The notes under the pieces were generated by a model that saw only the letters and a program-made list of their open reading frames with translations, ran no database searches and was not told the origin of the DNA. From a sulfur-oxidizing endosymbiont of Gigantopelta aegis (GTDB lineage Bacteria > Pseudomonadota > Gammaproteobacteria > GRL18): 64,000 nt of DNA. The position numbers and the translations under genes are program-made. Location: NCBI RefSeq assembly GCF_016097415.1, contig NZ_JAEHGE010000001.1:893001-957000 (forward strand), read 5' to 3'. Shown one piece after another: positions 1-64,000 of the stretch; positions within the stretch are counted from its first letter, which is position 1; each line of letters opens with the position of its first letter.

Positions 1-1207
1 AATTTGTTATCACGCAAACTCATTTTCAATCACCATCTTCAGCAGGTTTTCGATCATTTTATATCGGAAATAATCAGATCATTCAACCTGTAGGGATTGA
101 TGATCTAAAAGCTTTAAAGCCATTTCCTGATGCAGCCAATAAAACAGCTATTTTTATTGCTAAAAAATGCAAAGGTAACACAATAAAATATCCTATACCC
201 TATGCTATATGGGAAGCGGCTAAAGGAAATAAAAAAAGCAATCCCTGCTCACCTCACAAAACAAGAAGCTCTTGATTCAGTTGACATTGATAAGTGTGAG
301 GCAACCCCTGTTACGGGAGGTGATTCACCATGGGCTATTACACCGAAGGTGGTTTTAAAGCATTTAAAAGATCACTGGTGCAAGCACTTGGGTTAACGGC
401 AGAAAAGGAGTAACCACAGAATTAAATGGTATTTATTTTGTAAAAATTATTGATACAAATAAAAATAATAATTTGGTGCAAATTAAAACCTGCCCTGACT
501 TTGGAAGAAATGAAAAAGTAAAACCAGCAAGAAAGTTTTGGATAGAACCTGATTTTCTATATCCTTTAGTTAAGGGGGCTGGAGATATACAGGAATGTTA
601 TGTCTCAATCAAAAAAGATTTATATGTACTGGTGCCTAATAAGGGGATCACAAAACAGTTATTAGAAGATTGTGAAAATGACATGGAAGACAAACCAAAG
701 TGTGAAGGATTTTTTAGCACCTATCAAGACCAGCTTATTTTAAGATCAACATATAGCAAACGAATGACAGAACACGCACCTTATTTCTGTATTTCAAATG
801 TTGGCAGTTATACTTTCGCACCATTTAAAGTGGTATGGCCTGAACAGCCTGGCAATAAATCATTTAGAGCGGCAGTCATTACAAAAGGTAACGATCCTAT
901 CAGTGGTCAAAAAGTTTTTGTTCCCGACCACAAATTGTTTTTTGTTGATTTTTATGATTCAGAGCCAGCCTATTATCTTTGTGGTTTACTAAACAGCTCT
1001 ACAGTACAAGCTTTTATTGATAGTCATAATATTTCAATTCAAGTGGGTAATGTGTTTAAACACATGAATTTACCAGAATTTGATGCAGATAATAAGAAAC
1101 ATAAAGAGTTATCAGCATTAAGTGAAGTAGCACATAATGAAGATAACAAAATCAAAAGACAAGCATTGTTAAAAACTATTTCTAAACTTGGAAATTCATT
1201 ACTTTGA
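1..1207 (+). pseudogene. DNA adenine methylase (TaqI/Eco57I-like) C-terminal part, frameshifted
   Basis: The gene enters from outside the window and is readable only by changing frame twice. The first frame runs from base 3 to about 240, the second from about 230 to 380 and the third from about 385 to the TGA at 1205-1207. The first switch falls in an A-run near 229. The reconstructed protein resembles the C-terminal target-recognition part of TaqI/Eco57I-type N6-adenine methylases: a FWIEPDFLYPLVKGAGDI stretch, an APFKVVW stretch, and YYLCGLLNSSTVQAFI near the end. The catalytic NPPY motif would lie upstream of the window. With two frame breaks it is probably non-functional. The family call rests on motif pattern only. 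Confidence 0.6.
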
Positions 1208-1223
1208 GCAAATATGGGTGTTT

Positions 1224-2618
1224 TTATACAAAAATATCAACACCTTTGTTTATCGGCTTGATACTGGTGAGGGGGTTTCTCACTTCATGAACAATACCTG
1301 AAGTAAACTCACCGATAGCAGCCAAACGTCTTTGTTCAGCCATTTTCACCGTTTTACCGAAACTATGAGTCACCAAGTGGGCAATATTACTCAGTAATTC
1401 TACATGCTCCTCGTTATAGGCATTGGCTTCTCGGGAAGCAAAAATCAACATACCCGGCACTTGAGTTTCCTGGGTCAGGTGCAAAAAAATGGCACTCTTC
1501 ATGCCTTCTTTTGCCAGCAAATTAAGAAACACATAATGTTTATTGTTCTCAGCCAGTGTTTGCAAGTCGGATATTAGCAGTGGCTTATCACTATTAATGG
1601 CTTTTTCCAGCAGAGTGCCGGCAATGGCAAAGTGTGTGCGTGGCATTAGGTGTGGTTTACCATCAATATAAGCACCCTGCAATTCTAATAGGGTTGCATT
1701 GCCATTATGCAATAACACACTGGTCCAGTTTATGGGTAAGATAGAGGAAAATTCTTCAGCAATAAAGCCCAAAGTAGAATCGAGGTCATCTCCCTGTTGT
1801 ACCCGATGAATGAGTTGAAAAATAGAATGTAAACGCTGCGAAAGATGATTGAAGCTTGTTGCAATTGAAGCAATTTCATTATCACTGCTAACAACGACTT
1901 GATGACCAAAATCGCCTTTGGAGACACGCTTGAAACCTTCTACAGCACGATTTAATGGAATAATAACTTTTATATAAAAACCAATTAAAGTAATTAAGGC
2001 GACGACAAAAGAAGCGGCTAACACAAACTTATTGACCGAATTAATCCACTCAACGCGTTTTTTTAAATCAGCCTGTAATTGTTTAACCACCACATCTTCG
2101 ATATTTTTTATATTTCCCTGATTATCAACAATATATTGTGCTGCGGCCGCTAACTTAGGCGAGTCATTACGCTCCCCTAATGTTTTGATTAATTCCTGGT
2201 AATAAATATTCCAACTTTGCTGTAATTGATTGAGGACTTTACGTGTATTTTTATCCAGATTTAAATCAATCCCTTTATCCATATCCACTAATTCAGCAGT
2301 TAAATGCTCATCAGCAAAACAGGTAATTATATCGTTTTTATTATTCAGTTGCCCTTTGAGATCGTCATAGTACAAATTAATATCACGCTGATACGCACTA
2401 CTGCTTTGAGGGGCATTTTTTAAATAGTTATAGCTCTGCATATCCATATAATTGGTAATGAGTTGTAAACGGTTAACCAAATGCAAAGCGGCGACTTCTT
2501 TTTCTCTGTCATCCATATTGTAGAGCGTAAAGGTGATAGCAAATGAAAATAGCGACAGTAAAACAACCAAAACAGCCGTAATTTGGAATTTAAGTGAATG
2601 AATCAGTTTATTCGACAT
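1224..2618 (-). pseudogene. Sensor histidine kinase truncated at the H-box (HAMP-GAF-HisKA start)
   Basis: The 464-residue reading has an N-terminal membrane segment (about 8-30), a long periplasmic-type helical region, a second membrane segment (about 195-217), a HAMP linker, a GAF-like domain (about 270-420) and then the dimerisation/phosphoacceptor box with GIVHEVRNPLTSI. The reading runs out about 10 residues later (KPINKGVDIFV), so the whole HATPase catalytic domain is missing. The break lies at about 1250, next to the 3' end of the dead methylase at 1207, which points to a rearrangement joint. What remains could at most be a sensor that cannot autophosphorylate. The start ATG at 2618 is followed by a normal hydrophobic segment. 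Confidence 0.75.
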
Positions 2619-2822
2619 ATTTTAATCTTTATTCCTAGCTTCAATCGCATCATTAGACTGTCCTTAATATAAGGAACGGTTTTTTGGCCATAAAATTGCA
2701 CTTCTTTGACCATTAGATTAAACAAAGGTGCACCAATCTTTCGGTTTCTACATATTGAAAACAGACTTTAGCTCAAGGATAATAAATTATCATTGAATAA
2801 CATTGAGTGAAAAAACACTATC

Positions 2823-4004
2823 ATGGCCTACTCTAAATTGTCACTAGACCAACACCCAACAATTGACTCTGACTTAGAAAGCCTTATCGATCAATTGCCG
2901 GTCATAATGCTCATGGTTGACAGCAAAGGACAGGTATTTTTTTCTAATAACGCTGCTCAAGATTTTTTTGGCAGCCAATTTTTCGCTGCATTAGCTATCA
3001 CACAGTTATCTGCGCAAATGAATGCAGAGGATTTTCAGCAAGCGCTAAAGCAACTCAATGATAAGCCACAAGCAATTAATTTCAATACCCATTTTTTTCA
3101 TCAACAAAAACACTATGCGGCAACAATGTCTATCAATCGTTATTTATCCAGTAATAATGTGCAAGATGGCTATCTCATTACACTGTTTAATATTAACCAT
3201 GCGCATCAAGAGACATTACTCAAAAAGAATTTTAAAGAATTGAAACAGTTTGCCCGCTTGAGTGCTATGAGAGAAATATCAAGTTCACTCGCCGATAAGC
3301 TGAACCAGCCTTTAACTGCTATTTTGTCCTACACTCAGGCAATGCAACGCCTATATAAAGCAAAGGCTTCCCCCGATGAAATCAATCAGGCGATGGATCG
3401 AGTGGTGGTTAACGCTGAAAATGCTGGACAAATTATAAAAGAGGTTCGGGCTACATTAAATGTAAACACTTTAAATTATCAATCCAGTTGTATTAATACC
3501 TTAATCAAAGAAACTATTGACCTCACCGAGTTGGCCAATTCTACTTCAGCCATTCAATTAAGCACTCATTTTGCTAGTCAGCATTCATTGCTCTATTTTG
3601 ATCAATTGCAAATGCGTCAGGTTATTTTCAGCTTACTCAATAATGCGATTGATGCCGTTATGGAACAGCCTGCACAGATTCCAAAAATTATGATACAAAC
3701 ACAATTACAAAAAACGAATAATGGCGCTCATTTTGAAATCATTATCGCTGATAATGGTGCGGGTTTAGCCAAAGAAGTGCAAGATAAACTCTTTGAACCT
3801 TTTATTAGCACCAAACTAGATGGCATTGGCATTGGCTTATCAATGTGCCATCATATCATAGGCCTGCACAAGGGCAGTATTCATATCAGCTCTGAGCCTA
3901 GCAATGAAAGCCCATCAACAGAACCATTGACCACGGTAAAAATTTGCCTGCCACTTAAGCCTGATCAGGCCATTAATTGTGAACAAGACTGGAGTAAGAT
4001 TTGA
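2823..4004 (+). CDS. FixL/DctB-like PAS histidine kinase with Asp replacing the phosphoacceptor His
   Basis: This 393-residue soluble protein has a PAS-like sensor region (about 18-125), a HisKA helix pair and a complete HATPase domain: N-box LLNNAIDAV, G1 DNGAGL, F-box EPFISTK and G2 GIGIGLSMC. The H-box, normally LAHELNQPLTAI in this subfamily, reads LADKLNQPLTAI. The codon at 3294-3296 is GAT, so residue 158 is Asp instead of His, and the next residue is Lys instead of Glu. Everything else in the box is conserved. The gene overlaps the response regulator downstream, so they are translationally coupled. It may be a phosphatase-only or ATP-sensing pseudokinase, or a kinase that has lost activity. 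Confidence 0.85.
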   Translation: MAYSKLSLDQHPTIDSDLESLIDQLPVIMLMVDSKGQVFFSNNAAQDFFGSQFFAALAITQLSAQMNAEDFQQALKQLNDKPQAINFNTHFFHQQKHYAATMSINRYLSSNNVQDGYLITLFNINHAHQETLLKKNFKELKQFARLSAMREISSSLADKLNQPLTAILSYTQAMQRLYKAKASPDEINQAMDRVVVNAENAGQIIKEVRATLNVNTLNYQSSCINTLIKETIDLTELANSTSAIQLSTHFASQHSLLYFDQLQMRQVIFSLLNNAIDAVMEQPAQIPKIMIQTQLQKTNNGAHFEIIIADNGAGLAKEVQDKLFEPFISTKLDGIGIGLSMCHHIIGLHKGSIHISSEPSNESPSTEPLTTVKICLPLKPDQAINCEQDWSKI

Positions 4005-4627
4005 AGCCAAGCACTAATGAAAATAATGAGCAAACTGTGTTTGTCGTTGATGATGAACCGGATGTGAGAGCAGCCTTACGACTATTAATTAAATCGGTGG
4101 GTTATCAGGTTGAATGTTTTGAATCAGCCGATAGTTTCTTTGCGCAATTTGAGACTGAGCGTAAAGGCTGTCTCATTCTTGATGTGCGTATGCCAGGTAT
4201 GAGTGGTATGGAACTACAAGATAAATTATCTAGCTTAGATACCCTCTTACCAATTATCATGATTTCAGGCCATGGTGAAATTCCTATGGCGGTTAAAGCG
4301 GTACAAAATGGTGCTGTTGATTTTCTGCAAAAGCCTTTTAGTGATCAGCAATTATTGGATCGTATTTCACAGGCAATGAGTCTTAATACTGTACGACATG
4401 ATGAATACAGTATTCGTAAGGATGCTCAGGATAAATATGTCTCACTGACTCCAAGGGAGAGAGAAATTTTTACCGAAGTGGTGTCTGGGAAACTAAATAA
4501 GGTCATTGCTTATGAGCTAAATATCAGCACTCGTACCGTTGAAATTCATCGGGCGAAGGCGATGGAAAAAATGGCCGCACGGAACTTGTCGGAGCTTATT
4601 AATTTAGCGAATTTGCTTAAAGAATAA
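4001..4627 (+). CDS. FixJ-family response regulator (receiver + LuxR HTH)
   Basis: This 208-residue regulator starts at TTG 4001, overlapping the TGA of the upstream kinase. The receiver domain (about 12-125) has the acidic pair D17-D18, phosphoacceptor D61 in LILDVRMPGMSG, the switch Ser/Thr in ISGHG and K111 in LQKPF. A LuxR/GerE helix-turn-helix follows (about 143-205: LTPREREIF...NISTRTVEIHRAKAMEK). It should bind DNA and activate transcription when phosphorylated. Its partner kinase lacks the phospho-accepting His, so phosphate would have to come from another kinase or a small donor. Targets cannot be inferred from the sequence. Confidence 0.88.
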   Translation: MKPSTNENNEQTVFVVDDEPDVRAALRLLIKSVGYQVECFESADSFFAQFETERKGCLILDVRMPGMSGMELQDKLSSLDTLLPIIMISGHGEIPMAVKAVQNGAVDFLQKPFSDQQLLDRISQAMSLNTVRHDEYSIRKDAQDKYVSLTPREREIFTEVVSGKLNKVIAYELNISTRTVEIHRAKAMEKMAARNLSELINLANLLKE

Positions 4628-4654
4628 GTAACTGAGTTACTATCAACAGCTTTA

Positions 4655-4743
4655 GTAGGGTGGGCATGGCTTTATCTGCCCACGCTGATTCGTTCCTATA
4701 TTCACACTTTCAGCGTGGGCAGATAAAGCCATGCCCACCCTAC
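4655..4743. repeat. REP-like perfect palindrome, family A (34-bp arms)
   Basis: Arms 4655-4688 and 4710-4743 are exact reverse complements around a 21-base loop, beginning GTAGGGTGGGCATGGC. It lies between the convergent fixJ-like gene and hslO, so it can also serve as a bidirectional terminator. A diverged relative lies at 47652-47743. The leading GTAG and hairpin match the general design of REP sequences mobilised by RAYT transposases. Confidence 0.85.
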
Positions 4744-4767
4744 AATTTCATTCTTTTTGAAGTTCTT

Positions 4768-5643
4768 TTAATGCTTGGTGGATTGATCAACCGTATGACC
4801 GTGCTCACTATAAATACTGCCAATATCAACTGCATCAAATTGATAGGTTTTACCGCAAAACTCACAGTCCACAGAAATATTGCCTTGCTCCTTTATAATC
4901 GCACTGGCTTCCTGATGACTGATAGAACGCAGCATATTGGTGACTTTTTCTCGTGAACAACTGCATTTAAAATACACACTTTCAGGATCAAATAAACGCA
5001 CTTCTTCTTCATGATAAAGTCGATGTAAAATTTCTTGTGCGTCTAACTGCAGTAGCTCTTCATTTTTAATGGTACTGGCTAAATGGGTCACTCGTTCCCA
5101 ACTATCATCGTCTTCATTTTGACCAGGTAATTGTTGCAAGAGCAAGCCACCAAGAGCGAGTTCATCAGCGGCAAGAAAAATACGTGTTTCTAATTGCTCC
5201 GAACGCTCCAGATAACCTTCTAAAAAGTCAGCAATGCTATTGCCTTCTAAGGCCACAATGCCTTGATAACGTTCCTGTGTTTTGGCTTGCTCAATAGTAA
5301 TGATCAGATTGCCATCACCTAATAAAGATTTAATGTCGGTGTCTTCAGGCAAAGGCTCTTGATACTTGGCCACGCCCCGTACCCCAAAGTCATTACGACA
5401 TTCGATCACCAATAGCGTTAATGCACCATCACCACTGGCCTGAATGGTCATTGAACCTTCAAACTTTAGAGTGGCGGATAATAACACGGAGGCAGCAACC
5501 ACTTCGCCAAGATAGCGACGAATAGGCTCCGGATAATGATGATTCGTCTGCATTTGTTGCCAAACGTCACTTATTGAGGTGATTTCACCTCGGATATTGG
5601 CATTATCAAATAAAAACCGATAAATCTTATCTTTGTCATTCAT
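4768..5643 (-). CDS. hslO: Hsp33 redox-regulated holdase chaperone
   Basis: This is a cytoplasmic chaperone that is switched on by oxidation. The 291-residue protein matches the usual family length. The N-terminal substrate-binding domain includes the GDGALTLLVIECRNDFGVRG region. The C-terminal zinc-binding redox switch carries all four cysteines as CSCS (about 231-235) and CEFC (about 263-266). It lies 18 bases downstream of gatB on the same strand and could be cotranscribed with the amidotransferase genes. It converges with the FixJ-like gene across a perfect palindrome. Confidence 0.95.
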   Translation of the reverse strand: MNDKDKIYRFLFDNANIRGEITSISDVWQQMQTNHHYPEPIRRYLGEVVAASVLLSATLKFEGSMTIQASGDGALTLLVIECRNDFGVRGVAKYQEPLPEDTDIKSLLGDGNLIITIEQAKTQERYQGIVALEGNSIADFLEGYLERSEQLETRIFLAADELALGGLLLQQLPGQNEDDDSWERVTHLASTIKNEELLQLDAQEILHRLYHEEEVRLFDPESVYFKCSCSREKVTNMLRSISHQEASAIIKEQGNISVDCEFCGKTYQFDAVDIGSIYSEHGHTVDQSTKH

Positions 5644-5661
5644 GTGATATTAACAAGCCTT

Positions 5662-7095
5662 TTAATGTTTTAATTTGGCTTGTAGCAATTGATTAACTTG
5701 CCCGGGGTTTGCCTTGCCCTTGGAAGCTTTCATAACCTGTCCGACAAAGAAACCAATCAGTTTGTCTTTGCCTGATTGAAATTCAGCAACCTGACCTGGG
5801 TTATTGGCAATCACTTCATCAATAATGGCTTCAATGGCGCCCGTATCAGTGATTTGTTTTAAGCCTTTTTCTTCAATAATGCTATCCGCTGTACCGCCTT
5901 TTTCAGCGAGAACTAAAAACACGTCTTTGGCAATTTTACCAGAGATTGTATTATCTTTGATGCGTGATAATAAGCCCGTCAATTGTTCTGTGCTGACAGG
6001 ACATTGTTTAAACTCGACTCCTACTTTATTGTTCAGAGCAGCTACATCACCAACAATCCAGTTTGCGACCATTTTTGCATCGTCGATGGTTTGCTGAACC
6101 TGTTCATAGTATTCGGCCATATCGCGATCCACGGTGAGTGCCTTGGCATCTTTTTCAGATAGACCTAGCTGCTCCATATAGCGTGCGCATTTAGCATCAG
6201 GAAGCTCTGGCAAGGTTTTACGTATGGCTTCGATGTCTTCCTTAGAAATGACAATGGGTAATAAGTCTGGATCAGGGAAGTAGCGATAGTCATTGGCTTC
6301 TTCTTTGCTACGCATGGAACGGGTTTCATTTTTATCCGCATCATAAAGACGCGTTTCTTGAGTAACCTTACCACCACTTTCCAAAATATCCATTTGCCTT
6401 TCAATTTCAACATTGATGGCTTTTTCGACAAAACGAAAGGAGTTAATATTCTTTAGTTCTGCCCGGGTACCAAACTCTTCCTGTCCCTTGGGACGAAGTG
6501 ACACATTGGCATCACAACGAAATGAACCTTCCTGCATATTGCCATCAGAAATACCCAGATAGCGTACAATGGAATGAATTTTTCGCATATAGGCAACTGC
6601 TTCTTTGGCGCTACGCATATCAGGATCAGACACTATTTCCAATAGCGGTGTGCCAGCACGGTTTAAGTCAATACCGGTCTGATTTTGAAAATTCTCATGC
6701 AAGGATTTGCCGGCATCTTCTTCCATGTGCGCACGGGTGACACCTATACGCTTTTGACTACCGTCTTCCATATCGATGTCAATTTCACCTTCGCCCACAA
6801 TAGGATAGTATAATTGACTGATTTGATAAGCCTTGGGTGAATCCGGATAAAAATAATTCTTGCGGTCAAACACTGAACGCTCATTAATTTTTGCCCCAAT
6901 TGCCAGACCAAACATCACTGATTTATTCAAGGCTTCACCATTGAACACGGGTAAAACACCCGGCAGACCTAAATCAACAGTACAGGCCTGAGTATTTGGC
7001 TCAGCGCCATAGGCGGTTGAAGCACCAGAGAATATTTTTGATTGAGTGGCCAATTGCACATGGATTTCCAAACCAATAACGACTTCCCATTGCAT
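5662..7095 (-). CDS. gatB: Asp-tRNA(Asn)/Glu-tRNA(Gln) amidotransferase subunit B
   Basis: GatB of the GatCAB complex phosphorylates the glutamate or aspartate on mischarged tRNA and transfers ammonia to it. At 477 residues it is full length: it starts [15 protein letters not shown], contains the cradle-domain region [18 protein letters not shown], and ends in the helical/YqeY tail with [12 protein letters not shown]. The gene order gatC-gatA-gatB is all on the minus strand. A perfect palindrome lies in the 261-base gap between gatA and gatB and may modulate expression of gatB relative to gatA. Confidence 0.97.
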
Positions 7096-7182
7096 AATAT
7101 TTGTTAACCTCTTTTTTCGAAGTTTTTGCTTTAATAGTTTAAAAGTAGGTTATTAAAGCGTATTTTTTAAATAAACAGTGTT

Positions 7183-7269
7183 AAAGCGGGTGGTCACTTA
7201 TTTTCTTTGCTTAAAAACTCGCTTAGGCTCAGACAGTTCAAGCAAAGAAAATAAGTGACCACCCGCTTT
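7183..7269. repeat. Perfect palindrome inside the gatA-gatB gap (30-bp arms)
   Basis: Arms 7183-7212 and 7240-7269 are exact reverse complements with a 27-base loop (left arm begins AAAGCGGGTGGTCACTTATT). It sits between two cotranscribed genes, so an RNA hairpin of this strength would be made in the middle of the operon. No second copy was found in this window. It does not begin with GTAG, so it seems to be a different family from the REP-like palindromes. Confidence 0.85.
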
Positions 7270-7356
7270 TCGTAAATAACAAGTGTTGAGGTAGCTTCAT
7301 AGTTAAAAGAAACAATCCCTCTGTTTCCTTTCTTTAGAAAGGGGAAGATAAAAGTC

Positions 7357-8811
7357 TTACTTAAATGAGTCTGGCGATTGTAGATGCCAGTCGGTTGCTT
7401 GTTGAAACTGATGAGCAACATTCAGTAGTTTTGACTCTGCAAAATGCTTTCCGATCAATTGTAGGCCGACGGGCATTCCCTTCACAAAACCTGCTGGAAT
7501 CGACATGCCGGGTAGACCGGCGAGGTTAACAGCAATGGTATAAATATCTGATAAATACATAGTAATATGATCATCCGTCAACTCGCCAATATTAAAGGCT
7601 GTTGATGGCGCTGCAGGCCCCATAATCACATCAACATCGGCAAATGCTTGCTGAAAATCATTGCTGATCAAGCGACGTGTTTTTTGTGCTTTAACATAGT
7701 AGGCATCATAAAAACCTTCTGATAGCGCATAAGTACCTACTAGAATTCGACGTTTTACTTCAGCGCCAAAGCCTTCACCTCGAGAACGAATATAAAGGTC
7801 GTTCAAATCCTTTGGATCGTCACAGCGATAACCAAAACGAACGCCATCCATACGCGATAGATTTGAAGAGCATTCTGATGGCGCAATAATATAATAGGTC
7901 GGTACAGCTAAGTTACTGGTAGGTAAACTGATCTCTTTAACCACAGCACCCATTTTTTCGTATTCTTTAATGGCCACCTCGATAACCTTGGCCACTTCAT
8001 CATCCAAGCCTTCAGAAAAATACTCTTTGGGTAGACCGATCTTCAAGCCATCCATGCTATCCGTTAAATGACTGGTGTAGTCTGGAACAGCTTCATCTAC
8101 ACTGGTGGAATCTCTTGGATCCATACCCGCCATGACATTTAACATCAGCGCTGCATCTTCCGCAGTACGGGTCATTGGCCCTGCCTGATCCAAACTGGAG
8201 GCAAAAGCAATCATGCCATAGCGTGAAACACGACCATAAGTGGGTTTTAAGCCGGTTATGCCGCAAAAAGAAGCGGGCTGGCGAATAGAGCCACCGGTAT
8301 CAGTACCGGTGGCCGCAGGCGCTAAACGAGCCGCCACTGCCGCTGCCGAACCACCGGATGAACCACCCGGCACTGCCGCCTGATTCCAGGGATTTTTTAC
8401 CGCACCATACCAGGATGTCTCATTAGAAGAACCCATGGCAAATTCATCCATATTGGTCTTACCCAACATGACTGCGCCTGAGGCATTAAACTGACTGATC
8501 GTGGTGGCATCATAGGGAGAAATAAACGGATCTAGCATTTTAGAACCACAAGACGTCTTTACTCCCTTGGTGCAAAAAATATCTTTTTGCACCAGTGGAA
8601 TACCGTTTAGGATGCCCACATTACCTGCTGCACGTTGTGCATCGGCATTTTTTGCCTGCTCCAATGCCCGCTCTGCTGTCACGGTAATAAAACTGTTCAA
8701 CTGCGCATCTAGAGAATTAATGCGATCCAGATAGCTTTGCGTTAATTCAACGCTGGAGAATTCCCCAGCCGCCAATCCTGCACTCAGTTCAGCAATGGTT
8801 TTGTTATGCAT
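7357..8811 (-). CDS. gatA: Asp-tRNA(Asn)/Glu-tRNA(Gln) amidotransferase subunit A
   Basis: GatA is the glutaminase subunit that releases ammonia for GatB. It is an amidase-signature enzyme with the Lys of the catalytic triad in PLVQKDIF, the cis-Ser in the Gly/Ser-rich loop [15 protein letters not shown] and the catalytic Ser in [12 protein letters not shown]. At 484 residues it is full length. Start ATG 8811; gatC lies 106 bases upstream on the same strand. Confidence 0.97.
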
Positions 8812-8917
8812 CTTTCATTTCCACAATAGAGTTTTCCACAATCAGAGTTTTCCAAAATAGATTATTCTAGTCAGTCGTTTAAATAATTATTACTCAACTA
8901 CCTTTATTCAATCATCT

Positions 8918-9208
8918 TTATTCAATCACTTTAGGTACCAAATACAAGCCATCAGTCGTTTCAGGTGCATGCGCCTGCAAATTTTCCCGATCATTCACTT
9001 CTGTCACCACATCAGCTCGGAAGCGTTGTATCGCATCAAGTGGATGCGCCATGGGTTTAACACCATCGGTATCTACAGAATCCAATTGCTCAACCATTTC
9101 CAAAATATTGGATAAATTGGTCGCATATTCAGCCATGTCCTGTTCGTCCACGCCGAGCCTTGCTAAAAAGGCAATTTTTTCAACATCACTTTTATCCAAT
9201 GTGGACAT
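8918..9208 (-). CDS. gatC: Asp-tRNA(Asn)/Glu-tRNA(Gln) amidotransferase subunit C
   Basis: This is the small stabilising subunit of GatCAB (96 residues, normal length). It starts MSTLDKSDVEKIAFLARLGV and contains the conserved KPMAHPLD-type region and the C-terminal LYLVPKVIE. It is first in the minus-strand gatC-gatA-gatB-hslO run and is divergent from mreB. Their promoters must lie in the roughly 300-base gap 9209-9511. Confidence 0.95.
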   Translation of the reverse strand: MSTLDKSDVEKIAFLARLGVDEQDMAEYATNLSNILEMVEQLDSVDTDGVKPMAHPLDAIQRFRADVVTEVNDRENLQAHAPETTDGLYLVPKVIE

Positions 9209-9466
9209 CAGAAACCTCGCTAAGCAGTCTAGAATAAATCATTTGATCGTTTTAAGGGGCATAATTTACCACAAAATGGTAAAATTTAGCAGTCATTCTC
9301 AAAGGAAAATTGGACATTTTTTACCAATATTCCTAAAATGCTTAGATCAATGCCTGAAACCCGCCTTCATGGGGACCAATGATACTTCACTGACACTGAG
9401 TAACTTCGCTATACAGGCATGATTTTAAACAACTTAAAAATGAAGACTGGGGAGGAATGATCCTGA

Positions 9467-10561
<1,095 letters not shown>

Positions 10562-10643
10562 ATAATCTATTGTTTGTTCATAAATAGCGCCAGCATTCTT
10601 CAGCAATGGCGCTATTGAATTATTCTATGCCGGAGTCCTTCCC

Positions 10644-11561
10644 ATAAAACAGTTATTTGACGAAGATTCTTCCTATATCGCACGTTTGATCTTTGTGATA
10701 GTGTTATCTGTCATCATGATGAGTGCCGATCACCGGACGAATATGCTTGATAATGTCAGGAGTCTGTTTGGCCTGCTGATCTATCCTTTGCAAACCATTG
10801 CCAGTATCCCGACTGATACTGGACTATGGCTGGAAGGTCAGATGGATACTCGACAGTCACTGATCGCCGAGAATGAAGAACGGCGCACAGAAAATTTATT
10901 GCTTAAAGCGCAATTACAGAAATTTACTTCTTTACAGGCGGAAAATATTCGTCTGCGCTCATTGCTTAAGTCTTCACGCAAATTAAGCGATCAAATGCTG
11001 ATTGCCGAAACCGTCGCAGTAGATTTAGATCCCTATAAACGTCAAATCGTGATCAATAAAGGCTTATTTAACAATGTCTATTCCGGACAGCCCATTCTTG
11101 ATGCCTATGGTATTATGGGGCAGGTCATTAATCCCGGTATTCCCACGAGTACAGCGATCTTGATCACCGATCCCTCACATGCCATTCCCGTGCAAATTAA
11201 CCGTAATGGTCTCAGAACCGTACTCTATGGTACGGGCGCAGCCAACTATCTGGAAGTACAGAATTTGCCAAATAATGCCGATATTGAAATTGGTGACCTA
11301 TTAATTACTTCAGGCTTGGGTGGCCGCTTTCCTGAAGGCTACCCCGTTGCCCGAGTGGTCAATATAAAGCGCGATCCGGGACAGCCCTTTGCCCAAATTA
11401 TTGCCGAAGCATCTGCTCATCTGGAACAAAGCCGTGAAGTATTATTGGTTATGGCTCAGGAAAATGCCCCGCAATTGATCTCACAACAAGAGCCTCAACA
11501 GGTTCCTCAACAAAAAAGCAAACCAGAAAAAGCCCTAGAAGGACAAGCAAACCATGAGTAA
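10644..11561 (+). CDS. mreC: Rod-shape determining protein MreC (probable ATA start)
   Basis: MreC is a bitopic membrane protein that links MreB to PBP2/RodA. It has one N-terminal membrane segment, a coiled coil (about 60-105, rich in LL/ENE/LQAENIRLR) and two beta domains (GQPILDAYGIMGQV, ITDPSHAIPV). The family's N-terminal sequence (KQLFDEDSSYIARLIF) is present upstream of the first usable TTG (10686). It begins at ATA 10644, eight bases after GGAG at 10632-10635. That places the natural start on an AUA codon. The gene overlaps mreD by 8 bases. If AUA is not used, TTG 10686 is the fallback, but it has no ribosome site. Confidence 0.88.
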   Translation: MKQLFDEDSSYIARLIFVIVLSVIMMSADHRTNMLDNVRSLFGLLIYPLQTIASIPTDTGLWLEGQMDTRQSLIAENEERRTENLLLKAQLQKFTSLQAENIRLRSLLKSSRKLSDQMLIAETVAVDLDPYKRQIVINKGLFNNVYSGQPILDAYGIMGQVINPGIPTSTAILITDPSHAIPVQINRNGLRTVLYGTGAANYLEVQNLPNNADIEIGDLLITSGLGGRFPEGYPVARVVNIKRDPGQPFAQIIAEASAHLEQSREVLLVMAQENAPQLISQQEPQQVPQQKSKPEKALEGQANHE

Positions 11562-12045
11562 TAAACCCGCAGCTCATGGTGGCATTATTATCTTGGTCAG
11601 CTTTGGAGTGGCCTTTATATTAACCATGCTCCCTATTCCAGAAGCATGGGCTATTTATCGTCCTGAATGGGTGACGTTGGTACTGATTTATTGGTGCTTT
11701 GCCTTACCTCATCGAGCCGGTGTTTTTACTGGTTGGGCAGTGGGATTTTTACTGGACATCCATCTGGGTAGCCTATTGGGAATGCACGCATTGACACTGG
11801 CCATTGTGGCTTACTTGTCCTATAAGCTGCATATTCGTATTCGCCTCTATCCACTCATTCAACAAGCATTAATCGTACTATTATTAGTGACGCTATCACA
11901 AATGCTGGTATTGTGGATCAATGGCATAACCGGACATGCATCGGGTGACTGGTCATACTGGTTGCCCTCATTAACCAGTATGCTCGTCTGGCCCTGGGTA
12001 TTTTATGTGATGCGCACAGTTCGCCGCCTCTATGGTGTTAACTGA
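11554..12045 (+). CDS. mreD: Rod-shape determining protein MreD
   Basis: This 163-residue inner-membrane protein has about five hydrophobic segments, including FGVAFILTMLPIPEAW, WVTLVLIYWCFALPHRAGVF and GFLLDIHLGSLLGMHAL, the last being a typical MreD signature. It is translationally coupled to mreC by an 8-base overlap. It acts with MreB/MreC, PBP2 and RodA in the elongasome. Confidence 0.94.
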   Translation: MSNKPAAHGGIIILVSFGVAFILTMLPIPEAWAIYRPEWVTLVLIYWCFALPHRAGVFTGWAVGFLLDIHLGSLLGMHALTLAIVAYLSYKLHIRIRLYPLIQQALIVLLLVTLSQMLVLWINGITGHASGDWSYWLPSLTSMLVWPWVFYVMRTVRRLYGVN

Positions 12046-12082
12046 TGATGGGTGTTAATTAAGATGAGAGTCAACGAGTCTA

Positions 12083-14095
12083 ATGGCTGAACGACAGCAT
12101 TTAAAAGATCATTTTATCGAGCAACGGATCTTCCAAAATCGCAGTGTTGCGGCATTACTGTTCACCCTGATTTTATTTGGTACTCTAATTGTTCGCCTGT
12201 TTGTATTGCAAATCAATAATCATGAACACTTCTCCACGCTATCTCAAAACAACCGCGTTTCGGTGCAGGCAATTCCGCCCACCCGGGGGCTAATTTATGA
12301 TCGTAATGGCATCATTCTGGCAGAAAATTTACCATCCTATACCTTACAAATTATTCCCGAGCAAACCTCAGATATCGAAAACTTACTGGAAGAGTTATCA
12401 CTACTAATCAATATTCGTGACATTGATGTAAAAAAATTCAAAAAAGAAGTACGTCGCAAGCGTCGCTTTGAAGGAATTCCCTTACGCTTTCGTCTAAACG
12501 ATGAAGAAGTAGCCATTATCTCGGTGAACCTACACCGCCTTCCTGGTGTAGAAATTAAAGCACAATTAAGCCGTTTTTATCCCTATGGCAGGGAAACTGC
12601 ACATGTGGTGGGCTATGTAGGACGGATTAATGAGAGAGAACTGAAAAGATTACCCGTCACCAACTATAGTGGCACCAACCACACCGGCAAATTGGGCATT
12701 GAAAAATCCTACGAAGCACTGCTACATGGGCAGGTAGGCTACCAAAAGGTAGAAACCAATGTGCGTGGCCGGGTATTACGAGTTCTGGAACGCAGTAATC
12801 CCATGCCCGGTGATGATTTGTTTTTAAATTTAGACATTAATCTGCAAAAAGCGGCCATCGAAGCCTTTGCTGATAAGCGTGGGGCTTTGGTGGCAATTGA
12901 TCCCAATAATGGGCATATCCTAACCATGATCAGCATGCCGGATTATGATGCTAATCTCTTTGTGAATGGCATCGACTCAAAAACCTATAATGCCCTGAAT
13001 CGATCATGGGAACGACCTTTATTTAATCGTACTATCTTGGGTAGCTATCCCCCTGGTTCAACCACCAAACCTTTTTTTGCTCTGGCAGGCTTGGAACTCA
13101 ATACTATTCAATTGGATCACCAAATTTTTTGTCCCGGCTATTATCAACTCAATGGCAAGGCGCATAAATACCGTGACTGGAAAAAGTGGGGACATGGTAA
13201 AACGAATATTAGTAAGTCCATCATCCAGTCCTGTGATGTTTTTTACTATGATCTCGCCTTTCAACTCGGCATTACAAAAATGCATGACTTCATGACCAAC
13301 TTTGGTTTTGGTAAACGCTCAGGCATTGATATCCTCGGCGAACGAAGTGGCCTGATGCCTTCTAAAGCATGGAAGAAAAGAGTCCGTAAACAAGTCTGGT
13401 TTCCCGGTGAAACGGTCATTGCCGGTATTGGTCAGGGCTATGTTTTGGTCACCCCCTTACAATTAGCACTCGGTACGGCAACCTTGGCCAATGGCGGCAA
13501 ACTTTTTCAGCCCCAATTGGTGAATGCCATTCAGCGTAAAGTCGATCTCCAACCACGCTACATTTCACCGCAAAAAATACATCAAGTCCCCATCAAACGC
13601 AAAGAAAACTGGACAGAAATCTACTCGGCAATGACCGAAGTCATTCATGGTGCTCGCGGGACTGCACGACGTCTCAATAAACCGGGTATGCGCTATAAAA
13701 TCGCTGGCAAAACAGGTACGGCACAGGTATTTAGTGTTGCCCAGGATGCCACCTATAAAGAAGATGAACTGGAAGAACGGCTCAAGGATCATGCACTTTT
13801 TATGGCCTTTGCCCCCGTCGACAATCCCAAAATTGCCATTGCCGTCATAGTAGAAAATGGTGGTCATGGTGGCTCGGTCGCAGCACCCATTGCCGGTAAA
13901 GTCATTGAGTCTTACCTCAGTCAATTTAGCGATGAAGATCTGCACAAAGCGGTTGATTCATCATCCCCGGCGACAACACATTCTAAGAGCAGTTCTAAAG
14001 ACACGCCAAAGAACAGTTCTAAAAATACTAAAACATTAAATAATAGCGCTCCATCGGCTATGCAGTCTCATCACGAGGGTCATGAACATGGCTAG
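12083..14095 (+). CDS. mrdA: Penicillin-binding protein 2 (elongation transpeptidase)
   Basis: This bitopic inner-membrane transpeptidase is specific for side-wall peptidoglycan. It has one N-terminal membrane segment (about 22-44), a dimerisation domain starting with NNRVSVQAIPPTRGLIYDR, and a transpeptidase domain with the active site S326-T-T-K329, the SCD second motif and KTGTAQ. At 670 residues it is slightly longer than many family members, because of a Ser/Lys/Asn-rich low-complexity tail (about 615-670). Its end overlaps rodA by 14 bases, coupling the SEDS polymerase to its transpeptidase partner. Confidence 0.96.
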   Translation: MAERQHLKDHFIEQRIFQNRSVAALLFTLILFGTLIVRLFVLQINNHEHFSTLSQNNRVSVQAIPPTRGLIYDRNGIILAENLPSYTLQIIPEQTSDIENLLEELSLLINIRDIDVKKFKKEVRRKRRFEGIPLRFRLNDEEVAIISVNLHRLPGVEIKAQLSRFYPYGRETAHVVGYVGRINERELKRLPVTNYSGTNHTGKLGIEKSYEALLHGQVGYQKVETNVRGRVLRVLERSNPMPGDDLFLNLDINLQKAAIEAFADKRGALVAIDPNNGHILTMISMPDYDANLFVNGIDSKTYNALNRSWERPLFNRTILGSYPPGSTTKPFFALAGLELNTIQLDHQIFCPGYYQLNGKAHKYRDWKKWGHGKTNISKSIIQSCDVFYYDLAFQLGITKMHDFMTNFGFGKRSGIDILGERSGLMPSKAWKKRVRKQVWFPGETVIAGIGQGYVLVTPLQLALGTATLANGGKLFQPQLVNAIQRKVDLQPRYISPQKIHQVPIKRKENWTEIYSAMTEVIHGARGTARRLNKPGMRYKIAGKTGTAQVFSVAQDATYKEDELEERLKDHALFMAFAPVDNPKIAIAVIVENGGHGGSVAAPIAGKVIESYLSQFSDEDLHKAVDSSSPATTHSKSSSKDTPKNSSKNTKTLNNSAPSAMQSHHEGHEHG

Positions 14096-15194
14096 TCGCG
14101 CCTCACAACAAGGCTTATTTTTTCGCTTACACATCGATCTTACTTTACTCATGAGTTTAATTGCCCTCATTGTTTTAGGACAAATTATCCTCTATAGCGC
14201 CAGCGGAGAAAGCATTGCCACTATGCAACGCCAGGGCATTCGTCTTGGCATCGCTTTTGTTGTTATGCTGGCAATCGCTCAGGTATCGCCTGATACCATG
14301 CGCCGTTGGTCGCCGATTTTGTTTATTATCGGTGCCATTATGCTTATTGCCGTATTATTAGTCGGAACCAAGGCGCTCGGGGCACAGCGCTGGCTAAATT
14401 TAGGCTTTTTTCGTTTTCAGCCCTCTGAAATGATGAAACTCGCCGTACCGATGATGCTGGCCTGGTACTTATCCAGCGGTCATATCCCGCCACGCAATCG
14501 CCACTTGCTTGTGGCACTGGTGTTATTATTATTGCCAGTATTACTCATTGCCAAGCAACCCGACTTAGGCACATCCTTATTGGTCAGTAGTGCCGGTTTA
14601 TTCGTTATTTTTATGGCCGGAGTCTCCTGGCGTTTAATTGCCGGATTTATCTTTGTTGGCATCGCATTCACTGTACCAATGTGGCTATTTTTGATGCATG
14701 ATTATCAACGCCAGCGGGTACTCACCATGCTCAATCCAGAATCTGATCCACTCGGTAGTGGCTATCACATTATTCAATCAAAAATAGCCATCGGCTCCGG
14801 GGGCAGCTTTGGTAAAGGCTGGCTCAATGGCACACAGTCTCATTTGGAATTCTTACCCGAGCGTCATACCGATTTTATTTTTTCAGTATTTGCAGAAGAA
14901 TTTGGCTTTAGTGGGGTATTATTATTACTATCTCTTTATCTCTTTATTATTTTTCGCGGTGTTTATATCACCACTCAGGCACATGGCACCTTCGCACGTT
15001 TGCTCGGTGCCAGTATTGTACTAACATTTTTAATTTATGTGTTCGTTAATATTGGTATGGTCAGTGGCATCCTACCCGTCGTGGGCGTACCATTGCCCTT
15101 GGTCAGTTATGGTGGCACGTCCATTGTGACTCTAATGGCTGGATTTGGTATTTTGATGTCTATTCATACCCATAGGAAATTATTAGCGCACTAG
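14082..15194 (+). CDS. rodA: SEDS peptidoglycan glycosyltransferase RodA
   Basis: RodA polymerises lipid II with PBP2 as its partner. At 370 residues with about ten membrane segments it is normal length. Diagnostic stretches are GAQRWLNLGFFRFQPSEMMKLA, KQPDLGTSLLV and GVPLPLVSYGGTSIV, including the conserved Asp of the large loop region (HTDFIFSVFAEEFGF). The start ATG lies within the end of mrdA, preceded by GAGG. A second ATG is two codons in. Confidence 0.96.
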   Translation: MNMASRASQQGLFFRLHIDLTLLMSLIALIVLGQIILYSASGESIATMQRQGIRLGIAFVVMLAIAQVSPDTMRRWSPILFIIGAIMLIAVLLVGTKALGAQRWLNLGFFRFQPSEMMKLAVPMMLAWYLSSGHIPPRNRHLLVALVLLLLPVLLIAKQPDLGTSLLVSSAGLFVIFMAGVSWRLIAGFIFVGIAFTVPMWLFLMHDYQRQRVLTMLNPESDPLGSGYHIIQSKIAIGSGGSFGKGWLNGTQSHLEFLPERHTDFIFSVFAEEFGFSGVLLLLSLYLFIIFRGVYITTQAHGTFARLLGASIVLTFLIYVFVNIGMVSGILPVVGVPLPLVSYGGTSIVTLMAGFGILMSIHTHRKLLAH

Positions 15195-15308
15195 CGTGTC
15201 CAATATCTAAGCATGTTGATTAAGTAGCATATTGTATTTAGAAGGGGTGGAATCCGACCCCACCTAATCAGATATCGAGTTCAGAAAACCGTAAAAACAG
15301 GAATTTTT

Positions 15309-16325
15309 ATGTTAGCCCAACCCAGTACACGCTTTATCATGTTAAGCATTTTAGGCCTTTTTCTTATTGTCATTAATAGCGCCAATGCCGCTACTCTCAA
15401 TAAAGATCCCGAAGTACAACAATTTATTAATGAAATGGTACAAACACACCAATTCAGCAAAAGTGAATTAGACAAGGTGTTTGCTCAAGTAAAAATCAAA
15501 CAAAAAATTCTTGATGCCATTAGCCGTCCGGCTGAAAGAAGTAAGGCATGGCATGAATATAGAAAGATATTTCTAACCAAAAAGCGCATCAAGCAAGGTG
15601 TTAAATTTTGGCAGGATAATACTGACATTATCAATTATGCTGAAAAAGTTTATGGTGTTGCCCCGGAAATCATGGTCGCCATTATTGGTGTGGAAACCTA
15701 TTATGGTCGGCTGCAAGGTAGTTATCGGGTAATGGATGCTTTGTCCACCCTGGCCTTTCGTTATCCTAAACGCAGCAAATTTTTCCGTGGTGAATTAAAG
15801 CACTTTCTCATCATGAACCGGGAACAAAAGTTTGACCCATTAAGCCGTAAAGGTTCTTATGCCGGTGCGATGGGTATGGGTCAGTTTATTCCCAGTAGTT
15901 TTCAAAGCTATGCCGTGGATTTTGATGGTGATGGCGAAAAAGATATCTGGAAAAATAATGCCGATGCCATTGGCAGTGTGGCAAATTATTTCAAACGTCA
16001 TGGCTGGAAAAAAGGTCAGCCGGTGGCCGATCAATTGAACCCTATGAAGGACACCCTACTAACAGATAAAGATCGCTGTAAACGTAGCTGTAAGCCTAAA
16101 CTAACGGTTGCAGCCTTCAAACAAAAGGGACTCACAGGCGACACCGCTGTTACAGATGAGACCAAAGCGATTCTTTTGCTTCTGAAACAAAAAAACAGCA
16201 AAGAATATTGGTTGGGCTATAATAACTTTTATGTAATTTCACGTTATAATCATAGCACTCTGTATTCCATGGCCGTTTATCAGCTCAGTCAGGCAATAAA
16301 ACAGGCTAAATTAAAAGCTCAATAA
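15309..16325 (+). CDS. mltB: Membrane-bound lytic murein transglycosylase B
   Basis: MltB cleaves glycan strands to 1,6-anhydromuropeptides. Signal sequence: residues 1-28 (hydrophobic core, cut near SANA-A). There is no lipobox Cys, so it is probably a soluble periplasmic form. The catalytic Glu is E129 in IIGVETYYGRLQGSYRVMDALSTLAF, followed by GAMGMGQFIPSSF and DFDGDGEKDIW. The length (338) fits the family. Its TAA overlaps the ATG of rlpA by one base. Confidence 0.93.
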   Translation: MLAQPSTRFIMLSILGLFLIVINSANAATLNKDPEVQQFINEMVQTHQFSKSELDKVFAQVKIKQKILDAISRPAERSKAWHEYRKIFLTKKRIKQGVKFWQDNTDIINYAEKVYGVAPEIMVAIIGVETYYGRLQGSYRVMDALSTLAFRYPKRSKFFRGELKHFLIMNREQKFDPLSRKGSYAGAMGMGQFIPSSFQSYAVDFDGDGEKDIWKNNADAIGSVANYFKRHGWKKGQPVADQLNPMKDTLLTDKDRCKRSCKPKLTVAAFKQKGLTGDTAVTDETKAILLLLKQKNSKEYWLGYNNFYVISRYNHSTLYSMAVYQLSQAIKQAKLKAQ

Positions 16326-17227
16326 TGATCCCGACAGAAACAACTTTCAGGTTTTCAGCCAAGCATGCGACGAAGCTAATAGCAGTGATAATCATTGCCT
16401 GGGTTTTGGTTTCCTGTAGTAGTTCGACAAAAACCAGCAGTTCATCGTCGGGGCGCTATAGCATCAGTCAGGATGGCCCACCCTCTGAATACCTTGATGT
16501 TAGCCAAATACCTGATGCCGTCCCCAAACCCACGAAACGCAGCAAGTCTGGCAATCCAAAGTCTTATGTCGTCTTTGGCAAGCGTTATTATGTAATGGAC
16601 TCCAGTAAGGGCTATAAAGCACGCGGGATTGCCTCATGGTATGGCAAGAAATTTCAAGGTCATCGCACTTCCAGTGGTGAGCCTTATGATATGCACGGCA
16701 TGACTGCAGCACATAAAACGTTGCCCCTACCCACTTATGTCCGAGTAACCAACTTAAAAAATGGCCGACAAGTTGTCGTCAAGGTCAATGATCGCGGGCC
16801 GTTTCATGAAGGTCGTATCATCGACCTGTCACATACTGCTGCGATCAAATTAGGTGTAAAAGGCACTGGCACAGGCTTGGTTGAAGTAGAAGCCATTGAT
16901 CCTAGTCAGTCTCTTCCTGCTCCACAGGCATCAACTACAGCTACCACTGTCCCCTTATTGCCAACACCGGCAAAACCAATTGGACTGTATCTGCAATTAG
17001 GGGCTTTTATTAGCGTTCAAAATGCCATGCGCTTAAAAAACAAAGTCAATGCTGCGCTTAATGCCCGCAATGAAACAACCTTGGCAAGCGTTTCCAATAT
17101 CGAAAAAAATGGCCAACAATATTACCGCGTCCGTCTTGGTCCCCTGAGTGACACGGATCATGCTGATACATTGATGCAAACACTGACTGAAAATGGCTTT
17201 GTTCGACACAGTATTGTTGTGGAATAG
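16325..17227 (+). CDS. rlpA: RlpA-type septal ring lytic transglycosylase lipoprotein
   Basis: RlpA is an outer-membrane lipoprotein of the cell-division/wall-remodelling machinery. It has a lipoprotein signal with Cys31 (lipobox LVSC), a double-psi beta-barrel domain (ASWYGKKFQGHRTSSGEPYDMHGMTAAHKTLP... with DRGPFHEGRIIDLS) and a C-terminal SPOR domain that binds denuded glycan (about 220-300, LYLQLGAFISVQNAMRL). It is coupled to mltB by a one-base overlap. Confidence 0.94.
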   Translation: MIPTETTFRFSAKHATKLIAVIIIAWVLVSCSSSTKTSSSSSGRYSISQDGPPSEYLDVSQIPDAVPKPTKRSKSGNPKSYVVFGKRYYVMDSSKGYKARGIASWYGKKFQGHRTSSGEPYDMHGMTAAHKTLPLPTYVRVTNLKNGRQVVVKVNDRGPFHEGRIIDLSHTAAIKLGVKGTGTGLVEVEAIDPSQSLPAPQASTTATTVPLLPTPAKPIGLYLQLGAFISVQNAMRLKNKVNAALNARNETTLASVSNIEKNGQQYYRVRLGPLSDTDHADTLMQTLTENGFVRHSIVVE

Positions 17228-17244
17228 TATTGGGGGGTTAAAAC

Positions 17245-17274
17245 GTAGGATGTGGTGAGGCACGAACCGCATCA
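17245..17274. repeat. Half copy of REP-like family B
   Basis: One arm of the family-B palindrome (GTAGGATGTGGTGAGGCACG...) with one substitution relative to 22248. The complementary arm is absent. It lies in the rlpA-dacA gap, 18 bases after the rlpA stop. Confidence 0.7.
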
Positions 17275-17466
17275 AATACCTGTTTAAAGTCATGTATGCG
17301 CTCGAATCAGCCATTTTTAGCACTCCATTTTGAACGATTTATCTGTTCATTTGCCTAATTTTCAGCAGTTTTATCAATTAGATTTTCTCATTAGCCATAA
17401 TTTAAGTTAAAATTTAATATTAATACCATCAACTATAAACAACCCAACCATTTGAGCTAAACATTT

Positions 17467-18612
17467 ATGAAACGGACTCTCAGTTATTTCTTTATTGCTA
17501 TTTTTGCCCTTATCTTTACTCTGAATGCTCAGGCAGCACCCAAAATCATTCCCAAAGCCCCTACGATTGCAGCAAAATCTTATATTTTAATTGATTATAA
17601 TAGCAGCAAAGTCATTGCTCAAAAGAATGCCGATATGCCGGTAGCACCTGCAAGTATCACCAAAGTCATGACGGCTTATGTCATTTTTGCTGAACTTGAA
17701 GAAGGCAATATTCAACTCAGCGATTTGGTCACTGTCAGTAAAAAAGCCTGGAAAACCCCTGGTTCCAGAATGTTCATCAAGGTCAATAGCAAAGTCTCTG
17801 TAGAAGATTTATTACAGGGCATGATCATTCAGTCCGGCAATGATGCCAGTGTCGCGCTCGCCGAGCACATTGCCGGTAGCGAAGATACCTTTGCCGCACT
17901 CATGAATCAACATGCTCAGGAATTGGGTATGAGCAATACTCACTTTCTCAATAGTACGGGCTTGCCCAATAAAAATCATAAAACCAGTGCTAAAGACCTG
18001 GCTATTTTAGCCAACTCTCTGATTAAGCGTTTCCCACAGTATTATAAGTGGTACTCCACTAAAGAATTCACCTATAACAATATAAAACAGTCTAATCGTA
18101 ATAAATTATTATGGCGTGATAGCTCTGTCGATGGTATGAAAACGGGTTTTACCGATGATGCAGGTTATTGTCTATTGTCTTCAGCCAAGCGCAATAATAT
18201 GCGTTTAATTTCCGTGGTTTTAGGCACTAATAGTGCCAATGCCCGCGCTCAGGAATCACAAAAATTATTAAATTTTGGCTTTCGTTTTTATGAATCCCAT
18301 ATCGTTTATCCCGCACAAAAAACACTTAAAAGTGTGCGTGTATTCAAGGGGCATACCAAGCAATTGCCGGTCGGTGTCGTTAAGGATCTGGCTGTCACCA
18401 TTCCTCGTGGCCAATACAAAAACTTAAAACCATCCATTAATATCAACATGCCGCTAGTCGCTCCTATCGCTAAGGGGCAAAAATTGGGCAAGGTTGAGCT
18501 GAGATTGGATGGCAAAATATTAAGTATCTCCCCTTTGGTTGCCCTTAAAGCCATCAACGAAGGCAGTCTTTGGCAGCAAGCTAAAGACAGTGCTTTAATG
18601 ATGCTGGAATAA
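17467..18612 (+). CDS. dacA: D-alanyl-D-alanine carboxypeptidase (PBP5/6 type)
   Basis: This enzyme trims the terminal D-Ala from muropeptides. The signal peptide ends near residue 23 (NAQA-APK). Active-site motifs are S63-I-T-K66, S123-G-N125 and K225-T-G227, and a C-terminal beta domain ends in an amphipathic anchor (LWQQAKDSALMML). The length of 381 is typical. It precedes dat and ybeD-lipB as in many proteobacteria. Confidence 0.96.
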   Translation: MKRTLSYFFIAIFALIFTLNAQAAPKIIPKAPTIAAKSYILIDYNSSKVIAQKNADMPVAPASITKVMTAYVIFAELEEGNIQLSDLVTVSKKAWKTPGSRMFIKVNSKVSVEDLLQGMIIQSGNDASVALAEHIAGSEDTFAALMNQHAQELGMSNTHFLNSTGLPNKNHKTSAKDLAILANSLIKRFPQYYKWYSTKEFTYNNIKQSNRNKLLWRDSSVDGMKTGFTDDAGYCLLSSAKRNNMRLISVVLGTNSANARAQESQKLLNFGFRFYESHIVYPAQKTLKSVRVFKGHTKQLPVGVVKDLAVTIPRGQYKNLKPSININMPLVAPIAKGQKLGKVELRLDGKILSISPLVALKAINEGSLWQQAKDSALMMLE

Positions 18613-18613
18613 G

Positions 18614-19516
18614 TTGAAAAAAGACACTCTGATGCATACACCTGACGCTGAACCGATTGCCTATATCAACGGGCAATTTATTGCCCTTAAAGATGCCCGG
18701 GTTTCGGTACTGGATCGAGGCTTTATTTTTGGTGATGGCATTTATGAAGTGATTCCGGTGTATGCACGTCAGCCGTTTCGTTTATCGCACCATTTGCAGC
18801 GCCTTGAGAATAATCTCAGGGAAATTCAAATAAAAAACCCTCTGAGTTCGTCACAATGGCAGGCCTTGATTGAGCAATTGATTGAAAAGAACAACTATCA
18901 CAATCAATCCGTCTATTTACAAATTACCCGTGGTGTTGCTGCCCGTGATCACCGCTTTCCTAAGCAGAACAAGCCCACTGTCTTTTTAATGACTTCAGCG
19001 CTGGAAAAACAAGCTCCTGAGATTGCCCAGCAGGGGGTTGCAGCGATTACACTGCCCGATAATCGTTGGCTCAATTGCCATATAAAATCCATTTCCTTAC
19101 TTCCCAATGTGCTTTTGCGCCAACAAGCACTTGATAATAATGCCCAAGAAGCCATCTTAATCAAAGGCGGTCATGCCACTGAAGGGGCGGCGAGTAATAT
19201 TTTTATTGTCCAGGATAATTGCCTGATAACGCCCCCTAAAAGTCCTTTGCTCTTACCGGGTGTCACCCGTGATTTAGTCGTAGAATTGGCTCAAGCAAAT
19301 GATATTTGCTGCCAAGAACAGGCGATTACAGAAGCCGAGTTATTCAATGCTAAGGAAGTCTGGCTCAGCAGTTCAACGAAAAAAATTTTACCTGTCACCA
19401 AACTGAATGATAAAATAGTGGGCAATGGCCTGCCCGGGTCTTATTGGCAGCAAATGATTACTATTTATCAAGGCTATATAGCAACACTGAATACCAACAC
19501 TGAGAACAAGCAATGA
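18614..19516 (+). CDS. dat: D-amino-acid (D-alanine) aminotransferase, class IV
   Basis: This PLP enzyme of fold type IV interconverts D-Ala and D-Glu for peptidoglycan. Signatures are VLDRGFIFGDGIYEVIPVY and the later ATEGAASNIFIV with KSPLLLPGVTRD. The catalytic Lys should be in the KSISLLPNVLLRQ region. I take TTG 18614, with GGAATAAG just upstream from the end of dacA; ATG 18632 is the alternative. A close relative would be branched-chain aminotransferase, but the context of dacA and lipB favours Dat. Confidence 0.9.
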   Translation: MKKDTLMHTPDAEPIAYINGQFIALKDARVSVLDRGFIFGDGIYEVIPVYARQPFRLSHHLQRLENNLREIQIKNPLSSSQWQALIEQLIEKNNYHNQSVYLQITRGVAARDHRFPKQNKPTVFLMTSALEKQAPEIAQQGVAAITLPDNRWLNCHIKSISLLPNVLLRQQALDNNAQEAILIKGGHATEGAASNIFIVQDNCLITPPKSPLLLPGVTRDLVVELAQANDICCQEQAITEAELFNAKEVWLSSSTKKILPVTKLNDKIVGNGLPGSYWQQMITIYQGYIATLNTNTENKQ

Positions 19517-19528
19517 GAGAAAGAAAAA

Positions 19529-19840
19529 ATGACTGATGAAGCAGAGCAAAAAGCCCAGGAACGCGCTTCACAGAGTGTGGATGATGAGCAACTCATGCAC
19601 TTCCCCTGTGACTTTGCGATCAAAGTCATGGGTGAAAACATCGATGATTATCCCGCTTATGTCCTCGCCACTTGCCAAAGACATGTGGACAATGTAACTC
19701 AGCAATGCCTTCACACCCGCCCCAGCCGCAATGGAAAATACATTGCCGTCACGGTCAAACTCATTGCCACCAGCCGTCAACAATTAGATGATCTCTATAT
19801 TGAATTAAATGCTTATCCGCATACCAAAATGGCGCTCTAA
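19529..19840 (+). CDS. ybeD: YbeD/DUF493 family protein
   Basis: This small ACT-like protein (103 residues) has the family pattern FPCDFAIKVMG...RPSRNGKYIAVTVKLIATSRQQLDDLY and the terminal VKMAL-like end (TKMAL). It lies 12 bases after dat and 3 bases before lipB, the usual ybeD-lipB neighbourhood. Its molecular role is not established from sequence. Confidence 0.92.
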   Translation: MTDEAEQKAQERASQSVDDEQLMHFPCDFAIKVMGENIDDYPAYVLATCQRHVDNVTQQCLHTRPSRNGKYIAVTVKLIATSRQQLDDLYIELNAYPHTKMAL

Positions 19841-19843
19841 GAT

Positions 19844-20506
19844 TTGTCTGGGACTGATACACTACAGGTTAAATTATTAGGGCTTCAGGCCTACGAACCT
19901 GTCTGGCAAGCGATGCAGGCATTGACCGAGCAACGTACTGCCGAGACCGCAGATGAAATCTGGTTATTGGAACATGAGCCAGTATTTACCTTAGGGCGCA
20001 ATGGTAAACAGGAGCACATTTTAACTGACACGGACATTCCCATTATCAATATTGATCGCGGCGGGCAGGTGACTTATCACGGTCCAGGGCAATTGATTGC
20101 TTATCTGATGATTGATCTGAAGCGCAAAGCCCTTGGGGTGCGCAAAATGGTCACTTTGATCGAACAAAGTATTATTGATACCTTGCAGGAATACCAGCTT
20201 CAAGCTCAAGCAAAATCTGATGCCCCCGGCGTTTATATCGGTGATGCAAAAATCGCGGCCTTAGGTTTACGGATCAAAAAAGGTTGTAGTTTTCATGGCC
20301 TCAGCCTAAATCTCAATATGGATTTGATACCTTTTCAACAAATTAACCCCTGTGGCTATAAAGGCCTTGAAGTCGTGCAACTTTCTGACTATATTGAAGA
20401 TGTAGATAGTGTTCAGGTTCAACAACAACTTATTTTCCATTTAGCCAAAAATCTCGCTTATAAGGCTCACTTTATCAGTACCGATAAGCTCGATTTTTTA
20501 ACCTAA
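19844..20506 (+). CDS. lipB: Octanoyl-[acyl carrier protein]-protein octanoyltransferase
   Basis: LipB moves octanoyl from ACP to lipoyl domains, the first step of lipoate synthesis. It contains RGGQVTYHGPGQLIAY, the catalytic Lys in KIAALGLRI and the catalytic Cys in INPCGYKGLEV. The start is TTG 19844, three bases after the ybeD stop. lipA, often next, is absent here: the gene is followed by a palindromic repeat. Confidence 0.95.
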   Translation: MSGTDTLQVKLLGLQAYEPVWQAMQALTEQRTAETADEIWLLEHEPVFTLGRNGKQEHILTDTDIPIINIDRGGQVTYHGPGQLIAYLMIDLKRKALGVRKMVTLIEQSIIDTLQEYQLQAQAKSDAPGVYIGDAKIAALGLRIKKGCSFHGLSLNLNMDLIPFQQINPCGYKGLEVVQLSDYIEDVDSVQVQQQLIFHLAKNLAYKAHFISTDKLDFLT

Positions 20507-20535
20507 AATAATCAATTGAATCGTAGCGAGAGCGA

Positions 20536-20644
20536 CTTAGACGCTGAAGATTAAGGGTTTTACAGGTTATTTTGGCTTTATTCGTAGTCACCCTACGGGT
20601 GAAGTCAAAATGTTCTGGAAAATCCTTAAGATTCAGTGCATAAG
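20536..20644. repeat. Long imperfect palindrome after lipB
   Basis: The left half 20536-20587 aligns to the reverse complement of the right half 20593-20644 with scattered mismatches (CTTAGACGCTGAAGATTAAG against CTTATGCACTGAATCTTAAG). It can fold into one large hairpin over about 109 bases and may terminate the wall/lipoyl transcript. It differs from the near-perfect REP-like families. The rest of the 20507-20768 gap shows nothing else I recognise. Confidence 0.65.
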
Positions 20645-20768
20645 GCGGTCACAGTAGGTTCAACTGATTTTTTTAGGTTTAACCCGTTCAAATATTTAGG
20701 AACAGGGTTTAGGAAAAGGATTTTTAAATGTCGAGCAAAACTATATTGCTCACAGTACAGGTTAAATT

Positions 20769-21221
20769 ATGTCTGATAATACGATTATAAGAAAGGCCAA
20801 TGAAAGCGATTTAGATGAGATTTTGGCACTCATTAATTCGCCGAAAGCCGATAATGGCACAGCCATGGAGCACCGTGATGCGAATACGGTTTATCTCTCT
20901 ATTTTAGACGATTCTAATTATTTTCAGGTCGTTGCTAGTACTGAGGAGGGCATTGCTGGAATGATTAGCCTGGTGATCATTATGCAAATGACCCATGAGG
21001 GTTCGACAACCGCTTTTATGACGGATTTGATTATTGCAGAAAATATAGAAAATAAAAACACACTTGCCCAAGACTTAATGCAATATTGCAAAGACTTAGC
21101 GCAGGAATATGGCTGTTATAAATTAGTCTGCCATAGTGATTATCAAACCGAGCTACTCACATCATCTTGTCAGGCAATAGGGCTTGAAGCAAGCAGTCCG
21201 GCATTTGTTCTAGCTGAATAA
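20769..21221 (+). CDS. GNAT-family N-acetyltransferase
   Basis: This 150-residue protein has the GNAT layout: IRKANESDLDEILALI at the start, VASTEEGIAGMISLVII for strand 4, and LAQDLMQYCKDLAQEYGCYKLVCHSD for the acetyl-CoA loop/helix and strand 5. The substrate is unknown. It is convergent with the sigma54 activator gene, only 6 bases from its end. Confidence 0.8.
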   Translation: MSDNTIIRKANESDLDEILALINSPKADNGTAMEHRDANTVYLSILDDSNYFQVVASTEEGIAGMISLVIIMQMTHEGSTTAFMTDLIIAENIENKNTLAQDLMQYCKDLAQEYGCYKLVCHSDYQTELLTSSCQAIGLEASSPAFVLAE

Positions 21222-21227
21222 GTGGCT

Positions 21228-22214
21228 TTAACTCAGGGTATATTTCTTCATACGATAAAGTAATGTATCACGACTTAAGCCTAATAGTCTTGCTGCTCGA
21301 CTACGATTGCCCAAGGTTTTTTCCAGTGCTTGCTGTATCAGCTCGATCTCAACTTTTTCCAAAGACAAGCCCGTTTCCGGTAATGAAATGAGGCTCTTAG
21401 CAGTCTCTCTTTTAGGCGCTCTAATTTCTGCGGGTAGATTTTCTGCATCAATTGTCTGCCCCGCTAATAAAATGCTCATTCTTTCACAGAAATTACGCAA
21501 TTCACGCACGTTGCCAGGCCATGAATAAGCCTTAAGACACTTAATCGCACTTTTGCTGTAAACAGCAGGCTTAACGCCGTATTGCTTCGCTAAAGCCTGA
21601 TTAAAATGCTTCAGTAATAGGGGCAAATCACCGGTTCGCTCACGCAGTGCTGGAATTTCTAATGGCACGATGTGTAAACGGTAAAATAAATCTTCACGAA
21701 AGTTGCCCTTAGCTATTTCGGCCCGTAAATCACGATTAGTGGCGACAATCACTCGTACATCGACTGTCTCTGCACAGGTTGAGCCAACTTGTTGGCATTC
21801 GGAAGATTCTAAAAAACGCAGTAGTTTTGCCTGAACAGACAGTGACAACTCACCAATTTCATCTAAAAACAAAGTGCCTTTGTGGGCGGACTGTATATAA
21901 CCTTGTTGATTAGCACAAGCACCCGTGAATGCACCTTTAAGGTGGCCAAAGAGCATGGACTCGGCAAGATTTTCAGGAATTGCGGCACAATTGACGGTCA
22001 CTAATTTTTGCTTATTACGCTGACTACCATTGTGGATTAAACGGGCAAAGACTTCCTTGCCACTACCACTTTCACCCTGAATCAATACGGTTACATCAGA
22101 TGCGGCAGTAATTTTTGCTGCCCATAGCACCGCATTTAACTCCGGTGATTCACCGATTAACTTTTGTTCGACTTGATCGTGTGCAAAATCTTCCACTACA
22201 TTCCCCAATGCCAT
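21228..22214 (-). CDS. Sigma54-dependent transcriptional activator without a sensor domain (PspF-like)
   Basis: This 328-residue bacterial enhancer-binding protein has Walker A GESGSGKE, the sigma54-contacting loop GAFTGA, Walker B GTLFLDEIGEL, sensor and arginine-finger regions (ATNRDL, FREDLFYRL) and a C-terminal Fis-type HTH (NRSRAARLLGLSRDTLLYRMKKY). Only about 18 residues precede the AAA+ domain, so it lacks a receiver or ligand-binding domain. As in PspF, control must come from a partner protein or from its own level. Its target promoters are not visible. Confidence 0.88.
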   Translation of the reverse strand: MALGNVVEDFAHDQVEQKLIGESPELNAVLWAAKITAASDVTVLIQGESGSGKEVFARLIHNGSQRNKQKLVTVNCAAIPENLAESMLFGHLKGAFTGACANQQGYIQSAHKGTLFLDEIGELSLSVQAKLLRFLESSECQQVGSTCAETVDVRVIVATNRDLRAEIAKGNFREDLFYRLHIVPLEIPALRERTGDLPLLLKHFNQALAKQYGVKPAVYSKSAIKCLKAYSWPGNVRELRNFCERMSILLAGQTIDAENLPAEIRAPKRETAKSLISLPETGLSLEKVEIELIQQALEKTLGNRSRAARLLGLSRDTLLYRMKKYTLS

Positions 22215-22247
22215 TATTTTTTCTCAGCCAATTTATCTTTACAATTA

Positions 22248-22328
22248 GTAGGATGTGGTGAGGAACGAACCGCATCAAAAAAGGCCATTTAAAGCCATTG
22301 ATGCGGTTCGTTCCTCACCACATCCTAC
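22248..22328. repeat. REP-like perfect palindrome, family B (30-bp arms)
   Basis: Arms 22248-22277 and 22299-22328 are exact reverse complements (GTAGGATGTGGTGAGGAACG...). The same arms recur at 50601-50681 around a different loop, with a half copy at 17245. It lies between two divergently transcribed genes. The leading GTAG fits RAYT-mobilised REP sequences. Confidence 0.88.
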
Positions 22329-22472
22329 ATCTGAAGTGTAAAGCAGGTTTGAGCTGTCCCTTTAATTCTGACCATAATATCAGAATGTGCCGATATTTAA
22401 AAATGATTCAGATCAAGCAAAAAAAATGCATTGAGCTTGTAGTTAATGCAATGAAAACTGTAAACTGAAACC

Positions 22473-22961
22473 ATGAGCAAAACACCCACACATCAATTTA
22501 TGCAATCGGCTATCAAACTGGCCAGTCAATCCATACAGCAACAGGGTGGCCCGTTTGGCGCGGTCATCGTTAAAGACAACAAAATTATCGGTCGAGGCAG
22601 CAATCAAGTGACCAGGCATCATGATCCCACAGCCCATGCTGAAGTTGAGGCCATCCGTGATGCTTGCCACACGTTACAATCCCACTCACTGCAAGGCTGT
22701 ACGCTCTATGCCAGCAGTGAGCCATGCCCGATGTGCCTCTCGGCCATTTATTGGGCGCATCTTGATGGCGTTTATTATGCCAATGCCTATGCACAGGCCA
22801 GTAAAATTGGTTTTGATGATGCTTTTATTTTTCAAGAATTGAGCCTCCCCCATAGCGAAAAAAAACTCCCCATTGAGCAAATTCATGCCCCTGATTTATT
22901 AAACGAAGCACAGAATGTTTTTAAACAATGGGAAAATTCACCCGATAAAAAAGCCTATTAA
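22473..22961 (+). CDS. Guanine deaminase-like nucleoside/base deaminase (CDA fold)
   Basis: This 162-residue zinc deaminase has HAEVEA (Zn His and catalytic Glu) and EPCPMCLSAIYWA (two Zn Cys). The overall pattern GGPFGAVIVKDNKIIGRGSNQV and the C-terminal half with FDDAFIF resemble bacterial guanine deaminase (GuaD) more than the tRNA adenosine deaminase TadA. It probably acts in purine salvage. I leave the symbol blank because GuaD and TadA relatives are hard to separate by eye. Confidence 0.85.
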   Translation: MSKTPTHQFMQSAIKLASQSIQQQGGPFGAVIVKDNKIIGRGSNQVTRHHDPTAHAEVEAIRDACHTLQSHSLQGCTLYASSEPCPMCLSAIYWAHLDGVYYANAYAQASKIGFDDAFIFQELSLPHSEKKLPIEQIHAPDLLNEAQNVFKQWENSPDKKAY

Positions 22962-23075
22962 TGAACACCGATAATTCAAGTAATTGATAATTCTTGCTAC
23001 TGCAACCAAAATCCAATCGACAGCCTTTGACTAACAGTGCTAAAATGTCGCTTTTGAACTCATATAATAAAGAAA

Positions 23076-25808
23076 ATGGACATACTGAAAACATCTCACC
23101 TTTTTTTCATAGCCACTGCCATCTCCACAACAGGGCTATTGTTATCTTCGACCGCTATTGCGGATGTTTATCAGTCCAATGGCTGGCAATGTCAGCCATT
23201 GGCTGACGGCAAGTGGAATTGCGCGGTTGCGGATGGGCCATTGGCTCCCCAGCTAGACTCCATTAGCGGCAAACGCATCATCCCCCAGCCCGTAGCGGCT
23301 GTAGTGATCGCCAAGCCGTCTTTTCCCGAGCCTGATTTTTCTGATCCCAATGTTGGCCCTACAGGGGGTGGCACTGTTGTTCAACCACGTCTCAAGGCCA
23401 TTTCGGGTGCAGCCTCCGGCCTTTGGTCGAGCTGTGCAGTCAAACCTTTAGCAGAATACGACCGTAAGAGCATGGCAGCTCAGGCTGATGAAAGTACCAA
23501 TGTTGAAGCCGATGACGCACAATCACCTGATAGTGAGCAAATCAATTTCAGCGGCAATGTCGTTATTACCAAAAACATTCAAAAACTGACTTCTGACCAG
23601 GCAACCTACAATAAAACCTCTGGAATGTTTAATGCTGAAGGTAATGTCATTATTACCGAGCCCAATATGGTGCTAAGAGGTGATACTGCTCGCTATCAAA
23701 CTGATGACCGCAAAGGCCGGGTGGATAATGCTATCTACGAATTACCCGCACGCCCTGCACAGGGTATAGCCGATAATATTCGCTTCAAACCTGGGGAAAT
23801 TGACTTAGAAAACCCCACCTATTCCACTTGTCCTGTCGGTGATCAAGACTGGGTGATTAGTGCCGATGAAATGAAATTGTATACCGAAGAAGGCTATGGT
23901 GTGGCTAGGGGTGCAGTTATGCGCTTTAAGGGCTTTCCCATTGCTTATACACCCTATATCAGCTTTCCCCTTAATGACGATAGAAAAAGTGGTTTCTTAA
24001 TGCCAACGGTTGGTAACTCAGACACCAATGGCGTGGAAATAGCCACACCCTATTACTTTAATATTGCCCCGGATCAAGATGCCACCATCACCCCACGCTT
24101 GCTCTCTGATCGTGGCCTGATGCTTGGCGGTGAATATCGCTACCTAAGCGATAATCAATCGGGCGAAGTCTATGCTGAATGGCTGAATGATCGCAGCTAT
24201 GACGACAAACGTGATGCTGTCGATGTGGCTTTACGCGAAGGTCCCATCAATGCAACTGGCAAGGTCGTGCCTAAGGATATTTCCAAAAACCGTGGTGCAT
24301 TTAGCTTACAACAACGGGCAAACTGGCAAAATGGCTGGTCTGGTAATGTGGATTACAACTACGTCAGCGATCGTTATTATCTCGATGACTTTGGTAATAA
24401 CCTAAGAGATAAGAGTCAAACCCATCTCCTACGAGAAGGCTCACTCAACTATAATGGCAGTATTTTTGACTTTACTGCTCGCGCTCAGGGGTACCAGGAA
24501 CTACAAGCCAATCGACATACCTATAGCCGCTTGCCGCAATTATTGCTCTCAGGTGACGATAGCTTCACGCCCTTTGGCATTGATTTAGACGCTGGCTTTA
24601 CGTCTGAATTCGTCATGTTTGCGCAAAACTGGGAAGATACTGTTTATGACCAAAATGATGATATTGAACGCGTTGAAGGCAGTCGCTTACATATCAAGCC
24701 CAGCTTGAGTGTCCCGTTTAAAAATAGTTACGCTTACCTCACCCCCAAAGTCAGCCTGGACATGGTAACTTATAACCTAGACAACGAAGACCAGGATGTT
24801 AGGTACGGCGGTAGCGTGTCCAACCCTAATGGCACCATTTTAACCGATGATAGTCCATCACGCGTTGAACCTATCGTGAGTATTGATAGTGGTTTATTCT
24901 TTGACCGCAACCTGACTTTATTTGATACCTCATTGCAACAAACATTAGAGCCTCGATTATTTTATCTCTATGTGCCTGAAGATAATCAAAGTGACATTCC
25001 AATCTTCGATACCGGCTTATCCAGTTTCAGCTTTAATCAGCTCTTCCGTGAAAATCGCTTCACAGGTGCCGATCGCTTAGGTGATGCCAACCAAATGACT
25101 GCGGCATTGACCACACGCTTTATTGATGATGGTAGTGGCTCTGAACTGTTCACTGCTTCTATTGGCCAGATATATTATTTTAGTGATAGAGAAGTTACCC
25201 TAAATTATAATAGGCTAACAGGTGAGCCATCAACCACAGAAAAATATGCCAACCGCTTAAACAATTCCAGTTCCAGTATTGCAGCACAAGTGAGCAGCCG
25301 CTTTTCTCGCAATTGGTATACCTCTTATTCACTGCTTTATAATCCCTATGAAAGTGGTACAACCGATGAAGCACGCTATCGTCTGCAATATAAGTCAGAT
25401 AAAAATCATTTAGCCAATATTGACTACTCCTATCGTGCCAAAGATTATGAGCAAATTGAACTGTCTACCTATTGGAAAATAGCCCCTCAGTGGCAAGCAT
25501 TGGCCCATTGGTATTATTCGCTCTATGATTTTGATACGACCAGACTCAATTTCGCCACCGGACAAACACCAGCAGATGCCCGTAGCGGCTACCTACTAGA
25601 CTCCAAACTCGGTATCGAATACGACAGTTGCTGTTATGCGCTACGCCTTGTTGTTGGTCGTGATCAGAAGAACTATTATGCCGATGCCAATAATTACGTC
25701 ATGCTACAAGTGCAATTTAAAGGACTGGGTTCTTTGACCCAATCATTGGCTGGAAGAGGACATCGCTTAGAACAAGATATTCCCGGCTTTGAGCCCTGGA
25801 AAAACTAA
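23076..25808 (+). CDS. lptD: LPS-assembly protein LptD
   Basis: LptD is an outer-membrane beta-barrel that inserts lipopolysaccharide with LptE. The signal peptide (about 1-29, STAIA-DVYQ) is followed by an OstA/LptA-like periplasmic domain (about 150-280; INFSGNVVITKNIQKLTSDQATYNK) and a long C-terminal barrel. Cysteines sit near the N-terminus and as an adjacent pair in YDSCCYALRLVV, matching the disulfide-controlled family. At 910 residues it is a little longer than the E. coli protein. It heads the lptD-surA-pdxA run. Confidence 0.96.
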   Translation: MDILKTSHLFFIATAISTTGLLLSSTAIADVYQSNGWQCQPLADGKWNCAVADGPLAPQLDSISGKRIIPQPVAAVVIAKPSFPEPDFSDPNVGPTGGGTVVQPRLKAISGAASGLWSSCAVKPLAEYDRKSMAAQADESTNVEADDAQSPDSEQINFSGNVVITKNIQKLTSDQATYNKTSGMFNAEGNVIITEPNMVLRGDTARYQTDDRKGRVDNAIYELPARPAQGIADNIRFKPGEIDLENPTYSTCPVGDQDWVISADEMKLYTEEGYGVARGAVMRFKGFPIAYTPYISFPLNDDRKSGFLMPTVGNSDTNGVEIATPYYFNIAPDQDATITPRLLSDRGLMLGGEYRYLSDNQSGEVYAEWLNDRSYDDKRDAVDVALREGPINATGKVVPKDISKNRGAFSLQQRANWQNGWSGNVDYNYVSDRYYLDDFGNNLRDKSQTHLLREGSLNYNGSIFDFTARAQGYQELQANRHTYSRLPQLLLSGDDSFTPFGIDLDAGFTSEFVMFAQNWEDTVYDQNDDIERVEGSRLHIKPSLSVPFKNSYAYLTPKVSLDMVTYNLDNEDQDVRYGGSVSNPNGTILTDDSPSRVEPIVSIDSGLFFDRNLTLFDTSLQQTLEPRLFYLYVPEDNQSDIPIFDTGLSSFSFNQLFRENRFTGADRLGDANQMTAALTTRFIDDGSGSELFTASIGQIYYFSDREVTLNYNRLTGEPSTTEKYANRLNNSSSSIAAQVSSRFSRNWYTSYSLLYNPYESGTTDEARYRLQYKSDKNHLANIDYSYRAKDYEQIELSTYWKIAPQWQALAHWYYSLYDFDTTRLNFATGQTPADARSGYLLDSKLGIEYDSCCYALRLVVGRDQKNYYADANNYVMLQVQFKGLGSLTQSLAGRGHRLEQDIPGFEPWKN

Positions 25809-25878
25809 GTATTTGAGAAAAACTAGGCTCTTAAAAACAAAGACCCAGCCCCCAGAGATTAGGACATTAGGATTTACA

Positions 25879-27207
25879 ATGCTATTGAATGTAAAACAAG
25901 TAATTAACACCCTTTTTAAACGAGCACGCACTATAGGCATCAGCCTAAGCTTACTGACCTTGTCTCTAAGCACGCAGGCTGAAATCGTCTCGCTTGACAG
26001 TATTGTCGCAGTGGTTAATGAAGATGTGATTACTCAGGTAGAACTTAAAGACGAGTTTCGTAAAGTTGTTCGAACACTGAAAAAGAAACAGGCCAAATTA
26101 CCCCCTGCCAATGTGTTAGGCAAACAGGTGTTGGAGCGCATGATTTTAGAGCGCATTCAACTCGATATGGCCAAGCGTACCGGCATTAAAGTCGATGACA
26201 CCACCCTAAGCCGTGCAATTAATCGTATTGCCGCACAAAATGGCATGTCTTTGAGTGAATTTCGAGAAAACTTAGCCCTGCAAGGTGTCGATATTCGCCA
26301 GTTTCGTGATGACATCAAAACTCAAATTGTACTAAAACGTCTGCTACAACGTAATGTCATCAACAAAGTCACCGTATCCGATCAAGAAATTGAAAATTTT
26401 CTTTTTAACATTGATAAGCAAGGTGGCTTGGAACAGGCTTACCATATCCAACATATTTTAATTGCCACGCCTGAAGCGGCCTCCACTGAAGTCATCAAAA
26501 AGGCCAATGCCAAGGCCCTCGAAATCGTGAAAAAAATACGCGCCGGTAGTGATTTTTCCACTACTGCACTGGCTGTTTCTGATGGTCAAAATGCCCTTGA
26601 AGGCGGTGATTTAGGCTGGCGTAAGGCCGGTGAATTGCCCAGTCTTTTTTCTGATAGCGTTTTAAAAATGAAAGTCGGTGATATCTCCGAGCCTATTCGT
26701 AGCCCCAGTGGTTTCCATATTATCAAATTAGTGGAAGAAAAAGGTGGCAAAAAGCACTTGGTCACACAAACACATGCCCGCCATATTCTGATTAAAACCA
26801 CCATTATCAATGATAATGAACGGGTGATGGAACGCTTAAATCAAATCCGTAATCGTATTATTAATGGCGAAGATTTTGCTACCATGGCCAAGGCATTTTC
26901 TGGCGATACCTCTTCCGCGACTCGCGGTGGTGATCTCGGCTGGACCAAGCCCGGTACAATGGTACCTGAGTTTGAAGCCACCATGGATAAATTACAGCCT
27001 GGCGACATCAGTGAAGTCATCCAAACTAATTTTGGTTATCACATCATCGAAGTACTGGGACGTCGTACCCACGATGATGCCGATGAAATGATAAAAGAAA
27101 GAGCAAGAAACGCACTGAAATCCCGCAAGGTGGCAGAGAAAAAAGATGCTTTCTATCGTCGTATTCGCGATGAAGCCTTCGTAGAAATACGTCTTGATAA
27201 CACCTAA
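25879..27207 (+). CDS. surA: Periplasmic chaperone / peptidyl-prolyl isomerase SurA
   Basis: SurA escorts unfolded outer-membrane proteins to BAM. I choose ATG 25879 ([17 protein letters not shown]): it has an AGGA-type ribosome site and starts a proper signal peptide ending LSTQA-EIV, whereas an in-frame upstream start would add 30 unrelated residues overlapping lptD. After the N-terminal SurA domain come two parvulin domains (about 185-285 and 300-400, each with HxxHIL and GGDLGW). Confidence 0.95.
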
Positions 27208-27236
27208 TCAGCCCTGACTTAAGCGACAAACTTTCC

Positions 27237-28214
27237 ATGGATAAACTCATTGTTACCCCCGGCGAACCCGCCGGGATTGGCCCCGAGCTCTGTATTGAAT
27301 ATGCCCAACAGCCCCATGATTTTCAGATGATTGTGGCTGTTGATCCAGATATGCTTCAAGCTCGGGCAACGCTATTAAACCTCCCCCTCAAATTAGTGCT
27401 TTTTGACCCGGAAATTCTTGCACCATCCGGCTCTGGGATGCTTTATTATTCCCCCGTTAAATTAGCCGAGTCAGCAATACCGGGTACTTTAAACAAGCAC
27501 AATGCCCCTTATATTTTACAAACGCTGGATGTTGCCATACAAGGCTGTCTCAATAAAGACTTTGATGCACTGATCACCGGACCTATCCACAAGGGTATAA
27601 TCAATGAGGCCGGAATCCCCTTTACGGGTCATACAGAATATCTGGCTGCACAAACCGACACACAAAAAGTCGTTATGATGCTGGCAACTGAAGAAATGAG
27701 AGTGGCTTTAGCAACCACTCACCTACCCCTTAAAGACGTCTCTGATGCCATTACTGCGGATAGTCTACGTCAGGTATTAACTATTTTGGATCACGATCTA
27801 AAAAGTAAATACGGACTGACTTCACCGCATATTTTAGTCTGCGGTTTGAACCCTCACGCTGGTGAAGATGGGCATCTGGGCAAGGAAGAACTGGATGTCA
27901 TTATTCCTTTAGTTGAGCAACTAAAAAATGAAGGTTTGAATTTAACCGGCCCTTTACCGGCTGACACTCTTTTTGCTAAAAAGACCTTGCAAACTGCCGA
28001 TGCCGTACTCGCCATGTATCATGATCAGGGCTTGCCGGTACTTAAATATCAAGGTTTTGGTCAGGCTGTGAATGTTACTCTGGGCTTGCCCATCATACGT
28101 ACTTCGGTCGATCATGGTACTGCTCTGGATCTCGCAGGGACGGGGCAGGCTAGCATGGGCAGTTTAAGTTACGCCATACAAGTTGCCCGACAAATGATTA
28201 ACTCATTTAATTAA
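27237..28214 (+). CDS. pdxA: 4-hydroxythreonine-4-phosphate dehydrogenase
   Basis: PdxA is a pyridoxal 5'-phosphate biosynthesis enzyme, metal- and NAD-dependent. Signatures are [62 protein letters not shown] and [16 protein letters not shown]. At 325 residues it is complete. In many gammaproteobacteria surA-pdxA is followed directly by rsmA-apaG. Here rsmA is about 20 kb further on. Confidence 0.97.
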
Positions 28215-28326
28215 AAAATCTTCATTCTGGTGTAAGGTTGGTGCAATGTTCTCTAGTGTATAGTTGATTTCATAGCAACACATAATTTTTATGTATTGCA
28301 CAAATACACAAACTGGAGAGAACATC

Positions 28327-28683
28327 ATGAACATCACAAGCAAGAAGTTACCCATTTTACTATTTGGCTCAATTCTAATGCTCAGCTTTAGCGGTAATTT
28401 GTTAGCAGGATCAAATGGCTTGCAGGATAAATTACAGCAATGTAAACAGCAGTTTTCAATCTCACATGATAAAAGTGTCTCTCAAGAAAAAGCACTTACT
28501 GCTAAGTTTAACCACTTAAAATTAATGAAGGAAATCCTCGTTGAATTAAATCAAAAAAATACTGGACGGACATTAAGCCCCCAGGAAATTCAAGAAAACC
28601 TAATGGTCAATTCACATTTAATGGAAATGATGGTAACAGAAGATTTAGCACGGAAGATGTATGATATGGAAGTGCAATACTAA
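28327..28683 (+). CDS. Small exported protein of unknown function
   Basis: ATG 28327 has a good ribosome site (GGAGAG seven bases upstream) and gives 118 residues with a signal peptide (MNITSKKLPILLFGSILMLS... cut near LLAG-SNG). The mature part is helical, with QDKLQQCKQQF and a charged middle; one Cys remains. I do not recognise the family. It lies between pdxA and a convergent thioredoxin-like gene, with a hairpin terminator after it. Confidence 0.75.
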   Translation: MNITSKKLPILLFGSILMLSFSGNLLAGSNGLQDKLQQCKQQFSISHDKSVSQEKALTAKFNHLKLMKEILVELNQKNTGRTLSPQEIQENLMVNSHLMEMMVTEDLARKMYDMEVQY

Positions 28684-28702
28684 TCAATGCATTGTCTTTA
28701 AT

Positions 28703-28728
28703 GCTGGATACGCCTAGGCTTATCCAGC
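28703..28728. terminator. Hairpin terminator between convergent genes
   Basis: The 8-bp stem GCTGGATA / TATCCAGC encloses a 10-base loop, with A/T-rich flanks on both sides. It is placed between the stop codons of two convergent genes, so it probably serves both. Confidence 0.6.
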
Positions 28729-28749
28729 CATCTAAATTACCTAACTACT

Positions 28750-29622
28750 TTAATGTGTATAACAACGCAACGCTGGCTTATATTGCTTAACCAATAAATC
28801 CTCTGCCCCTAACCAAGCGAAGACTATCAGCATTGCTCGTCGCGCAAAATCATCATCAAATGTTTTATCTTTTTCCATAATATTCTTCAATTGCTCAAAG
28901 CCTTGCTCATAATCCTGATTGACAATAAAAAATGCCGCACGCTGTTGCATGGCCATTAAATCATCATCCACATTATCCGTCTGAGCTAATAATGCATTTA
29001 AATCCGTAATTTCATTGGCAATCACAAAAAAATCTAACTCTTGTTTAAAACGAATGATATCATTATTTTTAAGAATGTTTTCTGGTAACGAAGCAAATAG
29101 CGCAAGTGCATCTTGAAAGCGTCGTTCGTATTTCAACAATTTGCCAATAGCCAAGGGCAAACGAGGATTATCAGGATCTTTTAAAATCGCCTGAGTGATC
29201 ATGTCATAGGCTTTTTCCTGATTAGAGTTTGCATATTCTTGAATTGCCTGTGCGACAACTTGATCAGAATCCCTGACGACATACTGCTCAACCAAATCAA
29301 TGAGATCTTGCTCTGATTGATAACCATGTCTAGACTCAACGATCGCTGCATTTCGATACAGTTTTAGGGTGGGTACACTGGCAATACCCAAATCACCGGT
29401 AATTTTTAACTCTTTATCGGCATCAACATTTATCAATAAGAGTTTCCCTTTATAATCGTATATCAATTTGTCTAAGAGAGGATATTGGCGCAAGCAAGGC
29501 CCCGCTTTTTTTGACCAAAAGTTAACCAGAACAGGCCCTCTATTGGAGTTTTCTATAACCAAGGACTGGAAAGTTTCCGCGTTAGCAGCATGGATATAAG
29601 GTGAATCAATACTATCGACCAT
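28750..29622 (-). CDS. CnoX/YbbN-like thioredoxin-TPR co-chaperone
   Basis: From ATG 29622 the protein is 290 residues: a thioredoxin fold (about 1-115, VLVNFWSKKAGPC... and IASVPTLKLYR with the cis-Pro) followed by TPR-like helices (TQAILKDPDNPRLPLAIGKLLKYERRFQDALALF), the layout of CnoX. The usual WCxxC-type active site reads KKAGPC, so the first Cys is Ala and disulfide chemistry is unlikely. An in-frame upstream extension of 56 residues shows no family similarity, so I rejected it. Confidence 0.85.
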   Translation of the reverse strand: MVDSIDSPYIHAANAETFQSLVIENSNRGPVLVNFWSKKAGPCLRQYPLLDKLIYDYKGKLLLINVDADKELKITGDLGIASVPTLKLYRNAAIVESRHGYQSEQDLIDLVEQYVVRDSDQVVAQAIQEYANSNQEKAYDMITQAILKDPDNPRLPLAIGKLLKYERRFQDALALFASLPENILKNNDIIRFKQELDFFVIANEITDLNALLAQTDNVDDDLMAMQQRAAFFIVNQDYEQGFEQLKNIMEKDKTFDDDFARRAMLIVFAWLGAEDLLVKQYKPALRCYTH

Positions 29623-29846
29623 AGGGCACTCTTTTATAGTGAAAATTGGGTATAAGAAGTATTTTCGCATAAATATCAAGGCTTGGATATTGCCCTGATT
29701 GGCTAGTGCCCTATAATGCACTGCATTCAAACAGCTCATTGAATTCTGAGTAATCTTCTGACAAGATGAGTGGTAATTTTTCTTATTCAACCATCTAACG
29801 ATTTAATTCACTTGCCTATCTCGCAAGGGCTATCGAGGAGCGATAT

Positions 29847-31334
29847 TTGTTTAATTTTGATAATAGCTATACCACACTGGCTGAAGATTTTTACCAAGCT
29901 ATTATGCCTTCCAGTGCCGTAGCACCTCAACTTATCGCCTTCAACACCCGCCTTGCCAACGAACTGGGCATTGATTATGACGGAATTGATGAACAAAGCC
30001 TAGCCAACATTTTTTCTGGTAAGACCATTCTTCCCGGCTCAAAACCTATATCACAGGCCTATGCCGGACACCAATTTGGCAACTTTGTCCCCAGCCTGGG
30101 TGATGGCCGGGCAATTCTCCTTGGTGAAATAATAACCCCCAAAGGACTCAGGGTTGATGTGCAATTAAAAGGTGCAGGTAAAACCCCATTTTCACGCGGA
30201 GGCGATGGCCGCTCGGCACTAGGGCCAGTCATTCGAGAGTACATCGTAAGCGAGGCAATGCATGCCTTAAATATCCCCACCACCCGTGCGCTAGCGGCCG
30301 TAACCAGTGGCGAACAGGTTTATCGAGACAACTCTTATCAAAATAATTTAGTCCCCGGTGGCATTCTGACACGTATTGCATCTAGCCATATCCGAGTGGG
30401 GACATTCGAATATTTTGCCTCCCGACAAGAATATGCCAACGTGAAGCAATTGGCTGATTATGCTATTAAACGGCATTATCCAGAATTACTTGGTCAGGAA
30501 AACATTTACCTAGCATTTTTTCGAGCAGTGGCAAAAAGAAAACTCTCTCTGGTGGCAAAATGGATGAGTGTTGGTTTTATTCATGGTGTTATGAATACCG
30601 ACAATAATAGCATTAGTGGCGAAACCTTAGATTTTGGCCCCTGTGCATTTATGGATCAATTTAGTGAACAAAAAGTCTTCAGTTCCATTGATCGTAATAG
30701 CCGCTACGCCTATTCCAACCAGGCTAATATCGCCCTTTGGAATATCTCATCCTTGGCTAATTGCCTTGTGCCTATCATGGGTATTGAACCTGACGATGTG
30801 AGCGCGTTGTTTGATCAAGAATTTGAAATATTATCTGACTATTCTAAAACCGTCTGGGCTCAAGCAATGGGCAATAAGCTAGGCATTTTTTCAGCAACAC
30901 AGGAAGATTTAGGCCTTATTAACAATTGGCTTCATTATCTGGAAAATGAAAATTTGGATTTTACCAATAGTTTTCATGATCTCGCTGCCGTTTTGCATCA
31001 AAATTCAGCTCAAACCGACGATAAAATAAATACGAAACTTAAAACAAGCAAGGAATTTGAACAGTTCCTTTCAGCCTGGAAAAATCGCCTTCAGCAACAA
31101 TCACAAGATATCGAAGCCAGTGAAAGCCTCATGCAACAGCATAATCCCCTTTTTATACCCAGAAATCACCAAGTAGAAAAAGCCATTGTGCAAGCAATGG
31201 AAGGTAATTATAAACACTTCCATCGACTCAATCATGTGCTTGGCACGCCCTTTACTGAACAAGAAGCGCATCAAGACTTAAAAGCCCCTCCGAAAGAAGA
31301 TGAAATCGTGCAACAAACTTTCTGTGGCACTTAA
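29847..31334 (+). CDS. selO: SelO/YdiU protein AMPylase (UPF0061)
   Basis: SelO is a pseudokinase that transfers AMP to Ser/Thr/Tyr of target proteins. The 495-residue protein has the family hallmarks AYAGHQFGNFVPSLGDGRAILLGE, QLKGAGKTPFSRGGDGRSALGPVIREY, a GVMNTDNNSISGETLDFGPCAFMD catalytic loop, and a C-terminal FCGT with the conserved Cys. Start TTG 29847. It is complete. Confidence 0.95.
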   Translation: MFNFDNSYTTLAEDFYQAIMPSSAVAPQLIAFNTRLANELGIDYDGIDEQSLANIFSGKTILPGSKPISQAYAGHQFGNFVPSLGDGRAILLGEIITPKGLRVDVQLKGAGKTPFSRGGDGRSALGPVIREYIVSEAMHALNIPTTRALAAVTSGEQVYRDNSYQNNLVPGGILTRIASSHIRVGTFEYFASRQEYANVKQLADYAIKRHYPELLGQENIYLAFFRAVAKRKLSLVAKWMSVGFIHGVMNTDNNSISGETLDFGPCAFMDQFSEQKVFSSIDRNSRYAYSNQANIALWNISSLANCLVPIMGIEPDDVSALFDQEFEILSDYSKTVWAQAMGNKLGIFSATQEDLGLINNWLHYLENENLDFTNSFHDLAAVLHQNSAQTDDKINTKLKTSKEFEQFLSAWKNRLQQQSQDIEASESLMQQHNPLFIPRNHQVEKAIVQAMEGNYKHFHRLNHVLGTPFTEQEAHQDLKAPPKEDEIVQQTFCGT

Positions 31335-31362
31335 TACGTTCCGGTTTTATACCGGTTCAATA

Positions 31363-31854
31363 TTACAATATTTTTTCCATTTTATAATCATCCATGATAA
31401 AGCCATTGCCAATGTCCTGAATTATAGAGCCCACATTAGCAAAGCCCAGGTGTTGGTAGGCAATAATTGCTTCAGCATTATATTTGTTGACGGTAAGAGA
31501 GATTTTTTTCAGGTTTTTTTTAAGCGCTAATTGTTCAAGAAAATTGAATGTTTGTTTACCAAAGCCCTTATGGCGATGCTCAGCAAGAATATAAAACTTA
31601 CTTAAAAATAATTCTTCACCTTCTATAATTTTTATACCTAAATAACCAATAGAGGATGGATTTTCGTATAATAAATAATAGTCATAGCCCATCTTGATTT
31701 GTTGAGCAATGCTCTCTTTTGATTGATACTTATCCAACATATATTCAACTTGATCTTTACCAATGATTGGAGTGAAATATTCATGCCAAATTATCAATGC
31801 CAATTGGACAACTTCGGCTATTTGTTTATCATTTGTTATTTTTATTATAAGCAT
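31363..31854 (-). CDS. GNAT-family N-acetyltransferase
   Basis: This 163-residue acetyltransferase has strand 4 / loop SKFYILAEHRHKGFGKQTFNFLEQLA, the acetyl-CoA pyrophosphate loop being RHKGFGK. Then follow LTVNKYNAEAIIAYQHLGF and DDYKMEKIL at the end, as in ribosomal or small-molecule GNATs. Convergent with selO. The substrate is unknown. Confidence 0.88.
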   Translation of the reverse strand: MLIIKITNDKQIAEVVQLALIIWHEYFTPIIGKDQVEYMLDKYQSKESIAQQIKMGYDYYLLYENPSSIGYLGIKIIEGEELFLSKFYILAEHRHKGFGKQTFNFLEQLALKKNLKKISLTVNKYNAEAIIAYQHLGFANVGSIIQDIGNGFIMDDYKMEKIL

Positions 31855-31985
31855 AGGCTTTAACTTAATTTAACTGCTTTATCTTCCTAGACTGAGCTTC
31901 ATACTCAATGAAAACAATTATAATGTGTTTTATAGGGAAAAGCTTATAATACGTATCTATAGCGATTAAACAATACGAGATTTCA

Positions 31986-32480
31986 ATGCAAAAAAAGAAA
32001 GTCAACGTTGAGAAAAATTTTCTTTTTTCAAAAAAGAATAAGGTTTCTGTTTGGGCATCAACGCATCCATACGCCGATATTCCTGACGCCTATTTTGAAG
32101 AAAAATTCAGTAAAAAAAATACTCGTGCGAGCAATGCCTGGTCTAATAATTTTAAAATACAGTATTTTTATCCTACGAACATGGAAACCAATGGCGCACA
32201 CGAAGGCACGATTAACATCAAGCAAGCAGTGGGTGAATGTTCGTTTTCATCTTCGTTTATTGAAGTGTTGATGAGTAAAGCAAAAAAGAAAAAACTCAAG
32301 GAAATCACCTGGATTATTTTATTATTCGAATATGAATACAGTGCAAAAATTTCTGGCATCGAAAGTGATGAATATGTCACCTTAGTCGGTGCATTTGATT
32401 ATGACGATGATGCAGAAAGACTCTATCCCATTGACGACCAAGACGACACTGACGACACTGACGACACTGACAGTGAATAA
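31986..32480 (+). CDS. Acidic-tailed protein, possibly Imm22-like immunity protein
   Basis: This is a 164-residue protein with a Lys-rich N-terminus, a central region KVSVWASTHPYADIPDAYFEEKF and EITWIILLFEYEY. It ends in a run of DDTDDTDDTD-type repeats encoded by tandem GACGACACT units at about 32439-32472. The central pattern is reminiscent of the Imm22 immunity-protein family, but no toxin gene is adjacent and I cannot verify this. It could equally be an orphan. It marks the left edge of the accessory island. Confidence 0.55.
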   Translation: MQKKKVNVEKNFLFSKKNKVSVWASTHPYADIPDAYFEEKFSKKNTRASNAWSNNFKIQYFYPTNMETNGAHEGTINIKQAVGECSFSSSFIEVLMSKAKKKKLKEITWIILLFEYEYSAKISGIESDEYVTLVGAFDYDDDAERLYPIDDQDDTDDTDDTDSE

Positions 32481-32803
32481 AATACCTTATCGAAATAAAA
32501 AGAAAATATGAATGGACTTTAAATTTAGAAAAAATATTGACGGTCAGCCCACGGCAAAATTTTCCATGGAGCACGAAGCCATTGGTCGCTGGCTAAGCGA
32601 CGAAATAAGTAACAATAAATCTAAGCTCGTGGAAATATTAACGCTGATAGAGCAATTTGAACAAGGCCGTATTGCATTTAAAGAAATCATTGGTACTGAA
32701 TTTCAATTAAGCATGAGCCACACCGGAGTAGAAATTAAAGCCTCTTAGATTCAACTCATAAGTGCAACACTATTTGGTTGTATTTGTGATATTTGCTGGT
32801 TTA

Positions 32804-32875
32804 TCGCTGGCTCATGAAATTCCCGGGGTGGCCGAGCGTAGCGATGGCCACCCCGGGAATTTCATGAGCCAGCGA
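32804..32875. repeat. Perfect palindrome inside the IS30 element (30-bp arms)
   Basis: Arms 32804-32833 and 32846-32875 are exact reverse complements (TCGCTGGCTCATGAAATTCC...) with a 12-base loop. It lies 5' of the transposase and is GC-richer than its surroundings. It could be a transcription barrier protecting the element from outside reading, or a small palindromic element that landed inside the IS. Confidence 0.85.
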
Positions 32876-32986
32876 CGCGCCTGACGGCGCTACTAAAAAA
32901 ATCATAAGTACAGCAATGATTTGCTCGAAAAAATGGCCAATTGCTTGTAAAATCGGCCATTTTCTCCTGCAAGAGTAAAGTGACTT

Positions 32987-33971
32987 ATGAGAACTTACAA
33001 GCAATTGACACAAGAACAAAGATACTACATTTCGACTGAGATTAAAAATGGCATTTCCCAGTCTAAAATTGCTCAGGCGATTGAGGTGAGTAAATCTACT
33101 ATATGCCGTGAAATTAAACGCAACGCTGGTTTACGTGGCTATCGATTTAAGCAAGCTCAAGAAAAAGCCGTTAAGCGTCGCTACAATGCTTCTAAAGCAA
33201 TTAAAATGACGGATGACATGATTGCCCTTATTGATGAAAAGCTTTCACAGCACCAGTGGAGTCCTGAACAGATATCAGGTTGGTTACTGAATGACAAAAT
33301 GCTACTTCTTAGCCATGAACGTATTTATCAACACATATGGGATGATAAGAAGCAAGGTGGTGATTTACATCAGTATTTAAGGCGTCAGGGAAAGAAATAC
33401 CAAAAGCGTGGTAGTAACGGTAAAAGCAGTCGAGGACAAATAATTAATCGAATTTCCATTGATGACCGACCTAAGATTGTTGATGATAAACGTCGTGTTG
33501 GTGACTGGGAAATTGATACAGTGATCGGTAAAGGACACAGTGGTGCTCTGGTCACGATTGTAGAAAGAAAAACGCTTTACACATTAGTATGGTAAACAGG
33601 CTGATTGGGTGACACAAGCAACAATACAATTGCTTAAACCCTTTAAAGACAGGCTTCATAGTATTACCGCAGACAATGGCAAAGAGTTTGCTTATCATGA
33701 GCAGGTAAGCAAAGCTCTTGATACAGCATTTTATTTTGCCCACCCTTATTCTTCATGGGAGCGAGGGTTAAATGAAAATACTAATGGACTGATTAGACAA
33801 TATTTTCCTAAAGATACAGACTTTAAAGAAGTGACTGATAAAGAGGTTTACAACATGATGGAAAAACTTAATAATAGACCTAGAAAGGCACTCGGCTTTC
33901 AAACACCATTCCAGGCAATGAAAAAATCATTTGCAAGAACTGGAATTTCCTGCGTTGCACTTCAGAGTTGA
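32987..33971 (+). pseudogene. IS30-family transposase, frameshifted
   Basis: The N-terminal HTH (YKQLTQEQRYYISTEIKNGISQSKIAQAIEVSKSTICREIKRN) and the first DDE Asp (VGDWEIDTVIGKGHSG) are in one frame. The frame breaks at about 33590, where extra bases interrupt what should read TLYTLVKQADWVTQA. The second half continues in another frame with ITADNGKEFAYH (second Asp) and the catalytic Glu region LNENTNGLIRQYFPK. It is probably inactive unless a programmed shift occurs. Confidence 0.85.
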
Positions 33972-34166
33972 ATCCGCGCCTTAAATTTAGAGACTGATCA
34001 TATGGATAATTTAATCAGCAATGAGTTTAGTGACAACGATGATGAGCACTCAGAAGACGCAGAAGTTTATGATAAAGAATCGTACGCTGAGTGTGGTTTG
34101 CATGATTTTAAAATAGTATTACTATCATGGCAGGCATATATTAACTAATACACAGTAGTTCTACAC

Positions 34167-34600
34167 AGTAGTTCTAGACACCCATCGATTGAGATTTATT
34201 TCTATCAAACGATGGGTGTCATCAAGAGAGCTATTCTATTTTATTTCCCCTACAATTAAAACTATCCCTTCCCACTCACGTAGAATAACGTAGGATGCTG
34301 CTAAGGCACGAAGCGCATCAGCAATGCTTAATTAAATATCATAATGAATAAAAACACCATTTTTAAATAGGCTATCTTTTTATATGGAATTTTTCCATGT
34401 TGGTTGGCTAATATGGGATTAAGTGGAAAGTTTTCCATGTTAAGAGGGCATATATCAGCTTTAGTGGAAAATATTATTATGTTTATTGAATTATGCCTTT
34501 ATTTTCCATGTTTAGGGGGGTAATATCAGTTTAAGTGGAAAATTTAGGCAGTTATTAAAAATTTATCATGGAAAATTTTCCGTTAAAAAAGATCGTTAGG
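34167..34600. repeat. Structured cassette-joined element, copy 1 (3 hairpin units)
   Basis: Left end AGTAGTTCTAGACACCC, starting a hairpin (GACACCCATCG / CGATGGGTGTC). Then follows a REP-like stretch GTAGGATGCTGCTAAGG at 34290. Next come three units of the form TTTTCCATGTT...GTGGAAAA, each able to fold, and a constant right end finishing GATCGTTAGG. GTTAGGC at 34595-34601 is a perfect GTTRRRY integron core. Copies 2 and 3 have the same ends but five units. No ORF is visible. A partial duplicate of the left end (AGTAGTTCTA) lies just upstream at 34154. Confidence 0.85.
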
Positions 34601-34617
34601 CATAATAAAATAAATCA

Positions 34618-34968
34618 ATGAAACAAATTGCATTTACAATTGGATTGCTTATTTGCAGCAATATCTTTATGACATTTGCTTGGTATGCACATCTTAAAGA
34701 ATTGAATAATAAACCTTGGATTGTGGCGGCATTAATCAGCTGGGGAATCGCATTATTTGAATATATGTTTCAGGTGCCAGCAAACAGAATTGGCTACACA
34801 GTACTTACGATTGGACAATTAAAAATAATTCAGGAAGTAATAACATTGAGTGTGTTCGTTCCATTTTCACTTTATTATATGAAAGAGCCATTGAAAATGG
34901 ATTACCTGTGGGCGGGCCTTTGTCTTGTTGGTGCAGTATATTTTATGTTTCGCAGCAAATTTGTTTGA
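34618..34968 (+). CDS. DMT-family small membrane protein (DUF486)
   Basis: This 116-residue protein has four hydrophobic segments and the DUF486 pattern: ICSNIFMTFAWYAHLK, LISWGIALFEYMFQVPANRIGY, LTIGQLKIIQEVITL and WAGLCLVGAVYFMF. Its role is presumably small-molecule efflux or transport, not established. It starts 18 bases after the GTTAGG end of element copy 1. It is the first gene of a two-gene cassette closed by an attC-like site at 35311. Confidence 0.85.
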   Translation: MKQIAFTIGLLICSNIFMTFAWYAHLKELNNKPWIVAALISWGIALFEYMFQVPANRIGYTVLTIGQLKIIQEVITLSVFVPFSLYYMKEPLKMDYLWAGLCLVGAVYFMFRSKFV

Positions 34969-35010
34969 TGTACAGCAAAGTCTATTAATATCAAATAGGG
35001 GAATTTAATT

Positions 35011-35283
35011 TTGGAATACAAAGTATTCTTCACTATATTTGCAACTGTATTTATTGCAGAACTTGGTGATAAAACTCAACTGGCTACAATGTTATTTGCG
35101 TCAGACAAAGAAGTAAGTAAACTTATGGTGTTTTTTGGAGCATCACTAGCGCTTGTAGTAGCGTCAGGTATGGGTGTTCTTGCTGGAGGCGTTATATCTC
35201 AATATGTAAGCGAAAAACATCTTAATTATATTGCCGGTATTGGTTTCTTAAGTATCGGAATATGGACATTAATTAAAGCCTAA
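35011..35283 (+). CDS. TMEM165/GDT1-family (UPF0016) half-size cation transporter
   Basis: This 90-residue protein has three hydrophobic segments and the family signature E17-L-G-D-K-T22, the motif that binds the transported cation in GDT1-type Ca/Mn exporters. Full-length members have two such repeats; this one has a single repeat, so it would need to dimerise. It is read from TTG 35011, after an AGGGGAATT region. It lies 42 bases after the DUF486 gene and in the same cassette-like unit. Confidence 0.85.
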   Translation: MEYKVFFTIFATVFIAELGDKTQLATMLFASDKEVSKLMVFFGASLALVVASGMGVLAGGVISQYVSEKHLNYIAGIGFLSIGIWTLIKA

Positions 35284-35310
35284 TAAGTAACTCAAGTGGA
35301 ATAAAAAAAT

Positions 35311-35373
35311 GCCTAACGAATAAGGTTAGATTGTGAGAGCGGAGCGAACCACAATCTGAACCGTTTGTTGGAC
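35311..35373 (+). other. attC-like integron recombination site 1
   Basis: 5' core GCCTAAC (fits RYYYAAC) at 35311-35317 and 3' core GTTGGAC (fits GTTRRRY) at 35367-35373. The two halves are imperfect complements (GGTTAGATTGTG against the complement of CACAATCTGAACC), with extra unpaired bases and a 14-base loop. It is 63 bp in total and lies 28 bases after the stop of the GDT1-like gene, as expected for a cassette 3' end. Confidence 0.82.
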
Positions 35374-35592
35374 GAACCCGATTTTAGTGTTATGAAAATA
35401 GCTTTTTAAGAATTGATAGCTTTGATGTTAAAACACCAACCAAAATAATTTCGAATTGAATTTTGGTTGGTAAAAAGGCATTTAGGAATAAAAATCAGAA
35501 AATTAGGGTGTTTTTTCTCAATTTTAGACAGACTAACCCCTTGGTCATTTAAGACCTTTTTTTCAGTACCGATGAGGTGAATATTCAGAATA

Positions 35593-36055
35593 TCATTTCA
35601 TCACTCCAATGGGTGGCTTTTTATCAGGAAAGAAATTAACCGGGATTTGAGTTTTAACAATCTCCATTTTATGCCCGCAACAAGCACAAACCATTTGAGC
35701 TCTTTTCTTTATTTTAGCGATCCATGCTTTAGGGTTGATTTTAAAAAGAAGCTGAATGAGTTGAATTAATTTTTTACTATTGTGATGCAGAAAACCGTAA
35801 TCTCTGGCACGCCTGAATCCCCTTGGTAGGATATGCTGAAAAACTTGCCATAAGAACTTGATGGCCGAGATTGTTTTTGTTTGATATTTTTTCGTTTTAC
35901 TATCTTGATATCGAAAAGTGACCTGTCCATTGTGACAGGTCAAAATATCCTTTTCCTGTATGACACCACGATAAAGATAGCGTCCTAAATAAACCAACGC
36001 CTTATTACCCTGGCCTACATGGCGGCAATCAACGACCCATTTATCAGGATAATGT
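35593..36055 (-). pseudogene. IS91-family transposase, C-terminal remnant
   Basis: The reverse strand reads VVDCRHVGQGNKALVYLGRYLYRGVI, then YQTKTISAIKFLWQVFQHILPRGFRRARDYGFLH, a typical C-terminal part of IS91-type HUH transposases. A late Cys pair follows (MVCACCGHK). The N-terminal catalytic domain is missing: at about 36055 the reading passes into an 83-bp repeat also found at 42988. It overlies the tail of the cassette unit that ends in attC 1. The 35374-35592 stretch next to it shows no gene; it has an imperfect ACCAACCAAAAT hairpin. Confidence 0.75.
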
Positions 36056-36138
36056 GAAGCAATTATTGCCACCCACCAAATAAAAAGCAATATCAAAGCT
36101 AAATTGTAAAAAAATTTCTTCTCGAAATGTAAATTTAC
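36056..36138. repeat. 83-bp direct repeat, copy 1
   Basis: This block (AAGCAATTATTGCCACCCAC ... CTCGAAATGTAAATTTACA) is nearly identical to 42988-43070. Copy 1 runs from the broken IS91 gene straight into the left end of structured element copy 2. Read on the minus strand it encodes a hydrophobic peptide (FFYNLALILLFIWWVAII). Its origin is unknown. Confidence 0.8.
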
Positions 36139-36691
36139 AGTAGTTCTAGACACCCATCGATTGAGATTTATTTCTATCAAACAATGGGTGTCATCAAGAG
36201 AGCTATTCTATTCTATTTTATTTCCCCTATAATTAAAACTATCCCTTCCCACTCACGTAGAATAACGTAGGATGCTGCTAAGGCACGAAGCGCATCAGCA
36301 ATGCTTAATTAAATATCATAATGAATAAAAACACCATTTTTAAATAGGCTATCTTTTTATATGGAATTTTTCCATGTTGGTTGGCTAATATCGGATTAAG
36401 TGGAAAGTTTTCCATATTAGGCGGCTAATATCGGTTTAAGTGGAAAATATTAAAAATTGACTTTCAGCTTAGGTCGGAATTTTTCCATGTTAGGGCATCT
36501 AATATCTGTTTTAGTGGAAAATTTTCCATGTTAAGGGGGCATATATCGGCTTTAGTGGAAAATATTATTATGTTTATTGAATTATGCCTTTATTTTCCAT
36601 GTTTAGGGGGGTAATATCAGTTTAAGTGGAAAATTTAGGCAGTTATTAAAAATTTATCATGGAAAATTTTCCGTTAAAAAAGATCGTTAGG
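36139..36691. repeat. Structured cassette-joined element, copy 2 (5 hairpin units)
   Basis: Same left end (AGTAGTTCTAGACACCC) and right end (GATCGTTAGG) as copy 1. It has five TTTTCCAT...GTGGAAAA units, including one with GACTTTCAGCTTAGGTC between units. The right core with the following base is GTTAGGT at 36686-36692, matching GTTRRRY. It is joined directly to a different small membrane-protein gene at 36707. Confidence 0.87.
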
Positions 36692-36706
36692 TTACATGAG
36701 GGTTAC

Positions 36707-37000
36707 ATGAAGTTGTTTCGGATCATGTTCGGCGTAGTTCTAATCGGTACATCGCTGTTAGTATTAGCTTTGTCTTTTCTATTCGCCGTGTCTCAGATAC
36801 AGAAGACGGACTTTTTTCAACTTGGACATCTTCAAGAAGCAGTCAAGCATGTGCGAGACCGTGAAAAAGCGACTGGTGATATTCCTACTTCAAAAGAGTT
36901 TATAGAATGGACGAGCAAAATGGATGCTGTTGAATCATATCGCTTTGAGGGATATGGCGAGAGGATTTTGTTACTTTCTATTCTTGGCAGCCGTCATTGA
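36707..37000 (+). pseudogene. Small membrane protein, probably cut by IS3-associated rearrangement
   Basis: From ATG 36707 there are 97 residues with one strong membrane segment (IMFGVVLIGTSLLVLALSFLFAV) and a charged helical domain, ending ILLLSILGSRH. A second hydrophobic tail ([19 protein letters not shown]) is fused to the end of the IS3 fragment at about 38045-38116, just before attC 2. I infer that it is the lost C-terminus of this gene. The family is not recognised. Region 37001-37329 holds no gene; it includes a 40-bp block shared with 46296-46335. Confidence 0.5.
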
Positions 37001-37329
37001 GATTCGTAATAGTGAACTCTGAAATACAGCAGGAAATAGCTTAAATCGATTGATTGAAGAGGGGTAAAAGGCGACATAAATGCCGCCCATTACCGTTGAC
37101 GGCCATCGGCTCCTCAGCCTGTGCCGTGAAGATATTGTAACAGGATCATTACCGTTGTGAAAATACCTTGGGTGAATGGAACGGCTCTATCGTTCCAGAG
37201 GGCAAAGCCCTTTCTCTTCATCTGTTTAAAGTTAACATGAGAAACTAAAATGATAGGAAATACAAAATGACAAAAATCACTTGAAACAGCCAAAAAATAT
37301 TTAGAAAACTGTCCGGAAAAGTGCACATC

Positions 37330-38042
37330 ATGAAGCGCTTACTGAGCAGCTAAAAAACTGTTTGAAGACAGTCGCAAGACTTATGGAACCCGTCGTCTTA
37401 AAAGAAAACTGGCTGAAAAAGGCGTTCATATAAGCCGCCGGAGAATTGGTCGATTAATGAAAAAAGCCGGTTTGTTTTGTAAAACGAAGAGACGCTTTAA
37501 AGCGACGACTAATTCCAAGCATAATAAGCGTATATCTCCAAATTTACTGGAAAGAGAGTTTACTGTCTCTCAACCTGATCGCTACTATGTGGGTGATATT
37601 ACCTATATTGCCACCAAGGAAGGCTGGTTATATTTAGCGGTTGTCATTGACTTATTCTCTAGGCAAATTGTTGGCTGGTCGATGGATGAGCGAATGAAAG
37701 CCAAGCTAGTCAATGATGCTTTACTGATGGCCATATGGAAGCGTAAACCAATGGATGGATTGCTTTGGCATACTGACCGAGGTAGCCAATATGCCTCTGA
37801 TAGTCATAGAAAAATATTGTCGGATCATAACATAATTCAGTCTATGAGCCGCAAAGGAAATTGCTGGGACAATGCTGTATCAGAGAGCTTCTTTCATAGT
37901 TTGAAAACTGAATTGACGCACCATTGTCGATTCAAAACCAGAGTAGAAGCAAAGCAGGCAATATTTGAATATATTGAGGTATTTTATAATCGGGAGCGAC
38001 TTCATTCGGCTAATCATCACTCTCCGAGAATTTTTTATTCAA
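37330..38042 (+). mobile_element. IS3-family element, copy A (internal orfB fragment)
   Basis: Nucleotide identity with the element at 55269 begins at ATGAAGCGCTTACTGAGC (37330) and covers the orfB DDE core: [40 protein letters not shown] and [25 protein letters not shown]. It keeps the natural orfB C-terminus ([10 protein letters not shown]) that copy C has lost, but lacks both inverted repeats. The early frame is disturbed as in the other copies. Downstream it fuses to cassette-gene sequence. Confidence 0.85.
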
Positions 38043-38131
38043 TTATGCTATTCGCAATAGGAGTGGCCGGCGTTCTCTTCGGAAAACGGATGCTGGTAAC
38101 AAAGAGCATTCAGTAGAGCATTAGTATTGAA

Positions 38132-38204
38132 ACCTAACAATCACATTAAGTCGGATTGCAATTCCGCTACGCTCCATTGCAACCGCTTATGTGTGGCGTT
38201 AGCT
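38132..38204 (+). other. attC-like integron recombination site 2
   Basis: 5' core ACCTAAC (fits RYYYAAC) at 38132-38138 and 3' core GTTAGCT (one base off GTTRRRY) at 38198-38204. Inner halves TCGGATTGCAAT and ATTGCAACCGC pair, with a 13-base TCCGCTACGCTCC loop and extra unpaired bases. The 73-bp length and the TTAGC boundary are classic. The next ORF starts 10 bases later. Confidence 0.85.
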
Positions 38205-38213
38205 TATAAAAAA

Positions 38214-38618
38214 ATGAAATCTCCTATATATAGTCTTGAAAAACACATAAAGGATAGTGTTTACAAAATTGCACCAGAAAACGAAATTGAACTTGATTCG
38301 TGGTGTAAAGAAAATAATTTTAAAATAGAACTAGTCGAGAAAAATGGGTTTAATTTTAATGTCAGCATAAAAAATAAAAAGGTTAAATTACCAGTTGCAG
38401 CGTTAGAATATTTATGGGCTGCAACACATACATACCTTGTGCTCTATGATGAATACTCAACTGCTCAAAAAAAAGGGGCTAAGCTTTATGATACTGGCGG
38501 AAGTAGTTCTAGACACCCATCGATTGAGATTTATTTCTATCAAACGATGGGTGTCATCAAGAGAGCTATTCTATTTTATTTCCCCTATAATTCTTCCCAC
38601 TCACGTAGAATAACGTAG
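38214..38618 (+). CDS. Unknown cassette protein, C-terminus replaced by structured element
   Basis: ATG 38214 lies 10 bases after attC 2. About 95 residues are unique (MKSPIYSLEKHIKDSVYKIA ... LYDEYSTAQKKGAKLYDTGG). From 38501 the reading enters element copy 3 and adds an unrelated tail to a stop at 38618. The original C-terminus and its own attC are therefore missing. No recognisable family; it is mixed alpha/beta in composition with no membrane segment. Confidence 0.6.
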   Translation: MKSPIYSLEKHIKDSVYKIAPENEIELDSWCKENNFKIELVEKNGFNFNVSIKNKKVKLPVAALEYLWAATHTYLVLYDEYSTAQKKGAKLYDTGGSSSRHPSIEIYFYQTMGVIKRAILFYFPYNSSHSRRIT

Positions 38619-39039
38619 GATGCTGCTAAGGCACGAAGCGCATCAGCAATGTTGAATTAAATATCATAATGAATAAAAACACCATTTTTAAATAGGCTAT
38701 CTTTTTATATGGAAATTTTCCATGTTGGTTGGCTAATATGGGATTAAGTGGAAAATTTTCCATGTTAGGCGGCTAATATCGGTTTAAGTGGAAAATATTA
38801 AAAATTGACTTTCAGCTTAGGTCGGAATTTTTCCATGTTAGGGCATCTAATATCTGTTTTAGTGGAAAGTTTTCCATGTTAAGAGGGCATATATCGGCTT
38901 TAGTGGAAAATATTATTATGTTTATTGAATTATGCCTTTATTTTCCATGTTTAGGGGGGTAATATCAGTTTAAGTGGAAAATTTAGGCAGTTATTAAAAA
39001 TTTATCATGGAAAATTTTCCGTTAAAAAAGATCGTTAGG
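38501..39039. repeat. Structured cassette-joined element, copy 3 (5 hairpin units)
   Basis: Left end AGTAGTTCTAGACACCC interrupts the upstream ORF; the right end GATCGTTAGG joins another membrane-protein gene. The five-unit arrangement equals copy 2, but individual units share point differences with copy 1 (for example GGGATTAAG and GTTAAGAGGGC), so the copies have exchanged sequence or diverged independently. The next base after GTTAGG is A here, C in copy 1 and T in copy 2. Confidence 0.87.
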
Positions 39040-39047
39040 ATAAAATA

Positions 39048-39431
39048 TTGAAGCGTGTCATGTTAGTAATAGAACTACTAATGCTGTGCGGCCCAGCAGT
39101 CGTAATGCTTTCAGTTGGGCTGTTGTACTCGCCCGTCTTTTTATTTGGTTCTGTCTCCATAGAAGGAGACTGGTACATTGGAGCGCTAATAATTTTTTGT
39201 GGTACATGGGGCTTCATTTCATTGGGAAATCTTGCATTACATATTCTTAGCAAAAGAAATTGGCTGGGTCACCCTGTTCAATGGTTTGGCATACTATTAG
39301 GTATTGCTGCCTCCGGCATTGGGCTATCTACTATGACAAATACTAATTTTATGCTGTGGGTGTTTGTTGCGCCTATTATTGCCGCCCTTCATCTTTTGTA
39401 TTTGTCGAAAAAATGTACTCAAATATCCTAA
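39048..39431 (+). CDS. Small integral membrane protein of unknown function (cassette gene)
   Basis: This protein has 127 residues from TTG 39048, or 123 from ATG 39060, with four hydrophobic segments (IELLMLCGPAVVMLSVGLLYS, IGALIIFCGTWGFISLGNLAL, WFGILLGIAASGIGL, LWVFVAPIIAALHLLYL). It starts 8 bases after element copy 3, and its stop codon overlaps the 5' core of attC 3, so it is a tight cassette. No family recognised. Confidence 0.7.
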   Translation: MKRVMLVIELLMLCGPAVVMLSVGLLYSPVFLFGSVSIEGDWYIGALIIFCGTWGFISLGNLALHILSKRNWLGHPVQWFGILLGIAASGIGLSTMTNTNFMLWVFVAPIIAALHLLYLSKKCTQIS

Positions 39432-39537
39432 CAAGTAAATTAACGCAGACCCGAAAAGTTACGCACCTTTTGTGGCGCTTCGCTATAATGCCACAAAAGG
39501 CACGAAACTTTTCAGTCTGGTTATTAAAGCGTTAGAG
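39426..39537 (+). other. attC-like integron recombination site 3
   Basis: 5' core TCCTAAC at 39426-39432 and 3' core GTTAGAG at 39531-39537, each one base off consensus. The long paired arms (GAAAAGTTACGCACCTTTTG against CAAAAGGCACGAAACTTTTC) are closed by a 13-base GCTTCGCTATAAT loop. It is 112 bp long, within the known size range of attC sites. It overlaps the stop of the preceding gene by a few bases and precedes the next gene by 13. Confidence 0.82.
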
Positions 39538-39550
39538 TTACAAAAACGAC

Positions 39551-39880
39551 ATGGAAGAATTTTTAAACAAGAAGAATGCCAGACTTATAATTGGTATTTT
39601 TGTAGCCGCCCCTTTTACAGCTACCGCATTATTATTTGGCTTATATGGAATAATGTTTGGTATAGCTGGCATAACTAGTAAACATCCATTTGCATCTTTA
39701 TTTGGTTTGTTAACTGCTTTAGGGTTAATTGGTGTAGCAGGTGCGTGGCGGCGACTACTTAAACCCACGAATAAATACAACAGTAAAGAACAAAATAAAA
39801 TAAGAACCATGCTATTTTGTGTGGTAACCCACGTTCACAATAAGCTTCAGTTAGCTCAAACTATGATCTTCAATTCGTAA
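39551..39880 (+). CDS. Small membrane protein, 3' end overrun by IS66
   Basis: ATG 39551, 13 bases after attC 3. Two or three hydrophobic segments (LIIGIFVAAPFTATALLFGLYGIMFGI, LFGLLTALGLIGVAGAW) are followed by a charged tail. From about 39823 the reading is in the left end of the IS66 element, so the last ~20 residues are probably not native. Family unknown. Confidence 0.6.
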   Translation: MEEFLNKKNARLIIGIFVAAPFTATALLFGLYGIMFGIAGITSKHPFASLFGLLTALGLIGVAGAWRRLLKPTNKYNSKEQNKIRTMLFCVVTHVHNKLQLAQTMIFNS

Positions 39881-39893
39881 TTTGGAGATACAA

Positions 39894-40216
39894 ATGAGCA
39901 ACTATTCAAAAGATGCTTCGATGAAGCAACACATAGAGGCCTGCCAAGCCAGTAACTTAAGCCAGGCAGTTTATTGTCAACAACATAAGATACCCTCTCA
40001 TATTTTTAGCTATTATCGAAAGAAGTTGGGTTATGTTAGCTCATCAAAACAGGTCAACACCAACAATCAACTCATTCCCATTAATTTACTGGCCAATTCC
40101 CCACAAGCAATGCAATTAAAGTAAGCCATACCAATGGTTTCAGTTTGGAAATCAATTCTGATACGAACCTGAATCAGCTCAAGTCCATTCTGGATTTGCT
40201 CAGGACTGTTTCATGA
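39894..40216 (+). pseudogene. tnpA: IS66 accessory protein TnpA, frameshifted
   Basis: The N-terminal part SNYSKDASMKQHIEACQASNLSQAVYCQQHKIPSHIFSYYRKKLGY is the usual IS66 TnpA HTH-like region. The frame changes near 40120, after which VSHTNGFSLEINSDTNLNQL completes the protein to TGA 40214-40216. Confidence 0.7.
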
Positions 40217-40352
40217 TAACGGGCATCACAGTCAATCAGGTTTAACAACCCACTCTTTCGTTAACACTGAGAGAATTACAGTGGTTACTGGATGGTTTAT
40301 CTTGCACACAACACCATGCTCACCCTGAAATTCATGGTCTGGAAAACAACTA
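40213..40352 (+). pseudogene. tnpB: IS66 accessory protein TnpB, internal deletion
   Basis: Only the first codons (from ATG 40213, overlapping the tnpA stop) and the C-terminal LRELQWLLDGLSCTQHHAHPE...GLENN remain. The roughly 70-80 central residues of a normal TnpB (about 110) are gone. Confidence 0.6.
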
Positions 40353-40427
40353 AAAAAGTCCCTTTAGATGCGCATTAAACAGAATAAATACAAGCATTTA
40401 ACGCTCATTTTTAGTATAATATAACGC

Positions 40428-41960
40428 ATGAGTTCAACAGGCAAAATACTACCAGAAGAGATACCAACGCTCAAAAACAGGGTGCTTGAACTCCAGTCAA
40501 AAGTGGACTGGTATGAGGAACAATTTCGTCTGTTGCAACACAAACGGTTTGGTACTTCCAGTGAAAAAGAAGCCCACCCCGACTTCTTTAATGAGGCAGA
40601 AACGTTCGCCGAAGAAGCACCGGAAGTCCGTGAAACCATTACTTATGAGCGTAAAAAGCCCGGTCGTAAGCCTTTACCTAAAGACCTACCTCGTAAAGTT
40701 GTTCGTCATGAGTTATCTGAAGCAGAACAAGTCTGTGACTGCGGTCATCACTTGCATGAAATTGGTGAAGAGACCTCAGAGCAACTGGAAATTGTTCCTG
40801 CTCAGGTATATGTTGTAGAACATGTTCAGGTTAAATATGCCTGTCGTGCTTGTGAGGAAGGCGTTAAAACTGCTCCTAAGCCTGCACAGCCCATTCCTAG
40901 AAGTTTTGCATCACCCAGCCTGCTGGCCTATATCATTGTTTCTAAATTCCTAGACAGCTTGCCTCTCTATCGACAGGAAGCGATATTTAAACGCTATAAG
41001 ATAACACTTTCCAGAGCCAGTATGTCCAACTGGGTGCTTAAATCAGCTGAATTACTCAAACCCTTTTATAATCGGTTGTTGTATTATCTCATTAGGCAGA
41101 AAATCATCCAGGCCGATGAAACAACGATGCGAGTGATCCATGATGGACGTGAGAATTGCCCTAAATCTTATATGTGGCTCTATCAAAGTGGCGGCTATCA
41201 TTCCAAGTGTCCCATTGTTTTGTATGAGTATCAGCCTACTCGTGCAGGCCAACATGCCAAAACCTTTTTAACGGGGTTTTCAGGTTACCTGCAAACGGAT
41301 GGCTTTCCCGGTTATCATATATTCGAAAATGAGAACAGTGAAGTCACTTTATTAGGCTGCATGGCACATGCTCGTCGCAAGTTCCATGATGCCTTAAAAG
41401 CATTACCCAAGAACAGTCAGAAAAAGCCTGGCATGGTACAAATGGCGATCAGTAAAATTGCTAAATTGTATGCGATTGAAAAACAAATCAAACCGCTCAA
41501 TGCTGAACAACGTTACCTGATCCGTCAGGAAAAAAAAAGCAAACCACTACTGGATGACTTTAAAAAGTGGTGTGATGATAAAGTGACTAAAACAACAAAA
41601 GACAGTAAGTTGGGTGTCGCTATTCGTTATGTGATCAATCAATGGAAGTATCTGACTGTCTATCTTGAAGAGGGCAACCTCCAGATTGATAATAATATGG
41701 CAGAGCGGCGGATCAAACCCTTTGTGATTGGGCGCAAAAACTGGGTCATGAACCAAAATCCTCGTGGTGCTGAGGCCAGTGCTATTTTATATTCAATCGT
41801 GCAAACAGCGAAAGCAAACAACCTAGAGCCCTTTGCCTTTTTAACACACATTCTGACTGAGTTACCTAAGCTGGGCAGGCATTATGATGATGAGGCTTTA
41901 GAGCAATTGTTGCCATGGAATTTGACTGAAAAAATTCAGCCTTTAAATAAAGTGGAATGA
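40428..41960 (+). CDS. tnpC: IS66-family transposase TnpC
   Basis: This 510-residue DDE transposase appears intact. It has an N-terminal coiled coil, a zinc-finger region (CDCGHHL ... CRAC), and a catalytic core with ADETTMRV, LQTDGFPGY, GCMAHARRKF and the Glu in NNMAERRIKPFVIGRKNWV, followed by the IS66 C-terminal domain. With tnpA and tnpB broken, transposition is doubtful. Confidence 0.93.
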   Translation: MSSTGKILPEEIPTLKNRVLELQSKVDWYEEQFRLLQHKRFGTSSEKEAHPDFFNEAETFAEEAPEVRETITYERKKPGRKPLPKDLPRKVVRHELSEAEQVCDCGHHLHEIGEETSEQLEIVPAQVYVVEHVQVKYACRACEEGVKTAPKPAQPIPRSFASPSLLAYIIVSKFLDSLPLYRQEAIFKRYKITLSRASMSNWVLKSAELLKPFYNRLLYYLIRQKIIQADETTMRVIHDGRENCPKSYMWLYQSGGYHSKCPIVLYEYQPTRAGQHAKTFLTGFSGYLQTDGFPGYHIFENENSEVTLLGCMAHARRKFHDALKALPKNSQKKPGMVQMAISKIAKLYAIEKQIKPLNAEQRYLIRQEKKSKPLLDDFKKWCDDKVTKTTKDSKLGVAIRYVINQWKYLTVYLEEGNLQIDNNMAERRIKPFVIGRKNWVMNQNPRGAEASAILYSIVQTAKANNLEPFAFLTHILTELPKLGRHYDDEALEQLLPWNLTEKIQPLNKVE

Positions 41961-41969
41961 TACGTCAAC

Positions 41970-42374
41970 GTGGGAAGTTTTGACGTATACGATATATCCA
42001 AAGACAAAAGTGGTAGAACATGTGCCAATAATGCATCAAGATTAGGAGATAAAAAGCCTAAAAAAACAAACAAAAGTAGTAGTACACTATCAATAATCAT
42101 TGTTTTTGTATTCTCTACTTTTCTTGTTTTATCTATACTTGCAACTAAAATGCCTGCTTTGGTTCTAGCTGTTTATTTTATTGTTAGTTTACTCACATTT
42201 ATTATGTATTCTGTTGATAAATCAGCAGCTCGAAATGGCGACTGGAGAACTCCAGAGAGTACATTGCATTTTTTATCACTTGCTGGTGGTTGGCCTGGAG
42301 CATTAATTGCTCAACAAAAATTACGTCACAAATCTAAAAAACAACCTTTTAGGGTAGTTTTCTGGGGACAGTGA
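41970..42374 (+). pseudogene. DUF1294 protein lacking its cold-shock N-terminus
   Basis: The membrane domain (ILATKMPALVLAVYFIVSLLTFIMYSVDKSAARNGDWR..., then LAGGWPGALIAQQKLRHKSKKQPFR) is typical DUF1294. In the common fusion a cold-shock domain precedes it; only its end (SFDVYDISKDKSGRTCANN) remains here. The upstream side is the right end of the IS66 element. The N-terminal cold-shock part is not found on the other side of the IS either, so material was deleted. Confidence 0.7.
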
Positions 42375-42460
42375 TCTTAAATTTAACTGGATTTATTTGG
42401 CTTTTGACACCTAATGGCAATGCTTTTTTACAATCAATACTGATTAATATTATACAAATG

Positions 42461-42585
42461 GGCTAACCAGAATTTGCAATGGATCACAGGGACTCAGCGA
42501 TTTTCAAAAACCGAGTGGGGTTGATAGACATTCTTTTTAACAAAGTTCTATCTTGTCCCTGTGCCCATTGAAATAGGCGTTATGT
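42461..42585 (+). other. attC-like integron recombination site 4
   Basis: 5' core GGCTAAC at 42461 and 3' core GTTATGT at 42579-42585. The arms CAATGGATCACAGGGAC and GTCCCTGTGCCCATTG pair almost fully, with extra unpaired bases, around a 61-base loop. The site is 125 bp. The next gene's ATG lies inside the 3' core, as often seen in tight cassettes. The core bases fit the consensus less well than sites 1 and 2. Confidence 0.72.
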
Positions 42586-42983
42586 TTTTAAAAACACTGA
42601 ATGAATACATGAAGTCGATTAAAGTAATATTCTTAATTACGTGTCTATTTGTTATATTAGGCGCTTCATATTTAGTTTTTCAAAATTACAGATGTGCTCA
42701 ATATTTAAAGGGTGTATCCGATTTCGATTTACAAAGTAAAAATGGCATTACTTTTCTAAAAAGCACCAATAAGCCTTACACAGGCAAAGCTTATTCTACA
42801 GTTTGCGGTGGTGAGTGTGGGTTTATGTCATGCTCGCTACTTCATTGGAAAACTGAATACAGGGAAGGTAAATTACATGGGAAATTTGATGTTCCACTAT
42901 CAGGGCTTGGAGATAAGCATTGGTTTAGTCCCGGAGACGAAACTAAGACGCATGTTTATGAAAATGGCTCAGAAATCAAATAA
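42582..42983 (+). CDS. Membrane-anchored protein with MORN-like segment (cassette gene)
   Basis: The ATG overlaps the attC 4 core. A single N-terminal membrane anchor (IKVIFLITCLFVILGASYLVF) precedes an exported domain with KPYTGKAYSTVCGGECGFMSC and EYREGKLHGKFDVPL, a MORN/YwqK-like repeat pattern with Cys residues that could form disulfides. About 133 residues. Function unknown. It ends just before the second copy of the 83-bp repeat. Confidence 0.7.
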   Translation: MFLKTLNEYMKSIKVIFLITCLFVILGASYLVFQNYRCAQYLKGVSDFDLQSKNGITFLKSTNKPYTGKAYSTVCGGECGFMSCSLLHWKTEYREGKLHGKFDVPLSGLGDKHWFSPGDETKTHVYENGSEIK

Positions 42984-42987
42984 AAGT

Positions 42988-43070
42988 AAGCAATTATTGC
43001 CACCCACCAAATAAAAAGCAATATCAAAGCTAAATTGTAAAAAAATTTCTTCTCGAAATGTGAATTTACA
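42988..43070. repeat. 83-bp direct repeat, copy 2
   Basis: Nearly identical to 36056-36138 (one clear G/A difference near the right end). Here it follows the MORN-like cassette gene and is not next to a structured element. The region on to 43206 has no recognisable gene. Confidence 0.8.
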
Positions 43071-43206
43071 AAAATTGAATGTTTTTCAGTGGAGTGGGCA
43101 GGGAATGGGTAGTAAAAGTAGCTGCTAGATGGGGTTGCTCTGCATGACGAACAAGGGGAGGCCTGCACTGTTCTGCTAAGGTGTGTGCTTTGGTAGGCTG
43201 TTACGT

Positions 43207-44236
43207 TTAAGTCGTGATAGGGGCGGCAGAATTAATTTTAAATAATTTCCTACACAAATTAATACCGCGCACCCAATGCCTTTTTTGTTTCTGGCATAAG
43301 GATTTTAATTGTTCTTCCGGGCCAACAAAGGAATGAAAGCCCTTTGAAAAACCATCGACTGTTTCTAGCCAAGTGTCTTCATCGAGTTGTAATTTTTGTA
43401 ATATAGCGGGAGCGCCCGATTTGATATAGCCACGTTTATCATCTCTCTTCATTCGCCCCGTCCATTCTGCAAGTTCCAGATAGTCGTTAAGGTCAAAGGC
43501 AATACCCTTTGTCTTTAAGTGAGCTACAGATAAAGGGGGCGAGCTTAATAGTAGCTGTGTTTTGTTGCGTTATTTTTTGGCTAATGCTTTTTGTCTTTTT
43601 AATTGAGTCGATACGCTGTTTTACTGAAGTATATTCAGAGTCTTCTAGCGTTTGACTGATATCCGCTCTGATAGGATTTAAATCAACATAGACCATGCAG
43701 CTAAGAATGGCTTGCTCATCAAGCAGTGCCTGACTTTTAAAACGTCCTTCCCAGAAACGGCCAGTACATTTATCTTCAGCATTGGCTCTGCGAGCAATGT
43801 GTTCATTGAGGCAACGCATGAACCAACTGATATCCATTAACCGCTCTCTGAAGACGGCAATGGTTTCCCGAGCCTTGTCTTGTTCAGCCTCAGAATGGCA
43901 TTCACCATTAAGGTAGCGTTCTACCAATACTGGAATTGAACAAAGTTGTTGCCAGTGTTGTATCACGGTTTCATCTGACCAACTTTGGGCAAGTGAGGCG
44001 TTGATTTTCAATACTGTGTGCAGGTGATTGGACATAATAGCGTAGGCGCAGACGTCAATGGCAAAGGTTTTTGATAGTAAGGCCAGTCGCTCAACAAACC
44101 ATTGTTTGCGATGGCTGTAATCTTTATTGGTGGCGCTATCGACACCACATAAGAATGTCCTGCGGACACAGCGGGAGATGCAGTGGTAAAAGGAGTATCT
44201 GAAAGACTGATTTGTTGACTTCTTTGGGGTGGGCAT
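43207..44236 (-). pseudogene. REP-associated tyrosine transposase (RAYT), frameshifted
   Basis: The first part, 44236 down to about 43493, is an HUH Y1 transposase of the RAYT group: FYHCISRCVRR..., the metal-binding His pair in YAIMSNHLHTVL, GRFWEGRFKSQALLDEQA and YVDLNPIRADIS. It shifts frame at about 43490. The C-terminal part (DLNDYLELAEWTGRMKRDDKRGYI ... HWVRGINLCRKLF) continues in another frame to 43207. Such enzymes move REP palindromes, and GTAG-headed palindromes occur in this window. This copy is probably inactive. Confidence 0.85.
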
Positions 44237-44344
44237 TTGATTAACTCCATTTAATCGGTATGACAGTTAGAATGAAGAGTATAGAATATAAACGTACAAT
44301 ATTCAAGTGATACTATCCCATGAGCATTTGTTTCAGCTTATTAT

Positions 44345-44590
44345 TTGTATTACACTGGGTTTAGATTATGGAGGCCAAGACTGGCTATGGGGTTTAGATT
44401 ATGGCTAGCCAAGACTGGCTATGGGCTAAAGTTAGCACAAACATTTAGAATGTGTGGCTTTGATTGGGGAGAATATGAGAAGGCAACATCATCCAATCAA
44501 CAATACTGGATAGTAGCTTTAGTTCGTGAGCTTGAAGCTAAAGGGGAGTTAGAGCGTGATTCCAAAACAAAACATTGGCAATTAAAATAA
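44345..44590 (+). CDS. Small protein with winged-helix-like end, 5' region duplicated
   Basis: The last 45 residues (TSSNQQYWIVALVRELEAKGELERDSKTKHWQLK) look like a winged-helix wing. The first part is built from two tandem copies of a ~38-base unit (GCCAAGACTGGCTATGGG at 44378 and 44407), so the true start is uncertain. It lies 22 bases upstream of an antitoxin gene. No family assigned. Confidence 0.4.
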   Translation: MYYTGFRLWRPRLAMGFRLWLAKTGYGLKLAQTFRMCGFDWGEYEKATSSNQQYWIVALVRELEAKGELERDSKTKHWQLK

Positions 44591-44611
44591 AACTACCAAT
44601 ATGAGGCAAAT

Positions 44612-44800
44612 ATGAATACAGCAAAAGAAGAAGTAAAATTACTTCTTGATCAGTTACCGGATGAATGCACACTGGAAGATGTACAATACCATCTGTATGT
44701 AGTTGAAAAAATACATAGGGGTATTGAACGTGCAAAAACTGAAGGAACCCTAAGTCAGGATGATGTCGAAAGGAAATTCAGTAAATGGATTACACAATAG
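44612..44800 (+). CDS. ParD-like antitoxin of a RelE/ParE module
   Basis: This 62-residue protein (MNTAKEEVKLLLDQLPDECT..., then VQYHLYVVEKIHRGIERAK and a C-terminal KFSKWITQ) is a common small antitoxin type. Its end overlaps the toxin start by 16 bases, the usual coupling. It looks intact, although its toxin is truncated. Confidence 0.8.
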   Translation: MNTAKEEVKLLLDQLPDECTLEDVQYHLYVVEKIHRGIERAKTEGTLSQDDVERKFSKWITQ

Positions 44801-45009
44801 AATGGTCTCCAGAAGCAATAGAGGATCTTGATTCAATAGCAGAGTATATAGCAAGAGATTCTGAGTTTTATGCACAAGCAGTTGTTTCAAAAATACTTTC
44901 AGTTTCCAGAAAAATTCCCCATCAAGCTCTAATTGGTAGAATTGTTCCAGAAATTAATAATGAAATGATAAGAGGAAACATTTTTAGCCACCCATCTAAT
45001 AAATCCTGA
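44785..45009 (+). pseudogene. ParE/RelE-family toxin, C-terminally truncated
   Basis: DYTIEWSPEAIEDLDSIAEYIARDSEFYAQAVVSKIL and IVPEINNEMIR are typical ParE. From about 44985 the native C-terminus (normally a strand with a Tyr/Arg-rich core) is replaced by sequence of an IS1595 remnant, giving GNIFSHPSNKS. The toxin has lost about 20-25 residues and is likely inactive. Confidence 0.75.
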
Positions 45010-45184
45010 TAAAGATGGCGATGTTCTAGAGTGCAATAAGTCTTATTGCCACACTCTGGGCAAACAAATCCATCAGGGAATTTCCATTTAAATATATTTG
45101 TCGGCACTGTTTGTCAGTGCCATAATCATTAAAAAGCTCAAATAAACTATAACCTTCTTGAAACTGAATTTTATTTTTTGACAT
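44985..45184 (-). pseudogene. IS1595-family transposase N-terminal remnant
   Basis: The reverse strand reads MSKNKIQFQEGYSLFELFNDYGTDKQCR. After a frameshift near 45097 comes the zinc-ribbon start FKWKFPDGFVCPECGNKTYCTLEHRHLYQ. The DDE part is absent. Its broken end is fused into the parE-like toxin gene. Confidence 0.7.
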
Positions 45185-45348
45185 CATTCTACTCCACACA
45201 TAATCTATACTTTAATTATAGTATAATTATCGAAATATGGCGGAGCTTTGTGGGTAATCAAGTATCCATTTGACTGAGAAAGAGACATATTTTACCTGTA
45301 TGACTAATTTTAGTTCCAAAATTCACCCAAGTACGTTATAAGAATGAC

Positions 45349-47122
<1,774 letters not shown>

Positions 47123-47161
47123 TTGCAAATAAAGACTGCAATTCAGGAACGCAAACTTGCG

Positions 47162-47374
47162 TTAAAGCTTAAAGAGCAACCACTTTATTCGCACAAGGGC
47201 CTTTTGACCTTCGCCAACTTCAAATTCCACTGCTTGACCTTCATTCAGTGTTGCATAGGCGCCACCACTTTGAATTTCTGAATGATGAACAAAAAGATCC
47301 TTACTGCCATCTTCAGGAGTAATGAAACCAAAACCTTTATCCGCGTTGAACCACTTAACTGTACCTGTACTCAT
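47162..47374 (-). CDS. CspA-family cold-shock protein, C-terminus shifted
   Basis: The start ATG at 47374 gives [35 protein letters not shown], with RNP1 KGFGFI and RNP2 LFVHHS motifs, a single-domain RNA chaperone. The expected end [11 protein letters not shown] is read instead as [13 protein letters not shown], because one G is missing in a G/C run at about 47198. The native frame would stop a few bases earlier. The fold core is intact, so the protein may still work; a sequencing error is equally possible. Confidence 0.85.
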
Positions 47375-47483
47375 TATTTTACTCGTATTATTGGTGAATG
47401 ATATTGCTTTTATATTCGAATTCACCCATTTAAACATAAAGTGATAGGTTTAGACAAATATACATAACAACTAGACAAGTGCC

Positions 47484-47489
47484 ATTATA
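47484..47489 (-). promoter_or_regulatory. Probable promoter -10 of the csp gene with ~100-nt leader
   Basis: The reverse strand carries TATAAT in the context CTGCTATAATGG, about 110 bases upstream of the csp ATG. A long A/T-rich leader is typical for cold-shock mRNAs, whose 5' UTR responds to temperature. The -35 element is weak. Confidence 0.5.
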
Positions 47490-47651
47490 GCAGAATTATG
47501 AGAATAATTAATGTAGGATTTACATAATATTTATAAGAAAATACGGATTTCTTTTGTTAATGGTATAATATCTTAAGTTTTCAGAGTGATTTCTGCGGGT
47601 AAAACCACTTTTTATGGCTCTTTACATTATTGCGTACTTATAATAAGAACT

Positions 47652-47743
47652 GTGGGTGGGCATGGCTTTGCCTACCCACGCTGACTCAAGGAAAAATCTT
47701 ATATTCACACTTCAGCATGGGCACAAAAACGTGCCCACCCTAC
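47652..47743. repeat. REP-like imperfect palindrome, family A
   Basis: The left half GTGGGTGGGCATGGCTTTGC and the right half ending CGTGCCCACCCTAC are a diverged version of the perfect palindrome at 4655, with mutations on both sides. It lies upstream of csp in a 460-base gap that has no other gene. Confidence 0.7.
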
Positions 47744-47836
47744 GCCGCATTTCTTCTGAGGCTTTTTACTGGGTGCAAATATCGCATAATTCGTATATTG
47801 AATAGCAGTCACAAGTACATGATAGTGTGAAAAACC

Positions 47837-48295
47837 CTATTTATTGATTACATCAGAGACAAGAGGTTCTACCAGTTCACGGACTTCTTTGCTCAGCCTT
47901 AACAATGGCTGGTCATTTTTTGTTCTATTGCCAACCTCATTGCGGATATAGCTTGTAATGAAATGCTGATATCTTCGTAATCTTTTCCTGCCTCTTGCCA
48001 GAGTGATTGCCATTTCTTTAATGATGATAATAATGATGGCTCTGTGACAAAGACATTGATAGATTTTATCAGCGCTGTGCCTAAAATACGCCAAAACATC
48101 ATTTTCTTTAAATAAAACTAATAGACAGTCTATTTCCTTCTGCCAAAAAGAAGATCCTAAGTTAATAATAGAAACTAGAATATCAGCAATATTGGACGGA
48201 TAATTCCCTGCATTCCTATCGCCATGAATAAAGGCCTGCTTAAGTGCATTATGAGCTTTTTCTCTATCCAACAAGATAAAGTATAACTCTGGCAT
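47837..48295 (-). CDS. Unknown protein with probable compensating frameshifts
   Basis: The 152-residue reading is helical at both ends (ALKQAFIHGDRNAGNYPSNIADILVSII and LLRLSKEVRELVEPLV). Its middle contains an unlikely IIIIII run followed by many Arg. In the neighbouring frame the same bases give a more normal sequence (EPSLLSSLKKWQSLWQEAGKDYEDISISLQAI). I infer two opposite one-base shifts near 48045 and 47925, or errors there. Family not recognised. Confidence 0.5.
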   Translation of the reverse strand: MPELYFILLDREKAHNALKQAFIHGDRNAGNYPSNIADILVSIINLGSSFWQKEIDCLLVLFKENDVLAYFRHSADKIYQCLCHRAIIIIIIKEMAITLARGRKRLRRYQHFITSYIRNEVGNRTKNDQPLLRLSKEVRELVEPLVSDVINK

Positions 48296-48458
48296 AACAA
48301 ATCGACTATCCTAAGATGTACGATAACTTTATCGTACAACACAAATGCCGTACGTCAATAAAAACTATTGATCAATTATTTCACTACCAATTACATAGAG
48401 ACTGGATTGTTGATGGTATAATCTGACAAAAATAACCGATGAGAATAAAGAATTTTAT

Positions 48459-49295
48459 ATGGCTAAGCTATCGAAGCATAAGGCGCGGAAACGATTTGGA
48501 CAGAATTTTTTACACGATCCGAATATTATTGAGCGCATTATTGCCGCTATTGCTGCCACAAAGGAGCAACATTTAGTTGAAATTGGCCCAGGCAAGGGGG
48601 CTATTACTGAGCATTTGGTTAATCATGCCGGTAAGTTAGATGTGATTGAGCTGGATCGTGATTTGATCCCTATTCTGGAAGAGCGGTTTTCTGCTTATGA
48701 GAATTTTAGCATTCATAGCAATGATGCATTGAAGTTTGATTTTGGCTCTTTACTAAACGCTGAAGGCTCTTTATCATCAGCTAATGGCTCTAAACTCAGA
48801 TTAGTCGGGAACTTGCCCTATAATATTTCTACGCCTCTGATTTTTCATTTATTGGAAAATGTGGCAATTATCGATGACATGCACTTTATGTTGCAAAAAG
48901 AAGTGGTTGAGCGTTTAACGGCAGCACCGGGCAGTAAGACTTATGGGCGTTTGAGTATATTGGTACAATACTTATGTCATGCAGAACAGCTTTTTATCGT
49001 GCCTCCGGGGGCATTTAATCCTGCGCCCAAGGTCGATTCGGCAATTGTGCAGCTGACCCCAAGAAAAGAAATGTCCGGCACGCAACTTATCAATGCCAGT
49101 ACCGATAACCTGTCAGACATCGCTCGGGCTGCTTTCTCTCAACGACGTAAAACATTACGTAATAATTTGAAGAAAATACTCACGGCTGAACAAATTGAGC
49201 AATGTGATATTGATCCGAGTAGACGCGCAGAAACTCTCAGCATCAGCGAGTTTGTGAGTTTGACTAATCTATATGTGCAAACTGTTGAGTCTTGA
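48459..49295 (+). CDS. rsmA: 16S rRNA dimethyladenosine transferase
   Basis: RsmA dimethylates two adjacent adenosines near the 3' end of 16S rRNA. Motifs: RFGQNFLHDPNII, SAM-binding EIGPGKGAITEHL, the acidic ELDRDLIPIL and catalytic NLPYNIS. It is 278 residues and complete. It is normally part of surA-pdxA-rsmA-apaG; here it follows the accessory island and is separated from apaG by two extra genes. Confidence 0.97.
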   Translation: MAKLSKHKARKRFGQNFLHDPNIIERIIAAIAATKEQHLVEIGPGKGAITEHLVNHAGKLDVIELDRDLIPILEERFSAYENFSIHSNDALKFDFGSLLNAEGSLSSANGSKLRLVGNLPYNISTPLIFHLLENVAIIDDMHFMLQKEVVERLTAAPGSKTYGRLSILVQYLCHAEQLFIVPPGAFNPAPKVDSAIVQLTPRKEMSGTQLINASTDNLSDIARAAFSQRRKTLRNNLKKILTAEQIEQCDIDPSRRAETLSISEFVSLTNLYVQTVES

Positions 49296-49506
49296 GCTTA
49301 TGCAGGCGAAATTTAGCTAATTCGATATCACGTTCAGCACGTATCTTGCTTAACTGTCCAGGCTCAAGCTGGCCATATTTAGTATTAAGTAAAGACAATT
49401 GATGGCTATTTTTATTCGGGTGATTGCTAACGACAAAATTACTGATAATCACGCCCGAGACCACGAGTACCGTCAATAAGAGTAAAAGATCGGGTTTTTT
49501 CCTCAT
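49264..49506 (-). CDS. Small single-pass membrane protein of unknown function
   Basis: 80 residues with an N-terminal membrane segment (PDLLLLLTVLVVSGVIISNFVVS) and a helical, charged C-terminal half (SKIRAERDIELAKFRLHKLKTQQ). It overlaps the 3' end of rsmA by 32 bases on the opposite strand. The clean signal-anchor supports a real gene. Function unknown. Confidence 0.65.
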   Translation of the reverse strand: MRKKPDLLLLLTVLVVSGVIISNFVVSNHPNKNSHQLSLLNTKYGQLEPGQLSKIRAERDIELAKFRLHKLKTQQFAHID

Positions 49507-49686
49507 GTCACGTACCTTTTATGAAAAACAATATGAAAAATAATATATAAGATCAAAATAAACAATAATAAACAATAATAAACAAGCAATTATAGAAACC
49601 ACCTTAGAAATTAAGTTAACTTTCTATGCTATCTTATTTTAGGACAATATAATTTTTTAAAATTTCCACTTTTTTGGAACAAAATC

Positions 49687-50169
49687 ATGTTTTTTTGTCA
49701 TATTGAGCAACATGCCTCATTAGTTTCATTGCTCGCCCGCTACCAGATACAAATTAACCGTGTAAAAGACCAGCAAAGTATTCCTGGCACCTGGTTTGGT
49801 GAGCCCGAAGCGGGGATCATAAAAAATCAGCTCTATGTGCGTTCTGATACCCCTATTCACTCCGCATTACACGAATCCTGCCACTATATCTGTATGGATG
49901 CTCAAAGACGGGAAAATTTAGATACCAATGCTGCCGGTGGCTACGATGAAGAAAATGCAGTCTGTTATTTGCAAATATTGCTGGCCGATTATTTACCCGC
50001 AATGAATCAGGAACAAATGATGCTCGACATGGATGAGTGGGGCTACACTTTTCGCTTAGGCTCGGCAAAGCGCTGGTTTCATGAGGATGCCGAAGAAGTA
50101 CAAGAATGGTTGCTCAAGCATGAGCTCATTTATGCAGATAAAACACCCACCTGGAAATTGCGTCAATAA
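49687..50169 (+). CDS. Conserved protein with HExxH zinc-peptidase-like motif
   Basis: This 160-residue protein has H62-E63-S64-C65-H66 in TPIHSALHESCHYICMDA, the zincin signature, followed by a conserved acidic region DEENAVCYLQILLADYL that could supply the third ligand. There is no signal peptide, so it is cytoplasmic. Substrate unknown. It is placed between rsmA and a ComFB-family gene. Confidence 0.75.
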   Translation: MFFCHIEQHASLVSLLARYQIQINRVKDQQSIPGTWFGEPEAGIIKNQLYVRSDTPIHSALHESCHYICMDAQRRENLDTNAAGGYDEENAVCYLQILLADYLPAMNQEQMMLDMDEWGYTFRLGSAKRWFHEDAEEVQEWLLKHELIYADKTPTWKLRQ

Positions 50170-50236
50170 ACTTGATTTTCAGGCGTTTAATATCTAGGCT
50201 CATAGTATCTATTGAACTCTTTATTCTGGAGTAGTT

Positions 50237-50536
50237 ATGCGCTTTGATTCGATTCACAATTATTATGAAACACTGGTTGTCAGAGAATTAATCCAAACAT
50301 TTGTTGATGACATTAAAAATATTGATGAAGATTATTTACAGGACATCGCCTGTATTGCTCTCAATATGTTACCGGCTCGTTATGTGCGCCATGATGTGGA
50401 TATGGCCTTTTTTCTCAGTACGGATGATCGCACAGAAATGGATCACGCCGTTAAATCTGCGGTCTTAAAAGCTAAAGATCATGTGGACAATCAAGAAGAT
50501 GAAGAAGCCAGACCCACGACTTTTCAGCAAACATAA
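50237..50536 (+). CDS. ComFB-family protein
   Basis: This 99-residue protein has the family pattern NYYETLVVRELI ... DYLQDIACIALNMLPARYVRHDVDMAFFL. Related ComFB-like proteins in other bacteria bind cyclic dinucleotides or affect competence and motility. The role here is inferred only by family. The ribosome site TGGAG is eight bases upstream. Confidence 0.85.
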   Translation: MRFDSIHNYYETLVVRELIQTFVDDIKNIDEDYLQDIACIALNMLPARYVRHDVDMAFFLSTDDRTEMDHAVKSAVLKAKDHVDNQEDEEARPTTFQQT

Positions 50537-50600
50537 AGCATTAGTTCTAACCTCTAATGCACACTAAGAGACATCGTTCAAACCTTGTTACACTTCAAAT

Positions 50601-50681
50601 GTAGGATGTGGTGAGGAACGAACCGCATCAATGGTTTTAAACAAACATTTTTGATGCGGTTCGTTCCTCACCACATCTTAC
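50601..50681. repeat. REP-like palindrome, family B (one mismatch)
   Basis: Arms 50601-50630 and 50652-50681 are the same 30-bp arms as at 22248-22328, with one mismatch near the outer end (CTTAC instead of CCTAC). The loop sequences differ. It lies between the ComFB-family gene and apaG and may end the upstream transcript. Confidence 0.88.
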
Positions 50682-50769
50682 AAATGTAAAGATAAATTAG
50701 CTTATTTGATCTGTCCCCACTAAGACACATAAAGCTGACGTTTTTAGTGAGCACGAAGCCGATTCAGTG

Positions 50770-50775
50770 TATAAT
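50770..50775 (+). promoter_or_regulatory. Probable -10 box of apaG
   Basis: A consensus TATAAT (CAGTGTATAATATTTG) lies 38 bases upstream of the apaG ATG. No strong -35 is seen. A dedicated promoter would be expected, because apaG is cut off from the usual pdxA-rsmA transcript. Confidence 0.5.
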
Positions 50776-50812
50776 ATTTGTCCAATTTATTTTCGTAAAA
50801 CCAGGGAAAAAT

Positions 50813-51202
50813 ATGCCTCAGCAACATGCGACTAAATATAATATTTCGGTAGATGTCAAAGTTCAGTACATAGAAGAGCAGTCTTCACCTACTGATAATC
50901 GATATGTTTTTTCATATACTATTAATATGTTAAACAAGGGCACAGAGTCGGCACAGCTTATCTCTCGACACTGGATCATTACCGATGCAGAAGGCAAAAC
51001 TCAAGAAGTCAAAGGACCTGGTGTGGTGGGCGAACACCCCAACCTGAAACCTGGCGAAGATTTCACCTATACCAGTGGTACAATCATTCATACCCCCGTA
51101 GGCAGTATGCAAGGGAGCTACCAAATGAAAGCGAGTGATGGACAGATGTTTGATGCTGAAGTTCACCCCTTTACCCTGACCCGCCCCAAATTTTTACATT
51201 AA
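50813..51202 (+). CDS. apaG: ApaG protein
   Basis: From ATG 50813 (AGGGA ribosome site) it is 129 residues, a fibronectin-III-like fold. Diagnostic stretches are YVFSYTINMLNKGTESAQLISRHWIITDA, VKGPGVVGEHPNLKPGEDFTYTSGTII and GSMQGSYQM. An in-frame upstream start would add 22 non-conserved residues. Biochemical role unclear; it is usually linked to rsmA and apaH. apaH is not in this window. Confidence 0.95.
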   Translation: MPQQHATKYNISVDVKVQYIEEQSSPTDNRYVFSYTINMLNKGTESAQLISRHWIITDAEGKTQEVKGPGVVGEHPNLKPGEDFTYTSGTIIHTPVGSMQGSYQMKASDGQMFDAEVHPFTLTRPKFLH

Positions 51203-51318
51203 TGAATTTTCATCACATTTAACGTCACATAAAGCAGCGCTATGGGCGATTTGAGTATTATTTTTGTCATATTAGGCTTATACTTTCAAAATGCATAGAA
51301 AACCAAGAGAGAAATAAA

Positions 51319-51501
51319 GTGGCTAACGAGATAAAAAAAACCGGGCAGTTTATCTTCAGTTTTTTTTGCAATGCTGGTTACTTTGCTGTCTTTTGCTTTA
51401 TTATCACTAAAAATCCTCTTTATCAGCATTATCTGGATGTTTAGTCGTTTTTTCAGTCATTTAAGCTATAAGCTTTCTACGCTTGGCTATAAATGGAATT
51501 A
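51319..51501 (+). pseudogene. Possible small membrane protein, frameshifted
   Basis: GTG 51319 follows a GAGAG ribosome site and begins MANEIKKTG. After a likely frame change at the T-run near 51360 the other frame reads MLVTLLSFALLSLKILFISIIWMFSRFF and ends at TAA about 51501. It has one membrane segment and a basic tail. This is the only coding signal in the 383-base gap 51203-51585. Low confidence. Confidence 0.35.
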
Positions 51502-51585
51502 AGTAAAAGTAATACTTCATCACTATTAGCAATTCTATAGAGCAAAGTCCGGTGTTCTTTTTAGCATACTCTCTGAATCATCACT

Positions 51586-52467
51586 ATGAACATACTTGAT
51601 CGCTACATCATAAAAACCGTTATCTACTCAACACTTTTATTTCTCCTCATTATTTTATCGTTATACGGCTTTATTGTCCTTGCCGACAGCTTTAAATACG
51701 TCGGTAAAGGTGATTTTGAATTAGGCGATGCCTTTTATTACACTTTATTGACGATGCCCCGCCGTCTCTATCAACTATTTCCTTTTTCTGTATTATTAGG
51801 TGCAATGATGGGATTGGGAGCGCTAAACAGCAGCAATGAACTGGTTGCGATTCGCACTGCCGGTGTTTCTATAGGCAAAATTATCCTATCGGTCATGAAA
51901 GCCGCTTTTTTTTTTTGGCCATTTTTACTTTTATGATTGGTGAGTATGTACTTCCCATTACAGAAAAAATGGCCAACAACCATTGGTCGACCAAGACCAG
52001 CGGTACAACCAGTACCGTATCAAACAATGCCATCTGGGTACGTGATAAAGATACTTTTACCAAGATTCATTCCATTACCTCTGATAAGACCCTGGGACAT
52101 GTGAGTATTTTTACGTTTGCCCAAGACAAAACTCTAAAAGTGAATTGATCTGGAATTGGTCGATGTCATTATCTCTAATTTAGAATATCTTTCCGCCTAT
52201 GGTCTCTATCGCTATGCCAGCTATCTCGATGATAATAGCCTCAAGAGCAATCAATACTGGCTGACATTCTGGAATAAAATTGTCCTTCTCTGGTCTGATG
52301 GCGGGGCAAAAAATCTAGCCGGACAGCTAGCAATCGAGGGCAACAAGATGATTGCTTATATACCAGCTAAAAAGATCACCTTATATTTCCAGTTTTATCG
52401 AGAACCCGGGCAATTTGTCGTGCGTGACCGCAAATCCCGAACTTACAATTTTAAGCGTATTCACTAA
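51586..52467 (+). pseudogene. lptG: LPS export permease LptG, frameshifted and deleted
   Basis: The N-terminal part (MNILDRYIIKTVIYSTLLFLL ... GALNSSNELVAIRTAGVS) is clearly LptG. The frame breaks in a T-run at about 51910. The next frame gives the IGEYVLPITEKMANNHW region to about 52145. About 60 residues of the periplasmic domain are then missing before NLEYLSAYGLYRYASYL. After FWNKIV the last membrane helices are replaced by an unrelated segment ending YNFKRIH. LptG is essential where LptD is used, so either an intact copy exists elsewhere or this reflects assembly error. Confidence 0.8.
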
Positions 52468-52633
52468 GCCTCTATTAAAAAAACCGCTATCAAAAAACAG
52501 CTTAAAAGCCTGATTTTTTGACTGTTCTACTGACCGTACTATAGTGCACACCGAAATGTTGGGATTATGACTATAGATAAATGCCTGATGCTTGGCTATA
52601 GTTAAATGGAACGGATAATAAATAAGGTTTTTT

Positions 52634-53144
52634 ATGTTGCGCCAAATTGCACTGTTGATTTTAACAATTTCCCTGCCCACTTCCCTCTATGCCACCAGTG
52701 TCAGCATCAGTGTCGGTGGTAGTCGCGGCCCAATTAATGTTGCAGTCAATGATGTGGTTACTTTTGATGCCGATGTTATTTGTAATGACGATCTGGTCTA
52801 TGTCGATGGAACAGCCGCTCCCAAAGATACTCATAATGATTCTGAAGTCGCCTGGCGGATTAAAAACCAGTCACTCAGCACGATTCGCCTGACTAGTTTT
52901 GGCGTTAGCTGGGAATGCCTTAATGATCCTTCTAGTCAGTGTGATACCTGGTTATTTGATTATTTAAAGTTTGATGCCCCAGTGATCAATGCCAACAAGA
53001 TTTATGATGTGCTCATTAGCCCTGTCGATAATGCTAATTCATTTCCAATCACTGATTTTGATAACTGAAGTCAAATTTACCGTCACTTGGAAAGACAGTA
53101 ATGCAATCACTTATATCCATGTATTTACTGTGACCTGGCCATAA
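52634..53144 (+). pseudogene. Secreted protein of unknown family, frameshifted near its end
   Basis: A signal peptide (MLRQIALLILTISLPTSLYA) is followed by a beta-rich domain with three Cys (VICNDDL, WECLNDPSSQC). The frame breaks at about 53065; the other frame adds TEVKFTVTWKDSNAITYIHVFTVTWP to TAA. It lies just before the mshQ-like pseudogene on the same strand and may belong with it. Not recognised as a known family. Confidence 0.55.
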
Positions 53145-55268
53145 TCATGTTGACTTCAGTCTGCTTTGAGAGGCTATTATGGCTATTTTTTTATCAGCTT
53201 AGTCATGGCACAAAATGTTGCCGCAGACTATACCGTTGATTATGGTGATGGCACTATAGAAACATTTTCCAGCGCACCATGGACGGCAGGGAAGCCCAAG
53301 CCTCAATTGCCTCGCATAGTTATAGCAATTTAGCGCATTTATCAACTTACCTCATGGCGAAATTGGATTGTGCATGATGGCTTGGCCGATCTCTATACTG
53401 ATAACCTGAGTATCATTGTTGGCAATGTTGTTCAACAATGGGATTATGGTGATAACACGCCACTGACACTTCAACTGTCGATTTATGTACCACTGTTTTA
53501 ACTCCTAGCAGCCATAGCTACACTCAAGGCAGGTACTTATACTGCCACTTATAAAGCCGTGGATTATAACAATAATATTATCAGCGATAGTGTTGAAGTG
53601 ATTGTCACCGCCATTGCCGATCACTATGCCATCAGTCATAGCCTCACTCGTGACTGTCACGGCTCATGACATTAATCATGCCGCACTAGATATTAGCTCC
53701 AATGCCAGCATCACCATCACTACTACGCCCGCTGTTGATAGTATTATTAGCTCACCACTGAGTATTTTGGCAGGTACCTCCTCAGCGACTTTTTACCTGG
53801 CACAAAGCACGGTCTCCAGTATTGATATTAATGTCACTGATGGTAATTCAACTGAATTAACCGGTGCTGCCATTGCATCAGAAGATTTACCTCTAAACTT
53901 TACCAACACAGCCTTTCGCTTTATCGATATAGCCAGCCTCAGCACCTTGGCAATTGGCAAGCAAATAGGCAGCAAGCCCTCTTCCACCGCGCCGGGCGCA
54001 CAGAACATTGGCCTGCAAGCCATTCGTACTGATACACAGAGTGGTGCTTGCACCACTGCTTTTGCCAACGTAAACACAGCGGTTAATTTTGCCTATGAAT
54101 GCAATAATCCAAGCAGTTGTCAGCCGACAATACCACCACACCCCCCATCAGCGCGGCAACACTCAGCGTTAGCGGTCAATTTATTGTCCGACCTTTTGGC
54201 TTCACCATCACCGTCACTGGAAATCCTGCTGCCAGTAGTAGCACAGGCAGTGTCTTTAGAAAAGCCGGTGAAGCATTTACAGCCAGCGCTCAGGCGGTTT
54301 TGTATCAAGCCATTGATGATAGTGATAATGATGGCATTCCTGATGGCCATAATGACAGCATCCCCAGTAATAATACTTCACTCTCAGATAATGCTCTAGC
54401 CACTAATTTTGGCAATGAAATCTCCTCTGAAAGCATATAAGTCTGTGCAAAACTTGAAATAAAAAACAAAAAAGTCTTGACAGCATTTTAGAGGACAAAA
54501 TTGCATTTTCACTGCCCCATGTAATTTATCCCTATAAATGATCCTGTCGATCTGTCTCAGATCGAAATAGAATATTTTTGAATATTATCTTAACTGAGAG
54601 GGAGTTTGATCAACACAGGGCAAACTAAAGAGCCTTAAAAAGCCATGATACAATTGTTTTATTGAAAACAACCTGTATTGATTATAGTGAAAAAATTACC
54701 TCCAATTCCAGAGATACCTGAAGAAGAAAAGACACCGGTAGTCCGATTACTCCTTGCTTTCATGGAGCAACAACAGGAAATCATTCAAAACCAACAGGTT
54801 GAAATCGATGCCCTTAAAACAGAAGTTGCTAAGCTTAAAAAGCTACCTCCAAAGCCTAAAATAAGAGCCAGTAAATTGCCAAAGGATGATGACAATGATA
54901 ATCCGACAGGTCATTCAGGAAGCAAGAAAAACAACTCAGGAAATGGGACTAGTAAAAGTCGTAAACGAAAGAAGAAATTGGCTATTCATAAAACCACCGT
55001 TATCAAACCAGATAACCTGCCAGAACATTCACGTTTTTTAGGGTATCAGGATTATTTTGTTCAGGAGCTGCTGATTAAGCCTTTCAATACTCGTTATCGA
55101 TTGGCTCGCTATAAAACACCCGATGGTGATACCTGTATAGGAAAATTGAGCTTTGATACACATATAGGACATTTTGGCCATACATTACAGAGTTATATCG
55201 TTTATCAATATTATCACCAGAGAGTGACTCAGCCATTGATAATACAACAATTAACAGAATTAGGTTTA

Positions 55269-56422
55269 ATGTGGCTATACTTAACCGGACACACAACTTA
55301 AAATAACTAAAAGATAAAAAGTGTGACCTAAAATGAATGATCAAACAAAAAAACCGAATAAAAGCTATACATCAGAATTTAAAGAATCAGCTGTCAAATT
55401 AGCTAATGAGACGGATCAACCCGTTTCTCAGACTGCCAGGGAGCTAGGTGTTAATGTAAATACTCTACATACCTGGATCAGTAAATATTCCAAACCGGTG
55501 AAGACGGTAGCCAATAGAAGTGATGAACACATTTATGATGAAGTAAAACGTCTGAAAAAAGAATTGGCAAAAGTGATTCAGGAGCGTGATTTATTAAAAG
55601 GCCACAGCGTACTTTGCAAGGGAAACTTTGTGAAGTACGCATGGATAACTGATCAGGCTAAAGATTACCCGGTAACGATTCTGTGCCGTTTTATGGATGT
55701 TTCCCGTAGTTGCTATTATGATTGGGTTAGCTCTCCTAAAACGGATAGAGAGAAAGAAAATGAAGCGCTTACTGAGCAGCTAAAAAACTGTTTGAAGACA
55801 GTCGCAAGACTTATGGAACCCGTCGTCTTAAAAAGAAAACTGGCTGAAAAAGGCGTTCATATAAGCCGCCGGAGAATTGGTCGATTAATGAAAAAAGCCG
55901 GTTTGTTTTGTAAAACGAAGAGACGCTTTAAAGCGACGACTAATTCCAAGCATAATAAGCGTATATCTCCAAATTTACTGGAAAGAGAGTTTACTGTCTC
56001 TCAACCTGATCGCTACTATGTGGGTGATATTACCTATATTGCCACCAAGGAAGGCTGGTTATATTTAGCGGTTGTCATTGACTTATTCTCTAGGCAAATT
56101 GTTGGCTGGTCGATGGATGAGCGAATGAAAGCCAAGCTAGTCAATGATGCTTTACTGATGGCCATATGGAAGCGTAAACCAATGGATGGATTGCTTTGGC
56201 ATACTGACCGAGGTAGCCAATATGCCTCTGATAGTCATAGAAAAATATTGTCGGATCATAACATAATTCAGTCTATGAGCCGCAAAGGAAATTGCTGGGA
56301 CAATGCTGTATCAGAGAGCTTCTTTCATAGTTTGAAAACTGAATTGACGCACCATTGTCGATTCAAAACCAGAGTAGAAGCAAAGCAGGCAACATTTGAA
56401 TATATTGAAAGTGTTGACACAT
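55269..56422 (+). mobile_element. IS3-family element, copy C (most complete)
   Basis: The 1154-bp element has a left end ATGTGGCTATACTTAACCGG and a right end AAAGTGTTGACACAT that form an imperfect inverted repeat. It is inserted in the transposase gene of the IS66-like element. It keeps orfA and most of orfB but lacks about 60 bases of the orfB 3' end present in copy A. No obvious target duplication. Confidence 0.87.
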
Positions 56423-56427
56423 TTTGA
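55333..56427 (+). CDS. IS3-family transposase, orfA and orfB fused in one frame
   Basis: 364 residues. The OrfA part has an HTH_Tnp_1 ([38 protein letters not shown]) and a leucine zipper-like [18 protein letters not shown]. OrfB starts [31 protein letters not shown], with the DDE core [22 protein letters not shown] and [17 protein letters not shown]3 elements usually make OrfAB by -1 slippage on an A-run; here the run at the junction (TTATTAAAAGGCC) is short and the frames are already joined. A run of about 17 residues ([16 protein letters not shown]) is in the wrong frame between two compensating indels. The C-terminus is cut. Confidence 0.85.
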
Positions 56428-57308
56428 TATTTCAACAGGTCAGATCAATGAGATTTTAATCCATGACAAAGACCATTTTCATACTGAAAAAAATACATTG
56501 CTAACTGCCGGTATCAACAATAGTACTTATATCCATGTTGATGATACGGGTAGTCGTCATGATGGAAAGAATGGTTATTGTACTCACGTTGGCAATGAAA
56601 CCTTTGCCTGGTTTTCAAGTACTCGATATAAGAGCCGGATTAATTTTCTACAATTGTTACGAGGTGCTGCTGTTGATTATACGCTCAACGATGCAGCACT
56701 TGATTATATGAGCAGAAAAATTACCTCACAAGCCATTGAGCGTTATTGAACAAAGTCATCAGACTTGCTTTGATAATGAAGAAGCCTGGAAATACTATCT
56801 GCAGAACAATAGTATCATAACACAACGGCATGTTCGCATTGCCACAGAAGGCGCTTTACTGGGGCATTAATTAACAGTGGCTTTCCAAGTGATTTGGTGA
56901 TTGTGTTGATGTTGTCATGGACATTGGTTTGAATGGTGATCAGTTTTTCTGGCTACAATATGATTGGGATGGCGATGGTGATTATTTTGATACCGCAGGT
57001 GATGCTAGCCTGCCTGGAAAGGGCAATAACCCACCCTACAGTCGAGCAAGCTTTGGTATTTATAATCGCTCTAAACGTATTATTTATACCCGTGAATTAT
57101 ACTGAATGGGCTACGAGCCATCATAGGAAATACTGCTTTGAATTTTTCTAAAAACATAAAAAGTATCACCGACTAAACCTCTTCTGGCACTAATAGCGAT
57201 CGTCGTTATTCTGGGATTTAAAGAACAAGCACCCGGTGTCGCATCACAACAAGCTGGGCAAACATCATCACAGCGTTCAATTGCTGTTTGTTCACGGACG
57301 TTTTTCAT

Positions 57309-57672
57309 TAATAATCTGTTCGATAAGCAGTCAAAGGAATGGTCGTATTCAGACCTGCATGGCTAATGCTAACAATAATTTTTTTTGGCGCTCACAGCAT
57401 CCAATTCATTGCCACAACTGGATACCGTGCAAAGACTCACCACCACTTCAAACCGAATAGCCGCTCCAGAGCACTAATGCTATTGCCATATTGATCGGCA
57501 ATCGCAGTGCCAGCAATAATAGCATTGTAATCGTCAACTTCATTATAATTCGCCCTGCCGAAGTGGTCGCCCCATCAACAAGATTCTCATGGGGCTGCAT
57601 CATAATTTCATCAATATAGCTTTTTAGCAATGGCTAATTGTTGTGCACGTACCATGGGATCTGCACTGTATT
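57309..57672 (-). pseudogene. mshD: MSHA prepilin MshD, N-terminus deleted, frameshifted
   Basis: The reverse strand reads DPMVRAQQLAIAK, SYIDEIMMQPHENLVDGATTSAGR, then in another frame YNEVDDYNAIIAGTAIADQYGNSISALERLFG, then KIIVSISHAGLNTTIPLTAYRTDY before the stop. The prepilin leader and hydrophobic helix (first ~35 residues) are missing, directly against the stop of mshC. A minor pilin of the MSHA pilus. Confidence 0.78.
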
Positions 57673-57673
57673 T

Positions 57674-58147
57674 TTAATCATGGACATAACCCGTTATGGG
57701 TTCAACAATAACCACCCGCGCACTGTCACCCACGGTAAAAGAAAATGCGCCGGTGGAGCTGGCAATCCCCTGTGCATCATAAGTAAAGGTTGGTGTTGGG
57801 CTGATGATGACCGTGCCCGTATCACTATAGGCCGATTGAGAAGCTGGTTTTTAATATCTGAGCGGCACACAATGAACTTGCTGCGTAATTTAAGGCATAG
57901 TTATCACCGCCCAACACAATATCAACATCACACTGGCTGGCAATGGCAATTTTTGTGCATAACGAAAAGCTGAGATGATTTCTTGATGATATTGGCTGTC
58001 TTGAAAGGAAGATTGACTAAAGAATTTTGCTGCACCGACTGATGCCATAATGCCGACAATGATGATCACCGTCACAAGTTCAACGAGTGTAAAACCCTGG
58101 TTTCTTGTCAGCTCATTATTTCGAAAATTGCTATTATTCGTTTGCAT
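57674..58147 (-). pseudogene. mshC: MSHA prepilin MshC, frameshifted
   Basis: A good type IV prepilin leader, RNQGFTLVELVTVIIIVGIMASVGAAKFF, is followed by FQDSQYHQEIISAFRYAQK. The frame then shifts near 57955 (IAIASQCDVDIVLGGDNYALNYAASSLC) and again near 57855 (TGTVIISPTPTFTYDAQGIASSTGAFSFT ... VEPITGYVHD). Minor MSHA pilin. Confidence 0.8.
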
Positions 58148-58228
58148 CTAAAAACCAATGATACAGGCGGATTTAAACTAGGCAGATTGCGGTGAGCGGT
58201 GAGCAGCGCCCATTCTACTCACGACGCT

Positions 58229-58600
58229 TTAATTGATTGCATCAACCACTACTGCACCATTAGCAGGATTATAAGTAATGCTCATAGTCGATGCAGCGGT
58301 ACCTGTTTTATTAGCACGATAGTTGTAAGTACATAACGAACTAGCAAAAAGTCGCGGTATAGTCATTGGTCGTATCCGTAGTAGACGTACCCGCGCTGAT
58401 TGTAGGTGGGTTTTGAACAATACCACTACCCAAACCACCACCGACACCTGCTACTGCTGCCTCATGAGCCTGATCGGTTAGCATCCATAAATTTTACGGT
58501 AATTAAAGCAGTCGCCGCCAAAATACCTAAAATCAAAACCTTACGGTAATTAATTCTATCAGGGTAAAATCCTGAGTTTGACTGTTTAAAAACACTTTAT
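58229..58600 (-). pseudogene. mshA: MSHA major pilin MshA, frameshifted
   Basis: Pieces in order: FTLIELITV, ILGILAATALITVKFMDA, HEAAVAGVGGGLGSGIVQNPP and SSLCTYNYRANKTGTAASTMSITYNPANGAVVVDAIN before the stop at 58229. At least three frame changes and a damaged leader. The class and order (G-A-C-D) fit the MSHA locus. Confidence 0.75.
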
Positions 58601-58689
58601 AGATCAAAATATAACGATGAATCTGGGAAAATACCATATTTTTCATAATATATTTAACAAATGACTCTATGCTAATGAAAATATCATCT

Positions 58690-59547
58690 TTACTTCATTT
58701 TTCCGACCAAATCCACATCGGCATAAAAATACCTAAAAGCAAGAATAAGTACCATGCCCGCAATCACTAAAATAAGAGCCAAGGTTCAATTTGTGCACTG
58801 AGAAATTTAATTTCATAATCCACCTCATCTTCATAAAAATTCAGCCACTTTAACCAACATATCATCCACTTGACCGGTTTCTTCACCCACCGCAATCATT
58901 TGCAATACCAATGGGGTAAACATGCCTGTTGCGGCGGCAGTATTGGTCAGATTGTCACCGCGTTCAACGCCCTTGCGCATTGCAGCAATGCGATCACATC
59001 AAGGCCAAAAATTGACAAATAATTCCGAGGTAGCCAATAATATTTTGGTATAAATGGGCAGGTCTAAATTCATTTTACTAAACACGCTAGCAAATTTGGG
59101 GATCACAAAGATATTCAACACCACAAGGGCAGCCGCCAAAAAATCAGCACAAAAAGTTGGATAGCGGGTCGCTTCTTTAATTTTATCTTTAATCAACTTG
59201 TCTCTTTCCAGATAAAAGACAATTGCTCAAAAGCATCATCAAACGCCCAGTACTTTCCCCACTTTCATGACACTGAGAAACACCGGCGGAAAAACTTCCG
59301 GGTATTTTGCCAAGCCTGTAGATATGGCTGACCGGCTTCAAGTTGCTTGATGCTATGCTCTAAAATTTCTTTTAAATAATCATTGTCAGTGGTTAATGCC
59401 AAGCTATTCATTGCCCGAATAATTGGAATTCCAGCCTTAAACAAAGTGCTCATTTGTTTGGCAAATAAAATCAATTCTTCGGTACGGGGTTTACCTAGCC
59501 CAAAACGACGTTTCCAGGGGATAGTTTTAGGTGCAGTGACCGCCGTG
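58690..59547 (-). pseudogene. mshG: MSHA inner-membrane platform protein MshG, fused to mshE and frameshifted
   Basis: GspF/PilC-type domains are readable: TEELILFAKQMSTLFKAGIPIIRAMNSLALTT, then KIKEATRYPTFCADFLAAALVVLNIFVIPKFASVF, MRKGVERGDNLTNTAAATGMFTPLVLQMIAVGEETGQVDDMLVKVAEF and EDEVDYEIKFLSAQIEPWLLF. The first ~60 residues are missing, because the reading is joined directly to mshE. Several frameshifts follow. Confidence 0.8.
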
Positions 59548-60600
59548 CGTAAAACATTGGAAAAAGTCAGACCAATTTTGGCATTGATCTGTACTTGGCT
59601 GATGCGCTCCAATCGATATTCCACCGGATCTTCAGCAGTAATGATTTTTTTCGCTATTATTGAGCTCATTTAAAGCCCCGTATAAGGTGGTAGTCTTACC
59701 GCTGCCCGTGGGGCCGGTCAGTAATACTAAACCATGTGGGCGATGAATTGATTTGCGAAAACGTGTTAACAAATCAGCATTCATACCCAATTGATCTAAA
59801 TTTAGAATACCGGCACTTTGATCAATAAACGCATAACCACTGATTCACCGTGCTGGGTTGGCATGGTTGATAGACGTACATCCAGTGAATGTTTTTTGAT
59901 TTTAATATGAAAACGCCCATCCTGGGGCAAGCGTTTTTCAGAAATATTAAGGCCAGACATTAATTTCAGCCGGGAGACCAAGGCTGCGACAATGCGTTTT
60001 CATTCATTACCTGCTCATTGCATACGAATGCGCAATACTTTTCATCTGGTTCAATATGAATATCCGAGGCATTAACCTGTAAGGCATCTTCAAAAATGGT
60101 TTGTAATAAACGCACGACCGGAGCATTTTCAACATCATCACTTTGTGCCAATTGCTCCAGATCGATATCTGTTTCAGATAATTCTTCATCTAACTCTTCG
60201 ACCAGAGAATTGATTTCATCTTTACGACGATACACATTGTCCATTACCGCCAACAGATCTTTTTCTCTGATCAAAGCCAGAGTGATGGGACGCTTAAGTA
60301 CCTTGTGAATATCATCATAGGTAAAAATATCAGACGGATCAGCCATGCCCACTAATAGGCCATTTTTTCTATCCGCCAGGACAATAGCACGATAGCGCCG
60401 TGCCAGCGTTTCAGGCAGGAGGCGCACCACTTCTGTTTGATAGTGGTATTGTCTCAAGTCGATAAAGGGGACGTTCAGTTGACGGGATAAAAAAGAGAGA
60501 AATTTTTGCTCAGAAATATAGCCAATTAACACCTGCCCTAATTTGCGCCCCGATGTTTTTTGATCAGCCAATGCCGCACTTAACTGACCCTCTATGACTC
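59548..60600 (-). pseudogene. mshE: MSHA assembly ATPase MshE, deleted at both ends
   Basis: The N-terminal GspE domain VIEGQLSAALADQKTSGRKLGQVLI, FLSRQLNVPFIDLRQYHY and PVVRLLQTIFEDALQVNASDIHIEP is in one frame to about 59966. The middle is shifted, with Walker A HGLVLLTGPTGSGKTTTLYGALNE at about 59680-59745, then [34 protein letters not shown]. The remaining ~170 residues, with Walker B and the Cys cluster, are deleted and the reading enters mshG. The extreme N-terminus is also lost. Confidence 0.82.
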
Positions 60601-60619
60601 CTTAAGTCTAAGAACAAAA

Positions 60620-61400
60620 ATACTAGAAAAGCTATTGATATACCTGCTGTACTTCCAAGTCTCATGGCTAGAGATGGTGTTAAGTCGCTTGCTGGCGCAT
60701 TTTTTTTGCTTGTTTGAATTCCATATCCAAGCGTTCCAGTTCCTGCATCTCATTAAGGCTAAAAGCCTGCTTTTAATCTAGCATCACGATTAAAACGGGC
60801 TCTCTCGGCGTCGAATTCAGGTATTTTTTTTTATTAAAGTGAAAAACATCTTATCCGGATCAAGTTGTTCACGTTCACATTGATAACGAAACCAGCGAGT
60901 CCCTGCATTGATATGACCAATTTCATTACGTGCCATGAGATCATCTGCCGTAGTTACCGCCATTTGCCACAATTCATTATGCGCGGGAAAATCACCATAG
61001 TCATAGCCCATATCTCTGAGACTCTGACGCAATAGAATTAAAATGCAGGCTTTTCTTCTTTTTGCTGTTTTTAACTTAATCATCATAATATTCTTTGGGC
61101 ATGTGGCGATAGCGATAAACACTATCCCAGGAGAGGTTCACAGCAGTTAATTCAGCCATGTACCCAGAGCATGGATCAATGATGGGCACGTTGCTGAATG
61201 GATTTAAAACCGATTTGATTTTTAACTTGCTCACTTCAACGAGAGCAGAGAGTTTGGCTATCATCCCGGCTCATTAAGCTGTAGCGGGTGCATCACAGAG
61301 AATCCACCTTCTTGCCACTCTAATGAGCCAGCATCCGTAATACTGAGGGCGATTTGTTAACTTAATGCCGATTTTCATCAGGATTGACACATAAAAAGCA
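60620..61400 (-). pseudogene. DUF455 ferritin-like protein, deleted and frameshifted
   Basis: Reverse-strand pieces: ELTAVNLSWDSVYRYRHMPKEYYDD, LRQSLRDMGYDYGDFPAHNELWQMAVTTADDLMAR joined directly to NEIGHINAGTRWFRYQCEREQLDPDKMFF, then a shifted tail SLNEMQELERLDMEFKQAKK. The family normally has about 50 residues between DLMAR and NEIGH, so an internal deletion is present. DUF455 proteins are di-iron-like and of unknown function. Confidence 0.7.
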
Positions 61401-61494
61401 ATTTTTGCTTCCTGATACAAGATTTTTCTGGCTTGGGCTACCTATTGGAGGCGATTATGTAAGACGCGCCTAACTCTTTTTGTTACTTGTTAAT

Positions 61495-62200
61495 TTGACC
61501 CATAGTTTACCACTCCAATACCAATGCAGATAGTAGGCTTCTTTGAGTAGACGAAAAACAGACTTTACACGCCATTCGAAGCGCTCTTCTGCCGCCACTG
61601 CGGATAAATGCATACTAAGTCCCTGTGCTAGGGGTTAGGATTCGGTAGAGGTGATAACGACTACTGATAATGGCGACTTGATGGGCGCCTGATTGCTCGT
61701 TTAATTGCTTGTGTGATTGTTCGTGTGCCGATAATGATGAGAATAGCAAAAGCACGAGGCGTGTTGCAGATTTTCAGAGTGTGACGTGACTTTTCTTCAA
61801 TAATCACTTGCGCTTCACTGACGCCCTGTGATTTTAAATACATTGCACCAGCACGGGATTCTGAAATCGTATTAGCCCTTCAAACGACGCTTAAATGCTT
61901 CAGTGGGAGCATTATTAATTAAACACAGACCCGCGACTAAAATACTCTGAACGTTTGTCTTCGGCAACTGAGTGGTTGTTTGCAATGCTGTTTTCGTTGT
62001 CTGCCATAGCAAATACAAAAAAACCAGACCGACGGTGAGGAGTAATAAAATATTGGAAAAAATAAAAAGTAGACAGTCCATCCCAACCGAAGGCACTGTC
62101 TTTAAAGAATTGTTTTTTTAATGGCAACTTTTTTACTGGCAAGAGAGGCCCACTGATCGCTCATAATGGAATGACTAAATAACCATTTTAACAGACCCAT
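61495..62200 (-). pseudogene. DUF218 (YdcF/SanA-like) membrane protein, frameshifted
   Basis: The start at 62200 (MGLLKWLFSHSIMSDQW) is followed in other frames by NILLLLTVGLVFLYLLWQTTKTALQTTTQL, VQSILVAGLCLINNAPTEAFKRRL, SRAGAMYLKSQGVSEAQVIIEEKSRHTLENL and a C-terminal EERFEWRVKSVFRLLKEAYYLHWY. The E-x-S-x-x-T-x-E-N pattern is the DUF218 hallmark. Four or more frame changes. Confidence 0.65.
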
Positions 62201-62249
62201 CATAAAACGATAGCGTAAAATTATGTCCTAAATATCTCTATAAATTAGC

Positions 62250-62612
62250 AATTTGTTGTTGGACATCAATATCCTTATAGTCAACCAATTTATCATCACT
62301 CAAATTGACTACAGCATCATCTAGATATTGCCAATCATCAAAGCCGCCATGTTGTTATCTTTGCCATCATCCTTGGTTCTTGCAGTTGAGCGATAGGCCG
62401 ACAAATCTTCGTTATAAAAATCATAAAACTGTTTATCGGCAGTTTCAGCCTCCGGGTCAACCAATTGAACCAGTTCTTCTGAAACCTGCTCTGCTTCATT
62501 AGCAGGTTCAGGTGCTTTTTCCGGTGCATTTGCGAGTTCAGTTTCAGCTTCCGGCTCAGTGACGGCAAGGTAAAGTCCATTGCCTTTAATAGTGTTGATG
62601 GTGATGCGACGG
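62250..62612 (-). pseudogene. Acidic protein remnant of unknown family
   Basis: The reverse strand from about 62555 reads an Ala/Glu/Pro-rich stretch ANAPEKAPEPANEAEQVSEELVQLVDPEAETADKQFYDFYNEDLSAYRSTARTKDD, then loses frame near 62345. It abuts the 5' end of the ppnP remnant, which points the other way. It is low complexity, and no family is assigned. Confidence 0.4.
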
Positions 62613-62824
62613 CAGGCGTTATGGCAGCAGGTGAATATACTTTTGGTACGAGTAGCATTGAATTAATGACAGTGACCAGCGGTGAAATGCAGGTTAAATT
62701 GCCCGGTGCTGATACTTGGCAAACTTATACAAGCGGCGAAACATTCAGAGTCGAAGCCAAGCAATCCTTTGATGTCAAAATGACCACAGATGTCGCCTAT
62801 CTCTGTGTTTATATCAACGAATAA
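62561..62824 (+). pseudogene. ppnP: Pyrimidine/purine nucleoside phosphorylase PpnP, 5' end lost
   Basis: The cupin-like PpnP sequence DGKVKSIAFNSVDGDATAGVMAAGEYTFGTSSIELMTV, SGEMQVKLPGADTWQTYTSGETF and a C-terminal VAYLCVYINE is all in one frame. The first ~10 residues and start codon are replaced by the acidic remnant. Initiation at ATG 62621 would give only 67 of about 95 residues. Confidence 0.75.
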
Positions 62825-62838
62825 GCATACTCTCAGCC

Positions 62839-63600
62839 ATGGCTAAAAATATCAACAATGATTGGGATAGTCATTTTCTTGAGCAGTCATTAATTTTTGC
62901 TGATTTAAAATTGCTCTTAGAACAGAGCAATTGGACTGATTAGCCGGGTAGTCAGGGCTTGCTGGCACTACTGGATAAGCCAGTCATTTTATCCAGCGGC
63001 CATACATTAGCTATGCATCCTCAGGATGAGACATTACCATTTCCTGATATGGGTTATGAAGAACGTGTCTACAAAAAGGCATTATCAGTACCCGTGAACA
63101 AAACTGGCATGACTTGTTTAATGCCCTTATCTGGGTGCTATTTCCCCAAACAAAAATTCTACTTAATTCCCTGCATATACAGGAACTCGAACGTCAGCCC
63201 GGCAAAAAAGAACGCCAGCCCGAGATGCCATTACCCACTTGGACGAGTCCGGCATCATTATTGCTAGTAGCAACCCAACTTACCTTCAAGCCCTGAAAGA
63301 TCATCAATGGCAAAGTGTGTTTTTACAGGCTCGTTCGCACTGGTTTTCTAAAGATGGCTTTTCTGAGAGTAGGCAGCAACAAAGTATCGGTGCCTTTGTC
63401 TTCGGTCATGGCATGTATGAAAAAGCCTTTACGCCCTTTATCGGTTTTACCGGCAAAGCCTATTGCCTTGAAGTGGATGATAATTTTTTTCAATGTGACA
63501 AAATGAGTCAATATAAAAAGCTAGATCAATTATTGTCCGTCACAAAGCAAAATCATGAATCATCAGGAAGAAGCGACTATCGCCTGCCCTTATTGCGGTG
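62839..63600 (+). pseudogene. DUF3025 protein, frameshifted
   Basis: Pieces in order: AKNINNDWDSHFLEQSLIFADLKLLLEQSNW (then an in-frame stop at about 62941), GSQGLLALLDKPVILSSGHTLAMHPQDE ... MGYEERVYKK, NALIWVLFPQTKILLNSLHIQELERQPGKK and LDESGIIIASSNPTYLQAL ... SIGAFVFGHGMYEKAFTPFIGFTGKAYCLEVD. This order and the FNALIW/FP/LN and GHGMYEK motifs fit DUF3025. Function unknown. Confidence 0.7.
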
Positions 63601-63630
63601 AATACATTGATGTCTTGACTGTGTTTTTTA
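63555..63630 (+). pseudogene. CPXCG-type small cysteine-rich protein, N-terminal fragment
   Basis: MNHQEEATIACPYCGEYIDVL matches the start of the ~65-residue CPXCG zinc-ribbon family. The remainder, including the second Cys cluster, is absent after about 63620. Overlaps the end of the DUF3025 remnant. Confidence 0.55.
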
Positions 63631-63753
63631 ACGACCACACCGGATAAGCCCTTTCTGACAGAACGAATGTATTCAATTTTATCATAATGAATCAGAGGTT
63701 AAGAAGTCTAATTCACTAAGTAGTTTATGTTGACTGGCTGACATTGCCCCTCA

Positions 63754-63796
63754 AAAACATCTATTTGATGTAAAGATAGCATCAAATAGATGTTTT
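63754..63796. terminator. 17-bp perfect hairpin near the window end
   Basis: Arms AAAACATCTATTTGATG (63754-63770) and CATCAAATAGATGTTTT (63780-63796) with a 9-base loop. It could be a terminator or another small palindrome. The rest of 63631-64000 shows no gene I can support. Confidence 0.5.
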
Positions 63797-64000
63797 GTAA
63801 ACTACCATCCTATAATGTCTAAAACAAATTTGCTACTATCAAGCTCAGTTTTTTCTTACTTAATAAAAATTATCCCTATTGCATTTGTTAATTCAATAAA
63901 TGGAGAGAAAATATGGACGAAACAGCGGATGAATTTCAACTGTAATAAAACAATGAGTGTCTCACAATAATTAATTAAAATTGTCTTAAAAACCTGTCTA

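Follow-up and report, generated by a model that had tools for sequence, protein, structure and literature searches.

Helically phased palindromic arrays in the probable attI region of one integron integrase clade, with orphan copies in a gammaproteobacterial endosymbiont genome

The window analysed here, a stretch of 64,000 nucleotides (G000:C1:893001-957000) from the 4.9-Mb, 11-contig genome G000, carries an element whose copies hold different numbers of short self-complementary units. What is this element, and how did its unit number come to differ? A search of G000 with a 176-bp stretch of the element as query returned four other near-full copies, a two-unit copy and a truncated remnant, all on one 4.2-Mb contig and with E-values down to 1e-70, which excludes chance matches. 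The genome thus has six copies with a crossover (c1-c5 and p7) and one remnant. Copies c1, c2 and c3 lie in the window; c4 (G000:C1:742088-742447) and c5 (G000:C1:1174118-1174480, directly 3' of a gene that we take to be clpB from its translated sequence) are full copies outside it; p7 (G000:C1:823361-823476, minus strand) is a divergent two-unit copy, and p6 (G000:C1:2040520-2040691) is the remnant, which stops within unit 1. The identity of c1 is 98-99% to its nearest relatives c2-c4 and 95% to c5, the most divergent full copy. Alignment resolved three palindromic units in c1 and five each in c2, c3, c4 and c5, so the difference between copies (3 versus 5) reported in an earlier note on this DNA holds and extends to two copies outside the window; the unit size given there as 43-57 bp is corrected to ~39-47 bp, with start-to-start spacings of 40-74 bp. 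Specifically, the c1 array spans 34388-34545 with unit positions 34392, 34432 and 34503. On the plus strand, its unit 1 occupies 34388..34433, its unit 2 (34428..34474) corresponds to unit 4 of the five-unit copies with 98% identity, and its unit 3 (34499..34545) corresponds to their unit 5. The units of c2 are at 36369, 36409, 36482, 36523 and 36594, and those of c3 at 38717, 38757, 38830, 38871 and 38942.

Assemblies notoriously go wrong at near-identical repeats separated by 2 kb, and such an error could have produced the difference between three and five units. We regard it as very improbable, as c1 has its own point differences and its own flanks, all copies share a single contig and the separate two-unit copy p7 is present. 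As the earlier note had seen, c1 lacks two units and a spacer; the gap measures 114 aligned columns and takes in units 2 and 3 together with the GACTTTCAGCTTAGGTC spacer, which in c2 lie at 36405..36524 (plus strand). The 20-bp junction GTGGAAA[AG]TTTTCCATGTTA occurs in c3 both between units 1 and 2 and between units 3 and 4 (one mismatch), and only once in c1, so that one recombination or slippage event explains c1 as a single 114-bp deletion between near-identical unit junctions. By eye, the first unit of p7 is a hybrid of the left part of unit 1 and the right part of unit 4; p7 is a second, independent deletion. Recombination between such near-identical junctions would change the unit number and give the five, three and two units seen in G000. 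For c1, the sequences favour loss of units over gain, because c2-c4 and the divergent full copy c5 all have five. Three units with a spacing of ~40/71, the same layout as c1, are present in the relatives G012, G013 and G015, so three is probably the older number in the genus.

The informative sites of c1 are split between the other copies. It sides with c3/c4 and not with c2 at alignment columns 253 and 397 (and 44); at columns 96-105 (an indel of 10 bp), 165, 167, 228 and 268 it sides with c2 and not with c3/c4. Accordingly, c1 reads as a mosaic whose 5' letters are c2-like and whose 3' letters are c3/c4-like. The earlier observation that c1 and c3 share some point differences against c2 is thereby confirmed, and the proposal of unit loss by recombination or slippage with exchange among copies gains support from the 20-bp junctions, the hybrid unit of p7 and the mosaic c1. 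What that reading missed is that the element is an integron attI region, that its units behave as palindromic DNA sites and not as hairpins, and that its right boundary is a crossover GTT.

In the alignment, c1-c5 and p7 all end with ...TTAAAAAAGATC-GTT and diverge directly afterwards. A different gene or cassette stands beyond the GTT of each complete copy, with small genes after c1, c2 and c3; a GTT(RRRY) crossover followed by variable cassettes is found at c1-c5 and p7, and also in the genomes G427, G355 and G291. All window features that follow are on the plus strand. Copy c1 (34167..34597) begins with the shared 5' end AGTAGTTCTAG and closes with the crossover GTT at 34595-34597, and its core (34567..34597) comprises the last CATGGAAAATTTTCC palindrome, an L-box-like half-site and the GTT. 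The gene cassette at c1 (34595..35373) contains ORFs at 34618-34968 (116 aa) and 35011-35283 (90 aa) and ends in an attC-like site, GCCTAAC...GTTGGAC (35311..35373). Copy c2 (36139..36688) ends at the crossover GTT 36686-36688, and another attC-like site lies between c2 and c3 (38132..38204). Copy c3 (38502..39036), whose 5' end breaks into the frame of a cassette gene at 38220-38501, has its crossover GTT at 39034-39036 and is followed by a cassette (39034..39537) with an ORF at 39048-39431 (127 aa) and an attC-like site at 39426-39537. The cassettes of c4 (L009 8497-8556) and p7 (L011 4804-4748) likewise terminate in attC-like sites; the attC scan gave 1-6 matches in shuffled windows as well, so that its count is uninformative and only positions at cassette ends count. 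The element as an attC site of its own was considered and rejected, as the scan of the window placed no site over the element core and the units are conserved in sequence and have no compensatory pairs.

Does the same array occur beside an integrase gene elsewhere? We scanned a collection of 84,980 species, each represented by one genome, with a pattern made from part of the unit, and found the same arrays in deltaproteobacterial, SAR324, Desulfocapsa and Pseudomonadota metagenome-assembled genomes. In the first three, the array has an intI transcribed divergently on one side and the first cassette on the other; their integrases score 439, 434 and 408 bits against a TIGR02249 cut-off of 265. 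The scan yielded 12 loci: L058, L059, L061 and L064 are new arrays, L056 and L065 are those of G013 and G005 again, and L057, L060, L062, L063, L066 and L067 were discarded as single chance-like matches. A pattern scan of viral contigs gave two matches, both judged by eye to be single chance-like sites without an array.

Additionally, a covariance model of the unit (R1), built from 27 units, was run on 30 Desulfobacterota loci that are the best matches to the SAR324 integrase. Units were detected in 25 of the 30 (E<=0.01), all on the 5' side of intI; of the five misses, two have an array by eye, two have a flank of only 5-38 bp and one has no array. The array is found between intI and the first cassette in 27 of the 30 Desulfobacterota loci, in L058, L059, L061 and L107, and in G007 and G010 from the window's own genus; no intI adjoins the copies in the window, which therefore do not have this position. 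As controls, R1 found no unit at the window genome's own two integrase loci, units at G007 and G010 only among 21 IntI loci of the genus, and one weak match (20 bits, E 0.012, L181) among 20 Desulfobacterota loci of other IntI. Linkage to recJ was considered as a sign of the ancestral intI site and dropped: recJ adjoins intI only in G010 and is not beside intI in the examined DNA of 13 other genus genomes with recJ, so no ancestral position can be derived from it.

We computed a maximum-likelihood IntI tree of 63 rows, 34 labelled as having the array, 2 as truncated and 27 as having none. The array labels come from a model match in 31 cases and from inspection by eye in three (L138, L141 and L146, the last having a 5'-truncated intI and only half a unit left). 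The 34 array rows and one row with a cut flank form one clade with support 99/97, and 0 of the 27 rows without array fall inside it. The weak L181 match (588-634, genome G191) is unit-like and belongs to the attI region of an integrase that falls outside this clade; the array may be older than the clade.

In other genomes, then, the array of units fills the interval from intI to the first cassette and ends in an L-box-like half-site plus GTT, and G000 holds several copies without the clade integrase, each complete copy with a different cassette or gene at the GTT. Our reading, in which we have good confidence, is that the element is the attI region of one IntI clade, that the G000 copies are orphans and that the units are a predicted accessory binding array. 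The attI1 site of class 1 integrons has L and R boxes and the accessory IntI1 sites DR1 and DR2, as described in the passages cited (PMC12901181, PMC8946536, PMC8191803). Like attI1, the present element is positioned between intI and the first cassette, has a GTTRRRY crossover immediately preceded by an L-box-like half-site, and has further upstream extra sites that resemble accessory integrase-binding sites. Unlike attI1, with its 65 bp and two direct repeats, it has 1-5 palindromic units over roughly 100-330 bp, each of ~39-47 bp with two inverted half-sites and phased at ~10.1 bp.

No integrase of the array-bearing clade was found in G000. Its two intact integron integrases (G000:C1:1697370-1698305 and 998556-999512) are 36-40% identical to clade members and have a unit-free attI (AACTAGTCAATTACTTGTTA), which together rule out a resident IntI as the cognate enzyme, so the six crossover-bearing copies are orphan attI sites. 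Cassette-like genes follow the integrase at 998556-999512. Within the genus, G007 and G010 retain an intact clade intI, G014 has one that is 5'-truncated, and the gene is broken or fragmentary in G003, G013 and G015; arrays without an adjoining clade intI are present in G000, G004, G005, G012, G013 and G015. With these broken remnants in sister genomes, the G000 copies are probably orphan sites left, and copied around, after loss of the cognate intI. Two of the broken genes, L147 (G003, ~570-600) and L164 (G015, ~1480-1510), have an insert of ~24 bp (CACCAAAAGTAGGCTCACTATGAG) at the same place, and a similar insert recurs further on in L147; it is possibly a tiny mobile or repeated insert.

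Orphan arrays are not confined to this genus. The SAR324 genome has an intI-linked array and two arrays without intI, the latter sharing 287 bp at 90%. Among 395 Desulfobacterota genomes, at least 20 have the unit at E<=1e-5, a lower bound owing to strict filters, and at least 6 of those 20 have arrays on more than one contig. Of 26 distinct Desulfobacterota arrays, nine adjoin a full-length integrase (325-334 aa aligned), eight adjoin a fragment (38-192 aa), and for nine no integrase was detected in the flanking DNA examined. An intI stub remains at some Desulfobacterota copies, which makes it plausible that intI-attI segments were copied there and then truncated. Several SAR324 and Desulfobacterota genomes with orphan arrays keep an intact integrase elsewhere; in three such genomes, G427, G355 and G291, the homology between intI-linked and orphan arrays stops 1-2 bp past the GTT, as cassette insertion at that point predicts. 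The different cassettes at orphan copies show past use. Matching between IntI and attI is described as generally cognate in the passage cited (PMC8946536), so the cassettes at the G000 orphans are hard to account for without the cognate integrase; they may predate its loss.

Displaced attI sequences have precedents. In Shewanella prophage M16-3, an attI copy heads a cassette array without its own intI while an intact integron lies elsewhere in the prophage, according to the part of the report cited (PMC9892861); that is one extra attI copy, compared with six crossover-bearing copies and a remnant here, with no cognate integrase and a different attI type. In Delta-attI-type gene cassettes, the attC at the cassette end is replaced by mostly 14-18 nt of attI, as stated in the passage cited (PMC12901181). 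The present copies resemble these in that attI sequence is displaced from intI, and differ in that a whole attI region stands upstream of the cassette. Accessory sites are described for attI1 in the cited passages, by which most attI sites lack them (PMC12901181, PMC8946536, PMC8191803), and among the papers listed by searches of the open-licence literature, no title or abstract opening spoke of palindromic unit arrays in attI or of more than one orphan attI copy per genome. The attI site is a poorly understood part of the integron. Here a whole integrase clade (Desulfobacterota, SAR324 and a gammaproteobacterial genus) has a conserved, helically phased multi-unit attI, and its one to five units offer a natural series for testing the role of accessory sites. 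Annotation that seeks attI only beside intI would miss the orphan copies.

What are the units themselves? Each has the form TTTTCCAYGTT...TAATATCAG...TAAGTGGAAAA, an imperfect inverted repeat, and the earlier note held that each folds on itself. Folding as single DNA units gave z-scores of -1.2 to -3.9, the lowest for c2 unit 2, so this part stands weakly; compensatory change was absent, with two-sided change in 0 of 9 stem pairs across 27 diverse units and a covariation score not above shuffles. The units are conserved as sequence, which points to a palindromic site for a protein rather than to a hairpin folded from RNA or DNA. An Rfam search of window positions 33900-39200 gave two chance-level matches below gathering scores, none over the units. 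Despite the inverted-repeat form and the fold of c2 unit 2, a structured RNA or attC-like folding of single-stranded DNA hairpins is hence hardly credible, the more so as the spacing of the units points to double-stranded DNA.

Specifically, the start spacings of adjacent units (40-41, 51-52, 60, 70-73 and 80-82) are multiples of ~10.1 bp, which places the units on one helix face. With 31 spacings from 23 loci, leaving out c3, c4 and c5 as duplicates of c2, phasing reached R=0.90 at 10.1 bp; 0 of 5000 random sets were as high, or 1 of 5000 when distinct values alone were used. The half-site TTTTCCAYTTATT, the right arm of the units, recurs immediately ahead of the crossover. Between these two copies, 5.25 of 7 positions agree within loci versus 4.85 of 7 when shuffled (46 of 20000); the test used 36 of the 37 loci entered (G010 yielded no upstream arm), without L120, L125, L127, L142, L143, the near-copies c1, c3, c4, c5 and p7, and the SAR324 orphans. 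Both the phasing and the half-site statistics ignore shared ancestry. The pattern suggests a helically phased, protein-bound array, probably of accessory IntI sites. Each unit would be a pair of inverted half-sites, similar to the crossover-adjacent one, to which the integrase or a dedicated partner would bind, and the array of one to five units would build an accessory nucleoprotein complex that aids attI x attC recombination, the role played by DR1/DR2 in attI1. The simplest reading, by analogy with the binding of DR1/DR2 by IntI1, is that the integrase acting at the crossover may bind the units as well.

Instead of IntI, the units could bind a protein that regulates intI. The array would then be an operator region that controls intI and/or a cassette promoter through a host repressor or a LexA-like protein, outside the recombination site, and sequence-conserved palindromes with helical phasing would also suit a repressor array; moreover, at many loci the units reach up to or across the start codon of intI. 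We consider this rather unlikely, since TTTTCCAYTTATT recurs beside the crossover and matches the units better within than between loci, and orphan copies, which have no intI to control, retain intact arrays. Nor did a promoter and terminator scan of the window stretch rise above background (17 promoters found versus 19.6 expected). A further proposal can be made, tentatively and with less than even confidence: one integrase acting in trans may load several remote attI platforms that arose as copies away from intI across the chromosome. The phased array of one to five interchangeable units, changing in number by recombination, would tune the strength of cassette capture at each platform, with G000 as an end state in which the platforms were kept after the integrase had gone. 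Repeated orphan attI sites, some in genomes with an intact integrase, raise the question of whether one enzyme can run several insertion platforms.

How the copies came to be scattered brings in a last alternative, that the element is a non-autonomous, MITE-like element with internal hairpins, mobilized by a transposase in trans, its link to integrons being incidental. Copies c1-c4 share their 5' end in unrelated flanks, with AGTAGTTCTAG and a 16-bp inverted repeat (loop 12; 34177..34220, plus strand, in c1), c3 interrupts a cassette gene and remnants of insertion sequences are nearby. Against this, the copies invariably end 3' at the cassette crossover GTT and have no 5' end in common: c5, 3' of the presumed clpB, lacks the 16-bp repeat, and p6 and p7 differ as well. 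Across phyla the region keeps its place beside intI; the inverted repeats found are internal, none of them pairing the boundaries of a copy, and no target-site duplication was recognized by eye. A MITE-like nature is thus highly unlikely. The attI copies may still have been carried by movement driven by insertion sequences, and their 5' ends do not reveal the mode of movement.

Several other repeats surround the copies. Repeated, largely degraded insertion sequences, presumably IS3-like by reading, lie around the cassette region at window positions 37330-38116, 45434-46200 and 55267-56430. An 83-bp repeat, 99% identical, is present at 36057-36139, directly preceding c2, and at 42988-43070, each time following an unrelated gene. 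A REP-type palindrome (CGTAGGATGCTGCTRAGGCACGAAGCGCATCAG) lies inside the element (34289..34325, plus strand, in c1; also 36266-36302 and 38613-38649) and has roughly 40 further related short matches in G000, sometimes as opposed pairs elsewhere. A motif similar to AGTAATCTAGGCCACCCATCATTTG is repeated at gene and cassette junctions of L048 from G005 (4622, 5608, ~5697, 6072, 6341, 6889, 7993 and ~10074); it resembles the 5' end of c1-c4 (AGTAGTTCTAGACACCCATCGATTGA) and is perhaps an IS end.
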